A stretch of 63,365 nucleotides of DNA, taken from Verrucomicrobia subdivision 6 bacterium (GTDB taxonomy: Bacteria; Verrucomicrobiota; Verrucomicrobiia; Methylacidiphilales; Verrucolacustridaceae). The first letter of the stretch is position 1. Each line of letters begins with the position of its first letter. This document shows positions 1-63,365 of this stretch, piece after piece. The stretch is taken from the NCBI GenBank assembly GCA_945874125.1, contig CAMCFB010000003.1:1-63365 (forward strand), read 5' to 3'. The translations under genes and the position numbers were made by a program. The notes below the pieces were generated by a model that ran no database searches, had not been told where the DNA came from, and worked only from the letters and a program-made list of their open reading frames with translations.

Positions 1-13
1 GGCAGAGGGGTGT

Positions 14-1510
14 GTGGTCGAGGGGGAGTTGGGGGGAGCGGAGAGATTTCGAGGGTGGTTAGAGGAGAAGGGAATTGAGGCGGATGGGGAGGGGACTTTG
101 ATTATCAAGCGGCAGGTTGGGATTACGGGATCGGGTCGGCAATTTCTGAATGGATCGGCGGTGACGTTGGGGGTGTTAAAAGAGTTGGGGGATCGCTTGG
201 TGGACCTACACGGTCCGCACGATCACCAGACGTTGCTTTCTCCGGCGGCGCAGCGTGGGGCGCTGGACGGTTTTGCGGGTTTGGAGAAATTAGTGGGGGA
301 AGTGCGGCGGGGGTGGCGTCAGCGAAAGGAGGCGGAGGAGGCGCTGGAGGTTTTTCGGGCGAAGGTAGCGGGGGCGGATGGGGCGACGCGGGAGTTGATT
401 GATCATCAGGTGAAGGAGTTGGAGGAGGCGAAGTTAGTCGTGGGAGAGGATGAGCAGTTGGAGCGAGATCACGCGGCGGCGGGGCATGGGCGAAGGATTC
501 TGGAGTTAGCGGGGGAGGTGAGTGGCCTTTTGGAAAGCGGAGATGAGAATGTGCTGGAGAAGTTGGGGAAAGTGCAGCGAGGGTTAGTGGAGTGGGAACG
601 GCTGGATGAGGCGGCGGTGGGATTGCGGGAGAAGAATGAGATGGTGGTGGAGACCTTGCGGGAGTTGGTGCGGGAGGGGGAGCGAAGGGCAGAGGAGGTG
701 GGTTTGGATGGGGAGCGATTGGCCGCTTTGGAGGCACGACTGAATTGTGTTTTGAGTGTGCGAAAAAAATATGGGGGAAGTGTTGAGTCGGCTTTAGCAA
801 AGTTGGCGGAGCTAAAAAAACGGCAGGGGGAGTTAGCTCAGGCGGAGGGCACAGTGGCGGAGCTGGTGGCCGGGGTGAAAAAAGCGACGGAGATGTATCA
901 AGTGCTGGTGGGGAAGTTGGGGAGGGAGAGGAGAAAAGCCGCGCCGCTGTTTGCCAAAGAGGTGACGGCTCAGCTGCGGGGTCTGGGATTTCAGCAGAGT
1001 CGGTTGGAGGTGGTGTTGGAGAAGGCGGAAAGTGCTGGAGCGGAGGGTGGGGAGACGGTGGAGATGATGTTTGCGCCGAATCCAGGGGAGCCGCCGAGAC
1101 CTTTGCGGGCGATTGCCTCGAGCGGGGAGCTCGCGCGGGTGATGTTGGGTATTAAGACGGTTCTGGCGGAGCGGGATGAGGTGCCGATTTTGATTTTTGA
1201 CGAAGTGGACGCGAACGTGGGTGGGGAGACGGCCAAAGCGGTGGCGATGCGATTAGCGGGATTAGGAAAGACGCATCAGGTGCTGTGTTTGACTCATTTG
1301 CCGGCGGTGGCGGGGGCGGCGGATGCGCACTTTTGCGTGACGAAGACGGTGGAGAAGGGCCGGACTTTTGCGAGGCTGGAACGGGTGGAGGGGGAGAGTC
1401 GGGAGAAGGAGTTGAGTCGGATGCTGGGTGGGGAGGGGAAAGCGGCTCGGGCGATGGCGAGGGAGCTGATGGAGCGAGGCAAGCTGCCCTCAAAATTGAA
1501 GACCGCTTAG
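14..1510 (+). CDS. recN: DNA repair protein RecN (C-terminal part, 5' end outside window)
   Basis: ORF track; LVDLHGPHDHQTLL, coiled coil, and C-terminal ASSGELARVMLGIK...PILIFDEVDANVGGETA...VLCLTHLPAVA typical of RecN SMC-like ATPase. Confidence 0.93.
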   Translation: MVEGELGGAERFRGWLEEKGIEADGEGTLIIKRQVGITGSGRQFLNGSAVTLGVLKELGDRLVDLHGPHDHQTLLSPAAQRGALDGFAGLEKLVGEVRRGWRQRKEAEEALEVFRAKVAGADGATRELIDHQVKELEEAKLVVGEDEQLERDHAAAGHGRRILELAGEVSGLLESGDENVLEKLGKVQRGLVEWERLDEAAVGLREKNEMVVETLRELVREGERRAEEVGLDGERLAALEARLNCVLSVRKKYGGSVESALAKLAELKKRQGELAQAEGTVAELVAGVKKATEMYQVLVGKLGRERRKAAPLFAKEVTAQLRGLGFQQSRLEVVLEKAESAGAEGGETVEMMFAPNPGEPPRPLRAIASSGELARVMLGIKTVLAERDEVPILIFDEVDANVGGETAKAVAMRLAGLGKTHQVLCLTHLPAVAGAADAHFCVTKTVEKGRTFARLERVEGESREKELSRMLGGEGKAARAMARELMERGKLPSKLKTA

Positions 1511-2616
1511 AAAGTAAACATGGAGGGGCGATAGGAGGGCGGGAGATTTTTTGATTGGAGGAGGGCGGAGTGGGTTTGGCCGAAAAAAGAGGGATGCGTG
1601 AGATGTTGAAAATTGCGAGTCCACTTTTCGGAAAGAGTGGGCTCGTGGCGGAGAAGGGGGGTTGCTTGGTGGGTGAGGGCGGACAGGAAAGGTAGTGGGC
1701 CGTAGCTTTGCCAGTCGCTTGATTTTCCCTCCTCGATTAACTCGGTGAAGTTGACGTGGGCGGTCAGATCTTGGTCGCCGGGGTGAGCGAGGGGGTCGGA
1801 CGAGGGAGTGTGTTGGCGGAGGGCGACGAGAGTGCCCGCGGATCGTGAGGGGGAATAAAGATCGGGGGCAAGAAAACCGTAATCGAGGGTGAGGAGGAGG
1901 CCTTGTTGGATTTTTTGGGAGAGAAGTTGCATCCATGGGGAAACGGCGGGTCGGATTTCGGCGCAGAAGTTTTCGATGGTGGGAATGGACCAGTGATGGA
2001 TTTGTTGGAGAAGTTCGGGTGAGGCGGGCTGATCGAGCCAATCGAGGTGGTCTTGCTTGAGGGTGACCCAACGTTCGTGCCACTGGCCGGAGTTGAAGCG
2101 GATGAGGCGAACGGGGAAGCTATCGATCAATTCACAGGAGAAAAAGTAGGCGGGTTCAGAGAGAGGGGGGAGAGAGGCGAGGTTGGGATGCCAGTGGATG
2201 GAGAGTTTGGGGAGGAGAGGGTCGAGGGTGACTTTTTGTTTTTGGGCAAGTGCGGGAGAGGGTTCGATCAGGTGAAGGTGAAGGGAGGAGAGGAGATGAG
2301 GGTGGCTTTGCGAGAGAGCGGAGAGGATATCGAGGGCGAGGTGTCCGCGGTCAGCTCCTTGTTCGACGAGATGAAGAGTGGGGGGGGAGTTAAGAGAGGA
2401 GTGAAGTTCGGTAATTTGAAGGGCGAGGAGTTGGCCGAGAACATGACCAGGGGAAACGGGGGTCAGGAAATCTCCTTGAGCTCCCGGGCGGGTTTGGCCT
2501 GAGGCGTAGTAGCCTATGTCTGGCTGATAAAGAGATATTTGCATAAACTCATCAAATCGCATAGGTCCACTGAGATGGATTTTTTTGGAGATAAGTGCGG
2601 TCATGGGGTGAGGCAC
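1507..2616 (-). CDS. SAM-dependent methyltransferase, MidA/NDUFAF7 (COG1565) family
   Basis: N-terminus MRFDEFMQISLYQPDIGYYASG...GDFLTPVSPGHVLGQLLA characteristic of the family. Confidence 0.85.
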   Translation of the reverse strand: MPHPMTALISKKIHLSGPMRFDEFMQISLYQPDIGYYASGQTRPGAQGDFLTPVSPGHVLGQLLALQITELHSSLNSPPTLHLVEQGADRGHLALDILSALSQSHPHLLSSLHLHLIEPSPALAQKQKVTLDPLLPKLSIHWHPNLASLPPLSEPAYFFSCELIDSFPVRLIRFNSGQWHERWVTLKQDHLDWLDQPASPELLQQIHHWSIPTIENFCAEIRPAVSPWMQLLSQKIQQGLLLTLDYGFLAPDLYSPSRSAGTLVALRQHTPSSDPLAHPGDQDLTAHVNFTELIEEGKSSDWQSYGPLPFLSALTHQATPLLRHEPTLSEKWTRNFQHLTHPSFFGQTHSALLQSKNLPPSYRPSMFTF

Positions 2617-2693
2617 GATGGGAGGATAGTAGGGAGTATTTGAAGGAGCGAGATTGACGAGTGTGCGATGGGAATTACTTTGGGCGTGTGCGA

Positions 2694-3560
2694 ATGAAGT
2701 GGAGCGCCTTGTTTGCTTTTGCCCTAGCTGGGTTGGGGTGGGCGCAGCAATTTGAGGGGGAGACTCCCGCGTCGGTCCAAGATTTGCCGAACGCGAAGGC
2801 CGCGGTGCAAGTCCCCGGTCTGGAGGGGGAGAATCCTAAGGCGGATCTTTCGGGAATGGAGCCAAGTCCGACAAGCTCGATTCCTCAACCGCGTCCTCCC
2901 ATGGCGGATCCGGCAAAGACGGACTCGAAGGATTGGGGTGAGGATATGAAAAAGTTGCAAGAGGCGGCCAAAAAGAAGCAGGAGGAGGCCGCTGCCTTAG
3001 AGGAGCAAAAAGTGAAAGAGGAGAAAGAAAAGCTAGCGTTGGAGAAAAAAGAAAAAGCCAACCAGAAAAAAGAGGGTGATTTGATGCAAAATCCCGCGGT
3101 GACGCAAAGTAGTTTGCCGGGGGTGAATGAGGTCAGTGGCAAGCAGTTGCCGCCGGTGACAGGCTTGGATGGGGTGAAGCCGCGTTCGATGAGTTCCGGA
3201 GACGGACGAGTGGAGCCTGCTTTCAATTCTTTTACAGGTCCCAAAGACAGCGGCCCGTTGGGAAAAGATTATCAATCTGGGGCTCGGCCGATCATGCCTC
3301 CGGGTGGTGCCTATGATGCGAGATTGAGTGCGGCGGGTCAGGCGCCCGAAGCTCCCTCGGGAGCTTACAAAAGGATTTCACAAGATCCTTACTCTGTTCC
3401 TCCGGGCAGCGAAAAGAAGGTGACCGCGCAGGCGAAGCCGAATTCTCTCACCAATCAGCCCGAGATCAAAAAGGACGTTGGGGCAGTACCCCCGGCGGGA
3501 TACTCCCCATACGACAACTTGTTTAACGTCCCCAATCCGCGGACTCCGCCTCGGTTTTAG
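2694..3560 (+). CDS. Secreted hypothetical protein with K/E-rich coiled-coil segment
   Basis: Signal peptide [19 protein letters not shown]; charged repeat [36 protein letters not shown]; start chosen at the ATG preceding the signal peptide. Confidence 0.6.
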
Positions 3561-5014
3561 TACCGGTAGTGGGAGGGCTTGTAGGGTCCGCCGACGGGAA
3601 CTCCGAGGTAATCGGATTGATCCTTGGTCAGCTTGGTTAATTTCACGCCGATTTTCTCGAGGTGAAGTCGGGCGACCTCCTCGTCCAGATTTTTCGGCAG
3701 GACGTAGACGGCGGGCTTGTAGAGGGTGCGATTTTTCCACAGGTCGAGGGCAGCGAGGGTTTGGTTGGAGAAGCTCGCGCTCATGACAAAGCTGGGATGG
3801 CCGGTGGCGCATCCCAGATTGACGAGGCGACCTTCGGCCAAGAGATAGAGCTCGCGCCCATTGGCGAAGACGTATTTGTCGAGCTGGGGCTTGATGTTGA
3901 CCCGGCGAACTCCGGCGTGGGTGTTCAGCTTGTCGACTTGGATTTCGTTGTCGAAGTGGCCGATGTTGGCCACGACGGCTTGGTCTTTCATTTGGGTCAT
4001 GTGCTCCAAGGTGATGACATCCTTGTTTCCGGTCGTGGTGATATAGATGTCAGCGCGACCGAGGGTATCTTCCAGGGTGGTGACTTCAAAGCCTTCCATG
4101 GCGGCCTGGAGGGCATTGATGGGATCAATCTCAGTGACGATAACGCGAGCGCCTTGGCCGCGAAGTGACTGGGCGGAACCTTTGCCGACGTCTCCGTAGC
4201 CACAGACAACGGCGACTTTGCCTGAGATCATGACGTCGAGAGCACGATTCAATCCGTCGACGAGGGAGTGGCGGCAACCGTAGAGATTGTCGAACTTAGT
4301 TTTGGTGACCGAGTCATTCACATTGAAGGCGGGAACGAGAAGTTTCCCGATCTCTTGTAGTTTATAGAGGCGGTGAACACCCGTGGTGGTTTCCTCGGCG
4401 ACGCCTTTCCACTCTTGGACGAGGGCATGGAAAATATTGGGATGTTCCGCATGAACCTTCTTCAGAAGATTTTTGATGACCTTTTCTTCTTCGCTCGAGC
4501 TGGGGGTATTGACCCAACCATCGCCGTTTTCCAGTTCATAACCTTTGTGCAGGAAAAGGGTGACATCGCCCCCGTCATCGATGACGAGTTGGGGTCCAAG
4601 ACCTTGGGGGTTGAGGATCGCTTTCCAAGTGCAGTCCCAGTACTCCTCGAGCGTTTCCCCTTTCCAAGCGAATACGGGAATACCCGTGGCGGCGATGGCG
4701 GCGGCCGCTTGGTCTTGGGTGGAGAAGATATTGCAGCTCGCCCAGCGGACGTCGGCCCCGAGCTCGACAAATGTTTCGATTAAAACGGCAGTTTGAATCG
4801 TCATGTGAAGGGAGCCCGTGACGCGAACACCGGCGAGGGGTTTGCCCTTGGCATACTTTTCGCGGATGGACATGAGACCGGGCATTTCCTTTTCCGCGAT
4901 TTGAATTTCTTTCCGTCCGAATTCCGCCAGCGAGATATCCTTCACTTTGTATTCGGGGGCGGTTTTGGTTGCTTTGGATGGTTTAGATTTAGGTTCGAGG
5001 GTGGCAGTGGTCAT
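3557..5014 (-). CDS. ahcY: Adenosylhomocysteinase
   Basis: Full-length [48 protein letters not shown]-term PYKPSHYRY. Confidence 0.98.
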
Positions 5015-5036
5015 GGTGGGGTTCTCCTAGTTGGGG

Positions 5037-6221
5037 TTAATTGATTCCGGCGTGACGACGGAGTTCACGGACACGGTCCGTATGCTCCCACGGGGCGTAG
5101 GCCGGTTGACCCCGGTGGCCGAAGTGGCCGTAGTTGGTTGTTTTCGAGTAAATGGGCCGACGGAGACGCAGTTGGCGAATGATTTCGGCAGGTCGAAAGT
5201 CGAAAGTTTCGTGGACGGCTTTTTCGATTTTACGGAAGGGAATCTTTTCGGTGCCAAAGGTGTCCAGACAAACCGAGACAGGGTGGGGATGTCCGATGGC
5301 GTAGGCGAACTGGATCTCAACCTTATCGGCTAAGCCCGCTGCGACAATATTCTTGGCCACGTAGCGGCCCATATAGGCGGCGCTCCGGTCCACCTTGGTC
5401 GGATCTTTTCCGCTGAAAGCCCCGCCTCCGTGACGACCAGCACCTCCGTAGGTGTCGACAATGATTTTGCGACCCGTGAGCCCGCTATCACCCTCGGGGC
5501 CGCCAACGACAAATCGTCCAGTCGGGTTGACCAGGAATTCGGTTTTTCGATCCAGCATCGAAGAGGGGAGGACACGGCGGATCAGCTTTTCCACGATGAA
5601 CTTTTCAATCTGACGATGAGAAATTTTGGCTGCGTGCTGGGTGGAGACGACCACGGCGGTGATCCGGACGGGTTTGGCGTGGCGGTATTCAACGGAGACC
5701 TGGGTTTTGGCATCGGGTCGGAGCCAAGGGGCTTGGCCGGATTTGCGGATTCGACTGAGTTCTCGTCCGAGGCGGTGGGAGAACATGATAGGGGCGGGCA
5801 TGAGTTCGGGAGTTTCCCGGCAGGCGTAGCCGAACATGAGTCCTTGATCGCCGGCCCCTTGCTCAGCGGTTTTTTTGCCTGAGACACGGCGGGCATCGAC
5901 CCCTTGGGCAATATCGGGGCTTTGGCCGGTGAGAGCGTTCATAATGTGGACCCGATCGGCGTGAAAGACGTCATCGTCATGGGTGTAACCGATTTCACGG
6001 ATGGCCGATCGGATGACCTTGTCGTAGTCAAACTTGGCTCGGGTTGTGATTTCCCCCGCGACGACCACGAGATTGGATTTTACGAGAGTTTCGCAGGCAA
6101 CTCGGCTGGCGGGGTCTTGGCGCAGGCATGAGTCGAGGACGGCATCCGAAATGGTGTCGCATACCTTGTCGGGGTGGCCTTCGCCAACCGACTCGGAGGA
6201 AAAGATGAAGTTTCCGCGCAT
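5037..6221 (-). CDS. metK: S-adenosylmethionine synthetase
   Basis: [58 protein letters not shown]; start taken at MRGNFIF. Confidence 0.98.
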
Positions 6222-6265
6222 TGGGATACGGTATCGCAAAAGTGTGGTTGGGCAAGAATAAATAT

Positions 6266-6280
6266 TGATATATCATGATA
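6266..6280. promoter_or_regulatory. Two overlapping 10-bp perfect palindromes, candidate ArsR-type operator in the metK / arsR-MTase divergent intergenic region
   Basis: TGATATATCA (6266-6275) and TATCATGATA (6271-6280), both perfect palindromes, in an 81-bp divergent region. Confidence 0.45.
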
Positions 6281-6302
6281 AGATGATGAATCTATTAGGG
6301 CG

Positions 6303-7226
6303 ATGAGTAACCGTGTGAAGCTTCTGGGGGCTTTGGCCGACCCAACTCGCCTGCGGATTTTGGCGGCGTTACGGGAGAACGAGCTTTCGGTGGCGGAGCT
6401 GCAGGAGGTTTTAGGGGTCGGGCAATCGAGAATTTCAAACCATTTATCGTTGCTCAAGTCGGTCGGGCTGTTGAGGGATCGGAGGGAGGGACAACGAGCG
6501 TACTATCGGCGGGCGGAGATGGGGCGAGAGATCTGGTCGTTGGCGGAGGGAGCGGCGGGGGAGTTGGGAACGGAGGCGCGGGATGGGGAGGCGTTGCGGC
6601 GTGTGTTGGGGCAACGGCAGGAGAAGTCGAAGCGATATTTTGATGCGGTGGCGGGGCGCTTGGGCAAAAAGTATTGTCCGGGACGCTCGTGGGAGGCGGT
6701 GGGGCGTCTGCTGCTGACCTTGGCGCCGAGGCAGGTGTATGCCGATTTAGGTGCGGGGGAGGGATTGATTTCTCAACTTCTGGCCGCTCGGGCGAAGAAG
6801 GTGATTGCGGTGGATCACTCGCCTCGAATGGTGGAGGTGGGGCGAGATTTGGCCAAGCGAAGCGGGTTAAAGAATTTGGAGTATCGGTTGGGGGACATGG
6901 ATCACCCACCCATTCGGCCTGGATCGGTGGATGTGGCCATTTTGAGTCAGGCACTGCATCACGCGGTACATCCTCCTCGAGCACTCGAGGCAGCGTGGAA
7001 AATTCTTCGGCCTGGGGGCACGCTTCTGGTTTTAGATCTGGTGGAGCATTCGTTTGAGGCCGCACGAGAGATGTATGCGGATGTGTGGCTGGGGTTTTCT
7101 CCGGCGGAGTTAGCGCGGCTGCTGCGAGAGGCAAAATTTGAAGGGGTGTCGGTTGAGGTGGTAGCCAAAGAGAAGGAGGGTCCCGGGTTTCAAACCTTGC
7201 TGGCGGTAGGAAGTAGGCCTGATTAG
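6303..7226 (+). CDS. ArsR-family HTH regulator fused to SAM-dependent methyltransferase domain
   Basis: N-term winged helix LADPTRLRILAALRENELSVAELQEVLGVGQSRISNHLSLLK; C-term methyltransferase YADLGAGEGLISQLLA...DMDHPPIRPGSVDVAILSQALHHA. Confidence 0.9.
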   Translation: MSNRVKLLGALADPTRLRILAALRENELSVAELQEVLGVGQSRISNHLSLLKSVGLLRDRREGQRAYYRRAEMGREIWSLAEGAAGELGTEARDGEALRRVLGQRQEKSKRYFDAVAGRLGKKYCPGRSWEAVGRLLLTLAPRQVYADLGAGEGLISQLLAARAKKVIAVDHSPRMVEVGRDLAKRSGLKNLEYRLGDMDHPPIRPGSVDVAILSQALHHAVHPPRALEAAWKILRPGGTLLVLDLVEHSFEAAREMYADVWLGFSPAELARLLREAKFEGVSVEVVAKEKEGPGFQTLLAVGSRPD

Positions 7227-7281
7227 GGAGGGGTGAGAAATGTTGGAATGGGTGGGAAAAAGGTGCATGATTTACCTGCCC

Positions 7282-7363
7282 GCGCTCGTGGCGAAACTGG
7301 CAGACGCGCTAGATTCAGGTTCTAGTGGGGCAACCCTTGGAGGTTCAAATCCTCTCGAGCGCA
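7282..7363 (+). tRNA. tRNA-Leu (anticodon CAG)
   Basis: Acceptor GCGCTCG/CGAGCGC; anticodon arm CTAGA-TTCAGGT-TCTAG; long variable arm; T arm GGAGGTTCAAATCCTC. Confidence 0.92.
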
Positions 7364-7432
7364 AAGAATCAATCGATAGGGTTTCAACTACCGGAGGCGA
7401 TCCGCGGCTTTGCTCTCACCTTCTCTGAATCC

Positions 7433-7676
7433 GATTTCTAGAAGCACCTTCTAAACCATTGGCTACCAACAGCTTGTATGACCTACGACCCCACGTAAGA
7501 TATTGGCAATCAGCTGTTTACATGGGGGTTTTTATGGGGTGACCTACGACCCCAATATTAAAAAACTGCCTTGTAAAGTGTTCTTATGCAACAGCTTGCA
7601 AGACCTACGACCCCACGCAAGATGTTGACAATTAGTGGTTTGCAGGGGTGTTTTTAGGTAGTGACCTACGACCCCA
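7433..7676 (+). repeat. Locus A: R-motif array (GACCTACGACCCCA x4, exact 61-nt period), two tandem 122-bp hairpin units
   Basis: R copies at 7480-7493, 7541-7554, 7602-7615, 7663-7676; 47-nt segments alternate Y/X; Y-R-X folds with R in the loop. Confidence 0.9.
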
Positions 7677-8502
7677 AGGTTGGGATTTTGGGGATGAAAC
7701 CAGATTGGTGGGCGCGGGAGAAAAATTCTTTGAGGCCAGCCCGCCCTCTTTCACCGAAATCGAGGGTTAGATCGTTGACGTACATGCCGATGAATTGGTC
7801 GGTGCGTTTTTCATCCATTCCGCGACTTAAAGGCAAGGCGTGGCGGACACCCGCTTGCCGGTGGTTAAGCGCATAGTGCACGCTTTCCCGTAAGGTTTCG
7901 GTCACGGAGGAGATCACCTCGGCGCCTAGCTTTTTTCGAACCACGTTTCCTCCAAGGGGAAGAGGTAATCCGTGGGTCTCTTTGGCCCACCAGACGCCCA
8001 AATCCTCACACAAGGTGAAGCCCTCTTCGGAGTAGGTGAGTTGACCCTCATGTATAATAATTCCAGCATCAATCCTCCCCGAGAGAATTTCCTCCTGAAT
8101 TTTATCGAAAGGAAGATTGATCGCTTGAAAAGAGCCGTGGGGGAGTCCTAAGTAAAGTTGGAGAGTGAGGTAAGCGCTGGTCAGGAGTCCGGGCACACCA
8201 ATTCTCACTTTTTTCATCGTTTCGCGGTCGATTTTTCTTTTGGCTACCAAGCAGGGACCATAGCCATCGCCAAAGCTGGCGCCGCAGGGCAAAAGCGCGT
8301 AGCTGTCCGCAATCGTGGTGTAAGCGTGAAAGGAGACGGCCGAGATGTCCAACTCCTGGGCCTGACAACGAAGATTGAGGGTCTCGATATCCTGCAAAAT
8401 ATGGGTGAATTCGTGGCCACGCAGGTTCACCAGATTTTTTGCCATGGCGTAAAACATGAACGCATCGTCCGCATCGGGGCTATGGCCCAAGGTAAGTTTC
8501 AT
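7666..8502 (-). CDS. mqnD: 1,4-dihydroxy-6-naphthoate synthase (futalosine menaquinone pathway)
   Basis: MKLTLGHSPDADDAFMFYAM...LDISAVSFHAY...YGPCLVAK...GIIIHEGQLTY. Confidence 0.9.
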   Translation of the reverse strand: MKLTLGHSPDADDAFMFYAMAKNLVNLRGHEFTHILQDIETLNLRCQAQELDISAVSFHAYTTIADSYALLPCGASFGDGYGPCLVAKRKIDRETMKKVRIGVPGLLTSAYLTLQLYLGLPHGSFQAINLPFDKIQEEILSGRIDAGIIIHEGQLTYSEEGFTLCEDLGVWWAKETHGLPLPLGGNVVRKKLGAEVISSVTETLRESVHYALNHRQAGVRHALPLSRGMDEKRTDQFIGMYVNDLTLDFGERGRAGLKEFFSRAHQSGFIPKIPTLGS

Positions 8503-8547
8503 GTGTCGAATGGTAGCGAGGAGGAGTAGGTGGAACGAGCCGGCAGT

Positions 8548-8772
8548 CTAGTTGTAGTCGTCTTTGGTAACGGAGGCGGCATCTCGGGATCCCAGAATCT
8601 CTGCTTGAAGGATGACGCGGGTCATAGCCTCGTCAAAGCGATAGGCGTGGCAGTTGGGACAGAGGAGAGCTTTCTTTAAGACAATGCTCCCGCAGCCCTC
8701 GCAGACTTTATAGTCCATCGGGTGATTCAAAATCTTGGCCGCGGCCGCGGCCCGGGGCGATGCTTCTCCCAT
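8548..8772 (-). CDS. Small zinc-ribbon protein
   Basis: CEGCGSIVLKKALLCPNCHAYRFD (two CxxC). Confidence 0.7.
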   Translation of the reverse strand: MGEASPRAAAAAKILNHPMDYKVCEGCGSIVLKKALLCPNCHAYRFDEAMTRVILQAEILGSRDAASVTKDDYN

Positions 8773-8844
8773 GGGCGGAAGGTAATCACCCGCAGAGGCA
8801 CGGCAAGAGCTTCGCGAAAGAAAAAAATCGGGTAGGATGAGGAG

Positions 8845-9309
8845 ATGTCGAAAAAAGCAAGCCGGATTTCTTCATTATGGGATGGGGTGGAGTCTCGGGG
8901 TCGGGATGTGCGATTCGCGGCGTATTTCCATCATTTCAACCTTGGCGATTACTATGAGGCGCACGATGTTTTAGAGTCGCTCTGGTTAGAGGAGGGGCGC
9001 GGGGCCAAAGGAGCGGCGTTTTATCAAGGGTTGATTCAGCTGGCGGGGGCGTTTGTGCATCTACGAAAACATTATGAAAATCCCACTCACCCCGTCCATC
9101 AGCAAAGGCTACCCCCCGCCTATCGGCTCTTGGGGTTGGCCGAAGCCAATCTCTCTGGCTACGGAGCGGTGTGGGAGGGTGTGAAGATTCAGGACATCGT
9201 GGGGTTGGCCCATGGAGCACGATCCGCCTTAACCAAGGACAACTTCACGCGAAATCCTTGGAGCCCAAGCTTAGGGCCAAGACTTTCTTTGCCCGAAAAA
9301 CTGCACTAG
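8845..9309 (+). CDS. DUF309 family protein
   Basis: FNLGDYYEAHDVLESLWLEEGRGAKGAAFYQGLIQLAGAFVH motif. Confidence 0.8.
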   Translation: MSKKASRISSLWDGVESRGRDVRFAAYFHHFNLGDYYEAHDVLESLWLEEGRGAKGAAFYQGLIQLAGAFVHLRKHYENPTHPVHQQRLPPAYRLLGLAEANLSGYGAVWEGVKIQDIVGLAHGARSALTKDNFTRNPWSPSLGPRLSLPEKLH

Positions 9310-9974
9310 TCGTCTTTTTTCTTTAAGCCATGGCCCTCCACGGCTTCGGTGAATTTTTCGGACACGCTGTCGGCTAGACGATCAATCTGCATAGATTCTT
9401 TCAACCCCGTGCTGCTGGCAATGAAGTTGCCTACTTTGGCGAAGGGGCTGAGTCCTGGTCCTGGGGCGATTTTGCCTTTGGCCGAGCAGTTGTAGACGAG
9501 AAAAGGTTGGGTGATGGGGTGGGTGGAATCGGCCACTGAAATGACGATCCCCACGACGGGATTGTCAGTGCCCAACATTTTTTTCCCTGGATCTAGGTTC
9601 ACCACATTTCCTTCCAGTTTCCACCCATCGGTCGGGACAGGAGAGGAGGAGGTCCAAACTTGCGCCGGCAGATCGGCATCTTTCATTTTTTCCACGATCG
9701 AGGCGGTGATATCGGTTTTGAGGTCGGCTAACTTCTTTCGTGTTTCCTCCTCGTCGTCGGACGGGAGAATCGAAATTCCCTGTTCGTTCTTCTTCTTGGC
9801 ATCGGCGATCGCGCCGGGGTCAATCTTCACGGGGAGGATATAAATCTTTTTGGCCATTTCGGTCGGCCAGACAATCGCGCCAGCGGGGACCGCTTCGGCA
9901 GTTTTGACGGGTTCGTCGGCGGCGGTGCAGGACAAGCAACTCAGGAGGAGTGCCAGAGGGATGGATTTAATCAC
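9306..9974 (-). CDS. Putative secreted lipoprotein, DUF4410-like
   Basis: Probable GTG start giving signal peptide VIKSIPLALLLSCLSCTAADEP; overlaps yajQ stop. Confidence 0.6.
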   Translation of the reverse strand: MIKSIPLALLLSCLSCTAADEPVKTAEAVPAGAIVWPTEMAKKIYILPVKIDPGAIADAKKKNEQGISILPSDDEEETRKKLADLKTDITASIVEKMKDADLPAQVWTSSSPVPTDGWKLEGNVVNLDPGKKMLGTDNPVVGIVISVADSTHPITQPFLVYNCSAKGKIAPGPGLSPFAKVGNFIASSTGLKESMQIDRLADSVSEKFTEAVEGHGLKKKDD

Positions 9975-10452
9975 GAAAATTATTAAAGGAGAGGGAGACA
10001 GGGAAGTCGAGCGCGCGTAAGTGGGCGATGGCAGATTGCAGATCATCCCGATTCTTTCCCGAAACACGGACCTTGCCGCCCTCGATCGCGGCCTGAAGCT
10101 TCAATCCGGAGGAGCGAACCGATTGGCTGACCGACTTCGCATTTTCACCCGACAAGCCCTGTTTCAGGTGAATTTCCTGGCGGGCGCGACCGACCGAAGA
10201 GAGTTCCGCATCCTTGGTTTCCAAATTTTTCAAGGGAATCCCGCGCTTGGCCAATTTTCCAATGACGATTTCTCGGAGTGCATCCAGCTTAAATTGATCT
10301 TTGGCTGATAAGACGAGTTTCTCCTTCTCCTCCGCGATTTCCCACTCCACGCCTTTAAAATCGAACCGGCTGGCGAGTTCTTTGCGCGCCATCAGAAGAG
10401 CATTGGCCAGCTCCGCCATATCAATCTCGGAAACAACGTCAAAAGATGGCAT
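9967..10452 (-). CDS. yajQ: YajQ family nucleotide-binding protein
   Basis: MPSFDVVSEIDMAELANALLMARKELASRFDFKGVEWEI. Confidence 0.95.
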   Translation of the reverse strand: MPSFDVVSEIDMAELANALLMARKELASRFDFKGVEWEIAEEKEKLVLSAKDQFKLDALREIVIGKLAKRGIPLKNLETKDAELSSVGRARQEIHLKQGLSGENAKSVSQSVRSSGLKLQAAIEGGKVRVSGKNRDDLQSAIAHLRALDFPVSLSFNNFRD

Positions 10453-10458
10453 ACAGGT

Positions 10459-13089
10459 TTACTTTTTAGGGGAAGCGACCTGAATGTCCAACTGTCCATC
10501 CTTGTAGGCCAAGGTAAGTGCGGACCCATCGGGAATGTCGCCCGCAAGAAGCTTACGGGAGAGACGGGTTTCTACTTCACGCTGGAGGTACCGTTTCAGG
10601 GGGCGGGCTCCGTAAACGGGGTCGTACCCTTCCCGCGCGATGTGCTCCCGTGCGGAGTCGGATAGGTCGAGGGAGAGGCGCCTTTCCCCCAAGCGTTGGC
10701 GAAGCAGATTGAGGAGAAGATCCACGATTTTCTTAATTTCATTCAGGGTGAGCGGTTTAAAGAGAACGATTTCGTCCACCCGATTCAAAAACTCGGGGCG
10801 AAAATGTTTGCGAAGCTCTGCCATAACCGATTTCCGTGCTTTCTCGGTGATTTCACCTTTGGAATCGAGCCCCTCCATCAGGAGAGGAGAGCCAATATTG
10901 GACGTCATAATGATGAGCGTATTTTTAAAATCTACCGTGCGACCTTGGCTATCGGTTAGACGACCGTCATCGAGGATCTGCAGGAATGTATTAAAGACAT
11001 CGGCATGGGCCTTTTCGATCTCATCAAAAAGGATAACGCAGTAGGGGCGGCGACGAACGGCCTCGGTCAGTTGCCCACCCTCTTCGTACCCGACATAGCC
11101 GGGAGGCGCGCCGATGAGACGCGAGACCGCGTGCTTCTCCATATACTCGGACATATCGATGCGAATGACCGCGTCCTCACTGTCAAACAGGGTGGAGGCC
11201 AACGCCTTGGCCAACTCGGTTTTGCCGACGCCGGTGGGCCCAAGAAAAAGAAAGGAGCCGATCGGTCGTTTGGGATCCTTCAGTCCAGAGCGGGCCCGAA
11301 CGACGGCGTCGGCCACGGCTTGGACGGCCTCGTCTTGGCCAATGACCCGTTCGTGCAAAATTTTATCCAGTCGCAGTAGTTTATCCTTTTCTCCCTCGAG
11401 CAAACGGGTGACAGGGATTCCCGTCCAACGGGCCACCACCTGTCCGACCTCCTCGGCGGTAACCTCCTCGCGCACGAGACGAGGTTTGGCATCCTTTTCT
11501 TTGTCCTTCGTTTCAGCGGCGGCTTCCGCGTCCTTGAGCTTCTTCTCTAGCTCGGGAAGTTTCCCATACTGCAGCTCGGCGACTTGGTTCAGGTCGTAGG
11601 CCCGTTGTGCGGTTTCAATCTGCTGGCGGACTTTTTCGATTTCTTCCCGAACTTTTCGGGACGACTCCACCCCACCCCGTTCCGACTGCCAGCGGGCGTG
11701 CAGGGCATCCCGCTTGGCTTTGAGGTCGGCCAATTCTTTTTCCAAAGTCTTTAAGCGCTCTTTCGAAGCGGTATCTTTCTCCTTTTTGAGAGCCTCGCGT
11801 TCAATTTCCAGCTGGAGGATTCTGCGCTGAAGATTTTCCAGCTCTTCCGGCATCGATTCGATCTCGGTGCGTAGCTTGGCCGCGGCCTCATCGATCAGGT
11901 CGATCGCTTTGTCGGGCAGGAAACGGTCGGTGATATACCGGTTCGAAAGAGTGGCGGCGGCAACCAGAGCGGCGTCCTGGATCCGAACTCCGTGATGGAC
12001 CTCGTATCGCTCCCGAAGTCCGCGCAGAATGGAGACGGTGTCTTCGACGGAAGGTTCCTCCACCATGACCGGTTGGAAGCGGCGCTCCAGGGCGGCATCC
12101 TTTTCGATGTATTTGCGATACTCGTCCAAGGTAGTGGCCCCAATGCAGTGAAGTTCTCCACGGGCGAGCATGGGTTTAAGCATGTTGCCCGCATCCATCG
12201 CACCCTCGGCTTTGCCGGCGCCGACGATGGTGTGAATTTCATCAATGAAGAGAACAATGCCACCCTCGGCCTGAACGACTTCGTTTAGGACCGCTTTGAG
12301 CCGCTCCTCGAATTCGCCCCGAAACTTCGCCCCGGCCACCAAGGCGCCCAGGTCGAGGGCCACGATGCGTTTTTCCTTTAAGCTTTCCGGGACATCCCCG
12401 GCAACGATCCGGCGGGCGAGCCCTTCGACGATGGCGGTTTTGCCCACGCCCGGTTCACCAATCAGAACGGGATTATTTTTCGTTCGCCGAGAGAGAACTT
12501 GAACCGTGCGCCGGATCTCCTGATCCCGACCAATGACGGGATCCAGTTTGCCTTGGCGAGCGAGGCGGGTGAGGTCGCGGCCATATTTCTCGAGCGATTC
12601 GTAGGTGGCCTCCGGATTGGCGGAGGTAACGCGTTGGCCACCGCGAACGGTTTGCAGCGCGGCCAGAAGCTTGTCGCGGGTGATACCAAACTCCTTAAGG
12701 ACTTTGGCGGCGCCGGTATGGGATTCCTCCTTCAGGGCGGCCAGAAGAATATGCTCCACGCTGAGGTAATCGTCCTTCAGTTTGGAGGCCTCCTCGGCCG
12801 CCCGACCGAGGAGGGATTGGAGGCGAGGGGTAATCATGGTGCTGCCAGGCGAGGCGCCCGGACCGGAGACTTTGGGAAGTCGCGCGATTTCCGATTCAAG
12901 CCGCTCGGCAAATCGGGCGGGCTGGGCGCCAAGCTTTTCGATGAGCCGAGGAATGAGGCCGTCCGATTGGGCGGTGAGCGAGTGAAGGAGGTGTTCGACT
13001 TCGACCGCTTGGTGTCCTTGCTGGGCGGCGGTGGCTTGAGCCGAGGCGATTCCTTTTTGGGCGTTTTCGGTGAGCTTGTTTAGATCCAC
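10459..13089 (-). CDS. clpB: ATP-dependent chaperone ClpB
   Basis: Two AAA+ modules ([30 protein letters not shown]), middle coiled coil. Confidence 0.98.
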
Positions 13090-13132
13090 GGAGAAATTAT
13101 TGGTCAGAGATGGATTGAAGGCGAAGAGAAAA

Positions 13133-14164
13133 TTATCGGGTCAAGCGAAAGAGGAGTGAAGGAATCGCTGGAAAAATGCGGGCCAGATTCCAGAGGATGG
13201 AGCGGGGGATGGGATGGAAGAGTGCTTGCTGGAGCGGTCGGGCATGTCGCAGTCGGGGAGCGAAGGCGGAGTCGAGCCGTTGGGAGACTTCTTGGGTGGC
13301 GGCTGGCCAATTGATTTTGTCGGCCGCCCAATCGACGAGCGAGGGAGCGGCGAGGTGGGCCCCTTCCATTGCCATCGACATACCGTTTCCAGTGACGGGG
13401 GGAATCATAGTCAGGGAATCGCCGATGCGAATGCCGGAGCGGCCGGCGGCCTTTTGGGGAGAGAGAGAGAGGGCGGCGATGGAGCTAAAGGAAGACTCGT
13501 TCCATTCCGCCTGACGGAGCCGCTGGTGGAGGAGGGAAGTGGGATCAGGACAAAGCCAGCTTTTCCAAGAGGTGGCTAAATGGGGAATGGAGGTGCGAGA
13601 GCGAAAGAGGCCGCACACATTGACTTGCTGGTTCTCGATCTGGCAGAGCCCAATGTATCCGTGGGGAGAGAGATGCATTTCGAGGCCGGCTTGCAGGGTG
13701 ACATTGCGGGCATGGGCTTTGAGTCCAAACCAGCGCCAGCCGTTTTCGGTGGTGGAAGGTTGGCGGCCGGTGGCCAGAACAGTCCCCTCTTTGGTTTCTG
13801 GGGTCACGCGTTGGCCAAGGTGGATGACGCCACCCAGCTGGGTGAATTCCTGAACTAAAAACTGGTCGAACTCATAGCGGGAGAGGCAGAGGGCGGGCTG
13901 GGGAAGTGTGCGGCGGTGGAGGACGGAGGAGCCGAGCGCGAGGAGGATATCGCTGGCCTCGACGGCGCCCAATCGATGCAGGGCGGGACGAAGCCCGAGG
14001 GATTCGATGACGGAGAGGGCACGACCGCTGAGGTATTCCCCGCAGACCCGATGGCGAGGGTAGGTCCCCGCCTCATGGAGGGTGACCGGAACATTTTTTT
14101 GGCGGAGATGGATTCCGAGGGTAAGTCCGGCGAGGCCCCCTCCCAGGATGGTGATCGGCTTCAT
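13133..14164 (-). CDS. FAD-dependent oxidoreductase (geranylgeranyl-reductase/monooxygenase-like)
   Basis: [50 protein letters not shown] track extends further upstream but the natural ATG at 14164 overlaps the methyltransferase stop. Confidence 0.85.
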
Positions 14165-14856
14165 ACTTTTTTTGTGGCGGAAAAAAAGTGGGTGAAGAGA
14201 CCTGCCGGATGTTCCGTTAGATTCCAGTCGTTGGAGTGGGGCCAGAGGGCGGAGAGTTCCGGCGGGCGAAAGCCGGCTTGGACGCTGACGCGAGCATCGT
14301 GCTGGGTAACCAAGTTGCAAGCGAGGAGGGGGAGAAGACGGGATCCGAGGGCACCCGCCCAAGAGCGGCGGGGTTCGGCCGCGACGAAAACGGGGGAAAG
14401 GCGGGAGATTTTCATGAAAAGAGAGTGGAGAGAAGCATCGGAAAAGTGATGAAGAAAAAGATTGGTGAGGATGAGTTCGGTGGTTGGGGCGGAGTTGGCC
14501 CAATCGGCCGCGTCGGCGGAAATGATCGAGGGAAGCCAGTTTTGTCGGCGGAGATGCTCGAGCGTGGAGTCGGGAACGCAGGGTTGGCGATCGACAAAAA
14601 AAAGGCGGGCGCCGTGTCCGCCCTGGGGGAAGGCAGTTGGCAGGATCTGGCGGAGAAGATGACCATCCCCTGAACCGAGATCGACCAGGCTGGCGGGGGG
14701 TCGATCGGGATAGTGGGTCTGCCACCAGCGAAGCCAGAGGCGTGTTTGCCCAAGGATCGGGTGGAGACGGCGAAGATCGGCGCGACTGGCGATGGCGGTG
14801 GGATCGGAGGGAGGGAGGGAGTCGAGAAGTTCGGGGGTTAGTCTGCGCGGGCTCAT
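14161..14856 (-). CDS. SAM-dependent methyltransferase of type III PKS operon
   Basis: MSPRRLTPELLDSLPP...SLVDLGSGDGHLLRQILP; ATGA overlap with PKS stop. Confidence 0.82.
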   Translation of the reverse strand: MSPRRLTPELLDSLPPSDPTAIASRADLRRLHPILGQTRLWLRWWQTHYPDRPPASLVDLGSGDGHLLRQILPTAFPQGGHGARLFFVDRQPCVPDSTLEHLRRQNWLPSIISADAADWANSAPTTELILTNLFLHHFSDASLHSLFMKISRLSPVFVAAEPRRSWAGALGSRLLPLLACNLVTQHDARVSVQAGFRPPELSALWPHSNDWNLTEHPAGLFTHFFSATKKV

Positions 14857-15902
14857 GAGGTGACTTCGAGAAGGGCTCCGTAGCTGGAGAATCCTGCTCC
14901 GAAGGAGGCGAGCCACCACTTTCCGTCGGGCACTCCATTTTCGAGGGCGGATTGAAGGGCGAACAGGCAGGAGGGGCTGCTCATGTTTCCGTGTCGGCGC
15001 AGGACTTCGGAGCTGTGTTGCGTATCTTTTTCTTGAAGGGAAAACTCCTGACGAAGTGCGGCCAAGACATCGCGACCGCCGCCGTGCCAGATCCAACCGG
15101 AGATATTCTGGGGTTGCATGCCGGCCTGCTGGAAGACCGTGCGGGCGTGGCGGGCGGCGAGTTCGGGGACTTCGGGGGCGAGGAGGTTGCGGAGGAGACC
15201 TTGGCGATGGTCGAAGCGGAGAGAGTCGCGGTCCTTTGGTTCGAGATGGGAGACGGTTTTGAGTAGGCGAACGGTGCGTTTGGCGGGGGGAGGTTGGGCG
15301 GAAAGGATGGTGGCGGCGGCTCCGTCTCCAAAAAGGCAGGCACTGATGAGAACGCCGGGGTCGTCATCAAGGTAGGAGGCGGCGGAGCAGATTTCCACAC
15401 AGACGATGAGGGCGTGTTTGGCCAACCCGGAGGAGATGAGGGAGGAGGCTTGTTGAATGGCGGGCAGGGCAGCCCCGCAACCCAGGCCGACGAGGTCGAG
15501 AAAGGTGAGAGAGGGTTTCAGGCCGAGACTTTGGGAGAGGTAACTGGTCAGACCGGGGCAAAGGTATCCGGTGCAGGTGGCCACGAGGAGGGCATCGATT
15601 TGGGAAATGGGGAGGCCAGATTTTTCGATGGCTTGGCGGGCGGCGGTTTCGGCGAGGGTGGGGGCGTGCTTTTGGAAGCGGGCCATCATTTGGTCGGGCT
15701 CGAAAACGAAAGCGTCCCGCATTTTTTCTAAGGCGAAGTGTCGGGTTTCGATGCCGTTGCGGTTGCCGAGCACTTTGCGAAGGAGGGCACGGGAGCGAGG
15801 GGTGAGCTGGTGGTATTTGGGGGCTTGTTCGAGCGCGGTGAGGACTTCGGCTTGCGAGAAGGCGCGTGGGGGAACGGCGGTGCCAATGGAGTGGAGGTAC
15901 AC
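14853..15902 (-). CDS. Type III polyketide synthase (chalcone/stilbene synthase-like)
   Basis: Cys in DLVGLGCGAALPA, His in WIWHGGGRDVL, Asn in RRHGNMSSPS: complete Cys-His-Asn triad. Confidence 0.92.
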   Translation of the reverse strand: MYLHSIGTAVPPRAFSQAEVLTALEQAPKYHQLTPRSRALLRKVLGNRNGIETRHFALEKMRDAFVFEPDQMMARFQKHAPTLAETAARQAIEKSGLPISQIDALLVATCTGYLCPGLTSYLSQSLGLKPSLTFLDLVGLGCGAALPAIQQASSLISSGLAKHALIVCVEICSAASYLDDDPGVLISACLFGDGAAATILSAQPPPAKRTVRLLKTVSHLEPKDRDSLRFDHRQGLLRNLLAPEVPELAARHARTVFQQAGMQPQNISGWIWHGGGRDVLAALRQEFSLQEKDTQHSSEVLRRHGNMSSPSCLFALQSALENGVPDGKWWLASFGAGFSSYGALLEVTS

Positions 15903-15995
15903 GGTTTATTTTTTCTTGGAGAAGATATGGGTGAAAAGGGTGATGAAGGATGAAGCAAAGGAAGAGTAATGCAAAAGAAGTTCAATCCAAGAGAC

Positions 15996-16131
15996 GACCT
16001 ACGACCCCAAAATCAGAAAATGGCCTTATAACCCGTTGTCGGGCAATGACTTATTCGACCTACGACCCCCAATAAGTCGTTGTGGGACAAGGGGTTATGG
16101 GGCGGTTTTTTGGAAGTGACCTACGACCCCA
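15996..16131 (+). repeat. Locus B: R-Y-R-Y'-R element (GACCTACGACCCC x3, exact 61-nt period)
   Basis: R copies at 15996-16009, 16057-16069/70, 16118-16131; arms 16013-16055 and 16071-16113 pair at 39 of 43 positions. Confidence 0.93.
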
Positions 16132-16136
16132 AAGGT

Positions 16137-16931
16137 TTAGTCGAGGGAGGGGATGGAGGCGAGGAGGCGTTGGGTGTAGGGGTGCGCGGGGTGAGTGGTG
16201 ATCTGCTCGGAAGATCCCTCCTCGACAAGTTGGCCGTGTTCGAGGACGGCGATCTGATCGCTGACGTGTTCGACGACGGCCAGATCGTGCGCAATAAAAA
16301 GGTAGGTGAGATTTAGCTTTTCTTGGAGATCCATCAGGAGGTTGACGATTTGGGCTTGGACGGAGACATCGAGGGCGCTGACCGGTTCGTCGCAGATGAT
16401 GAATTCGGGTTCGACCGCCAGAGCCCGAGCAATTCCGATGCGTTGACGCTGACCCCCGCTGAACTCATGGGGGAATCGGCGGGCAAAGGTGGGATCAAGT
16501 CCCACCAGTTGGAGAAGCTCGGCCACGCGCTCAGCGCGATCCGTGCCACTCATCTGTGGAAAGTGAATTTCAAGCGGCTCCGCTAAGATCGTCCCGATGC
16601 GAAGGCGTGGGTTGAGAGAGTTGTACGGATCTTGGAAAACCATCTGAATTTTTTTGCGGAAGGGGCGAAGTTCGGAGCCGTGCAACGAGGTCAGCTCCTG
16701 CCCAGCGTAGTGAACCGATCCGGAGGTGGGATTGACTAGTCGGACAATGACGCGGCCCAGGGTGGTTTTGCCCGAACCACTTTCGCCCACGAGACCCAGA
16801 GTGGAGCCTTTGTCCACCGAGAGGGAAACGTTATCTAAGGCTTTGACCACTCCGGTTTGTCTTTGCAGGAGACCCGAGCGGAGGGGGAAGTGAACCGAAA
16901 GATGGCGGACTTCGAGAAGAGGGGAGCTCAT
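16137..16931 (-). CDS. Oligopeptide/dipeptide ABC transporter ATP-binding protein (OppF/DppF type)
   Basis: [38 protein letters not shown]-terminal HPAHPYTQRLLASIP. Confidence 0.93.
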   Translation of the reverse strand: MSSPLLEVRHLSVHFPLRSGLLQRQTGVVKALDNVSLSVDKGSTLGLVGESGSGKTTLGRVIVRLVNPTSGSVHYAGQELTSLHGSELRPFRKKIQMVFQDPYNSLNPRLRIGTILAEPLEIHFPQMSGTDRAERVAELLQLVGLDPTFARRFPHEFSGGQRQRIGIARALAVEPEFIICDEPVSALDVSVQAQIVNLLMDLQEKLNLTYLFIAHDLAVVEHVSDQIAVLEHGQLVEEGSSEQITTHPAHPYTQRLLASIPSLD

Positions 16932-17767
16932 TTGGTGGTAAGGGCGGCGCGATCGATCGAGGCGAGGCGTTTGGTTTTCTGGCCCAGTCGGGGGATGCAG
17001 TCGAGCAGTGCCTTGGTGTAGGGGTGCTGGGGGGATTTTAGAATCTGTTTCACGGGGCCCTGTTCGACCAACTGACCATCCAGCATGACGAGAACGCGGT
17101 CGGCAAAGTTGGCTACGATGCCGAAGTTGTGGGTGATGAGCAGAACCGACATGCCGAGTTTTTGGCGCAGGTCGCGGAGGAGATCGAGAATCTGAGCTTG
17201 AATGGTGACATCCAAAGCGGTGGTCGGTTCATCGGCCACGAGAAGTTTGGGTTGGCAAGCCAGTGCCATGGCGATCATGGCGCGTTGTTGCATGCCTCCC
17301 GAAAGTTGATGAGGGTAGTCGCGAGCCCGAAGTTCGGGGTCACGAATTCCCACCAGCCCAAGCAGGCGGGCCACTTCGTCTTTTGTGTGAGCGAGTTTGG
17401 GTTGGTGCAGTTGCAGTGCTTCGGAAATTTGGAACCCGATGGAGAAGACGGGATTTAAGGAGGTGGAGGGTTCTTGAAAAATGTAGGCCAGCTTGCCCCC
17501 GCGTGCTTTTTGGAGGTCTGATTCCGAGCAGGTGAGGAGGTCGGTCCCATCTTGCCAGAGAACTTTTCCCTGAAGCCTGCAGGTCGGGCTCGGCGGGGTG
17601 AGGCGGGTTAGGGCAAGGGCAGCGGTGGTTTTGCCGGAGCCGCTCTCTCCCACGACGGCGACGGTTTCTCCGGGTTGAATGGAGAAGGAGAGGTTATCGA
17701 CGGCGACGACAGGTTTTGACCCTGAATCGAACGAGACGGTTAAATTTTTAACTTCGAGAAGGTTCAT
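16928..17767 (-). CDS. Oligopeptide/dipeptide ABC transporter ATP-binding protein (OppD/DppD type)
   Basis: [59 protein letters not shown]. Confidence 0.93.
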
Positions 17768-18816
17768 TTGCCGGGGAGCCTGAATCTGGGGTCGACGGCG
17801 TCTCGCAAAGCATCCCCCAGAAGGTTAAAGGCGATCACGGTCAGAATAATGGCGGCTCCGGGGGTGAGTAGCCACCAGAAGTTCAACATAAAGATTTTGA
17901 TATCTTGGGCTTGGCCAAGCATGAGTCCCCAGGAGGAGGCGGGCTCTTGAATGCCGAGGCCGAGGAAGCTCAAGGCGGCTTCCCCCAAGATATATCCCGG
18001 AACGCTGAGAGTGGCGGCGACAATGAGGTAGCTGAAGGTGTTGGGGAGGAGATGGCGAAAGAGAATCGTCCAAGGGCGCTGGCCGATGATGCTGGCTGCC
18101 AGGATGAAGGGACGTTCGCGCAGGGAGAGGACGAGGCCACGAACGACTCGGGCCGTGCCGGCCCAGCCGAGAGCGGAAAGAATGACCACAATGAGGAGAA
18201 AGGTGGCATCGGAGGGAAAGCGGGAGGAGAGGGCGGCCCGAAGAGCAAGGAGGAGATAAAGGCCGGGCACAGCCATGAGAAATTCGGTCAGTCGCATGGC
18301 GAGAGAGTCGGGCCAACCCCCGAGATAGCCGGCGAGGCCGCCGATGGTGAGACCGAGAAGACTGGTGAGAAAAACACCGATCAGGCCGATGCTGAGGGAG
18401 ATTCCTGCACCATAAAGAAGACGGGTGTAAACATCCCGTCCGGTGGCATCGCTCCCCAAGAGGTAGATCGGGTGAGAGTCGGGCACGGTAAATAGATGTC
18501 GATTGGCCGGAATCAGGCCGAAAAGTTTGTAGGACGGGCCCTCGGAAAACCAGCGGAGGGGAACGGAGCGGTCGGGGAGAGGTTGGTAGGCAGCGGTGGA
18601 TGGATCGACCAGTTGGTAAAGTTGGACGCAGAGGTGGCCATCCTGCCAGACGAGGGCAGTGGGAGGGTGATAGGTGCGGTCGAGATTTTGCGCGGAGGGA
18701 GTGGTGGGAGAGAGAAAAGGGGCGAAGAGGGCCATGGCATAAAGTAGACCGAGGAGAGCGGCCGAGATCAGGCCAGCGGGGCGACGAAGAAGGGAGCGGA
18801 AAATATCAGCGACCAT
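17764..18816 (-). CDS. Oligopeptide/dipeptide ABC transporter permease (OppC/DppC type)
   Basis: Membrane protein; LLGSDATGRDVYTRLLYGAGISLSIGL; GEAALSFLGLGIQEPASSWGLML. Confidence 0.9.
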   Translation of the reverse strand: MVADIFRSLLRRPAGLISAALLGLLYAMALFAPFLSPTTPSAQNLDRTYHPPTALVWQDGHLCVQLYQLVDPSTAAYQPLPDRSVPLRWFSEGPSYKLFGLIPANRHLFTVPDSHPIYLLGSDATGRDVYTRLLYGAGISLSIGLIGVFLTSLLGLTIGGLAGYLGGWPDSLAMRLTEFLMAVPGLYLLLALRAALSSRFPSDATFLLIVVILSALGWAGTARVVRGLVLSLRERPFILAASIIGQRPWTILFRHLLPNTFSYLIVAATLSVPGYILGEAALSFLGLGIQEPASSWGLMLGQAQDIKIFMLNFWWLLTPGAAIILTVIAFNLLGDALRDAVDPRFRLPGK

Positions 18817-19774
18817 ATCTTACCCTTGGATCGGACCAGGCGAGGGCGAGGTCGGAGATAAGATTGCCCACGATCAGGAGAGAGCAACCCACGACGACGG
18901 AGCCGAGCACGACAAATTGATCTTCCCGAATGAAGGCCTCATAGACGAGGCGGCCGAGCCCCGGGTAGTTCATCACATTTTCCACGAGGAGGGATCCGCT
19001 GAGCAGGCCGGCGAACGCGTAGCCAATCGTGCTGAGAAGGGGATTGAGGGCGTTGCGGAGGACGTGGCGAAAGAGAACGACTTTTTCGGAAAGCCCTTTG
19101 GCGCGGGCGGCGGTGACATATTCCGACTGGAGGACATCGAGGACATTGGCGCGAAGTACACGGAGAGTGCCGGCGACACCGCCCAAGCCGAGGACGAGGG
19201 TGGGCAGGATGAGGTGATAGGCGATGTCGAAAAATTTGGAGGAGGGAGAGAGAAAGTCGTGATCAAGGGAGGTGAGTCCGCCGATGGGGAACCAACCGGT
19301 GCGGGCGGCCATCCAAACGGCGAGGAGGGCCAGAAAAAATTCGGGGATAGCCAAAGCAAAGTAGGCGGCGGCGGAGGTGAGGCGATCGATCCAACCGCCT
19401 GGTCGGGCGGCGGCCAGCACGGCGAGGGGAATGGCCAAGGTCCAAGCGAGGAGGAGGGAGGTGAGGGAGAGAAGAATGGTGGCGGGAGCTCGTTGCGCGA
19501 TAAGTTGGGCAACGGGAACTTTATAGGTCCACGAATAGCCAAAATCGAGGTGGAGGACGTTGCCGAGCCAGAGGGCGTACTGTTCATACCAAGGACGATC
19601 GAGACCGAATGATTTCTGCAGTTCGGCGATCAGGGCAGGATTGATGTCACGCTGGGCTTTGACTGGGGTGAGGAAGTCGCCCGGGGCGAGGCTCATCAAA
19701 GCGAAGACGAGAAGGGTGACGGCAAGAAGCATGGGAAGCAGGGCGGCGAGCCGACGGAGAATGAATGCGGTCAT
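18806..19774 (-). CDS. Oligopeptide/dipeptide ABC transporter permease (OppB/DppB type)
   Basis: MTAFILRRLAALLPMLLAVTLLVFALMSLAPGD; EYVTAARAKGLSEKVVLFRHVLRNAL. Confidence 0.92.
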   Translation of the reverse strand: MTAFILRRLAALLPMLLAVTLLVFALMSLAPGDFLTPVKAQRDINPALIAELQKSFGLDRPWYEQYALWLGNVLHLDFGYSWTYKVPVAQLIAQRAPATILLSLTSLLLAWTLAIPLAVLAAARPGGWIDRLTSAAAYFALAIPEFFLALLAVWMAARTGWFPIGGLTSLDHDFLSPSSKFFDIAYHLILPTLVLGLGGVAGTLRVLRANVLDVLQSEYVTAARAKGLSEKVVLFRHVLRNALNPLLSTIGYAFAGLLSGSLLVENVMNYPGLGRLVYEAFIREDQFVVLGSVVVGCSLLIVGNLISDLALAWSDPRVRYGR

Positions 19775-21540
19775 GGGGTGAGGAGTGGGGTCCAGAGTTC
19801 GTCCAGATTCCAGATGAGGGAGCCGAGGGGCGGGATGCGAATATTTTTCCAGCGATCCTTGAGTCCGACGTAAGCGTTGGCGGTGACGAGGTAGATGTAG
19901 GGGGTTTCATCACTCATGATTTTTTGAACTTCATCAAAATATTTTTTTCGGGTGGGGTAGTCGAGGGTGTGGAGTTGATCGGACATGAGTTGATCGATAC
20001 GGGCCTCCCAGGGGGTGGCGGGAGTTTTTTGGTTCGGATACCATTGGTGAAGACGACCTTTGGAGGAGAAGACAGAAATGCCTCCCGCGGGGTCGCCTCC
20101 GCCCGTCAGGCCGAGCATGCCGGCTTCGTAGTCGTAGGAGTCTTGGATTTTTCCAACGAGGGTTCCGAAATCGAGAAAGGAGAGGTTTACGGTGATGCCG
20201 AGGTCCCGCATGTTCTCTTTGAAAGCGGTGGCCATATTGGCGCGGAGCTGATTTTCCTGATTGGTGTTGAGGGTGAACTCGACCACGTTTCCGAGACGGT
20301 CACGGAGTTTTCGATCTGGGCCAAGTTGGAAGCCGGCTTGGGCGAGCAGTTCTTTCGAGCGGGCGGGGTTGTAAGGGTACTGGGTGACGTTGGGGTTGTA
20401 CCATTTTTTGTTGGCGGGAGTTTCGGGTCCCCAGAGAGGTTGGCCACGGCCAAAAAGAACGCCGCGGACCAACCCTTCTCGGTCGATGCCGTGGGAGATG
20501 GCTTGGCGGAAGCGGCGGTCGGTGAACCACGTCAGTTTATGGGGAGCGACGAAAGGTTTTCCAGAGGTGTCTCGGCCGGGGTTTTGATTGAACCAGATAA
20601 AGCCGGTGTTGGGGGAGGGGCCGCGGTTGAAAACGGAGAATCCGTAGCGGGAGGCGTAGCGATCGATCCAGGCTACATTATCGGGGGAGAGACCCTCGGC
20701 GTCGGTTTGGCCGGTGGCAAAGGCGAGAGTGCTGGCGTTGGCGTCTTTGACCAGTTTGGTGACGAGGTAGTCGACATAGGGAAGGCGGACTCCTTGGGCA
20801 TCCGCGCGCCAGTAGTGGGGATTGGCTTCAAAGACGATTCGTTCGGCTGGTTGGTAGGAGCGAAGTCGAAAGGCGCCGGTGGCGAGAAGGCGGCGGGGTT
20901 CTTTTTGGGCCAGGCTGACGTTCCAGGCCTTGAGCAGAGAGCCATCGCGAAAGGCGGGTTCGAGTTCGTGCTTGGGCAGGAGCCCGACGCCGCCGACAGT
21001 TTCTAAAAAGGGAGCATAGATTTCGGGGGTGGTGAGGCGGACGGTCAGTTCGTCGATTTTCTCGATGGTAAATTTCTTTCCATCGACGGAGAGATCAAAG
21101 GCCGCGCGGTTGGGGAAGCGGGGGTCATAGATCGCTTGAAAGGTGAAGACCACATCATCAGCGGTAAAGGGGTGTCCGTCGGACCAAAGAACTCCGGGGC
21201 GAAGGTGAAAGGTAAAAGTTTTATTGTCGGGCGCGATTTGCCATCGAGAGGCGAGGCCAGGCTCGACCTCTTGGGTGACAGGGTTGTTGTGGACGAGGGA
21301 ATCGAGAAAAAGGCCGATGAACCCGCTGGAGGTGGCGTCTTCCGAGACGAGCGGGTTAAAGGTGGAGGGCTCGCCCGGGGTGGAGTCGATAAAGACCCCA
21401 CCCCGACGCCCAGGCTCGGCGCGGGAAGTGTCCAACCCTCGGGGAAGTGGATGGTTGGGGCGCACCTCTTTGGCTTTGGGAGCACAGGCTTGAGGGGTCA
21501 CGGCAACAAGCGCGAGGAGAAGCAAAGTGCGAAAGTGCAT
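19771..21540 (-). CDS. Oligopeptide-binding lipoprotein (SBP family 5)
   Basis: Lipobox-like MHFRTLLLLALVAVTPQACAPK; FHLRPGVLWSDGHPFTADDVVFTFQ; start adjusted from ORF track. Confidence 0.9.
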   Translation of the reverse strand: MHFRTLLLLALVAVTPQACAPKAKEVRPNHPLPRGLDTSRAEPGRRGGVFIDSTPGEPSTFNPLVSEDATSSGFIGLFLDSLVHNNPVTQEVEPGLASRWQIAPDNKTFTFHLRPGVLWSDGHPFTADDVVFTFQAIYDPRFPNRAAFDLSVDGKKFTIEKIDELTVRLTTPEIYAPFLETVGGVGLLPKHELEPAFRDGSLLKAWNVSLAQKEPRRLLATGAFRLRSYQPAERIVFEANPHYWRADAQGVRLPYVDYLVTKLVKDANASTLAFATGQTDAEGLSPDNVAWIDRYASRYGFSVFNRGPSPNTGFIWFNQNPGRDTSGKPFVAPHKLTWFTDRRFRQAISHGIDREGLVRGVLFGRGQPLWGPETPANKKWYNPNVTQYPYNPARSKELLAQAGFQLGPDRKLRDRLGNVVEFTLNTNQENQLRANMATAFKENMRDLGITVNLSFLDFGTLVGKIQDSYDYEAGMLGLTGGGDPAGGISVFSSKGRLHQWYPNQKTPATPWEARIDQLMSDQLHTLDYPTRKKYFDEVQKIMSDETPYIYLVTANAYVGLKDRWKNIRIPPLGSLIWNLDELWTPLLTP

Positions 21541-21590
21541 CAAGGTGAATCCTAGGGGGTTTGAAAATGAAGGAAAGTGGAAGGAAAGTG

Positions 21591-22292
21591 CTACTTTTTC
21601 TCGGGCAGGCCGTACGAGCCGATGAAAACAAAAGCGAGGCTCCACCCAGAGAAGGCGAGGAGGAAGTAGGGGATCTGCAAGTTGAGGGGAAGGCCGTAAA
21701 GGAGAAATATGATCGGAATCCAGTAGAGGTAGTCGGGAATCATGAGGGGCAGGGCGCGGTCACGATACATCGCCCAGTTCCAAGAGCGGAGGATTCGGGT
21801 GGGTGACCAGCCCAGCTCGAGCCAAAGGAAATAGCTCACCGTCATGGGCATGCAGACCCACGGAATAAAAACCAAGCAATCGAGGGCCATTTTGGGAAGA
21901 AGCACGGAGAGGGTATGGCCGACACCAAAAAGGTGCGCTTGGAGGACATAGAAAAGATCGACCAGGATTCCGTTGAGGGCGAAGAAGAGGAAGTTCCAGC
22001 CGAGGCGGCGACATCGTTCCTGATTCCAACTTCGGTCGGGTCCGACGATAGTGCGAGCGGTTTCGGGCAGAAGGGTTCCGGCGATGGCGGTCAAAAGGGC
22101 GGAGAGGAGCAGCCCGCCTGAAGATTTCCACGTGGCAAACGCATCGATGGAGTGCCGAATTTCTGGGTGATGGTAGTAGGCGAAGTAGAGGCTGACGGCG
22201 ATGGCCTGAAAAAGAAGAAAAACGCGATAAAAGTGGCGGACGGCGAGAAGGCCGGGGCGGAGGGCCTGGCGAAAAGACCAAGGGGCGGACAA
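21591..22292 (-). CDS. Hypothetical integral membrane protein
   Basis: Multiple hydrophobic segments; probable TTG start just after the iscA-like stop. Confidence 0.55.
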   Translation of the reverse strand: MSAPWSFRQALRPGLLAVRHFYRVFLLFQAIAVSLYFAYYHHPEIRHSIDAFATWKSSGGLLLSALLTAIAGTLLPETARTIVGPDRSWNQERCRRLGWNFLFFALNGILVDLFYVLQAHLFGVGHTLSVLLPKMALDCLVFIPWVCMPMTVSYFLWLELGWSPTRILRSWNWAMYRDRALPLMIPDYLYWIPIIFLLYGLPLNLQIPYFLLAFSGWSLAFVFIGSYGLPEKK

Positions 22293-22296
22293 AAAA

Positions 22297-22614
22297 TCAG
22301 GCCTCGAAAGAGGTGCCGCAACCGCAGGTTTGTTTGGCCTTGGGATTGACGATTTTGAAGCCGGTGTGAGTGAGCTCATCCTCGTAATCGAGAGTGCACG
22401 CCTCCAGAAGGGGCGCGCTTTCGGCGGCGACAAAAAGGCGGGCTCCATTTACCTCACATTTTTCATCGGTCGGTTCTGAGGTGGAGATGGCCATGGCGTA
22501 AGAGGAGCCGGCGCACCCGCCTTTTTCGACGAAGAGGCGAAGGCCGCGGTTGGGTTCCCCTTGGGCAGTGAGCTGGCGGATTTGGGAGGCCGCCCGATCG
22601 GTCAGTTGGATCAT
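22297..22614 (-). CDS. HesB/IscA family iron-sulfur cluster protein
   Basis: MIQLTDRAASQIRQL...GLRLFVEKGGCAGSSYAM...CGCGTSF. Confidence 0.9.
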   Translation of the reverse strand: MIQLTDRAASQIRQLTAQGEPNRGLRLFVEKGGCAGSSYAMAISTSEPTDEKCEVNGARLFVAAESAPLLEACTLDYEDELTHTGFKIVNPKAKQTCGCGTSFEA

Positions 22615-22704
22615 GGGGGTAAGATACGGATTGGGCGGATAGGTGTCAAAAGGTGGCCCCTGACAGAGGGGTTGAGTTCTACGACAGCAAGGTAGAGTGA
22701 ATTC

Positions 22705-24729
22705 ATGCACGGGATGGATTTAATACAGGATTTAGCTTTGATCATGGCCTCGGCGGCGGTGGCCACGGTGATTTGCCAGCGGCTCAAGCAACCGGTGGTC
22801 TTGGGCTATATTTTGGCGGGGGTGTTGATCGGTCCGAATACACCGCCCTTTAGTTTCGTGTCGAACAAGGAGGAGATCCGAACCTTGGCGGAGTTGGGGG
22901 TGATTCTTTTGATGTTCTCGGTCGGACTCCATTTTAGTTTTCGAAAATTGAAGGAGGTGGGGGGCGTGGCGGTGGTCGCGGCGTTGGTGGAGATCGCGGG
23001 GATGTTCTTTGTTGGGCAGCGTTTGGGAAAGTTTCTGGGGTGGGCTCCGATGGAGGCTCTTTTTTTGGGGGCGATTCTTTCCATCTCCTCGACCACGATT
23101 ATTGCCAAAGTTTTGGAGAGCATGGGTCTGTTACGCCCGGGGTTTGCGCGGCTGGTCTTTGGAATTCTCATCGTGGAGGACATTTTGGCCATCGCGATGA
23201 TGGGAATGTTAACGAGTTTCGGCACGACGGGTCAGATGAGTTGGGTTGGGGCGGGAGAGAACCTGCTCAGATTGGTGGCTTTTTTTGTCTCGGTGGCGGT
23301 GGTGGGCTTTCTTTTGGTGCCTCGTTTGATTCGTCTGGCGAGTCGGACGCGGATGGAGGAGGTGCTTTTGATCACCGTGCTGGGGTTAATTTTTGCGGGT
23401 GCGATTTTGGCAGAGCGGCTTGGTTTTAGCGTAGCGTTGGGGGCCTTTTTGGTAGGGGCTGTTTTGGCGGAGGTGAAGGAGGTGAACCGGATTGAGCGGA
23501 TGGTGGCGCCGGTGCGGGATCTTTTTAGCGCGATCTTTTTTACCTCCTCGGGAATGTTGATCAGCTTTGCCCTCACCCCGAGTGGGGCGGCCGAGGTTGC
23601 CCTCACTGCGGTGGTGGTGGTGGTGGGAAAAATTATCTTCAGCACATTCGGGGCATTGTTGGGGGGAGCCGATTTACGAACCGCGGTGCGGGCGGGAATG
23701 AGCTTGGCCCAGATTGGAGAGTTTTCCTTTATTCTGGCGGGCTTGGGCATGGCCTTAGGAGTAACGGGGGAAAGGTTGTTTTCGGTGGCGGTAATGGTCT
23801 CGGCGCTGACGACTTTAACAACGCCGTATCTGATTCGGGGTTCGGAGGGAGCCGCCCAGTGGTTGGAGCAAAAGGGACCGCGGTGGTGGGTGGATTTCTG
23901 GAAGTTTTATCCGTCGTGGTTGCATGGCATGCATTCGTCCCCGGGGGATCGGCATCATCTGGCGAGGGAGTTTATTCGAAAATTGGTCAGTCAACTGGGA
24001 TTGCAGTTGGCGTTGATCACCGCGCCCATTTTGGGGGCGGCGGGGTTGTGGGAGGCGTATCGGGATCGTTTGCCCGAGCGGATGAGGGTGGAGTGGTGGG
24101 GCGGGCCTCTTTTTTGGCTGGGGGGTGCGCTGCTCGCTCTGCCCGTGATTTGGGCGTTTCTGAGAAAGTACCATGCATTGGCGATGTTGATCGCGGAGCT
24201 AGTCTTTCCGCGGGGTAGTCGGGAGGAGGTGGGCTCGGCCCGCAAGTGGGCGATCTTTTTATTTTGCGGAATTGGGGTGGTGGTGGGTGGTGTTTATCTG
24301 GTGGTGATTAGCTCGCCTCTTTTACCGTCGGGAACAATACTGGTGGCTTTATTGGGGGTGCTGATCGTGGTGGGTTTTATGAGTCATCGGAAACTGGTGG
24401 AGCTGTACGCGCGCGGGCAGAACACGATTCGTGAGACTTTTGCGGCAGTTCCAGAGGGAGGCGAGGTGCGTTTGCCGGGAGATTCGGCGGTCCGGGCATA
24501 TCGGGTGGGGGAGGATTCGAGATTGATTGGGCGGACGTTGCGAGAAATGGATTTGCGGAAGGTGAGTGGCGTGGTGGTTGTGGCGATTGAGCGGGCGGGG
24601 GGGAGTGTGGTTTCGCCAGGCCCAGAGGAGAGGCTGAAAAAAGAGGATGAGCTGTTTGTCTTTGGGGAGAAGGGGCAGTTGGATCTGGCGGAGGAGTTTT
24701 TTAGGAATGCGGGCGTGAGTGAGGCGTAG
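22705..24729 (+). CDS. CPA2 monovalent cation:proton antiporter with TrkA-C domain (Kef/YbaL-like)
   Basis: VVLGYILAGVLIGPNTPP...LAELGVILLMFSVGLHFS; C-terminal RLIGRTLREMDLRKVSGVVVVAIERAGG. Confidence 0.9.
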   Translation: MHGMDLIQDLALIMASAAVATVICQRLKQPVVLGYILAGVLIGPNTPPFSFVSNKEEIRTLAELGVILLMFSVGLHFSFRKLKEVGGVAVVAALVEIAGMFFVGQRLGKFLGWAPMEALFLGAILSISSTTIIAKVLESMGLLRPGFARLVFGILIVEDILAIAMMGMLTSFGTTGQMSWVGAGENLLRLVAFFVSVAVVGFLLVPRLIRLASRTRMEEVLLITVLGLIFAGAILAERLGFSVALGAFLVGAVLAEVKEVNRIERMVAPVRDLFSAIFFTSSGMLISFALTPSGAAEVALTAVVVVVGKIIFSTFGALLGGADLRTAVRAGMSLAQIGEFSFILAGLGMALGVTGERLFSVAVMVSALTTLTTPYLIRGSEGAAQWLEQKGPRWWVDFWKFYPSWLHGMHSSPGDRHHLAREFIRKLVSQLGLQLALITAPILGAAGLWEAYRDRLPERMRVEWWGGPLFWLGGALLALPVIWAFLRKYHALAMLIAELVFPRGSREEVGSARKWAIFLFCGIGVVVGGVYLVVISSPLLPSGTILVALLGVLIVVGFMSHRKLVELYARGQNTIRETFAAVPEGGEVRLPGDSAVRAYRVGEDSRLIGRTLREMDLRKVSGVVVVAIERAGGSVVSPGPEERLKKEDELFVFGEKGQLDLAEEFFRNAGVSEA

Positions 24730-25543
24730 AGGTGCGAAACCAGTGAAAGAGGAGGAGTTGGGCCAGTCCGCGAAAAGGGCCGAACTGTTTTTGAGTCCAC
24801 ACTTCGAGGTGGGCGAGGCGAAAGGGTTTTCGCTTTTTTGGAAAGTAGAGTTGGCGGAGGAGGCGATCGACCCAGACATCGACAGGAAAGGCATCGAGTC
24901 GGCCATAGGAGTAGAGAAGGACGCAGCGGGAGATTTTGGGGCCCACGCCGGGGAGTTGCTCGAGATGCTGGGCGGCTTGCTCGGTGGACCAGGACGAGGG
25001 GATTTCGAGACGATGCGGCTCTTGCGAAAGAATTTGGGCGGTGGCGGCGAGATGTTTGGCGCGGTAGCCGAGGGCACATTTTCGGAGGGAGCGTTCGCCC
25101 GCGTTGGCGAGTCGGGCGGGTGAGGGGAAGCTTTGGTTGGGGCCACCGTAGGTGGAGCGGAGGCGGGCATGGATCTGGCGGATGTGGGTGATCTGCTTGA
25201 GGGAAGAGCAGATAAAGTTGGCCAGGCACTCCCAAGGGTCTTCGCGGAGGGGGCGAAGTCCGGGATGGAGCTGGATGGCAGTGATCAGGTGGGGGTTCGG
25301 GGCGAGATGGGGCTGGAGGAGGGATGAAAGATTGAGGTCGAGGGAGAAGTAGTGGTGGATCTGGGCGGAGGAGACAGCAGGGTTATCCCAGTGCAGAGAA
25401 TCGTGATGGAGGTGAAGTTGGACGGGGTGGGGCCCGATCCAGCCGGCGAAGCGGGAGTGGGGGAGGGGGTTCCAAGAGAAGCTCTGGCCCCCGAGCAGGG
25501 TGGAGCTTAGATCGAGTGGGCAAGGAAGGAGGAGAGAGGGCAT
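24701..25543 (-). CDS. 8-oxoguanine DNA glycosylase, OGG1-type HhH-GPD
   Basis: GGQSFSWNPL; helix-hairpin-helix LEQLPGVGPKISRCVLLYSYGRLDAFPVDVWVDR with catalytic Lys and Asp. Confidence 0.88.
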   Translation of the reverse strand: MPSLLLPCPLDLSSTLLGGQSFSWNPLPHSRFAGWIGPHPVQLHLHHDSLHWDNPAVSSAQIHHYFSLDLNLSSLLQPHLAPNPHLITAIQLHPGLRPLREDPWECLANFICSSLKQITHIRQIHARLRSTYGGPNQSFPSPARLANAGERSLRKCALGYRAKHLAATAQILSQEPHRLEIPSSWSTEQAAQHLEQLPGVGPKISRCVLLYSYGRLDAFPVDVWVDRLLRQLYFPKKRKPFRLAHLEVWTQKQFGPFRGLAQLLLFHWFRTSTPHSRPHS

Positions 25544-25585
25544 CGGAAGAAAAGATTAAAGATTTCGCAATGAAGGAGAAGTGGG

Positions 25586-26467
25586 ATGATGAGCGAGGTG
25601 CAGAAAATAATCTCAGGAGGTTGGATGGTTTGGGCCTTGCTGTCGGTGGGGCAGGCCCAGATTGGGGAGGAGCCGGTCCGAAAAGCGGAGCGGGTGGAGG
25701 AGGAGGTACGTCCGGCGTCAGCGGTGGAGGAGCCGGTGCGACGGGCCCAACCGGCTGGTACCCCAAAAGAGGAGTCGTCGGTGGGTCGGCTGGTTTCGAT
25801 TTTGCCAACGGTAAGGATCGAGTCGCCCCAAGAGGGACAGGTGATGCCCTGGGAAACGGTGGATGTTTTTGTGCGGGTGGAAAATCTTTCGATCGAGGAG
25901 GACGGGCATCGGTTGCATGTCATTTTGGATAATGGATCTCCGATCGAGCATTGGAATGTCCTCAAGCCGGTAATTTTGCGTGGGTTGGCCCCGGGGGCGC
26001 ATACGTTGAGGGTTTTTCTGGTGAGGCCAGATGGAAAGATGCTGACGAACGCCGACGCGTTTGGGCGGGTGGATTTTTATGTGCGGAGGCAGGACTTTTC
26101 CAATTTTCAGCCATTGGATCATCCCTACCTCACGGTGAATCTGCCGATGGATGGGGTGGTGATTCCGGATGGGGAGGGAAAGGTGTGGTTCGATTTCACG
26201 ACACATCAAGCGCCGCTGGGGAAAGAGAAGTATCGTGTCAAAGCGGTGATGAATGGAGTGGAGACGATTTTGAGCGCACGGGATCCCTACCCTTGGGCGG
26301 GTCTACCGGAGGGGAGGCATCGCGTGGTGGTTGAATTGATCGATGAGGATGGGGATCCCGTGCATGAAATCTTTGCGCGGGTGGAGAGAACCTTTGAGAT
26401 TGTTCGGACGGTGCGAGCGGTCAACCCGAAGGAAGCGGATTCAGCGAATTTGTGGTTACGCAGGTAA
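25586..26467 (+). CDS. Conserved hypothetical protein
   Basis: N-terminal hydrophobic segment; DMA-type repeats ESPQEGQVMPWETVDVFVRVENLSIEEDGHRLHVILDNGSP. Confidence 0.6.
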   Translation: MMSEVQKIISGGWMVWALLSVGQAQIGEEPVRKAERVEEEVRPASAVEEPVRRAQPAGTPKEESSVGRLVSILPTVRIESPQEGQVMPWETVDVFVRVENLSIEEDGHRLHVILDNGSPIEHWNVLKPVILRGLAPGAHTLRVFLVRPDGKMLTNADAFGRVDFYVRRQDFSNFQPLDHPYLTVNLPMDGVVIPDGEGKVWFDFTTHQAPLGKEKYRVKAVMNGVETILSARDPYPWAGLPEGRHRVVVELIDEDGDPVHEIFARVERTFEIVRTVRAVNPKEADSANLWLRR

Positions 26468-26899
26468 GTTGGGTGAACGGACCGGCGCCCGACGAAGTTT
26501 TGCCTGAAGGCGACGCATGGTTTGAGCCGAGGCGGCGGTCGAATCGCGAAACCCAGCGAGGTGAAGGATTCCGTGAAGGATATAAGTCAGGAGTTCCTCT
26601 CGCATGGAAAGACGGTGCCCTCGGCAAAGGGAGGCGGCGACGGCGGGGCAAACCACGATCTCGCCGTGGGGAAAGGCGAGGACGTCGGCCGGGGATGGAT
26701 CTTGGAGGTGGAGTTGGTGGAGTCGGCCACTTTCTTTTGGGGAAACGAGGATAATTCCCAGTTCCGCGGGAAGTTTTTGCCGGCGACTGGGGGACAGGCG
26801 TCGGAGGGCGGAATCGACCTTACGACGGAGAAAGGCGAGATTCGCCGGGTATCGGCGCTGGCGATTCTTCCACAGGATGCGGATGGGTTTTGTAGCCAC
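26456..26899 (-). CDS. ybeY: Endoribonuclease YbeY (atypical metal site)
   Basis: PADVLAFPHGEIVVCP and HGILHLAGFRD; downstream of phoH and HD gene as in conserved gene order. Confidence 0.85.
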   Translation of the reverse strand: MATKPIRILWKNRQRRYPANLAFLRRKVDSALRRLSPSRRQKLPAELGIILVSPKESGRLHQLHLQDPSPADVLAFPHGEIVVCPAVAASLCRGHRLSMREELLTYILHGILHLAGFRDSTAASAQTMRRLQAKLRRAPVRSPNLPA

Positions 26900-28364
26900 G
26901 ACGATCTTTAGGATAACGAATTCGAGGCCGAAGGATACTCTCCAACGCGGTGGCGAGGGAGTGGCGAGCAGATTTCCACTCGCTTTGGGTTAACCCGGAG
27001 TGATTCCAGTGCCCCTCTGTTTCGCGTTCGGAAAAAAGTTTTTCGACCAGTTTAGCGGCATCGCCCGGAGCCGGTTTCTCCATGGAGCGGGAGGCGGACT
27101 CGGCCATATCGGCGAGGGAGAGAAGGGCGGTTTCGGGGGATTGGGGAATAGGTCCGCCATAACGAAAAGGGGATTCCTCGACGGGAGGAATATCTTCATC
27201 CCGCAGACGAAGGATTTTACCGCCAGCCCGAGCATCTTTTTCCTGTTGGAGGGCTTTTTGATAAAAGTACCAGACGATTGAGGTGCCGTGGTGCTCGCGG
27301 ATGGCTTCTCGAACGCGGCGGGGAAGACCATGTTGGCGAGCCAATGATACCCCATCTTTGACGTGGGCGAGGATGATGAGGGCGCTCATGGAAGGGGTGA
27401 GGTTGTCGTGGGGGTTGGGATCGGTGGGATTAAAGTTTTCGGTGAAGTATTCTGCTTGGTCGATTTTTCCGATGTCGTGATAGAGGGCCATGGCACGGCA
27501 GGCGCGGGGGTTGGCCGTGTGGGTGGAGGAGGCGGCGGCTTCGGCCAAGTGTCCCACCAGAATACTGTGCAGGTAGGTGCCGGGGGCTTCGAGGGAGAGG
27601 CGGCGGAGAACGGGATGGTCGAGGCTGGTCAGTTCCAGCCAAGAGAGGTCGGTCGTGCGATCGAAGGCAGATTCGAGAACAGGGAGGAGGGCCCCGACCA
27701 CGATCGCCCCAAAGAGTCCGAGGCCAGCGGCGGAGATGGCCTCGGTCAGCAGGACATTGCGTGCCAAAGCGAAGTTCAAGCCCGAGGAGAAGATTGTGGC
27801 CAGAAGGGCCACGAGACCGAGGCCGGCGCCGGCCCGAAGGAGGTCGGAGCGGCGGGCGATTTTGCGGGAGAGGAAGATGGCCGCCAGGCCGGTGAGAAGA
27901 GAGGAGAGGAGGTAACGGCTATCGGGTCGGAGGAGAAAGAATTCGCCCATTCCGAGAAGAGCAATGAGGAGAAGTCCCGCCCGAGGACCAACCAGAGTGG
28001 TGAGGACGAGGGCGGCGAGGGCGGGGGGGATGAGGTAGGAGCTAGCGCCAAAGGAGATGCGGGGTGCAATCGAGAGGAGAAGGAGAATAAAGGCAAAGTT
28101 GGCCACGAGAGTGAGCAGGAAGAGTGCGAGAAGACGGTTTCGTCGCAATGTTTCGGGCAAGACGACGGAGAGAATCAGGGGCAGGACGATGGCGACAAAG
28201 ATCGCCGCAATCCAAGCCGATGGACCGGCCCCCGCTGGGGTGAAAAGAGAGAGGGAGTACGCCGCGACGGAGGTTCCGAGAAAGAGAAAAAAACGAACGA
28301 TGGGATCGGTTTCGAGGCGATGTTCCGACGTCGTGCGGCGGTTTGGGGAAGAGGTGCGGCTCAC
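26820..28364 (-). CDS. 7TM-HD family membrane phosphohydrolase (HDIG)
   Basis: N-terminal TM segments; RACRAMALYHDIGKIDQAEYF...REHHGTSIVWYF. Confidence 0.92.
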   Translation of the reverse strand: MSRTSSPNRRTTSEHRLETDPIVRFFLFLGTSVAAYSLSLFTPAGAGPSAWIAAIFVAIVLPLILSVVLPETLRRNRLLALFLLTLVANFAFILLLLSIAPRISFGASSYLIPPALAALVLTTLVGPRAGLLLIALLGMGEFFLLRPDSRYLLSSLLTGLAAIFLSRKIARRSDLLRAGAGLGLVALLATIFSSGLNFALARNVLLTEAISAAGLGLFGAIVVGALLPVLESAFDRTTDLSWLELTSLDHPVLRRLSLEAPGTYLHSILVGHLAEAAASSTHTANPRACRAMALYHDIGKIDQAEYFTENFNPTDPNPHDNLTPSMSALIILAHVKDGVSLARQHGLPRRVREAIREHHGTSIVWYFYQKALQQEKDARAGGKILRLRDEDIPPVEESPFRYGGPIPQSPETALLSLADMAESASRSMEKPAPGDAAKLVEKLFSERETEGHWNHSGLTQSEWKSARHSLATALESILRPRIRYPKDRRGYKTHPHPVEESPAPIPGESRLSPS

Positions 28365-29335
28365 AGGGTGAGGCTGGTCTGTCGCAATCCGCGATGCTCC
28401 TTATAGGCTCGGACAATTTTTCCGACGAGTTCGTGTCGGATCACGTCCGTATCTTCGAAACGAACAAACCCGATTCCGTCCACGGGGGTGAGCGCTTGCA
28501 CCGCCTCGACCAAGCCGGATTTGCGGCTGTGCGGAAGATCGACCTGAGTCGGGTCCCCCGTGACGATACATTTGGATTCGGCACCGAGGCGGGTGAGGAA
28601 CATAAACATTTGTTCGGTGGTGGCGTTTTGGCCTTCGTCCAAGATGACAAAGGCACCGTTCAAAGTGCGTCCTCGCATGTAGGCGAGGGGAGCGATCTCC
28701 AAGATCCCTTTGTCCATGAGTTTTTGGATCTCCTCGACATCGAGCATGTCGTAAAGGGCATCGTAGAGGGGGCGAAGGTAAGGAAATATTTTTTCCTGGA
28801 GATCGCCGGGGAGAAAGCCGAGAGCTTCGCCCGCTTCGACGGCGGGGCGGGTCAGGATGATGCGGTTAATTTTGTCCGACTTGAGGTAGGAGATGGCCAT
28901 GGCCATGGCGAGGTAGGTTTTGCCTGTTCCGGCGGGACCGATGCCGAAGACAAGATCGTGGTGCCGGATGGTTTCGACGTAGGCTTTTTGGAGGAAGGTT
29001 TTTGGAAGGATGGCGGGTTTTTTGGCGGAAACCTGGATGCGGCAGGACCACATGCCCTCCAGGCTTTTCCCTTCCCCCCGATGCACGGCCCGGAGAGCGT
29101 GAAGAAATTCGTAACGGCGGACACGCAGGCCGTGCTGGCGGGCGAGGTGAAGCTGGCGAAAGAGCTCCTGGGCGTTGGCGACATGTTTCTCCAGCCCGTC
29201 GATTTTAAGCAGGGTATCACGGATGGTGATTTTGACGTTGAGGGTGTTTTCCGCCTCGCGGAGGAGGGATTCATCGGCCGCGTAGAGTTCGGAAAGGGTG
29301 TGGGCGTTTTCGAAAGTCAGGGTTTGTTCGCTCAT
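28361..29335 (-). CDS. PhoH family protein
   Basis: FGIGPAGTGKTYLAMAMA...RPAVEAGEALGFLPGDLQEKIFPYLRPLYDAL...VILDEGQNATTEQMFMFLTR. Confidence 0.95.
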   Translation of the reverse strand: MSEQTLTFENAHTLSELYAADESLLREAENTLNVKITIRDTLLKIDGLEKHVANAQELFRQLHLARQHGLRVRRYEFLHALRAVHRGEGKSLEGMWSCRIQVSAKKPAILPKTFLQKAYVETIRHHDLVFGIGPAGTGKTYLAMAMAISYLKSDKINRIILTRPAVEAGEALGFLPGDLQEKIFPYLRPLYDALYDMLDVEEIQKLMDKGILEIAPLAYMRGRTLNGAFVILDEGQNATTEQMFMFLTRLGAESKCIVTGDPTQVDLPHSRKSGLVEAVQALTPVDGIGFVRFEDTDVIRHELVGKIVRAYKEHRGLRQTSLTL

Positions 29336-29392
29336 AGGATGATTTGAGTTCTAGGGAGGAAGGGAGGGGGGGAAAGAAAGATATTTGGGATG

Positions 29393-30748
29393 TTAACGAA
29401 GGCGGGAATCGAGTTTGGCGGCGGCGCGTTGCAGAGTGGTGAGGGCGGATCCGACGGATTGCTGAGCTCCTTTCGAATCGAGGGGAAGCGGAATGGCGGT
29501 TTCGAGGGAGGTGACCCGAGCGCAGAAGCTATCATTGATCATGAGGCCGAGGAATTCCCCCCCTAAAGTGAGAACCAGGTCGCCGGAGGAGGGGGCATAC
29601 TCTCCTTGGAGTCGATTGAGGAAACGAGAGTCCATTTCGAGGTACCCGGGAAGATCGGGGGAGAGGCGGAAAGCACACTCCCCATAGCCGTCGCCGCGGG
29701 GTGAGATGAGTAGGCTTTTGGGGAAGCGAAATGGGTCGGTGGCGAGCCGGTAGGGTGCGGTGCCGGCAGATTTGGCTTCGGAGCCAGAAAGGGAGAGGAG
29801 CAGGAGGCGAGGATCGCCCTGGCGAAGGGAGTGAAGGGTGGGGATAGGTTGAGGGAAATCAGCTGGAGCGGGGAGCGTGAGGGAACCGGAGAGCGATTTC
29901 CAGGAACCGCCCGCATCGCCGAAAGTGAAGGGGGTTTGCTCGAGCGAAATCAGGGCGGCGGTGCGAGTGCCGTCGGTCAGGAGAATAGATTTCCATTCGC
30001 GCCGGCGAGGTCCTGAGCCTTGCGCGGAGGTGCGCTCCGTCACGATGGAGAGAGTGGCGCGGCGGTTGAGGTAGTCGGCGTAAAGGGAGTTGGGTGCGAT
30101 GGGACGAAATTCGCGAATTTCCTGGGTTATCTCACCCGACTTTTCCGCCAAGCGGGTGACGCCCTGGGAGAGCGATTGGTTTTGTTCCAGCAGTTTCTTC
30201 TTTTCCTCCTCGGCATTGCGGAGGGTGATTTCGACCTGACGAGCACGCTCTTCGGAGGTGCGGGCAGTGACCGTAGCGGCGGTGAGTTGCGAGCGCAGAG
30301 CCTCTCCTTCCTTTTTTAATTTTTCCTCCGCTTGGCGGAGGGCCAGAGCCTCCGCCCGAGCGGCTTCCAGGGCGGCACGGTTTCGTTCCGTTTCGATGCC
30401 GGCCTGTTGGGCGAGACGAAGAGACTCCTGCTCTGCCTTGGTCAGGCGTTCCGAAAGTTCGGTTGTGCGGGCGCGAGCTTGATCGAGAACGGTCGCGCGG
30501 CTGCGGGACTCATCCCGCGTGGTGGCGAGATCTAGGGCCAATTTTTCGCGGTTGGCTTTCTCTTCTTCCAGGGTGAGGCGAAGAGCTGCGACCACATCTT
30601 CGCGGGCGGAAACGGGTTGGGCAGCCGAAGGGGGGGCGGGAGGGAGTTCGTTTTTATCCCAGCGGGTGAGGGCCAGAAGGTTGAGGAGGAGGAAATCGCA
30701 GAGAATGAGGAGGAGGGTCTTATTCATCAGAGTGGGTGCGTGGGGCAA
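29393..30748 (-). CDS. Hypothetical membrane-anchored coiled-coil protein
   Basis: N-terminal MNKTLLLILCDFLLLNLLALTRWD then long heptad-rich region; real start probably the internal ATG preceding MNKTLL. Confidence 0.55.
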   Translation of the reverse strand: MPHAPTLMNKTLLLILCDFLLLNLLALTRWDKNELPPAPPSAAQPVSAREDVVAALRLTLEEEKANREKLALDLATTRDESRSRATVLDQARARTTELSERLTKAEQESLRLAQQAGIETERNRAALEAARAEALALRQAEEKLKKEGEALRSQLTAATVTARTSEERARQVEITLRNAEEEKKKLLEQNQSLSQGVTRLAEKSGEITQEIREFRPIAPNSLYADYLNRRATLSIVTERTSAQGSGPRRREWKSILLTDGTRTAALISLEQTPFTFGDAGGSWKSLSGSLTLPAPADFPQPIPTLHSLRQGDPRLLLLSLSGSEAKSAGTAPYRLATDPFRFPKSLLISPRGDGYGECAFRLSPDLPGYLEMDSRFLNRLQGEYAPSSGDLVLTLGGEFLGLMINDSFCARVTSLETAIPLPLDSKGAQQSVGSALTTLQRAAAKLDSRLR

Positions 30749-30766
30749 AGCCTCACCGTTCGGGGG

Positions 30767-31111
30767 CTACTTCTTTTCGGGGGGAATCAGAAGGCGTTGC
30801 TTGAGGGCGCGCACGTGAAAGATTTTGACGATGGCCACGCCGGCGATGCCGAAAAGGTTGGAGGCGTAGGCGGCGAGCAGGCTGGGCTGAATGAGACCGA
30901 TGACTTGGAGGACTAAGGCGGTAGCGGTGCCGGCGATGCCCACGTAGAGGCCGGCATCGAAGAGGTTATCCTCATTTTCGAGAAGGCGGAGTTTGAGTTG
31001 GGGGTCGCCCGGGCCGTTTTCGATTTGGCGCATTCGGCGGACGCAAATTCGGTAGACGGCGATTTGCAGACCAAGAAAAATGGCCAAGGTGATGAGGTTG
31101 GTGGGGTCCAT
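30767..31111 (-). CDS. Small membrane protein (possibly an independent gene nested at the 3' end of a longer ORF)
   Basis: ATG at 31111 preceded by AAAGGAAA; MDPTNLITLAIFLGLQIAVYRICVRRMRQ. Confidence 0.5.
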   Translation of the reverse strand: MDPTNLITLAIFLGLQIAVYRICVRRMRQIENGPGDPQLKLRLLENEDNLFDAGLYVGIAGTATALVLQVIGLIQPSLLAAYASNLFGIAGVAIVKIFHVRALKQRLLIPPEKK

Positions 31112-32371
31112 AGCGTTTCCTTTCGTCGATTGATTTTTAGCGGAGAAGGGGGTTTCGGCCAGACTCAATCGATAGCGGGGGAGGGGGCGGGGATGAAGCC
31201 AGGCAGGTTCGAGGGCGGCCCCGAGAAGAAACGCGAGAAGAGCGGTTTGCAGGAGGCGTGGGGCGAGCCGCCAAGGACCGGGGCTATGCGGGAAAGGGTT
31301 CGGCAGCCAACGCCAGAAGGCGAGAATGAGAAACCAGGAGCTGACCAGAAAAAGGAGGGCGCGAAGGAGAAGCAGAGGTTTTTCCCAGCGCAGGAGAGTG
31401 GGAAAGAGATCGGGCGGGAAAAGAAGTTGGGATGAGATGACGGGGGCATGACGTTGGACAAGGAGCTCAACCGCTCCTCGACCGAGGAGGATGGAGGAGG
31501 AAAGGTCGGCCCAGGGGCGGGCGGGGTTTTGGGGAAGGAGGGTGAGGCGGTCGACCGGGCCTGCCCAGAAGGTAGCGGCGAGCAGCAGGTCGCCGGGTTC
31601 GGTGGGGGAACGGATCTGGTCGGAAAACCAGTGCAGGGAGGGAAGAGTATCGATCGAGCCGAGGATTTTTCGAAGCGAGTCGTATTCGAAACGGCGGGCG
31701 AGGGAGAGGAGGGAGAGGACGAAGGGTTGCAAGGGGCGGAGGGAGCGGTCGGAGATCGATTGTTGGGCAAGGATTTTCATATCGCCCGCGACTTTGGCAG
31801 TGAAAGCGCTGGTATCGAGGAGGTGAGCGGCGAGGAGGAGAGTAGCTTCGAGGGGTTGGCCCCCAGGGCTCTGGGCGGGGAGAAGGGGGGGTTGAGGAGG
31901 AAGGGAGATGGAATCGAGAAGGGATTGGACGCCAGGTGAGGGGTTGGCGCGGAGCTGATCGCGTAAGCGGAGACGGACAGGTTCGCGGAGAAGAAGAGTG
32001 AGGGTGGGGGGCGGGCGGGAGCTGGTTTTTTCAAAGGCAAGGCCTGAGGTGGCAAGAATGAGTTCGAGGCGGGTATCGCGGGTGCCGAGCCAAGCGAGAT
32101 CTTGGCGGGAGGAGAGAAGAGAGCGGGCCTGGGTGACCAAGCTCTGGGCATCGGGCAGGTGCATCGATTCGGCAAGGAGGGAGAGTCGAAGACCCGCGCC
32201 GAGATGTTCCGAAGCGAGGAGGGAGTCGGCCAAGGCGGAGAGGGATGGGGTGTTTTGTCCGGCGGCGGCGAGAAGACGCTGATCGATCGCCTGAAATCGG
32301 ACGGGGAGAAGCGCGGCGGTTGCCCAAGCAGCGACTCCAAGGCCGAGAGAGGCTAGAGGTGAGAATTTCAG
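30767..32371 (-). CDS. Hypothetical protein, long ORF; likely CTG start overlapping the alr stop
   Basis: Frame open upstream of the tool start (32233) to CTG at 32371; encodes LKFSPLASLGLGVAAWATAALLPVRF membrane anchor. Confidence 0.5.
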   Translation of the reverse strand: MKFSPLASLGLGVAAWATAALLPVRFQAIDQRLLAAAGQNTPSLSALADSLLASEHLGAGLRLSLLAESMHLPDAQSLVTQARSLLSSRQDLAWLGTRDTRLELILATSGLAFEKTSSRPPPTLTLLLREPVRLRLRDQLRANPSPGVQSLLDSISLPPQPPLLPAQSPGGQPLEATLLLAAHLLDTSAFTAKVAGDMKILAQQSISDRSLRPLQPFVLSLLSLARRFEYDSLRKILGSIDTLPSLHWFSDQIRSPTEPGDLLLAATFWAGPVDRLTLLPQNPARPWADLSSSILLGRGAVELLVQRHAPVISSQLLFPPDLFPTLLRWEKPLLLLRALLFLVSSWFLILAFWRWLPNPFPHSPGPWRLAPRLLQTALLAFLLGAALEPAWLHPRPLPRYRLSLAETPFSAKNQSTKGNAMDPTNLITLAIFLGLQIAVYRICVRRMRQIENGPGDPQLKLRLLENEDNLFDAGLYVGIAGTATALVLQVIGLIQPSLLAAYASNLFGIAGVAIVKIFHVRALKQRLLIPPEKK

Positions 32372-33459
32372 ATGAGGGAACGGGGCAAAGAGGGGTGAAT
32401 GCGGGTAAGAATTTCCCAGGGGATGGTGCCGGCTTCGCGGGCGAGGTCAGTCGCCGTGCGTGTTTTGCGGCCCGAACGACCGATCCAGATCACCTCTTGG
32501 CCACGGTGGGGTTGGGGTAGGCGGGAGACATCGAGGAGAGTCATATCCATGGTCACGCGGCCGAGGATGGGGCAGAGCTGACCTTGGATGAGGGCGTGAC
32601 CACGGGAGGAGAGGGAGCGTGGCAGACCGTGGGCGTAGCCGGTAGCAACGGTGGCGACGCGGAGGTTACGAGGAGCGCGGTAGGTGGCGCCGTAGCTGAT
32701 GGTTTGGCCGCGGGGAACGGAGCGGACGAGAAGAATTTTGGATTTCCAGGAGAGAACGGGTTGAAGCTGGGGAGTGGCGCGAGGGAGAGTGGCGTAGCCG
32801 TAGAGGCCCAGGCCCGGGCGGGCGTGGGTGGAGGAAAAGGGGAGGCGGGAGATGAGCGCCGCGGTGTTGCCCCAGTGGTGGGGAAGATTTTTCGGAAGCA
32901 GATCGGCGCGTTGGAGTTGTCGGCGGGTGAAAGCGGGATTCGAATCGGCGCAGGCGAGGTGGGTAAAGGTTCCGACTAGGTCGAGGAGGGGTTGTTGGGC
33001 GATGAATTGAAGGAGGTGAAGGAATTCGGCCGGAGGTGCACCGAGGCGATTCATACCCGTATCAAGTTTGGCTTGGATGAGAGCAGGAGTGCGGGCGCGC
33101 TGGGCGGCGCGGGCGAGTTCGCGGGCTTCGGCCAGAGAGGAGAGGGTGATGGTGAGGCGGTGACGGAGGGCGATGGAAAATTCAAATGGAAGAGTGGAGC
33201 CGAGAAGGAGGATGGGTTGACGGATGCCGGCTTGGCGCAATTGAACACCTTCGGATGCGCAGGCGACGCCAAACTCCTCGCATCCCGCTCGGGCGAGGGC
33301 GCGGGTGATGGGAATAAGGCCGTGTCCATAGGCATCGTCTTTGACCACGGCGAGCAGGCGGCCTTTTTTGGGCAGAGCGCGACGGAGGACACGGAGATTG
33401 TTGCGAAGAGCGGAGAGAGATAACTCGCACCAGGTGCGGGCATCGCGCGGGGCTTTCAT
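32368..33459 (-). CDS. alr: Alanine racemase
   Basis: LLAVVKDDAYGHGLIPI; KLDTGMNRLG; ARPGLGLYGY; GRVTMDMTLLDVS; start at MKAPRDARTW. Confidence 0.93.
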   Translation of the reverse strand: MKAPRDARTWCELSLSALRNNLRVLRRALPKKGRLLAVVKDDAYGHGLIPITRALARAGCEEFGVACASEGVQLRQAGIRQPILLLGSTLPFEFSIALRHRLTITLSSLAEARELARAAQRARTPALIQAKLDTGMNRLGAPPAEFLHLLQFIAQQPLLDLVGTFTHLACADSNPAFTRRQLQRADLLPKNLPHHWGNTAALISRLPFSSTHARPGLGLYGYATLPRATPQLQPVLSWKSKILLVRSVPRGQTISYGATYRAPRNLRVATVATGYAHGLPRSLSSRGHALIQGQLCPILGRVTMDMTLLDVSRLPQPHRGQEVIWIGRSGRKTRTATDLAREAGTIPWEILTRIHPSLPRSLI

Positions 33460-33508
33460 CCCCCCGAGAGTAGAGGTGGAAGGAGTCAGGCGAGAGTCAA
33501 AAAAGGGG

Positions 33509-34093
33509 TCAGGCACCGGGCGTGACGGCTGGTCGAAGATGAAGTGGGGCGAGGGGGAGATCGGGTTCGAGCGGTTGGGTGGTAAGGGAGGAGAGAAGGT
33601 GAAGGGCGGAGGGGTGAGCTTCTTGGGGGATGCCTGGAAGGGAGTCGGGGGTGACGGCCAAGGAGCAGCGGGAGAGAAGTTCGGGAAGGTGAGCGATCGG
33701 ATGAACGGTCGTGGGGCGAGATAGTTTTCCGTTGGCGTAGTAGGAGGCGAAGACATCGCCCCGGCGGGCGTCGGAAAAAATACCCAAGGTGGTGATGTGA
33801 GGGAACTGTTGGGCGATGGCGTGCGTGCTACGGATCGGCAGGACGGGACAAGACCAGGCGGAGGCTATTCCTTGGGCGGAGGCGATGGCGGATCGTATTC
33901 CGGAAAAAGATCCGGGGCCGACGCCGACGAGGATCTGGTCGGCCGGGGATGGGGTGGGAAGATTTTTTTGCAGCGAGGGGATGAGGGTCGCGGCGACGGT
34001 GCCAGTTAGAGAGCCGGAGTGGAGGATGGTCTGGTCGTGGGCCCAGAGCCAGGTCACGGTGGGGGTGGAGGCTTCGAGGATGAGGCGGAGCAT
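33509..34093 (-). CDS. tsaB: tRNA threonylcarbamoyladenosine biosynthesis protein TsaB
   Basis: MLRLILEASTPTVTWLWAHD; VGVGPGSFSGIRSAIASAQGIASA; FSDARRGDVFASYY. Confidence 0.92.
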   Translation of the reverse strand: MLRLILEASTPTVTWLWAHDQTILHSGSLTGTVAATLIPSLQKNLPTPSPADQILVGVGPGSFSGIRSAIASAQGIASAWSCPVLPIRSTHAIAQQFPHITTLGIFSDARRGDVFASYYANGKLSRPTTVHPIAHLPELLSRCSLAVTPDSLPGIPQEAHPSALHLLSSLTTQPLEPDLPLAPLHLRPAVTPGA

Positions 34094-34135
34094 GGAATAG
34101 TTTCGGGCTTGGAGGGTAAATGCGCGAAGGAAAAG

Positions 34136-34948
34136 TCAGGGTTTTTGGGAAGATTCCGTTTCGGAGTAAATGGGGATGGGTTCGCCGTCGGGGCGGTAAT
34201 CGAGTTCGGGACCGCCTCCACGAATTAAACGTATGTCGAAGGTGCCGTATTGAAATTTGAGCTGGGCAAAAATGGGGATGCGGCGGGCGTCATCGGTCAT
34301 CCATATTTTCATCCAGCCTTGATGGCGGGAGGAAGGGCCGTGGGGTTGACCAAAAATCTCGATCAGGGGCAGGGGCGGGCGATCGTCGATTTCGAGTCGG
34401 GCGACTTGGGAGCAGGAGATTTTCGCGAAAAGAGGTTCTTTGTTTTCGATTACCTGCCAGGTGACGGCGCTGCCCTTTTTCCACGGGTAGGCGCGAACAT
34501 GGTAGAGCATCGAGCCGAAATCCTCATATGGTCCTTCGAGAATATCGAAATTTTCCTCAGCTCTTCCGGGAGCAGGGAAAAAGCGTCCGAGCCGAACCGA
34601 GTAGTCGGGCAGAGTGCGGCGGTGGCGGATGTTGCCGCCTTCGTTGCGGTCCTGAATATATTCGGTGGTGCGCCAAGGGTGAAGTTGAGTGAGGGAAGTG
34701 ATGCGGGTACGGATGGGGAAGAAGGCTTCGATCGGTCCCCGAGAGCGGAGGAAAAGTTCGAACCGTTCGATGCCGTCCCGTTTTGGTTCAGGTCGGGCGG
34801 TGAAGGTGGCCTCGGCGGCGTCGATGGGTCCCCATTCAATCAGGTAGGTGAGTTTTTCGCCCTCGGGCCAAGGAAAGGGAGATGGGGCTTGGGCGTGGGT
34901 CAGGACAGGAAGAAGAAGGAAAAGGCAAAAAGGAGTGAGGAGGCTCAC
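34136..34948 (-). CDS. DUF3108 domain protein
   Basis: GEKLTYLIEWGPIDAAEATF...DDARRIPIFAQLKFQYGTFDIRL; GTG start inferred near nos stop. Confidence 0.75.
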   Translation of the reverse strand: MSLLTPFCLFLLLPVLTHAQAPSPFPWPEGEKLTYLIEWGPIDAAEATFTARPEPKRDGIERFELFLRSRGPIEAFFPIRTRITSLTQLHPWRTTEYIQDRNEGGNIRHRRTLPDYSVRLGRFFPAPGRAEENFDILEGPYEDFGSMLYHVRAYPWKKGSAVTWQVIENKEPLFAKISCSQVARLEIDDRPPLPLIEIFGQPHGPSSRHQGWMKIWMTDDARRIPIFAQLKFQYGTFDIRLIRGGGPELDYRPDGEPIPIYSETESSQKP

Positions 34949-34950
34949 GA

Positions 34951-36096
34951 TTAGTAAAGTCGTTTTTGGGTAAGGAAGTTGGGGGAAAATTCGGTCGGGT
35001 CGTAGGAGCGCGGCCAAAGTTTGGTCAGGGAACCGGAGAGGGGCGGGATGAGCCAATCCCAACGACCAAAGACGGGGCGGCCCGCTTGGGCTTCGTCCTC
35101 CTCAAAGCGGAGGTGGGAGGCGGTGGCGGAGTGGTGATCGATCAGGCGGACTTTGGCCTGAGCGAAGGAGTGGAGCACGGCGCGGTTCAGTTCCACGAGG
35201 GCCCGATCTTTCCAGAGGGTGGTGGGGCGGGAGGTATCGAGACGGAGCCGTCGGGCGATTTCCGGCAGAAGGTGGTAGCGATTTTCGTCGGCAAAGTTGC
35301 GGGCCCCGATTTCGGTTTCCATGTACCAACCGCTGAAGGGAGCGGCGGGAAAGGAGAGACCGCCGATTTCCAGTTTCATATTGGAGACAACGGGAAGGGC
35401 AAACCAGCGGAGGCGAAGGGAGTCGAGGCAGGAGGAGTCGGGATGGCGGATGGGAACTTCCATCGTGGCTTTTTTGGGGGGAGGAAAGAGTCGAGGTTTT
35501 TTATCGTGCAGGGAGATGATGATGGGAAGCAGGTCGAAGGCGGTCCGTTTTTTTGGTGGTTTCCAGCCAAGGCGGAGGCAGAGGTCGGTAAAATCGGCTT
35601 CGGCGGGGTCACCCAAGATCTGTTTTTTACCGATGCGGTAGCCGGCGTAGCGGCTGAGTTGGTAGTTCCAGATGCGGGGACCACGACCCCGAGAATCGGC
35701 TGGGGGGAAGATGGTGATGGTGGAGCGAATGTCGCCGTGACGGGTGGCGTGGGTCAGGTGATGCAGACAGGCCTGGTAGATTTCTTCCTCGGTGCGGAGA
35801 TGGCGGGCATCGATGACATCCAGTTTGGACCAAAAAAAGCGTCCGACACAGCGGACGCTGTTTCGCCAGGCGAGTCGGCAGCCGTAGTTCAGTTCTGACG
35901 GGGTGAGAGCGTAGGTTCCGGTTTGGCGAATGGATTGGGCGACTTGGCGAAAACGAAGTGGGGTGGGGGTGGGAGCCCCTTTTTCGGTTTGGAGTAGGCG
36001 CAGGAACGCTTCGGCCGATTGGTGGAGGGGGAGAGGGTGTTGGCGTCCCGTCAGGCGGAGTCGATCCGAAAGGGCAAGAAAGGGGCAGGGAGGCAT
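34951..36096 (-). CDS. nos: Nitric oxide synthase oxygenase (bacterial NOS)
   Basis: Heme-thiolate motif WRNSVRCVGR; STITIFP; RIWNYQLSRYAGYR; PFSGWYMETEIGARNFADENRYHLLPEIA; DHHSATASHLRFEEDE. Confidence 0.95.
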   Translation of the reverse strand: MPPCPFLALSDRLRLTGRQHPLPLHQSAEAFLRLLQTEKGAPTPTPLRFRQVAQSIRQTGTYALTPSELNYGCRLAWRNSVRCVGRFFWSKLDVIDARHLRTEEEIYQACLHHLTHATRHGDIRSTITIFPPADSRGRGPRIWNYQLSRYAGYRIGKKQILGDPAEADFTDLCLRLGWKPPKKRTAFDLLPIIISLHDKKPRLFPPPKKATMEVPIRHPDSSCLDSLRLRWFALPVVSNMKLEIGGLSFPAAPFSGWYMETEIGARNFADENRYHLLPEIARRLRLDTSRPTTLWKDRALVELNRAVLHSFAQAKVRLIDHHSATASHLRFEEDEAQAGRPVFGRWDWLIPPLSGSLTKLWPRSYDPTEFSPNFLTQKRLY

Positions 36097-36197
36097 GATG
36101 GATTAGAGTAGCGAATTGTTGGCTTGGGTAAAACCTTGGTCGACGGGGTAAATGTTTGCTTTCGAAAATCCTGCAAGTTGCGAGAAGAGGAGGTTGC

Positions 36198-37487
36198 ATG
36201 GCTGAGAGCATTACGGTTTTGATTGTGGGAGGAGGCGGGAGGGAACACGCCTTGGGGTGGAAGTTTGCGCAGGATCCGCGGGTACAGAAGGTGTGGTTTG
36301 CGCCGGGCAATGCGGGAACGACCAAGGTGGGGACCAACCTTCCGATGGCGGCGACCGACATGGAGGGGATCACGCGTTGGGCGGAGAGGGAGAGGCCTGG
36401 GTTGGTGGTGGTGGGGCCGGAGGCTCCGCTATGTGCGGGGTTGGCCGATCGGTTGCGGGAGGTGGGGGTAAGGGTTTTTGGTCCGGGAGCCAAGGGGGCG
36501 CAGTTGGAGGGTAGCAAATCGTTCTGCAAGGATTTACTGGTGGAGCAGAAGATTCCGACGGCGCGGGCGGGCTCTTTTACCGAGGTGGGGAAGGCGCTGG
36601 CTTTTTTGGAGAGCTTGGCGTGTCCGATCGTGGTGAAGGCGGACGGGTTGGCGGCGGGCAAAGGAGTGGTGATTGCGCCGAGTCGGGAGGAGGCGGGGCA
36701 AGCCATCCGGGAAATGATGGAGGCGCGGGTGTTTGGCGAGGCGGGGGCGAGAGTTTTAGTGGAGGAGTTTCTGGTGGGGGAGGAGTTGAGTCTGCACGCG
36801 GTGACGGATGGCAAGAGCTTGGTCTTGTTGCCGAGCGCGCAGGATCATAAGCGGGTGGGGGAGGGAGACACGGGTTTGAACACGGGCGGGATGGGGGCCT
36901 ATGCGCCGGCCCCGCGGGCGACGCCAGAGTTGTTGCGGGAGGTGGAGGAGAAGATTTTGCGGCCGACTTTGGCGGGGTTGGCCAAGCAGGGGATCGAATA
37001 TCGGGGGGTGCTGTATGCGGGGCTGATGTTGACGGCGGAGGGGCCGAAAGTTTTGGAATATAATTGTCGTTTTGGGGATCCGGAGACGGAGGTCTTGTTG
37101 CCGCTGTTGGATTCTCCGCTGTGGGATTTGTTGGTGGCGGCGGCGGAGGGGGAGTTGGGAAGAGTGAAAGTGAAAAGTGGGTCTGGGGCGGCAATGACGG
37201 TGGTGTTGGCGGCCGAGGGATATCCGGCGAAGCCGGTGTTGGGGCAGCGGATCCAAATGGGGGAGGAAACGATGGGGACGGCGATCTTTCATGCCGGGAC
37301 CAAGGAGGGCCAAGATGGGGTGGAGGTTGCGGGGGGGCGGGTTTTAGCGGTGACGGGTTGGGGAAAGGATTTGCGAAGTGCCCGAGATCGGGCGTATGGG
37401 GCGGTGGGAAAAATACATTTTTCGGGGCAACATTTTCGCAAGGATATTGGGCATCGGGCCTTAGAAAAAGTTGTCGGCGAGGGGTGA
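36198..37487 (+). CDS. purD: Phosphoribosylamine-glycine ligase
   Basis: VLIVGGGGREHALGWKFAQDP; YNCRFGDPETEVLLPLL; start at MAESITV. Confidence 0.96.
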   Translation: MAESITVLIVGGGGREHALGWKFAQDPRVQKVWFAPGNAGTTKVGTNLPMAATDMEGITRWAERERPGLVVVGPEAPLCAGLADRLREVGVRVFGPGAKGAQLEGSKSFCKDLLVEQKIPTARAGSFTEVGKALAFLESLACPIVVKADGLAAGKGVVIAPSREEAGQAIREMMEARVFGEAGARVLVEEFLVGEELSLHAVTDGKSLVLLPSAQDHKRVGEGDTGLNTGGMGAYAPAPRATPELLREVEEKILRPTLAGLAKQGIEYRGVLYAGLMLTAEGPKVLEYNCRFGDPETEVLLPLLDSPLWDLLVAAAEGELGRVKVKSGSGAAMTVVLAAEGYPAKPVLGQRIQMGEETMGTAIFHAGTKEGQDGVEVAGGRVLAVTGWGKDLRSARDRAYGAVGKIHFSGQHFRKDIGHRALEKVVGEG

Positions 37488-37507
37488 AAAGTACAGGTTG
37501 GACTGAG

Positions 37508-38689
37508 ATGAACTTAGCCAAAGCAGCTGCTTTTCTATTGGTGGGACTGGTTTTAGGGATTGGGGTGGCGCCCCGTCTGCCCGAGCTCGAGAAAAAGTGG
37601 GTGGAGATGGTGGAAAGGGTGAAAACGAAGGCTCGGCCGGCGGCACAAGCGGAGACGGCGACCGCTCCGGCACGACCGGCGGCGGTGCCGACACCGCAAC
37701 CGGTTGGGACACTGAAGGGGGCGGAGGCGGGAGAGATCGGTCGTCTGCTAGGGACAACGGAGGAGGCGAGTCCGGCAAAAATCACAAAGGCTTTGGAGCA
37801 GTCGGGCGGAAGGTGGTCGGTGGCTGAGGCCAGAAAGGCAGCCTCCCCGGAGCGGCCGTGGGTGGCGGAGCTTTTGCCGGGGCCGGTGGCCTACTGGCGG
37901 GTGAGGAGTCTGGGGGTGGCGGTGTCGGAGGCGATGGGTCGTGATTGGGTGGTGTGGAAGCAGAAAAATCCTTTGGGTGCGGTGCTGGATTTGCGGGAGT
38001 GCAAGCCGGCTCAGAGTTTGGAAGCAGCGGCGGAGGTGGCGGGTTTATTTGTGACCCCGGGGGAGATTTTATTTACCTGGCGGGATGGTGCGGGGCGGGA
38101 AAAAGTATTTCGATCGGATCGGCAACCGCTGGGTTTGGGTGAGGGATATCCGCTGATTGTTTTGGTGGGGCCGGAGTTGCGGGGGGCGGGGGAGTTGTTG
38201 GCCTATCTTTTGCAGGAGCGGGGTGGGGCAATCTTAGTGGGGCAATCCACGGCGGGTCAGATGGGGTGGTTGGCGGAGACGCGCCTCTCGACGGGTCGTT
38301 CCCTTTTTCGGTCACAGGGGGAGATCGTGTTGCCGGGTGGGCAAGCCCCTTTGGGCAGACCCTTGCCGCCCGATCTGAATTTGGCCGGCGGGTCAGTGAT
38401 GGATACGGAGATCTGGCCGGGGGGCGAGGCGACGATTGCCTCAACGGTGGCGGAGGTGCCCCCGATTAAGCGACCGAATGAGGCCTTGTTGCTCCAGGGT
38501 GAGGATGCGGAGATGGAGGAGTTGCGGTCGGAAAAAGAGGGTAAGGATGAGCCGAAAAGACCCCCACAGGACAAGGGGTTACAGCGGGCGGGAGATCTTT
38601 TGCGGGGCTTAAGAAAGATTCCCCCGGGCCGTCGGGCATCATTTGACCCGTGCCATTTTCGAGGGCAAATTCCTTCTTTTACCAGCTAA
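37508..38689 (+). CDS. S41-peptidase-fold protein, apparently catalytically degenerate
   Basis: [25 protein letters not shown]...[39 protein letters not shown] aligns with CtpA-type core but lacks the Ser/Lys. Confidence 0.7.
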
Positions 38690-38690
38690 T

Positions 38691-40862
38691 ATGAAAAACG
38701 TTCTTTTTGTCTGTACGGGAAATGTTTGCCGCAGTCCGATGGCGGAGGAGCTCTTCCGTAGCCACCTGAATGGGCATCCAGATATCCAAGTTGGTTCGGC
38801 TGGGATTGGAGCGGTGGAGGGGCAACCGGCGAGCTCCTTTGCGGTTGAGGTGATGAAGGAGAGGGGGCTGGATATTAGTCGGATGCGGAGTCGGCCGATC
38901 CAGCAGGAGATGGTTCGCCACGCCGATTTTATCTTTGTCATGACCTACGGGCATTTGGATTCGTTGCTGCTTTTGTATCCCTCGGCGGCTGAGAAAACTT
39001 TCATGCTGCGGGAGTTCCAGCCTGGGCTCTCGCCGGATGAGCGAGAGGTGGATGATCCGATCGGGCAATCGCGGGAGACTTATCGGGCTTGTCGGGATCA
39101 GATAGCGGATTCGATGCCTTCGCTGCTGGAGGTGGTGCGGAATGGGGTAGGGAAAAGCGTGGGTGCGAGTGGATCGATGGCCATTGGGCTGGCGGGGGAT
39201 GCGTCGGGCAAGATTTTAAAGTCGGAAGCGGCGGAGGTGCTGCGGGAAGAGGGGTGTTTGACGGTGATGTTAGCTGCTGGGGGAACGGAAGAATTTCCCG
39301 AGATTGCCAAGGTCGCGGCGCTGGCCATTGCGAGTGGGCGTTTGCAAGGAGCGGTCTTGGTGGGTCGATCCGGGATTGGGCTCTGCATGGCGGCGAATCG
39401 TTTCCCCAGCGTGAGAGCGGTGGTGGCGAACTCTCCCGAGGCCGCTCGTCTGGCGCGCGAACAGTATAACGCCAACGTGCTCTGTTTGGGGGCGGATGAT
39501 TTGGGGGCTTCGGACGCGAGAGCGAGTGTGCAAGCGTGGATCTCTGCCTCATTCCGTGGGGCACGGCACGAGGCGGCGGTGAATCAGTTGGCTGAGTTGG
39601 GTGGGGGGAGAGGTGGGGATCCGGTGGGGCAGGATTTAGCACGGACGGATGAGCGGGTGGCGAAGGCGATTCGTTTGGAACATCGTAGACAGTCAGAAAA
39701 TATTGAGCTGATCGCATCGGAAAACTTCACCAGTCCCGCGGTGATGCAGGCGCAGGGGTCGTGTCTGACCAATAAGTACGCCGAGGGATATCCGGGACGA
39801 AGATGGTATGGCGGTTGCGAGTTTGTCGATGATGTGGAGCAGGCGGCGATTGATCGGGCGAAGGAGTTGTTTGGGGCGGAGCATGCCAATGTGCAGCCGC
39901 ACTCAGGCGCGCAGGCGAATACGGCGGTCTACTTCGCGTTTTTAAAGCACGGGGACAAAATTTTGACGATGGATCTGGCGCATGGGGGGCATTTGACTCA
40001 TGGGCACCCGAAGAATTTTTCCGGAATGTTTTACACGGTGAAGCACTACGGGGTGGATCCAAAAACGGAGCGAGTGGATTACGATCTATTGGAGAAAGCG
40101 GCGATGGAGTTTCAGCCCAAGATGATCACGGTGGGCGCGTCGGCGTACTCGAGATTGCTGGACTATGCGAGGATGAGGGAGATCGCGGACAAGGTAGGGG
40201 CATTGCTCTTTGCGGATATGGCGCATGTTTCTGGTTTGGTGGCGGGCGGGGTGCATCCCAATCCCGTGCCGCACGCGGATTTTGTGACGACGACCACGCA
40301 CAAGGGACTGCGGGGCCCGCGCGGAGGAATTATTTTGTGCAAAGCGAAATACGCCAAAGAGATTGATTCGATGGTATTTCCGGGGGTGCAAGGCGGGCCG
40401 TTGATGCATGTGATCGCGGGCAAGGCGATCTGCTTCTTAGAAGCGTTGAAGCCTGAGTTCAAAGAGTACCAGGCGCAGGTAGTGCGAAATGCCCGGGCGT
40501 TGGCGGAGGGGTTGAAGAGGCACGGATATCGAATTGTTTCGGGCGGAACGGACAATCATTTACTGCTGGTGGATCTGCGGCCGATGGGGATGGATGGGAA
40601 GGTGGCGCAGGAAGCGTTGGATGTGGCGGGGATTACGGCGAACAAAAATTCGATTCCGTTTGATACAGCCTCGCCGATGAGGCCGTCGGGGATTCGATTG
40701 GGAACCCCGGCGATGACGACGAGGGGAATGAAGGAGTCGGAGATGTTTGATATTGCCAATTTGATTCATGAGGCATTGCAGATGCGGAATGATCCGGCGG
40801 GTTTGGAGAGGGTGCGGGGAGAAGTGCGGCGGCTGACGGCGAACTTTCCTCTGGCCAGTTAG
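38691..40862 (+). CDS. glyA: Trifunctional-looking fusion: LMW protein phosphatase / RpiB-like domain / serine hydroxymethyltransferase
   Basis: One uninterrupted [20 protein letters not shown]...DDPIG; RpiB-like [54 protein letters not shown]...[17 protein letters not shown]. Confidence 0.95.
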
Positions 40863-40868
40863 GCGGAT

Positions 40869-41186
40869 TTGGAAGCCCCGACCGATCTGCAGGTGATCGG
40901 GAGTGAGTTGGCTCTTCGCTGGCCGGATGGAGGTGAAAGTTTTTTTTCGCTGGAACAGATCCGGAGGCACTGCCCCTGTGCGGCCTGTTGTGGGGAACCG
41001 GGGTTGACTCGACCTGTGCCGGCGCAAACAAGTTCCCTGACGGCGGAGAGTTTTCGGCTCCGGGGAATGCAGCGGGTGGGCGGCTACGGGATTCAGCCCA
41101 CGTGGGAGGATGGGCACGGGACAGGAATTTATTCGTGGGAGTACTTGAAAAAGATCGGCGCGCAAATGGGAAGTGATGAAAGATAG
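40869..41186 (+). CDS. DUF971 family protein
   Basis: LRWPDGGESFFSLEQIRRHCPCAACCGE...YGIQPTWEDGHGTGIYSWEYL. Confidence 0.87.
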   Translation: MEAPTDLQVIGSELALRWPDGGESFFSLEQIRRHCPCAACCGEPGLTRPVPAQTSSLTAESFRLRGMQRVGGYGIQPTWEDGHGTGIYSWEYLKKIGAQMGSDER

Positions 41187-42408
41187 AAAGCCAGCGGGCA
41201 AGGGGGAGATTTTTGCGTGGTGTTGGTACGATTTTGCCAACAGCGCGTTCGTCACGGTGGTGATCACGGTGGTGGGGGGAATTTTTTATACCAAAACCGT
41301 TTGTGGTGGGGCGAGTTGGGCGGAGTGGGCGTGGGGCACGGCCCTTTCGGCCTCGGCGGCGGTAGCGATGGGGGTGGGGCCTTTTCTGGGTCGATGGGCG
41401 GATCGGAGGGCGGCGAAGAAAAGATTGCTGGTGGGGCTGACGGTGGTTTGCGTGACGGGCACGGCGCTGATGGGGCTACCCGGGTGGGGGGTGGCGATGG
41501 TGACGGGGTTGCTGGTGGGGGCGAACGCGGCGTTTTTGCTGGGGGAAAATCTGGTGGCGGCATTTTTGCCGGAGTTGGCGCCGCGGGGTGAGAGAGGAAA
41601 AATTTCGGCGTATGGGTGGGGCTTTGGCTACGTGGGGGGATTGGCTTCGCTGGGGTTGGCGCTGTGGATGTTGGGGGGTGAGGAGGGGGCGGTGCGGAAT
41701 GTATTTCCAGCGGTGGCGGGTTTTATGATGGTGGCGGCGCTGCCCACGATTCTGTTTTTGCGGGAGCGAGCGGTGGCGGGAGAGGGAGGTACGAGTGAGC
41801 CGGATTGGCGGGCGGTGTGGGGAACGGTGCGGGAGCGGCCGGAGTTGCGGCGGTTACTGCTGGGGTTGGGGGCGGCGCTAACGGGGCTGAGTGCGGTGGT
41901 GGGGTTTGCCTCGATTTATGCGACGAAGGAGATCGGTTTTACATTGGAGGATACGGTGAAGTTATTTGTGGTCTTGCAGGTGGCGGCGGTGGTGGGGGCG
42001 TTGGGGACGGGGCGGTGGCAGGACAGGAGTGGGGCGAGGGCCGTGTTGCTGTGGGCGCTGGCATTGTGGGTGGGGGTGAGTGTGGGGGCGTGGTGGAGTC
42101 GGTCAGCGGAATCGTTTTACCTGGTGGCGGCGGGGGCGGGGGTGGGGATGGGGTGGTTGCAATCGGCGGGGAGGGCGGCGGTGGCGGAGCTAACGCCGAG
42201 TGGGCGGGAGGGGGAGTTTTTTGGGATTTGGGGTTTTGCGGCGAAGTTGGCCGGGATTGTCGGGCCGTTTCTGTTCGGAGGTGGGGTGGCGTTATTCGGA
42301 AGGCGTGGGACGATTCTGCTCATTGGGGTTTGGTTTTTACTAGGGGGTTTACTTTTGGCGCGGGTAAAGTTGGGGGATGGGAAACTTGTCGTGGAGTCAG
42401 GGGGATAG
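41173..42408 (+). CDS. MFS transporter, UMF1/Atg22-like
   Basis: FAWCWYDFANSAFVTVVITVVGGIFYTK; 12-TM composition. Confidence 0.87.
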   Translation: MMKDRKPAGKGEIFAWCWYDFANSAFVTVVITVVGGIFYTKTVCGGASWAEWAWGTALSASAAVAMGVGPFLGRWADRRAAKKRLLVGLTVVCVTGTALMGLPGWGVAMVTGLLVGANAAFLLGENLVAAFLPELAPRGERGKISAYGWGFGYVGGLASLGLALWMLGGEEGAVRNVFPAVAGFMMVAALPTILFLRERAVAGEGGTSEPDWRAVWGTVRERPELRRLLLGLGAALTGLSAVVGFASIYATKEIGFTLEDTVKLFVVLQVAAVVGALGTGRWQDRSGARAVLLWALALWVGVSVGAWWSRSAESFYLVAAGAGVGMGWLQSAGRAAVAELTPSGREGEFFGIWGFAAKLAGIVGPFLFGGGVALFGRRGTILLIGVWFLLGGLLLARVKLGDGKLVVESGG

Positions 42409-43093
42409 TCAGAGCAAAAAGAAGGAGTTGGGGGCGTATCGGATGTTGGGGTTGGGGCGGGAGATGAAATCGATTCGACGGAGGTCGGCGGCGGATCGGG
42501 CGGGTTTGTACCGATACATTGGGGAAGGAACGGTGGAGCGGCCGTGGTTAAAGGTGACGAGGGCGGAGTATTTAGAAACGAGGGCCTGTGTGCAGTTGGA
42601 GTGTTTGGGGAGGAGGAGAGCGAACGATGTGGATCAGATTAAGATTGAGAAAAAAACGTACGATGTTTTGGCCTCGAGAGAGGCCTCGGCGGCGGGATTA
42701 CGGGAGTCGTTTCGGCAAGCGCATGGGAGAGGGATGACAGCGCGGGAGTTGGAGTTGTATGGAAAGGCGGCGGGGGAGGCGGGGCTGAATTTCAAGCCGG
42801 ATTTGCGGGCGAAAGCGGCGGGGGCGCGGAGGCGGATCTTGGCGGAGGTGGTGGAGAAAGTGGAGAATCGGGTGCGGGGCGGGGAGGTGCGGTTGCAGGA
42901 GTTGTGGGCGGCGGTGGCGGGGGAGGAGACGGCGCAGGAATCGATGCTGGAGTATGTGGATCGGTTTAAGGGGGCGGTTTACATTCGGTGCCTGAGTTCC
43001 ACGAGGAGGCACGAGATTGGCAGACGGATGGGCTTAAAGGAGCGGCTTTCGGAAAAGCTGGGGGTAAAAATTAGGAGGCTGGGGTTTCGGTGA
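42377..43093 (+). CDS. DciA/DUF721-like C-terminal domain protein with unusual N-terminal extension
   Basis: LQELWAAVAGEETAQESMLEYVDRFKGAVYIRCLSSTRRHEIGRRMGLKERLSEKLGVKIRRLGFR resembles DUF721; start uncertain. Confidence 0.55.
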   Translation: MGNLSWSQGDSQSKKKELGAYRMLGLGREMKSIRRRSAADRAGLYRYIGEGTVERPWLKVTRAEYLETRACVQLECLGRRRANDVDQIKIEKKTYDVLASREASAAGLRESFRQAHGRGMTARELELYGKAAGEAGLNFKPDLRAKAAGARRRILAEVVEKVENRVRGGEVRLQELWAAVAGEETAQESMLEYVDRFKGAVYIRCLSSTRRHEIGRRMGLKERLSEKLGVKIRRLGFR

Positions 43094-43183
43094 GGGCGGC
43101 GGGTGGGTTTTAGTTTCCAATTCAAATTTAAAGTTCGAGGCACGGAAAAAGAAAAGCGTGATTGCCCAAGTTTAAAGAACCGA

Positions 43184-43196
43184 GCCCCGACGGGGC
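43184..43196. repeat. REP-like short GC hairpin GCCCCG-A-CGGGGC
   Basis: Perfect inverted repeat in convergent intergenic DNA, context ACCGAGCCCCGACGGGGCGAGG. Confidence 0.35.
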
Positions 43197-43225
43197 GAGG
43201 GGAGTGGTGAGAGTGTTCCTATCGG

Positions 43226-43241
43226 TGTTACAATTGTAACA
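43226..43241. promoter_or_regulatory. 16-bp perfect palindrome TGTTACAATTGTAACA, candidate operator
   Basis: Perfect palindrome containing TACAnnTGTA core; overlaps an ATG. Confidence 0.45.
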
Positions 43242-43283
43242 TGGATAAGTATGGGGGGGGGATTGGGGAGTGGGCGCGGCGAT

Positions 43284-43880
43284 TTAGTATTTAACGGAGC
43301 AGCCGTAGGGCAGGGTGGATGGGGTGGCAACCGGTTTTCCGGCTAAGGCGGCGTCGAGGGCGAGGCGGACGTAGTTTTCCGCTTGAGCGACGTCGGCCGC
43401 GTTGGTTGACTTCACGCTATCGATTGCCCCCGCATAGATGATTTTGGCATCGGGGTTCAGGACATACATTTGGGGGGTGGTCTTGGCTTCGAATTGTTGG
43501 CCCACTTCACCTGAGGGATCGAGGAGGACGGCGGTGGGAGAGGCTTTTTTGTCTTGGGTATCGGCTTCGGCTTGGGGACCAGTGCGGTGGCCCTGTTTGC
43601 CAGGGGCAGAAGAGATGATGGAGAGCCAGACGACTCCCTTGGCGGTGTACTCCTTTTGGAGCTTTTGCATGTCGCCGCTTGAGTAGTGCTTTTTGACAAA
43701 GGGACATTCGTGATTGAGCCACTCGAGTACGACAAATTTTCCCCGAAAATCGGACAGCTTGTGGGTGATGCCTTTCGAGTCTTTCAGGGTGAAGTCGGGC
43801 GCGGTCTCGCCCGGCTCGATTGCGGCAAAGGTGGGAATGGATAAAGCAAGCAGGGCGATAAGTAATAGATGATTCATCAT
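43284..43880 (-). CDS. Secreted thioredoxin-like (redoxin/AhpC-TSA) protein
   Basis: Signal MNHLLLIALLALSIPTFA; GETAPDFTLKDSKGITHKLSDFRGKFVVLEW. Confidence 0.85.
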   Translation of the reverse strand: MMNHLLLIALLALSIPTFAAIEPGETAPDFTLKDSKGITHKLSDFRGKFVVLEWLNHECPFVKKHYSSGDMQKLQKEYTAKGVVWLSIISSAPGKQGHRTGPQAEADTQDKKASPTAVLLDPSGEVGQQFEAKTTPQMYVLNPDAKIIYAGAIDSVKSTNAADVAQAENYVRLALDAALAGKPVATPSTLPYGCSVKY

Positions 43881-43998
43881 CTTACGATTCCATGACGGAA
43901 GTGGGGGTCAACAGAAAATCAGACAACAGAAACGGCGGAACTAGTGGTGAGTTTGAGAATTCCAGCGGTGACCACGAGCAGTTCGAGGCAGCTAGGAA

Positions 43999-44475
43999 TT
44001 AGCAGGAGGAGAGGGCGGCTTGGATCTTGGTAAAGTCGGGCAGTTCGAGTGGGGTGGGGGTCTGTTCGGAGTACTTGATGACGCCACTCTTATCGATGAC
44101 GAAGGCGGCGCGGGCACTGACGGAGCCCAGCCCGATCAGATCGGGCAGAAGCGTGCCGTAGGCTTTGCTCACTTCCTTATTGAGATCGCTCAGAAGTGGG
44201 ATCTGAATTTTTTCCTTATCGGCCCACGCCTCTTGAGCGAAGGGGGAGTCGACGCTGATTCCGTAAACGGCGGCATTAAGCTTTTCGTAGGCGGAGAGGC
44301 CGCTGGAGACGTCACACATCTCTTTTGTGCAGACGCCGGTGAAGGCGAGGGGGAAAAAGAGGAGGACGGTCTTTTTTTGGCCGAAGTTCGCAGAAAGTTT
44401 GATGTCCTTGAGGTCTTCGCCCCGTTTGGTTTTGAGGGTGAAGTCGGGTGCTTTACTGCCAGTGGAGAGCGCCAT
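43999..44475 (-). CDS. Peroxiredoxin
   Basis: KAPDFTLKTKRGEDLKDIKLSA...LLFFPLAFTGVCTKEMC. Confidence 0.9.
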   Translation of the reverse strand: MALSTGSKAPDFTLKTKRGEDLKDIKLSANFGQKKTVLLFFPLAFTGVCTKEMCDVSSGLSAYEKLNAAVYGISVDSPFAQEAWADKEKIQIPLLSDLNKEVSKAYGTLLPDLIGLGSVSARAAFVIDKSGVIKYSEQTPTPLELPDFTKIQAALSSC

Positions 44476-44493
44476 GGTTGTATCCTCCTCGGT

Positions 44494-46641
44494 TTAGTTA
44501 CGTCCCGGGGCGCCGTTGGTGCCCGCGGCTTCGCGGAGAACGGCTTTTCGGGAAAGTTTCACTCGGCCTTTATCGTCGACTCCGATGCATTTCACTTCGA
44601 TCAGGTCGCCCATCTTAACGGCGTCGTCGACGCGTTCGACTCGGCCTTCCGCCAGCTCAGAAATATGAACCAAGCCGTCGCGTCCGGGGAAGATTTCGAC
44701 AAAGGCGCCGAAATCCTTGAGGGAGACGACACGGCCTTTGTAGGTCTTGCCGACCTCGATATCGCCGGTGAGGCCGGAAATGAGCTCTTTGGCGCGAGCC
44801 ATGGCGGGGCCGGTGTTGGCGTAGATACGAACGGTGCCGTCGTCTTCCACGTTCACCTCGGCGCCGGTCTCGGCGCAGATGCCTTTGATGGTTTTGCCAC
44901 CCGGTCCGATGAGCAGCCCGATCTTATCCTGAGCGATTTTAAGCATCTCGATCTGGGGAGCGTAGGGGGAGAGCTTGTCGCGATGGCCGGGCAGGATGGT
45001 GGCCATGAACTTGAGGATGTCGTGGCGAGCTTTGGTGGCGCGGTCGACGGCGTCCTTGAGCATCGCCAAGGGGAGACCGGGGAGTTTGAGATCGAGTTGG
45101 AATCCAGTGACTCCTTTGGCGGTGCCGCAAAGTTTGAAGTCCATATCGCCGAAGTGGTCTTCGCTGCCAATGATGTCGGTCAGCATCTGGTGACGGAGCA
45201 TTTTCGTGCCCGCGGCATCGAACTCGGTCACGAGTCCGACACTGATGCCAGCAACGGGGGCTTTGAGGGGAACGCCAGCGTCGAGGAGGGCAAGGGTGCC
45301 ACCACAGACGGAGGCCATCGAGGTGGAGCCGTTGGATTCCATAATTTCCGAGGAAACACGAATGGCGTAGCCGAATTCGGATCCGCAGGGGATGACGGGT
45401 TCGAGGGAGCGTTCGGCGAGGGCGCCGTGCCCGATTTCGCGGCGGCTCTGGCCACCAAACCGACCGGTCTCGCCAACGGAGAAGGGCGGGAAGTTGTAGT
45501 GGAGGATAAAGCGTTTGCTATCGGATCCGCCGGTGTAGGCGTCGATCTGCTGGGCTTCGTCTAATGGTCCGAGAGTGGCTAGGCAGATGGCTTGGGTTTC
45601 GCCTCGGGCGAAGAGGGAAGAACCGTGGGAACGGGGAAGAATACCGACTTCACCCGTGAGATTGCGGATCTGGTCAGCCGGGCGACCGTCGCAGCGTTTA
45701 TTTTTGTCCAGAATACTGGTGCGGAAGGCTTTTTTCTGGAGGTAGTCGAACGCTTGGGAAATTTCGAACGGAGTGGCGGTGGGAAATTTTTCGAGGATCT
45801 TGGTTTTGACTTCGTCCTTGAGGGCCTCGACAGCTTTATAGCGATCCACCTTGGAGGGTTGGTAGATGGCGGCTTCGATGCGGGAACCGGCCACGCTGTA
45901 GGCGACTTCGAGCAGTTCGTCTTTGACGAGGAGAAGTGGGGCTTGGCGTTTCTTTTTTCCGTGGGAAGCGGCCAGCTCCTTTTGGATTTTGATGAGGGGT
46001 TGGATGGACTGCTGGGCAAATTCGAGGGCGGCTTTGAATTCGGCTTCGGGAAGTTCTTTAGCACTGCCTTCGATCATGAGTGATTCGTGTTCGGTGCCGA
46101 CGTAGACGAGGTCGAGGTCGCTCTCGGCATTTTCGTTATGGGTGGGGTTGGCGATAAATTTCCCGGCGACGCGACCGACCCGGACGGCGGCGATGGGTCC
46201 GGCCCAAGGGATGTCGGAGACCATGAGGGCAGCGGAGGCGCCGTTGAGAGCGAGGATATCGGGGTCGTTCTGGCCGTCGGCGCTGAGGAGAATGGCGATG
46301 ACTTGGGTATCGTAGTAGTAGCCTTTGGGGAAGAGGGGGCGCAGGGGCCGATCGATCATGCGGCAGGTGAGGATCTCCTTTTCGGTCGGGCGACCCTCGC
46401 GGCGGAAGTAGCTGCCGGGGATACGGCCAACGGCGGCGGCTTTTTCTTTATATTCGACAGTCAGGGGGAAGAAGTCTTGGCCGTCTTTCACTTTGGTGGC
46501 GGAGACCGCGGTGACGATGATGACCGTTTCGCCCATGGTGACGAGAGCGGCGCCGTCGGCCAGTTTGGCGAGTTTGCCGGTTTCGATGTGGATATCGCGA
46601 TCGCCCAAGCGGGCGGTGAGGGATTTGTGGTTTGTGTTCAT
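44494..46641 (-). CDS. pnp: Polyribonucleotide nucleotidyltransferase
   Basis: RNase PH domains, KH (IGLLIGPGGKTIKGICAETGAEVNVEDDG) and S1 domain; start at MNTNHKSL. Confidence 0.98.
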   Translation of the reverse strand: MNTNHKSLTARLGDRDIHIETGKLAKLADGAALVTMGETVIIVTAVSATKVKDGQDFFPLTVEYKEKAAAVGRIPGSYFRREGRPTEKEILTCRMIDRPLRPLFPKGYYYDTQVIAILLSADGQNDPDILALNGASAALMVSDIPWAGPIAAVRVGRVAGKFIANPTHNENAESDLDLVYVGTEHESLMIEGSAKELPEAEFKAALEFAQQSIQPLIKIQKELAASHGKKKRQAPLLLVKDELLEVAYSVAGSRIEAAIYQPSKVDRYKAVEALKDEVKTKILEKFPTATPFEISQAFDYLQKKAFRTSILDKNKRCDGRPADQIRNLTGEVGILPRSHGSSLFARGETQAICLATLGPLDEAQQIDAYTGGSDSKRFILHYNFPPFSVGETGRFGGQSRREIGHGALAERSLEPVIPCGSEFGYAIRVSSEIMESNGSTSMASVCGGTLALLDAGVPLKAPVAGISVGLVTEFDAAGTKMLRHQMLTDIIGSEDHFGDMDFKLCGTAKGVTGFQLDLKLPGLPLAMLKDAVDRATKARHDILKFMATILPGHRDKLSPYAPQIEMLKIAQDKIGLLIGPGGKTIKGICAETGAEVNVEDDGTVRIYANTGPAMARAKELISGLTGDIEVGKTYKGRVVSLKDFGAFVEIFPGRDGLVHISELAEGRVERVDDAVKMGDLIEVKCIGVDDKGRVKLSRKAVLREAAGTNGAPGRN

Positions 46642-46734
46642 AGGATTGGGTGGGTCACGGCCGAGCACGGCCCAGAAAGAGGAGAGACTGGGGGCGGGTA
46701 AGGAATTCGGAGAGTGGCCCGAGTGGCTTCAGAG

Positions 46735-46768
46735 GACACCACGGAGGCTGGGGGGCCTGCGTGGTGTC
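46735..46768 (-). promoter_or_regulatory. Strong stem-loop in rpsO-pnp intergenic region
   Basis: GACACCACG/CGTGGTGTC 9-bp perfect stem plus inner AGGC/GCCT, no U-tract. Confidence 0.6.
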
Positions 46769-46841
46769 ATCTGCTCAGCTGGGGCTGGTCAGGGAGTTCC
46801 CGCTCGAAGGGACTTGGGGGGGTAGGGTTTTGGGGTTGGGT

Positions 46842-47105
46842 TTATTTCCTCAGTTTTAGTTTTTCAAGAAGAGAGCGGTACCGTTTTGGTTCGGTACGGT
46901 GAAGGTAGTCGAGCAGGCGCCGGCGACGACTGACCATGGTGAGGAGGCCGCGGCGGGAGGCGAAATCTTTGACCGAGTGTTCGAGGTGGGTGGAAAGGTG
47001 ATTAATGCGTTCGGTGAGGAGGGCGACTTGGACATCCGAGGATCCGGTATCTTTATCGTGGAGACGGTTGCCCGTGATGATCTTGCTTTTTGTCTGCCGA
47101 GCCAT
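46842..47105 (-). CDS. rpsO: 30S ribosomal protein S15
   Basis: GSSDVQVALLTERINHLSTHLEHSVKDFASRRGLLTMVSRRRRLLDYL. Confidence 0.98.
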   Translation of the reverse strand: MARQTKSKIITGNRLHDKDTGSSDVQVALLTERINHLSTHLEHSVKDFASRRGLLTMVSRRRRLLDYLHRTEPKRYRSLLEKLKLRK

Positions 47106-47119
47106 AGGAAAGAGACTCT

Positions 47120-48193
47120 ATGCGAAGAGGGTTTCAAGTCAATGCTTTAAGAGAGATCTTGCTGTGGGGGTGGATGGGGGTGAGCGGGGTCTGGGGTGAG
47201 GAGATCTCGTTGCGGGAGGGAGCAGAGGCTCAGGGGGTGATGCAGGAAACTAAAGTCGGGGGATGGAAAGAGGATCTGGGGAGGATGGGTTTTGCGGTAC
47301 CGATAGAGGAGTTGGAGAGGGGGGAGATGGTGGGGCAGAAGTGGATGATCGCGGGGGGAAGGCCGGGGTTTTTGGGGGCGAAGGTATTCTTTATGGTTTC
47401 GGGGGAGCCGGAGAGGGTGGCGGAAGCAATTTTACAATTTGATCCGACGGAGGGGAAGACGATGCCGTGGCAGGGTGGGGGCGCGGTGAAGATTTTTCAA
47501 AAAATATCGAGGCCGCCGCAGGATTCGGATTGGGTTCGGTTTCGGGAGGCTTTGGCGGGATTTCCCTATGATTTGATGCTGCAGGTACAGGATCAGAGAG
47601 AGGGAAAGTTGCATCTGCACCCTGGGGAGGTGGAGAGGATCGGGGAGGAGAAGATTGGGGGTTGGGTGGAGGTTCTGGCCAAGCTGGTGCAAAATTTTCA
47701 TCGGGGCGGATGGAAAGAAAACCTAGGTGTGCCATCAGGGCCTGGGGCGACAGTGGATTTTGACGCGGAGTTAAGAGAGGTCCTGCAGGAGAATGGGCCT
47801 GTGCGGGACGAGTTTCGGCCTCTGTTGACGGCCTTGGCTTATGGGGGCCGCGACGAAAAGGGAAAGATTGCGGTGAACGATTACTGGCAGTTGATGGAGG
47901 TGGATAAGAGTCCGGCGGTGGCGTTGGGGTGTGGGGTATCGCGACTGGGCGCGGGAGGAAGGTGGGAGGTGGGAGATATGAACTACTACGTATCGAGGGG
48001 GTACTTTGGATCGATCAGCATCTATGGGATTTGGCCGTATGGGGGGGGTCGGTGTCTGGTGTGTCGGATGGATGTGGTGCAAACCGATCCGAGCCAGTTG
48101 GCGCAGGCGACGGCAAGGATGGTGGCGGAGGGAATGTTTATGCGGGAGGTACGGGGGGCATGTGAGGAGATGAAGTCACGCATCAATCCGTAG
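47120..48193 (+). CDS. Hypothetical protein
   Basis: ORF with hydrophobic N-terminus and repeated GGW/KED-like segments. Confidence 0.55.
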   Translation: MRRGFQVNALREILLWGWMGVSGVWGEEISLREGAEAQGVMQETKVGGWKEDLGRMGFAVPIEELERGEMVGQKWMIAGGRPGFLGAKVFFMVSGEPERVAEAILQFDPTEGKTMPWQGGGAVKIFQKISRPPQDSDWVRFREALAGFPYDLMLQVQDQREGKLHLHPGEVERIGEEKIGGWVEVLAKLVQNFHRGGWKENLGVPSGPGATVDFDAELREVLQENGPVRDEFRPLLTALAYGGRDEKGKIAVNDYWQLMEVDKSPAVALGCGVSRLGAGGRWEVGDMNYYVSRGYFGSISIYGIWPYGGGRCLVCRMDVVQTDPSQLAQATARMVAEGMFMREVRGACEEMKSRINP

Positions 48194-48262
48194 ATCGCTT
48201 GAAGGCAGGGATTTAGGTTGGGATATTTATCTTGGATTTTGTAAATAAATCTCTAATAAAGT

Positions 48263-49264
48263 TTGATCTTGAACAGATATTTAAATTTCAAAGCGTTGAT
48301 TTGCATGGCTTTATGCTTGGCAGGCTCGACGATTGGGTGGGCCCAGGAGGCTGGGCCTGGTCCGATTACGCCTGAGGGGGAGATTCAGGATCCGTTGGCG
48401 CCGGTGAGGTTGGCGCCTGGGCGGCAGGCGTTTGGTCCTGGGAAGAGTCAGTCGACGGAGGAGTGGGATTTTGAGGTGGGGGCAGATTACGGGTATGTGG
48501 CCTCGGCGAGTTTGAAGCAGGGGTTAGGTACGGTGACGGAGCAGTCGGCGGAGGTGGGGGTGTTGGCGAGTCGAAAAATCACGGATGGCATTGTGGGAAT
48601 TGTGGGTGGGGATTGGCAGACCTTTTCTTTTGGGTATAGCGGGTCGAATATTCCGCTGCCGCAAAATTTGCAGGGTTTGAATGCGATTTTTGGGGTGGAT
48701 GTGCAATTGGACGAGGCGAGCGAGTGGCTGATGCGGATTCAGTTAGAGCCTGGGGTATATGGGACGCTGCAGAGTATCGGTTGGCATCAGGTGAACATGC
48801 CGGGGGTGGCGGCGTTCACCAATGTGATCGATGAAGATTTTCAGTGGTTCATTGCCATTCGGGTAGATGCATTCCAATTCTTCCCGGTGATTCCGGTGCC
48901 GGGCTTTCGCTGGCGATTTGCGAAGGATTGGCTGCTGAATGGGAGTGCTCCCAAGCCGACGATTGATTGGAGTCCGACGGAGGATGTGCGGCTTTTTGTC
49001 GGTGGGGATATTTTGAACCTGAATGCGCGTTTGGCGGACAGCAATCCGGAGGTGCTGGGGAATCGGAGTTTGGCGGGGACCTTGGTGAACTACTTTGAGG
49101 CGAGGGTGGGGGCGGGAGTGGCTTATCAGGTTTCGCCGATGTTGTCCTTGCAGGTGGAGGGGGGGGCGATGGTTTGGCGGACCTTCGATTTTCCGCGGAT
49201 CAACGACAACGTGAACAGCACGATGGCTCCGTATTTTCAGGTGGCGTTGCGGGGAGTTTTTTAG
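48263..49264 (+). CDS. Secreted hypothetical protein (outer-membrane beta-barrel-like)
   Basis: Signal ALICMALCLAGSTIGWAQ; alternating aromatic strands and C-terminal APYFQVALRGVF. Confidence 0.6.
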   Translation: MILNRYLNFKALICMALCLAGSTIGWAQEAGPGPITPEGEIQDPLAPVRLAPGRQAFGPGKSQSTEEWDFEVGADYGYVASASLKQGLGTVTEQSAEVGVLASRKITDGIVGIVGGDWQTFSFGYSGSNIPLPQNLQGLNAIFGVDVQLDEASEWLMRIQLEPGVYGTLQSIGWHQVNMPGVAAFTNVIDEDFQWFIAIRVDAFQFFPVIPVPGFRWRFAKDWLLNGSAPKPTIDWSPTEDVRLFVGGDILNLNARLADSNPEVLGNRSLAGTLVNYFEARVGAGVAYQVSPMLSLQVEGGAMVWRTFDFPRINDNVNSTMAPYFQVALRGVF

Positions 49265-49300
49265 GGATCAAGTTGTCAAAGGGCGGGGCCAGCGAGTAAA

Positions 49301-49858
49301 GTGGTGGCAATGAAAATTCTACCCGCATGGGTGTGGCTGGTGGGGTTGGGGTTGGTGGGGAGCGTAGGGGCGGAGGAGGAGGCTCCGGTAGCAGGGGAAA
49401 GTGAGGCGAGGGAGGAGATGCAAGCGAGTGCGGATAAGGGGGCGCGGCGAAATATTACCTTGGGGGCGATGTTTCGGGAGGAGTTTAAGGAACTGGAGGG
49501 TGTGCAGGAATTGAAAAGCGGGATTTTGTACAAGGTGGAGGCAACGGGAACGGGAAAGACGCCGAAGTTGAGCGACTGGGTTCGGGTAAATTATGCCGGA
49601 AAGCATGTCGATGGGAGAGTCTTTGATCAATCGAAGGAGGAACCGGTGAGGATGCGGGTCGATCGAACGGTGCCGGGGTGGCAGGAGGTGTTGCCGAGGA
49701 TGCGGGAAGGGGACAAGTGGGAGGTGGTGATTCCGTCCCATCTGGGGTACGGGGCGAAGGGAACGGGAGCGGGAAATATTGGGGCGAACGAGACGTTGGT
49801 TTTTACCATTGAGCTGGTGGAGGTAGAGGATCCCCTGAAAAAGGCGAAGGGGAAGTAG
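49301..49858 (+). CDS. FKBP-type peptidyl-prolyl isomerase
   Basis: VRVNYAGKHVDGRVFDQS...VPGWQEVLPRMREGDKWEVVIPSHLGYG. Confidence 0.92.
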   Translation: MVAMKILPAWVWLVGLGLVGSVGAEEEAPVAGESEAREEMQASADKGARRNITLGAMFREEFKELEGVQELKSGILYKVEATGTGKTPKLSDWVRVNYAGKHVDGRVFDQSKEEPVRMRVDRTVPGWQEVLPRMREGDKWEVVIPSHLGYGAKGTGAGNIGANETLVFTIELVEVEDPLKKAKGK

Positions 49859-49860
49859 GT

Positions 49861-50892
49861 TTAGAGAATTAGCATGGCGTCGCCGAAGCTAAAGAAGCGG
49901 TAGTTGTTCTTCAGGGCGTGTTGGTAGGCGCGGAGGGTGAGTTCGGGGCCTGCGAAGGCGGCGACGAGAAGTAGGAGAGTGGAGTGGGCGAGGTGAAAAT
50001 TTGTGAGGAGACCTGAAATTCTTTGGAATTGGTAGGGAGGATAAAAGAAGGCGGAGGTGGTGCCGTGGTGGGGGTTGAGGTTGGGGGCGGATTCGAGAAC
50101 GCGGGCGGAGGTGGTGCCGACGGCGATGGTTCGGGTGGCGGCGGCGACTTTTTCGGCCAGGCCAAGGGGGATTTCGTATTTTTCTTCGTGCATGGGGTGG
50201 TCACGAAAGTCGGCTGTTTTGATAGGGCGAAAGGTGCCGAGGCCGACGTGAAGAGTGACGAAGGCGTGGGAGAATTGGGCAAGGAGTTCGGGGGTAAAGT
50301 GGAGACCGGCGGTGGGGGCGGCGACGGAGCCGGGGGGTTGGGCATAGGTGGTTTGGTAATCGGCCGGGTCGGTGGGTTGGAAATCGGGCTGGCCTTGAAC
50401 TTTGCGGGTTTTGAGGATGTAGGGGGGAAGGGGGGGTAGGCCGTACTGTTCCAAATTCAGCGAGTCCCCGAGGACTTTGAGAACCAGTTGGCCTCCGGGG
50501 ATGTGTTTTTCGACTCGGAGTTGGGGAGCGGGTCTAGCGGGGGTAGAGCCTGGGATGGGGTCGGGAGAGACGATAGTGCCGGGTTGGAGGCGTTTGGAGG
50601 GGGTACCGAGGGCGGTCCACCAACCGGGGCTAGTTTCCTCGAGGAGGAGGAGTTCGGTGCGGTTTTCGGAGCAGATGAGGCGGGCGGGGATGACTTTGGA
50701 GTTATTCAGAACGAGGAGGTCGGTGGGAGAGAGGAGGGAGGGGAGATCGCGAATGGTGAGGTCGGTGATTTCGCTGGTAGCGCGGCGGAGGAGAAGGAGG
50801 CGAGCGGAGTCGCGCGGGTGAGCGGGGGTGGTGGCGATTCGGTCGGGGGGGATAGGGATGGAGAGAAGTTCCTGTAGGTCGATATTGCTCAT
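49861..50892 (-). CDS. queA: S-adenosylmethionine:tRNA ribosyltransferase-isomerase
   Basis: LLVLNNSKVIPARL; VAAPTAGLHFT; HVGLGTFRPI; FFSFGDAMLI. Confidence 0.95.
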   Translation of the reverse strand: MSNIDLQELLSIPIPPDRIATTPAHPRDSARLLLLRRATSEITDLTIRDLPSLLSPTDLLVLNNSKVIPARLICSENRTELLLLEETSPGWWTALGTPSKRLQPGTIVSPDPIPGSTPARPAPQLRVEKHIPGGQLVLKVLGDSLNLEQYGLPPLPPYILKTRKVQGQPDFQPTDPADYQTTYAQPPGSVAAPTAGLHFTPELLAQFSHAFVTLHVGLGTFRPIKTADFRDHPMHEEKYEIPLGLAEKVAAATRTIAVGTTSARVLESAPNLNPHHGTTSAFFYPPYQFQRISGLLTNFHLAHSTLLLLVAAFAGPELTLRAYQHALKNNYRFFSFGDAMLIL

Positions 50893-50933
50893 AGTGATTT
50901 GACAGAGTGTGAGTGATCGGGCACTTTGATCCT

Positions 50934-51566
50934 ATGAGAAAAATCATCCGTGGCTTAAAGAAACTGAGAGCAAATTCATTTACCCTCGTCGAGCTTTTGG
51001 TGGTTATCAGCATTATAGGTCTTTTGGCCGGTTTGGCGGTGCCGGCGATTCAAGGTGGTTTGGATAAGGCGAAACAGCAGGTTGATGTTTCTAACATCCG
51101 ACAATGCGGTATGATTGCCTTCAGCTATGCTAATGATAATGAGGGAAATTTTAACGGAACAAACACCAATGCTATTACTTCGACAGCTTTTTTTACAAAT
51201 CTTGTCGCTTTGGGACAACTCAACAGTACCAAGATCTTAGCTGGCAATGGATATATTGCCGCTTTAGCGACGAACAATATTTTAGCCAACAACATCGCTT
51301 GGGGCTATAACAGCGGTCTTACGGCCTCGGATGATGGTAATTTACCCCTTTTCATATCGAAAAATGTTGGTCAGTCTTTGCAAACTTTTTCTAATATACC
51401 CATCGCGACAGCGACAGTTGGATGGAAATCCAAAGGAATAGTGGTGTATCGAATTGGAAACTCTGCTGAATTTATCAAACCAGGAACAGGCGGTGCAACA
51501 CCAGGGAATGTGACAATAAGCGGTGTAGTTAGTAATTTAAGCACTGCAACTTGGAGCATTCAGTAA
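50934..51566 (+). CDS. Prepilin-type pseudopilin
   Basis: FTLVELLVVISIIGLLAGLAVPAIQGGLDKAKQ. Confidence 0.9.
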   Translation: MRKIIRGLKKLRANSFTLVELLVVISIIGLLAGLAVPAIQGGLDKAKQQVDVSNIRQCGMIAFSYANDNEGNFNGTNTNAITSTAFFTNLVALGQLNSTKILAGNGYIAALATNNILANNIAWGYNSGLTASDDGNLPLFISKNVGQSLQTFSNIPIATATVGWKSKGIVVYRIGNSAEFIKPGTGGATPGNVTISGVVSNLSTATWSIQ

Positions 51567-51569
51567 CAC

Positions 51570-52427
51570 TTAGCTTAAGCGGCGCAACGCATCGGCCAGC
51601 TGGCTGATCAGATCGGTATAGCTTGCCCAACGGATGTCGGTTTTCTTTGCTAGGCACTTGTCCAAAGTAAGTACGGTCTGCTCCTGCGCCTCAGGGCAGA
51701 GACTGCGTAAGGGGGGCGGACGATCGGAAATGTGCCTTTTGGCGACCTCTTCGGCGGTCTCGGCTTCAAACGGGGGTCTTCCCGCGATGGCGTGGTACAA
51801 GGTAGCCCCGAGTGAGTAGATATCGCTGCGAATATCCTCCGGTTCACGCAGCAGTCTTTCAGGCGAAACGTAGTAGGGGGTGCCCCAAATCTCATCCTGT
51901 TGGCCTTGAGCGGATCGAGCACCCGCGGCCAAACCGAAATCGGCTAACTTGGGAATATTCCCCCGTCCAAAGAGAATATTCCCTGGCTTGATGTCGCGGT
52001 GAATCAAGCCGGTTTCTTCGTGGGCAAACTGCAAGGCGGAGGCGATGCCAATCCCGATCTCGAGAACGTCCCTTTCGGAGACCTTGGCTTGGTTTTCCAT
52101 TCGATTCTCCAAACTGGGCTGATCGAGGTGCTCCATCACGAGGTAGAGTCGGCCGTCCTGTTCTCCGAGGGTAAAGACGCGAATGATATTGGGGTGAGCT
52201 AGCGAGGCCGTGACCTCGACCTCCTCCAGAAATTTTTTGGCGAAGGATGGATCATCGCCCAGATCGGATCGAAGAATTTTCAGAGCCACCTGTCGGTGTA
52301 AGCCGCTGTCTTGAGCTAAGTACACTGTTCCCATGCCGCCTTGACCTAACTCCCGCTCTAACTGGTAGTTTCCAAACGTCTGCCCGACCATGGTGGAAGC
52401 TGTCTCCATACCCTTCACACTGCCCAA
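51570..52427 (-). CDS. Serine/threonine protein kinase
   Basis: [49 protein letters not shown]. Confidence 0.94.
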
Positions 52428-52488
52428 CTATTGGGAGAGGGCGAGTCCGTTGGCTTGCCTTCGGAGCAATTCGTTCCTAGCTCAATAT

Positions 52489-53439
52489 ATGCCAATTAGC
52501 GTTGTCACGGGAGGTGCGGGGTTCCTCGGGTCCCATCTGGTGGATCGACTCCTCAAAGAGGGGCACGAGGTTCTGGCGATCGACAATCTTTTGACGGGGA
52601 ATGAACGGAATCTGGACCATTTAAAGTCTGAAAAAAAGTTCCGTTATCTGCGGCACGATGTGACCAAGTTTATTGCGGTGGAGGGAGACGTGAATTTTGT
52701 CTTTCACTTTGCTTCCCCCGCTAGCCCGATCGACTATCTGGAGTTGCCTATTCAAACCCTGAAAGTGGGCTCTTTGGGGACGCATAATGCCCTGGGCTTG
52801 GCCAAGGCGAAAGGGGCGACCTTTCTTCTGGCCTCGACCAGTGAATGCTATGGGGATCCACTCGTTCATCCCCAAAAAGAGGATTACTGGGGCAACGTGA
52901 ATCCGATTGGACCTCGTGGGGTTTACGATGAGGCGAAACGCTTTGCCGAAGCGATGACCATGGCTTATCACCGATTCCACCAGGTGGACACCAAGATTGT
53001 CCGGATTTTTAACACCTATGGCCCGCGGATGCGGTTGCGGGATGGCCGGGTGGTGCCCGCGTTTGTCGGGCAGGCTTTGCGGGGGGAGCCGATGACCGTT
53101 TTTGGTGAAGGGAAACAGACCCGTAGCTTTTGCTTTGTGAGCGACCTGATTGATGGAATCTATCGCCTTTCCCAATCGAACTTTCATGAGCCGGTGAATA
53201 TTGGCAACCCACTCGAACTGACGATTCTGGAGTTTGCCGAGCGGATTCGTCGCATCACGGGAACAAAAAGTACGATTGTCAAAAGTCCTCTCCCAGTGGA
53301 TGACCCCAAGCAGCGCCAACCCGATATTACCCGGGCACGGACGATTCTGGGTTGGGAACCGAAAGTCGAGTTGGAGGATGGATTGCGCGAAACGATTCGA
53401 TGGTTTCAGGCCCACCTCGACTCGCCTGTACTTCGATGA
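52489..53439 (+). CDS. NAD-dependent epimerase, UDP-glucuronate decarboxylase-like
   Basis: [58 protein letters not shown]. Confidence 0.93.
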
Positions 53440-54734
53440 ACGTTTTGGTATGGGTCGTGGCGGCGGGGATGGGCTGGAGCTTGAACTGGGCTTCGGCGGC
53501 GGAAACGCCCAAACCCAACCAGACGACGCAAAGTGAAGAGGGGCGTTATCGAAGTGCCCTCCTCTTTGCCAGCGTGGTGGAGATGGTGCGGGACGATTAC
53601 TTGGAGCTGGAAAAAACCGATTACGATAAGATGACGTATGCGGCACTACGGGGATTGTTGTCCTCCCTCGATCCGCACAGCCAGTTTCTTGAGCCGGATC
53701 ACTATAAAATGATCCGGACCGAGACCGAGGGGCAGTTCGGCGGCTTAGGAATTTCGGTCGGAATGGTCGAGAATCAATTGACGGTGAATGTCCCGATTGA
53801 GGGAGGGCCTGGTTTTCGGGCGGGGCTTCTTCCTGGGGATCGGATTGTGAAAATTGATGGTAAGGGAACGCATAAGCTGACTTTAGGTGAGTCGATTCGA
53901 ATGTTACGGGGTCGTCCTGGGGTGCCGGTGAAACTTTCGATCTATCGTCCGGCGGAAAAACAAACGATCGAAATGTCGGTGGTCCGTGAAATGATTCAAG
54001 TGCCGACGATTCAAGAGACGAGGATGATTGCCTCTTCCCGATCCCAAGGAGAAAAAATCGGTTATGTGCGGATCACCCAATTTGGGGAGAAAACGCCGAA
54101 GGAGTTTGATGGGGCGATTGGCCAATTGGAAAAAGAGGGGGCGACTGCCCTCATTTTAGACCTACGAGATAATCCAGGTGGTTTGGTAGACGCAGCGGTT
54201 GAGGTGGTCAGCCGTTTTGTCCCTGAGGGGACTTTGGTGGTGGCGATGGAGGGGCGCAAATCGAGTGACAAGCGGCAGGAGTATCTTTCCCGGTCCTCCT
54301 CCTTGCGAGTCCGATGGCCGACGGTGGTCCTGGTGAATGGAAATAGTGCGAGTGCGGCAGAAATTGTGGCGGGATCTTTGCAGGATCTAGGGTTGGCGGT
54401 GATTGTGGGGGAAACGACTTTTGGCAAAGGCTCCGTCCAAACCGTGCAGCGGGTCGATCCGAGCGTTGTTTCCGATGTTGGAGTCCGACTGACCACCGCG
54501 CACTACACCACTCCTTCACGGAAAAAAATTCATGGGGTGGGAATTGAACCCGATATTGTGGCCCGTCTGACCCGCGGGGAGGAGCAAGCGATCTTGCAAA
54601 AGCGAAGTCCAGGATTGAAAAAGGTCGGCGGTGAGGTGCTAGAGGTGAATGACGAGCCTTTGGATCGGGCGATTGATCTTTTGCGAGGTTGGAAAGTGGT
54701 GAAACGTCGTTCGCTGTCCCAGCGATCCCCTTAG
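53436..54734 (+). CDS. C-terminal processing peptidase (S41, PDZ)
   Basis: PDZ domain; [18 protein letters not shown] catalytic Ser and [10 protein letters not shown] Lys; start at MNVLVW. Confidence 0.94.
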
Positions 54735-54738
54735 TTTT

Positions 54739-55761
54739 GTGGCTTTCCAAACCCTCGGCATCGAAACGTCCTGCGACGAAACCGCGGTGGCGGTACTGGA
54801 GGCGGATGAGCACGGTTGCCGTTTATTAGGGGAGGCTTTGGCGACGCGTCCGGAGGAGCATGCGGCGCTGGGCGGAATTGTTCCCGAACTGACCGTTCGC
54901 CAGCACCTTGAGTTACTGCCTCGACTGACCGCGGAGGCTCAAAAAAAATCGGGAAATATCGCGGTGAGCGGGGTGGGGGCGACAGCGGGTCCTGGGCTGG
55001 CGCCGGCGCTCCTAGTGGGTTTGTCGTACGGAAAAGCGCTGGCCTGGGCGCAAAAAAATCCTTTCTATGCCATCAATCATCTGGAGGGGCATCTTTTCAG
55101 TCCGTTTGTTTCGCACGGCAAGTGGCCGGTGTATCCCCACGTGGCTTTGATCGTCAGCGGCGGCCACACCTTGCTGGTCGAGGCGACTGGACCTCAAGCG
55201 AGACGGATCCTAGGCACGACACGAGACGATGCGGCGGGGGAGGCTTTCGATAAATTGGCTCGCATGGTGGGATTGGGTTATCCAGGCGGGGCCGCGCTGG
55301 AGAGGGAGGCTCGGGCAGGGTGCGCAGGAAAGACTTCGTTGCCGCGACCGATGAAAGGGAGTGAGGGGTTTGATTTTAGCTTTAGCGGTTTAAAAAATGC
55401 GGCCCGTCTTCTTTTGGAAAAGAGCCCTAACCTGGCTGTTGCGGGAACCGCTCGGTCCGATTTCTGCGCGGAGGTGCAAGCGGCGATTACGGAGTGTTTG
55501 GTCGATCGTTCGGCACGGGCTTTGGAGAAAACAGAAATTTCCACGTTTACCGTCAGTGGTGGTGTCAGTGCCAATCAGGGCATTCTCGTTGCACTCAAGC
55601 GAATGGCGGAGGAGCGTGGGGTAAAATTTCTCACGGCGACGGGGGGATGGAATACGGATAATGCCTCGATGATTGCGGCCGTGGCCGCGAGACGAATCTT
55701 GGATCACCAGCCTTCGGATTGGGGTGCGGATGCGGACCCTCGCTGGTCGGTGGCGTGCTAA
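54739..55761 (+). CDS. tsaD: tRNA N6-adenosine threonylcarbamoyltransferase
   Basis: TLGIETSCDETAVAVLE; INHLEGHLFS; HVALIVSGGHTLLV; VSGGVSANQGI. Confidence 0.97.
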   Translation: MAFQTLGIETSCDETAVAVLEADEHGCRLLGEALATRPEEHAALGGIVPELTVRQHLELLPRLTAEAQKKSGNIAVSGVGATAGPGLAPALLVGLSYGKALAWAQKNPFYAINHLEGHLFSPFVSHGKWPVYPHVALIVSGGHTLLVEATGPQARRILGTTRDDAAGEAFDKLARMVGLGYPGGAALEREARAGCAGKTSLPRPMKGSEGFDFSFSGLKNAARLLLEKSPNLAVAGTARSDFCAEVQAAITECLVDRSARALEKTEISTFTVSGGVSANQGILVALKRMAEERGVKFLTATGGWNTDNASMIAAVAARRILDHQPSDWGADADPRWSVAC

Positions 55762-56399
55762 GCCGGAATTAGCCAACCGGGGAGAGTGGGAAGGTCGGCT
55801 GCCTGATGGGGCAGGGAAAGAACGGGCAGGCGAGTCAGCTCCTCCAAGATGGCTGGATTGGTGAATGTGGACGGATCGGGGGAGGCGGTCGGTTCGTTGA
55901 GGATCAAGCCTAGAATGGGCAGCCGAGTTTGTCGGATCGAATCAACCGTCAGCAGGGTATGATTGAGCGTGCCTAAGGTGTTTCGGGCCACGACCACGAC
56001 CGGTAAAGCTAACTCTTGGGCCCATTCACGAACGCTCAGCGTGGGATCAAGTGGGACACGCCAACCACCCACGCCCTCAACTAAAAAAGGACCAAGGTAG
56101 TTGGTTTCAATCTGGCGCAGTTTCTCTCGCAAGACGCCCCAAGGGAAAGGGCGACCTTCCATAATCGAGGCGGCGTAGGGGGAGAGTGGTGCGGGGAAGT
56201 GGACGGAGCTGATCTCGGCTGGGGAAACAGTTCCTCCGGCTGCTTCTGAAAGAAGTATAGCATCGGCCCGATCTCCGGCGGAGATCGGTTTGAGAGGGAT
56301 GGCGGGGATCGATTTTGCTCGTAGTGCCCGGGTGAGGAGAGCGGTGAAGTAGCTTTTGCCCACCCCGGTATCGGTGCCGGTGATAAAGATGCCCTTCAC
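55758..56399 (-). CDS. bioD: Dethiobiotin synthetase
   Basis: GIFITGTDTGVGKSYFTALLTRAL; VEGVGGWRVPLD. Confidence 0.94.
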   Translation of the reverse strand: MKGIFITGTDTGVGKSYFTALLTRALRAKSIPAIPLKPISAGDRADAILLSEAAGGTVSPAEISSVHFPAPLSPYAASIMEGRPFPWGVLREKLRQIETNYLGPFLVEGVGGWRVPLDPTLSVREWAQELALPVVVVARNTLGTLNHTLLTVDSIRQTRLPILGLILNEPTASPDPSTFTNPAILEELTRLPVLSLPHQAADLPTLPGWLIPA

Positions 56400-57787
56400 G
56401 AGCCAAGTTCCTGGTGGATGGCTTGATGGAGAGCATGAGCCATTTTTTCAACCTCATCGGCGGTGGTGCAGTACGGAGGCATCAGAACGAGAACATCTCC
56501 GATCGGACGAGTGAGCAGGCCGAACTCGCGGGCCCTTTGACAAATCGTGGCACCGACTCTTTTTTCGGATGAAAAGGGAGTGCGAGTCGCGCGGTCGGAA
56601 ACGAGTTCGATGGCGAGAATCGCACCCTCTTGGCGAACATCGCCGACATGTGGATGGGACCAGAAGGTGGAGGCGTGGAAGGTTAGATTTTGAATGAGGT
56701 GGGTGTGTTTTTGAATTTCCATCGGGGATTCGAGCAGATCGATGCTGGCCGACGCCGCGGCACATCCGAGGGGATTGGCCGTGTAGCTGTGCCCGTGAAA
56801 AAAGGTTCGCGCGGGATCACCCGAGAAAGAGGTAAAGATCTCCTCGGTGGTCATAGTTGCGGCCAGAGGGAGATATCCGCCGGTGAGGCCTTTCGCTAGA
56901 GCCAGCACATCGGGGACGATGTTTTCTGCGTGGGAGGCAAGGGAAGGGCCCGTCCGACCGAAGCCGGTAAGGACCTCATCCGCCATGACCTTGGCCCCGA
57001 CTTGACGGGCGGCTGTGGCCGTACGCGTAGCGTATCCGTGGGGGTGCATGACCATGCCGGCGGCGCCTTGGACTCGGGGCTCGACGACCCACGCGGCGAG
57101 ACGATCCCTGCTGGCGTGGATGGCCTCCTCCGCTTGCGTGGCACATTCGAAATTGCATTTTCGATAGACTCGGGCATCGGCGGCTTCTGGTTTGGCACGG
57201 TTGAAGGGGCATCGGTAGCAGAAGGGGGTCATGACCTTTTCGGTCGGGAAAAGGATTGGTTCAAAGTGGCGATGGAAGGAGGGGCTATGGCTAAGACTCA
57301 TCGCACCCATCGTATCGCCGTGGTACGCGCCCTGGGGTGAGATGAAGTGAGTGCGCTGGCTTTGGCCATTCTGGGCGAAGGATTGGAGAATCATTTTCAG
57401 GCCTGCCTCGATCGCGGTGGATCCGTCGTCCGAGAAAAAGACACGAGTCAGCTTGGGTTGTTGGTTTTTGAGCTGGGTATAGTGCAGAAGCTGTTGCGCG
57501 AGGCGAACGGCCGGCTCATGGGTTAAGCCAAGGAAGGAGGAGTGGGCGATCTGATCGAGCTGTTGGCGGATGGCTTGGTTCATTTTTGGATGGGTATGGC
57601 CATGCAGGTTGGTCCAAATGGAGGAGTTGCCGTCGAGGTATCGTCGGCCATCGCTGGCCGTGAGCCACGCCCCTTCGCCCGAGGAAATGGAGATAGGGTG
57701 AGAGGCAGGGTCCAACCAAAGTGAGTTGGGGGTAAAGGGATGCCAAAGATTCTGGCGATCCAGACGAATGATTTCTGACGGGGTCAC
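56396..57787 (-). CDS. bioA: Adenosylmethionine-8-amino-7-oxononanoate aminotransferase
   Basis: [47 protein letters not shown] start overlapping bioF stop. Confidence 0.94.
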
Positions 57788-58917
57788 GAAAGAGGGAGAT
57801 TTTTCAAGGCATGAATTACTTTGGCTACCTCGTCTTGAGAGTGTCGGGCGGAGAGGCTGAGGCGAAGCCGCGCTGTTCCGGTGGGGACAGTAGGGGTGCG
57901 AATGGCGGGCACATTTAGCCCAAGTTGCTGCAAGTGCTGGGTGGCGGCGGCGGCGGCGGAGTTGGAACCGCAATGGATGGGGTGAATCGGACCCGCTTGG
58001 GGGGAGGGGTAGGAGGAAATAAATTGGCTGATATTCTGTTTTAGTTTCTGGCGAAGTTGATCTCCCTCGGCCGAGCGGATGATCGAAAGCGCGGCTTCGG
58101 CGGAGGCGGCGGCCGAGGGCGAAAGAGCCGTGCCAAAAAGAAAGGTTCGAGCCTCGTTGAGCAGGTGATCGATGATGGTGCCTCGGCTGGCAATAAAACC
58201 GCCCGAGGATCCCAAACTTTTTCCCAAAGTGCCCATCTGCAGATCGACGAAAGAGGTCAAACCAAGCTCGGAGGCGAGGCCGGCTCCCTGCTCGCCGAAA
58301 ATTCCACCGGCATGAGCCTCATCCAGCAGAAGCCATGCTCCGGCTTCAGTTTTGAAGCGGATGATTTGTGCTAAGGGGGCGAGATCGCCATCCATGGAGT
58401 GAAGAGATTCTACGACCACAAGGATTTTGCCTTTCGGGTTGAGTGCGAGGGCGGCATCGAGGCCCTTTTTTAAGGTCGTGAGGTCGTGTCGCGAAAAGAG
58501 GCGAAGACGGGCATCGGAAAGTTTGGCCCCATCGAAGAGGCAGGCGTGCGCATTGCGTTCCATCAGGATGGTATCGCCCAATCCAACCAGAGCTGGAATT
58601 GCCCCGAGAGGGGTGAGGTATCCTGAAGCAAAGAGGAGGGCACGTTCCGTTCCTTTCCATGAGGCGAGGGCAGACTCCAGCTTTTGATGTTCGGGGCAAG
58701 GGCCAGCCAAAAGACGGGCGGCACGAGCACTGGTTCCATATTTATCGAGGGCCTGCTGACCCGCCTGAATGACCGCGGAATGACGGGATAGGGCGAGGTA
58801 GTCGTTATCGGCAAAGGAGATTGGGGTGGGCGATTGGGGCAGGGCGCGCTGGCGGTGATCGTGGCGTCGGGCAGTTTCTCGAGATTGTATATCGGCCAAA
58901 AAAGCGGGCGAGTTCAT
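57784..58917 (-). CDS. bioF: 8-amino-7-oxononanoate synthase
   Basis: YGTSARAARLLAGPCPEHQKLE; LLDEAHAGGIFGEQGAG; GTLGKSLGSSGGFI. Confidence 0.94.
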   Translation of the reverse strand: MNSPAFLADIQSRETARRHDHRQRALPQSPTPISFADNDYLALSRHSAVIQAGQQALDKYGTSARAARLLAGPCPEHQKLESALASWKGTERALLFASGYLTPLGAIPALVGLGDTILMERNAHACLFDGAKLSDARLRLFSRHDLTTLKKGLDAALALNPKGKILVVVESLHSMDGDLAPLAQIIRFKTEAGAWLLLDEAHAGGIFGEQGAGLASELGLTSFVDLQMGTLGKSLGSSGGFIASRGTIIDHLLNEARTFLFGTALSPSAAASAEAALSIIRSAEGDQLRQKLKQNISQFISSYPSPQAGPIHPIHCGSNSAAAAATQHLQQLGLNVPAIRTPTVPTGTARLRLSLSARHSQDEVAKVIHALKNLPLS

Positions 58918-58957
58918 GCCTTACTATCGTGCCGAGGGAAGGGGGTGGGGGACGAGG

Positions 58958-60178
58958 TTAAATCTTTTCGTGTCGGGTGATCATTCCCGCGACGCAGGTA
59001 AGTTCGGCCGGATCTGAGCTTTCAAGAATGGCGGTGAAAGGGTCATGGTCGAGCGGGACTCGCCATCCGACCCAGTCCGCCCAGGCTCCCGTCTGTAAGG
59101 TGCCGAGCTTGGATTCACAGCCCAAGGCACGGGCCGGGATGGTGGTGATCATCCGCCAAGCCTCGAGGGGAGAAATATGGGAGTATTTTTTACGGAACAG
59201 GCGAACCTCCTCGCGAAGATCGAGTGGCAGATTGGGGGAGCTGGCGGGGCTGTCGGTTCCGAGACAAACGGGAATTCCGTTATCCTGGAGAAGTTGGAGG
59301 GGAAACGATTTTCGGCCAAACCATTCGTGGGATGTGGGGCAATGGACAAGGGTGACCCTGCGTTCCTTGAGGTAGGGCAGATCGGAGGGTTGCAGCTCGT
59401 TCCCGTGGGCAAGAATCGCACCTTCGGGGAGAGTTTGGTTTTTTTGGCACCATGCAACCGGCGATTGGCTATTTCCGAAATCAGTGCGTGGAGGTTCTTT
59501 GGGGAGGATGTCGCAAAATGAGGTTTCGTTGCCCGCCAGCAAGGAGGTTTCCTCGGGGGATTCGGCTAGGTGGGTGGTGAAGGGAATTTTGTGGATGGCG
59601 CAGGAAGCGAGGACTTCTTGATAAAGTTTGGGGGAGGCGGTGTAGGGAGCGTGGGGGGAAAGGGAAAGGTGCCAGGCACTGGCTGGATTCCGCGATAACC
59701 AGGCCATCGATCGCTCCACGATTAAGGAAACCTCGGGACGAGTTTGTATGTCCATGAATTCCAGAGCCCACCAGATTCGGGAAGCGGTCGAGGTCAGGCC
59801 TGCCATGGCGTGCAGGTCGGAGGTAATCGACATAATGGAGGTGGTGCCGGTGCGGAGTGCGGCCACAGCCGAGCGCTGCATCGATTCGCGTCGGGTTTCG
59901 GAATTCAGACTCGGCAGTCGGGCAAGGATCTGTTTCAGCCAAGATGGAAAATCTTTTTCCGGGGTGAGCTCCTCGAACAAAGAGGAGAGCTCCAGATGGG
60001 CGTGGAGGTTGATCCAGCCGGGAGCGAGGGTCAGATCAGGAAGATGGAGAACTTCCTCTCCGACTTGGGGATCGAGGGAAGGGCCAACCTGCGTCATGAT
60101 TCCGTGTTCCATCCGAAGGTGACCCGGGCGATGGATTTGCCCGGAGGATTCGATCAGGGCACCGGCACAAATGAGCAT
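58958..60178 (-). CDS. Amidohydrolase, MTA/SAH- or aminodeoxyfutalosine-deaminase-like
   Basis: APGWINLHAHLEL; SLSPHAPYTAS; TTHLAESPEE; VTLVHCPTSHEWF; VCLGTDSPASSPNLPL. Confidence 0.8.
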   Translation of the reverse strand: MLICAGALIESSGQIHRPGHLRMEHGIMTQVGPSLDPQVGEEVLHLPDLTLAPGWINLHAHLELSSLFEELTPEKDFPSWLKQILARLPSLNSETRRESMQRSAVAALRTGTTSIMSITSDLHAMAGLTSTASRIWWALEFMDIQTRPEVSLIVERSMAWLSRNPASAWHLSLSPHAPYTASPKLYQEVLASCAIHKIPFTTHLAESPEETSLLAGNETSFCDILPKEPPRTDFGNSQSPVAWCQKNQTLPEGAILAHGNELQPSDLPYLKERRVTLVHCPTSHEWFGRKSFPLQLLQDNGIPVCLGTDSPASSPNLPLDLREEVRLFRKKYSHISPLEAWRMITTIPARALGCESKLGTLQTGAWADWVGWRVPLDHDPFTAILESSDPAELTCVAGMITRHEKI

Positions 60179-60184
60179 GGTGCG

Positions 60185-60742
60185 TTAGGTGCGGGTGGGA
60201 CGTAGCCGTTGCAGCGTTTCAAGTTCCGGGGCAAGAGTGCGGCGGATATCGGGCGACATGCGATCGATAAAAAGAATACCCATGAGATGATCCACTTCAT
60301 GTTGGAGGGCACGGGCCAGAAGGCCGCCCGCGGTGAGGGTGAGGCGGTTACCTTTCAGATCTTGATAGTCCATTTGGATGCGGAGGCTGCGGCGGACAGG
60401 GCCGTGTAGGTTGGGAAAACTTAGGCAACCCTCGTTTTCTTCGTCTTTGCGGCGAGTTAAAGTGACCACCGGATTACAAAAAAAGAGGGGCATATGAAGG
60501 CGCCAGTCGACTGGTTTTCCGAAAAGTTCCATGGAGGAAGGACGCTTTTCGATCTTACGTAAATCCACGACCGCGATTTGCAGGGAGATCCCGATTTGGG
60601 GTGCGGCTAGGCCGATGCCTTCCGCCTCCCGCATGGTATTTTCAAGCACGCGGGAGAGTTCGTTCAGTTTTGGGTCGGGTGGAAGGACGGGGGTGGCTAG
60701 TTGACGAAGGACGGGGTCCCCATATAAACGGACGGGGAGCAC
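60185..60742 (-). CDS. def: Peptide deformylase
   Basis: EGIGLAAPQIG; EGCLSFPNLHG; LARALQHEVDHLMGILFIDR. Confidence 0.95.
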   Translation of the reverse strand: MLPVRLYGDPVLRQLATPVLPPDPKLNELSRVLENTMREAEGIGLAAPQIGISLQIAVVDLRKIEKRPSSMELFGKPVDWRLHMPLFFCNPVVTLTRRKDEENEGCLSFPNLHGPVRRSLRIQMDYQDLKGNRLTLTAGGLLARALQHEVDHLMGILFIDRMSPDIRRTLAPELETLQRLRPTRT

Positions 60743-60756
60743 GGGCGGGGACGATT

Positions 60757-61239
60757 TCAGGGATTGGCAGTGGCGCTACCGATCTTGGAAGTACGGACCG
60801 AGATCGGCACACCGGCGTCCTCACACGCATCGAAGAATTTAAAGAAAATGGCGATCGGGGTGGTTTCGTCAAAGTTGAGAATGAGATTTTTCACGCTACG
60901 GGCCTTGAGGGCCTTGGCAAAGTCCGCCCGAAACGAGTCTGATTTTACATCCAGCTTCAGGGGTTGATCGCCGAGAAAAAGAGGGAACTTATCCGCATCG
61001 TACAATTTCGAGTAATCGTCCGCTTTGTTTGATTTCAGGGTGAGCTCAGGTGGCGCGGTCTTCGCCTCTTCGACTTTCTCCGTCCCTTTTTCTGATTTGG
61101 GGGGGGTGACGTCGACCGAGGCGGTTTTCTTTTTAAAACTGGTCGTGACGATAAAGAAGATCAGAAGCATGCAGAGGATGTCGATCAGCGGAATGACATT
61201 GATTTCAACGCGGCGGCGGCGGGAGGGATTAAACTTCAT
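60757..61239 (-). CDS. ExbD/TolR biopolymer transport protein
   Basis: RRRVEINVIPLIDILCMLLIFFIVTTSF. Confidence 0.92.
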   Translation of the reverse strand: MKFNPSRRRRVEINVIPLIDILCMLLIFFIVTTSFKKKTASVDVTPPKSEKGTEKVEEAKTAPPELTLKSNKADDYSKLYDADKFPLFLGDQPLKLDVKSDSFRADFAKALKARSVKNLILNFDETTPIAIFFKFFDACEDAGVPISVRTSKIGSATANP

Positions 61240-61261
61240 CGCGGGCGAGCCCGGGAGGGGC

Positions 61262-61909
61262 TTAGGCGGGCACTTCTTCGGTGTAGAGTTTCTTCAAGAG
61301 AAGCATGGAGTACTCCTCGAGTTCGACGGAAAGGACGTCGATCTTTTTGCTGAAAAAAGTGAAAGGGAAGAGCATGATAATGGCGGTGCCGATTCCGAGA
61401 ACGGTGGTATGCAGAGCTTCAGCAATACCGGCGGAAATCTTGGCCGGATCGGAGTTTTCGCTGCCGACCGCGGCGAAGATGGTGATCAGACCGGATACGG
61501 TTCCGACCAGGCCCAAGAGGGGGGATGCCCCGACAAAGATTTCAAGGTAGACGATGCCGCGCTCGAGCCGGGCCACTTCGGTTCGGGCGAGGGTTTGCAG
61601 AGCCTCCACATTTTCACCCCGAGGGAGGGAGGAGTGTTCCAACGAGCTGTTGACGAGACGGGCGAGGGGGGAATCGTTGCGCACGCAGAGCCGAACCAAG
61701 GTCTCGGTGTTTCCGCCTGCCTTCAAGGCACGAATGGCATCAATAATATCTTTGGGGGCAACCCGGTCACGGCGAAGGCGCCTAAAAATCACGGTCGATA
61801 GAAAAAGTCCAGAAATCAGGCAGGAGACGAGCGGGAAAAGGATGGCGGCGATGATGAAAGGGCTGACCTTGGTCAGATCTTGCAACGTGCTGATGACATC
61901 GAGTCCCAT
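61262..61909 (-). CDS. MotA/TolQ/ExbB proton channel protein
   Basis: IFVGASPLLGLVGTVSGLITIFAAVG...ALHTTVLGIGTAIIMLFPF. Confidence 0.93.
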   Translation of the reverse strand: MGLDVISTLQDLTKVSPFIIAAILFPLVSCLISGLFLSTVIFRRLRRDRVAPKDIIDAIRALKAGGNTETLVRLCVRNDSPLARLVNSSLEHSSLPRGENVEALQTLARTEVARLERGIVYLEIFVGASPLLGLVGTVSGLITIFAAVGSENSDPAKISAGIAEALHTTVLGIGTAIIMLFPFTFFSKKIDVLSVELEEYSMLLLKKLYTEEVPA

Positions 61910-61957
61910 AAGAGAAAGATCCTAGTGAAAGGGTAAAGTTTGGCCAGCTTTGATCTT

Positions 61958-63022
61958 TTAGTAGATGCGAAAGGCGAGTTGCCAAGGGAAGCCGTTGGGC
62001 TTTTCTGCTTTGAGGTCGGCTGGAAATGGACCAATGAGGTCGCTGGACTGCTTGATTGAATCCGCGCTGATCATTCCGAGAATTGAATTCGGGTTTCCTT
62101 GGACGATATCGAGATCGGAGATCGTGCCGTCGGCATTGACGTGGAAGCGGACGACCACGCGATCGACCCCGATTTGGGCCATGGTTAGTTGAACCTTATT
62201 GTTCCAGCGGGATCCAATGGCGAGGTAGAGCTTATGTTGGTACCGACCGAGAGCCGTGCCCATGGAGGCAAAAGACGCGTCTTGGCCCATGGCGGCACCG
62301 CCAGAAACCGCGCTACGATCGCGAAAGATGTCGGGGGGTGGAGCCATGGCGGATGAGGAGTCGGAGGCGTTGGAGGCGGCTTGGGCGGCGGAGGGTGGCG
62401 AATCGTTCTGATTTTGGGTTGGGTCCTCCTTTGTGTCGGGAGTGTCGTCAACTTTTTGGATGGGAGTTCCTGGGCCAGGAACGGGTTTGAGAAGATCCGG
62501 CTTGGGTAGAGCAGGAGCGGGTTTAGGAGTTTGTTGGGCAGGCTTTGGGGTGGATGGGCTCAGGCGGGCGGCAGGAGGGGGAGAGGCTGGGTTGGCGGAA
62601 AATTGGGAGTCCCGCATCGTTAGGGAGTCATCTTTTTTGCCGTCCTGTCCGCCCAAGGTGGGGTCTGTTCCATTCACTACCTTGCTTGAAGCGGCAGTGT
62701 TGCGGTCACTTTGCTGGGCAGTTCTGGGGTCGGGTTTATCCACCTCTTTCAATCCCGAGGCATCCACAAATTGGCTTTGCATAGGGGGAGCCATCTGGGG
62801 AGCTTGAGCGAGGCGCTGAATTTTTAAATTTGTACGGACTGGATTTTCAGCGGGTTTTTTTTGTATTGCGGACAGGGTTTGGGATGAGATCCAGAAAAAA
62901 GAAAAGATGAGGAAGTACAGAATGGTAAAGAGACCTGCGATGATCATATCCCGACGTTCCCGAGCGTCCTCGTTGGCGTAGGGAAGAGGAGAAACCCCAT
63001 CTGGGGGGATAGCCATCGTCAT
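61958..63022 (-). CDS. TonB-like energy transducer
   Basis: Single N-terminal TM, Pro/Ser-rich linker, C-terminal VVRFHVNADGTISDLDIVQGNPNS. Confidence 0.75.
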   Translation of the reverse strand: MTMAIPPDGVSPLPYANEDARERRDMIIAGLFTILYFLIFSFFWISSQTLSAIQKKPAENPVRTNLKIQRLAQAPQMAPPMQSQFVDASGLKEVDKPDPRTAQQSDRNTAASSKVVNGTDPTLGGQDGKKDDSLTMRDSQFSANPASPPPAARLSPSTPKPAQQTPKPAPALPKPDLLKPVPGPGTPIQKVDDTPDTKEDPTQNQNDSPPSAAQAASNASDSSSAMAPPPDIFRDRSAVSGGAAMGQDASFASMGTALGRYQHKLYLAIGSRWNNKVQLTMAQIGVDRVVVRFHVNADGTISDLDIVQGNPNSILGMISADSIKQSSDLIGPFPADLKAEKPNGFPWQLAFRIY

Positions 63023-63048
63023 AGATTGAAAGTAGGAAGCAAAAGGGT

Positions 63049-63365
63049 TTACGACAAGGTCGAGGGTTGTATTTTTCGTGCTGGGATAAGCCGATCAATC
63101 AAAACATAAAATGCTGGAACTAAATAAAGGGTCAGAAAAGTCGAGGAGAGCATGCCTCCCACTACGGCGACCCCGAGCGGGCGTCGACTTTCTGCTCCTG
63201 CCCCAAGGCCTAGGGCGATGGGCACGATTCCGATAATGGTGGAGAGAGCTGTCATTAAGATGGGACGAAGACGGACAGCCCCAGCTTGGCGCATCGCCTC
63301 GACCGCGGAGATGCCAAGGGCACGGCGTTGGTTGGCGAACTCAACGAGAAGAATTGAATTCTTTG
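63049..63365 (-). CDS. RND efflux transporter permease, C-terminal fragment (continues beyond window)
   Basis: KNSILLVEFANQRRALGISAVEAMRQAGAVRLRPILMTALSTIIGIVPIALGLGAGAESRRPLGVAVVGGM. Confidence 0.92.
   Translation of the reverse strand, partial: KNSILLVEFANQRRALGISAVEAMRQAGAVRLRPILMTALSTIIGIVPIALGLGAGAESRRPLGVAVVGGMLSSTFLTLYLVPAFYVLIDRLIPARKIQPSTLS

Follow-up and report, generated by a model that had tools for sequence, protein, structure and literature searches.

Two intergenic loci in a 63,365-nt stretch of DNA from a Verrucomicrobia subdivision 6 bacterium (the window; contig CAMCFB010000003.1, forward strand) carry a 13-nt sequence, R, repeated in one orientation at a fixed phase, which raises the question of what kind of element R belongs to: a folded RNA, a chromosomal site for a host protein, or a piece of mobile DNA. 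Exact copies of R (GACCTACGACCCC) begin at 7480, 7541, 7602 and 7663 (locus A) and at 15996, 16057 and 16118 (locus B). A first reading, made from the sequence alone, had placed four and three copies at just these positions, had seen no others in the window by eye and had measured the five neighbouring intervals as 61 nt each. All of this was confirmed, the sole near-match in the window being an R-like site with two mismatches at 21121 on the minus strand. As that reading also held, the segments between R copies fall into two classes, Y and X, that align without gaps between the loci, and X is an imperfect reverse complement of Y; the arms measure 48 nt. The two loci are laid out as follows.

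7432–7479, plus strand: Y arm belonging to locus A's outermost unit, keeping the 61-nt register ahead of the R at 7480
7480–7492, plus strand: R, exact
7493–7540, plus strand: X arm, locus A
7541–7553, plus strand: R, exact
7554–7601, plus strand: Y arm, locus A
7602–7614, plus strand: R, exact
7615–7662, plus strand: X arm, locus A
7663–7675, plus strand: terminal R of locus A, exact
15996–16008, plus strand: R, exact, locus B
16009–16056, plus strand: Y arm, locus B
16057–16069, plus strand: R, exact, locus B, in the loop of a hairpin more stable than that of any other copy in this genome
16070–16117, plus strand: X arm with T-tract, locus B
16118–16130, plus strand: terminal R of locus B, exact

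The outermost Y arm of locus A is matched by the unit sequence model R1 (G000:C3:7425–7537, where G000 is the window's genome), and the R that stood outside it (7419–7431) has been lost or has decayed. At the other end of the locus, the terminal R gives the TAG stop codon (7666–7668, minus strand) to the ORF at 7666–8502, and in the ortholog G004:C30 the terminal R is again followed by the same gene end.

G000 is 1.38 Mb and 80% complete; all genomes compared are draft assemblies, and the named ones are MAGs. We found 45 exact copies of R in it (21 forward, 24 reverse), spread over about 20 intergenic loci with the order (R-Y-R-X)n, the last R being optional, and a reversed-pattern control gave no copies. 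The two loci of the window thus belong to a genome-wide family. A sequence model built from 28 units found units in 14 of 21 same-genus genomes (Verrucomicrobia subdivision 6, BACL9 group) and none in the other seven, so that further copies, which the sequence-only reading had named as support for a family, exist both in the host and among its relatives. All matches of an exact two-R scan of 84,980 species were to MAGs named Verrucomicrobia subdivision 6, apart from a single uncultured Verrucomicrobia MAG; the R pair is present in none of 39 other genomes of the order, and viral contigs searched for paired R gave no match. The motif GACCTACGACCCC did not appear in the published literature examined. 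Some single R-like matches are chance occurrences in coding DNA (a carB-like gene in L185 and L195; L194).

R has two main forms, ACCT-AC-GACCCC (the ACG variant) and ACCT-CT-GACCCC (the CT variant, GACCTCTGACCCC). Most genomes use one of them, and G004, G010 and G012 have both. The spacing of R is 61 nt in most genomes, 62 nt in G018 and 89–90 nt in the CT-type loci of G004. Many copies in G018 and G004 are R-Y-R without a full X, and the unit measures 122 nt as R-Y-R-X in G000 and 62 or about 90 nt as R-Y-R in some sister species. A further variant with 83–84 nt between R copies was seen at three loci of G008 (L140, L153 and L164).

The sequence-only reading took the constant phase and layout as the signature of a selected structured element fitting no known family. 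The family is indeed real, conserved, phased, multi-copy and intergenic, but the data do not support a folded structure as the target of selection. Y pairs with the X of its own unit no better than with the X of other units (26.7 versus 26.6 Watson–Crick pairs of 48, permutation p = 0.48; p = 0.24 with GU pairs counted), and swapping X arms between units left the folding energy in place (−29.3 versus −29.4 kcal/mol, p = 0.84). Over the 28 units, pairing in the Y:X helix reaches 68.2% against 66.7% in shuffled sequences, a 1.5-point excess that 6 of 500 shuffles attain and that the relatedness of the sequences inflates, and the intra-arm dyad is 62.0% paired against 62.9%. The search for covariation that the reading had proposed therefore revealed none between the arms; RNAalifold returned zero consensus pairs for the units and no consensus hairpin. 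No Rfam family matched at the repeats, which agrees with the claim that they fit no known RNA. With Rfam, Y:X and intra-arm dyad covariation and arm-swap folding all negative, we rejected an RNA element. A few copies are near-perfect palindromes, locus B among them (folding z −5.3), and the R of locus B at 16057 does sit in a hairpin loop, as had been noted; several other copies fold like shuffled DNA. R is nonetheless more than a hairpin loop, because it brackets whole-unit gains and losses, lies at the edges of a transposase gene and is oriented with replication, as described below. What is constant in all copies is R, a few dyad-placed bases in each arm (columns A35–T57, A36–T56 and T42–A50; A79–T101, A80–T100 and T86–A94) and A/T tracts. 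The pattern suggests that a protein recognises them.

A related proposal is a structured RNA acting as a bidirectional intrinsic terminator, composed of an A-tract, a GC stem, R as the loop and a T-tract, and selected at gene 3′ ends. It would account for the location of most sites between gene ends, convergent or tandem (there are two divergent cases), for the T-tract that follows a G-rich stretch, for the strong folding of single copies such as locus B and for the stop codon supplied by R at locus A. We consider it unlikely, however, as the arms show no covariation, several copies fold no better than their shuffles, Rfam gives no match, R-Y-R forms occur without X, and the orientation of R tracks replication rather than transcription. 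Any effect of R elements on gene 3′ ends would be secondary.

Orthologous sites show how the units behave. Where G000 has locus B, its near relative G009 has one R (GACCTACGACTCC, one mismatch) and no unit, and at the C24 site G009 has one exact R. The two-unit C22 site of G000 corresponds to one exact R in G001 and G012 and to an R with one or two mismatches in G002, G003, G004 and G010. At the C24 site, six relatives lack both R and unit, and G012 has two units; locus A is common to G000 and G004; and the C18 and C26 sites have diverged too far for clean insertion boundaries. From the single-R sites set against their filled orthologs we conclude that units come and go as whole R-to-R segments. 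The single-R sites could arise by enzymatic excision or equally by slippage between 13-bp direct repeats.

The orientation of R follows the replication strand. Judged by the GC skew of the flanks, R is carried by the G-rich strand at 18 of 19 loci of G000 and at 37 of 39 loci in seven relatives, giving 55 of 58 combined (p = 2e-13, a value made optimistic by loci that sister species share). The test used roughly 1.5–20 kb of flank per locus, with leading and lagging strands assigned from GC skew and not from a mapped origin. Since R itself is C-rich, base composition works against the observed bias. Genes next to R run in its direction in only about 17 of 38 cases. The single exception in G000 is L035, and L044 was excluded from the test. 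At these two loci, which lie outside the window, R occurs in mixed orientation (L035 on C19, 4001–4135; L044 on C31, minus 3789–3923 and plus 4001–4135), the patterns being R-Y-R-X with an inverted R after it, and units in which the middle R runs opposite to the outer copies. By the usual rule the G-rich strand is the leading strand and has the same sequence as the lagging-strand template. The orientation of IS200/IS605 elements likewise follows replication, through the lagging-strand template (PMC5371812).

The same bias would be expected of a polar chromosomal site for a host protein, a KOPS-like or other replication or segregation motif whose orientation is under selection, and the persistence of exact R at orthologous loci whose arms drift would suit such a site. 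Yet units were not found in 7 of the 21 same-genus genomes searched, the two main forms of R vary between species, the units are gained and lost whole and build arrays, and the repeats are tied to a transposase gene. A host-protein site is thus very unlikely to be the explanation.

That transposase gene lies at G000:C10, where R arrays stand on both sides of a 191-aa ORF, 8 and about 67 bp away. The ORF scores above the cut-off of NF047646.1, the NCBIfam model of REP-associated tyrosine transposases (2e-25), and matches Pfam Y1_Tnp (PF01797, 2.8e-12), and across nine homologs the HUH motif (NHWH) and the Tyr of YIE.N are invariant; a sequence search for a solved structure of this RAYT (REP-associated Y1/HUH tyrosine transposase) found none. 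RAYTs of G002, G004 and G018 are 53–59% identical to it. R arrays flank the gene on both sides at G000:C10, G004:C111 and G018:C52 and upstream only at G002:C77, and those of G002, G004 and G018 are of the CT variant. The RAYT and its arrays are not at a fixed place, as the gene neighbouring the G000 RAYT is followed by neither R nor RAYT in G001, G004 and G010. More distant RAYTs of the genus have no R at their edges, and some have other palindromes. RAYTs were detected in only some of the R-bearing MAGs; G013, 96% complete, has many units and no detected RAYT of the R-linked clade.

Several smaller observations concern these genes. At G000:C10 the outermost unit by the RAYT (L033, minus 3879–4000) retains R as GACCTCTGACCCC and GACCTCAGACCCC, alongside units of the ACG type, and looks like a relic of an R switch; the G002 RAYT has an almost identical unit next to it. 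Another RAYT clade of the genus (L093 in G012:C3, L100 in G004:C1) has a different palindrome, GCTCGCAGCATGCTGC..., about 80–130 bp to either side.

Taken together, a multi-copy family, a RAYT flanked by R arrays, a strand bias, single-R sites and arms without covariation lead us to conclude that the R units are probably mobile DNA of the RAYT kind, small and non-autonomous elements on which a RAYT acts at R. We infer that the RAYT of the G000:C10 clade is the enzyme that moves them, that R is the site of cleavage and joining, and that movement passes through single-stranded intermediates with the cut placed at R. In the mechanism we propose, the lagging-strand template would become single-stranded at the replication fork and the cognate RAYT would bind an arm. 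It would then cut and rejoin at R, so that the segment between two R copies is released or inserted. Excision would join the flanks and leave one R behind, and insertion beside an existing R would let arrays grow by whole units in one orientation. Several points weigh against the RAYT reading. G013 holds units without a detected RAYT of the clade, RAYTs turned up in only some R-bearing MAGs, slippage could account for the single-R sites, old orthologous copies with exact R and drifting arms could point to a host function, and the simple cut-at-R model fails to explain the X arm of G000, which usually has no R beyond it.

It is highly improbable that another enzyme, a tyrosine recombinase or DDE transposase, mobilises the units, two of which would carry the RAYT along between them. 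Site-specific recombination would also account for bracketing by direct repeats and for single-R sites, and G013 has units without a RAYT of the R-linked clade, but R arrays border the genes of one RAYT clade in four species, RAYTs across the order have similar GGGGTCAG ends, the strong replication-strand bias fits HUH enzymes, and an unsystematic look noticed no other enzyme gene between R copies. Integron attC-like sites (no GTTRRRY box recognised) and CRISPR (the 48-nt segments form two classes related to each other, rather than a set of unrelated spacers) were dropped on inspection, and Tn3-type ends (GGGG...TAAG), considered by eye only, were dropped once the RAYT link was found.

The RAYT reading places R closest to the TIRtrons, or TIRYTs, Y1 transposases that mostly fall in subclass 2.1 and have terminal inverted repeats (PMC3733652, PMC6006769), for which Di Nocera et al. 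published the motif GGGGWSAS (PMC3733652), discussed for subclass 2.1 by Quentin et al. (PMC6006769). In both, a RAYT-type HUH-Tyr transposase adjoins the repeat and repeats are spread through the genome as singles, dimers and arrays. The reverse complement of the CT-variant R begins GGGGTCAG, a tip that matches GGGGWSAS, and in other families of the order the inverted repeats of RAYTs begin GGGGTCAG, GGGGTCAA or GGGGACAG (L236, L237, L240, L241 and L242), ends that are classic TIRYT-type; the outgroup RAYTs carry true GGGGTCAG inverted repeats. The R family differs in that both edges of gene and unit carry direct tips where TIRYTs carry inverted ones, in that the tip occurs twice, on either side of a dyad-symmetric arm and at a fixed phase of 61 nt, and in that the ACG variant of G000 (tip GGGGTCGT) departs from GGGGWSAS. 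For the large TIRYT-type subclass no REP-like sequences were found and only inverted repeats were reported (PMC6006769). The RAYT of G000 is 191 aa long, against 238 aa published for subclass 2.1 (PMC6006769). As the CT variant reads GGGGTCAG on its other strand, R is best seen as a TIRYT tip used as a direct repeat.

With REPs, BIMEs and REPINs (PMC3733652, PMC8266576) the family shares an intergenic position near gene ends, alternating arms, a RAYT nearby, GTAG on the C-rich strand of the ACG variant, and the ability of R to supply a TAG stop. Unlike them, it has no 20–40-nt hairpin with a tag at its foot, and its 13-bp direct repeats keep one orientation while the arms alternate; the CT variant lacks GTAG, which therefore does not define the family. 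A CT near a GTAG-tagged hairpin is where TnpAREP enzymes cut (PMC8266576), and the invariant CT of R on the proposed strand recalls this cut site, a parallel that is only suggestive. With IS200/IS605 elements (IS608, ISDra2) the R family would share Y1/HUH chemistry and an orientation linked to the lagging template; precise joining with the target sequence left intact would be expected. R elements, in contrast, are only 61–122 nt and mostly geneless, showed no subterminal hairpin, and have a proposed cleavage and target sequence of 13 nt versus about 4. Because its repeats are direct where those of TIRYTs are inverted, and because it lacks the GTAG-tagged hairpin of REPs, we file the family as neither, although it most likely works like them. 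It would represent a direct-repeat form of the RAYT/TIRYT kind, in which the direct repeats are new and the kind is known.

More tentatively, a RAYT/TIRYT lineage may have converted its inverted tips to direct repeats of 13 nt, each at once a cleavage site, a joint and a preferred target, with units stacked or removed singly beside R in replication orientation and with R switching genome-wide (ACG versus CT) together with its enzyme. If so, R units would resemble cassettes in a miniature array operated by a single-strand transposase. How RAYTs spread repeats is still poorly understood, and the R family offers a compact, countable substrate for TIRYT-type RAYTs, with a 13-nt junction, single-R sites and whole-unit steps, to which it adds a natural two-base R switch between species and a strong replication-strand signal. 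This puts cleavage, joining and specificity within reach of direct tests that use short oligonucleotides and a single small protein.

The genes near the two loci of the window were also looked at by sequence. On the minus strand at 13133–15902, a type III polyketide synthase-like gene (14853–15902) is followed downstream by methyltransferase- and FAD oxidoreductase-like ORFs. On the plus strand, the ORF at 6303–7226 resembles an ArsR-type regulator fused to a methyltransferase-like domain, and it adjoins genes resembling S-adenosylmethionine synthase and adenosylhomocysteinase.
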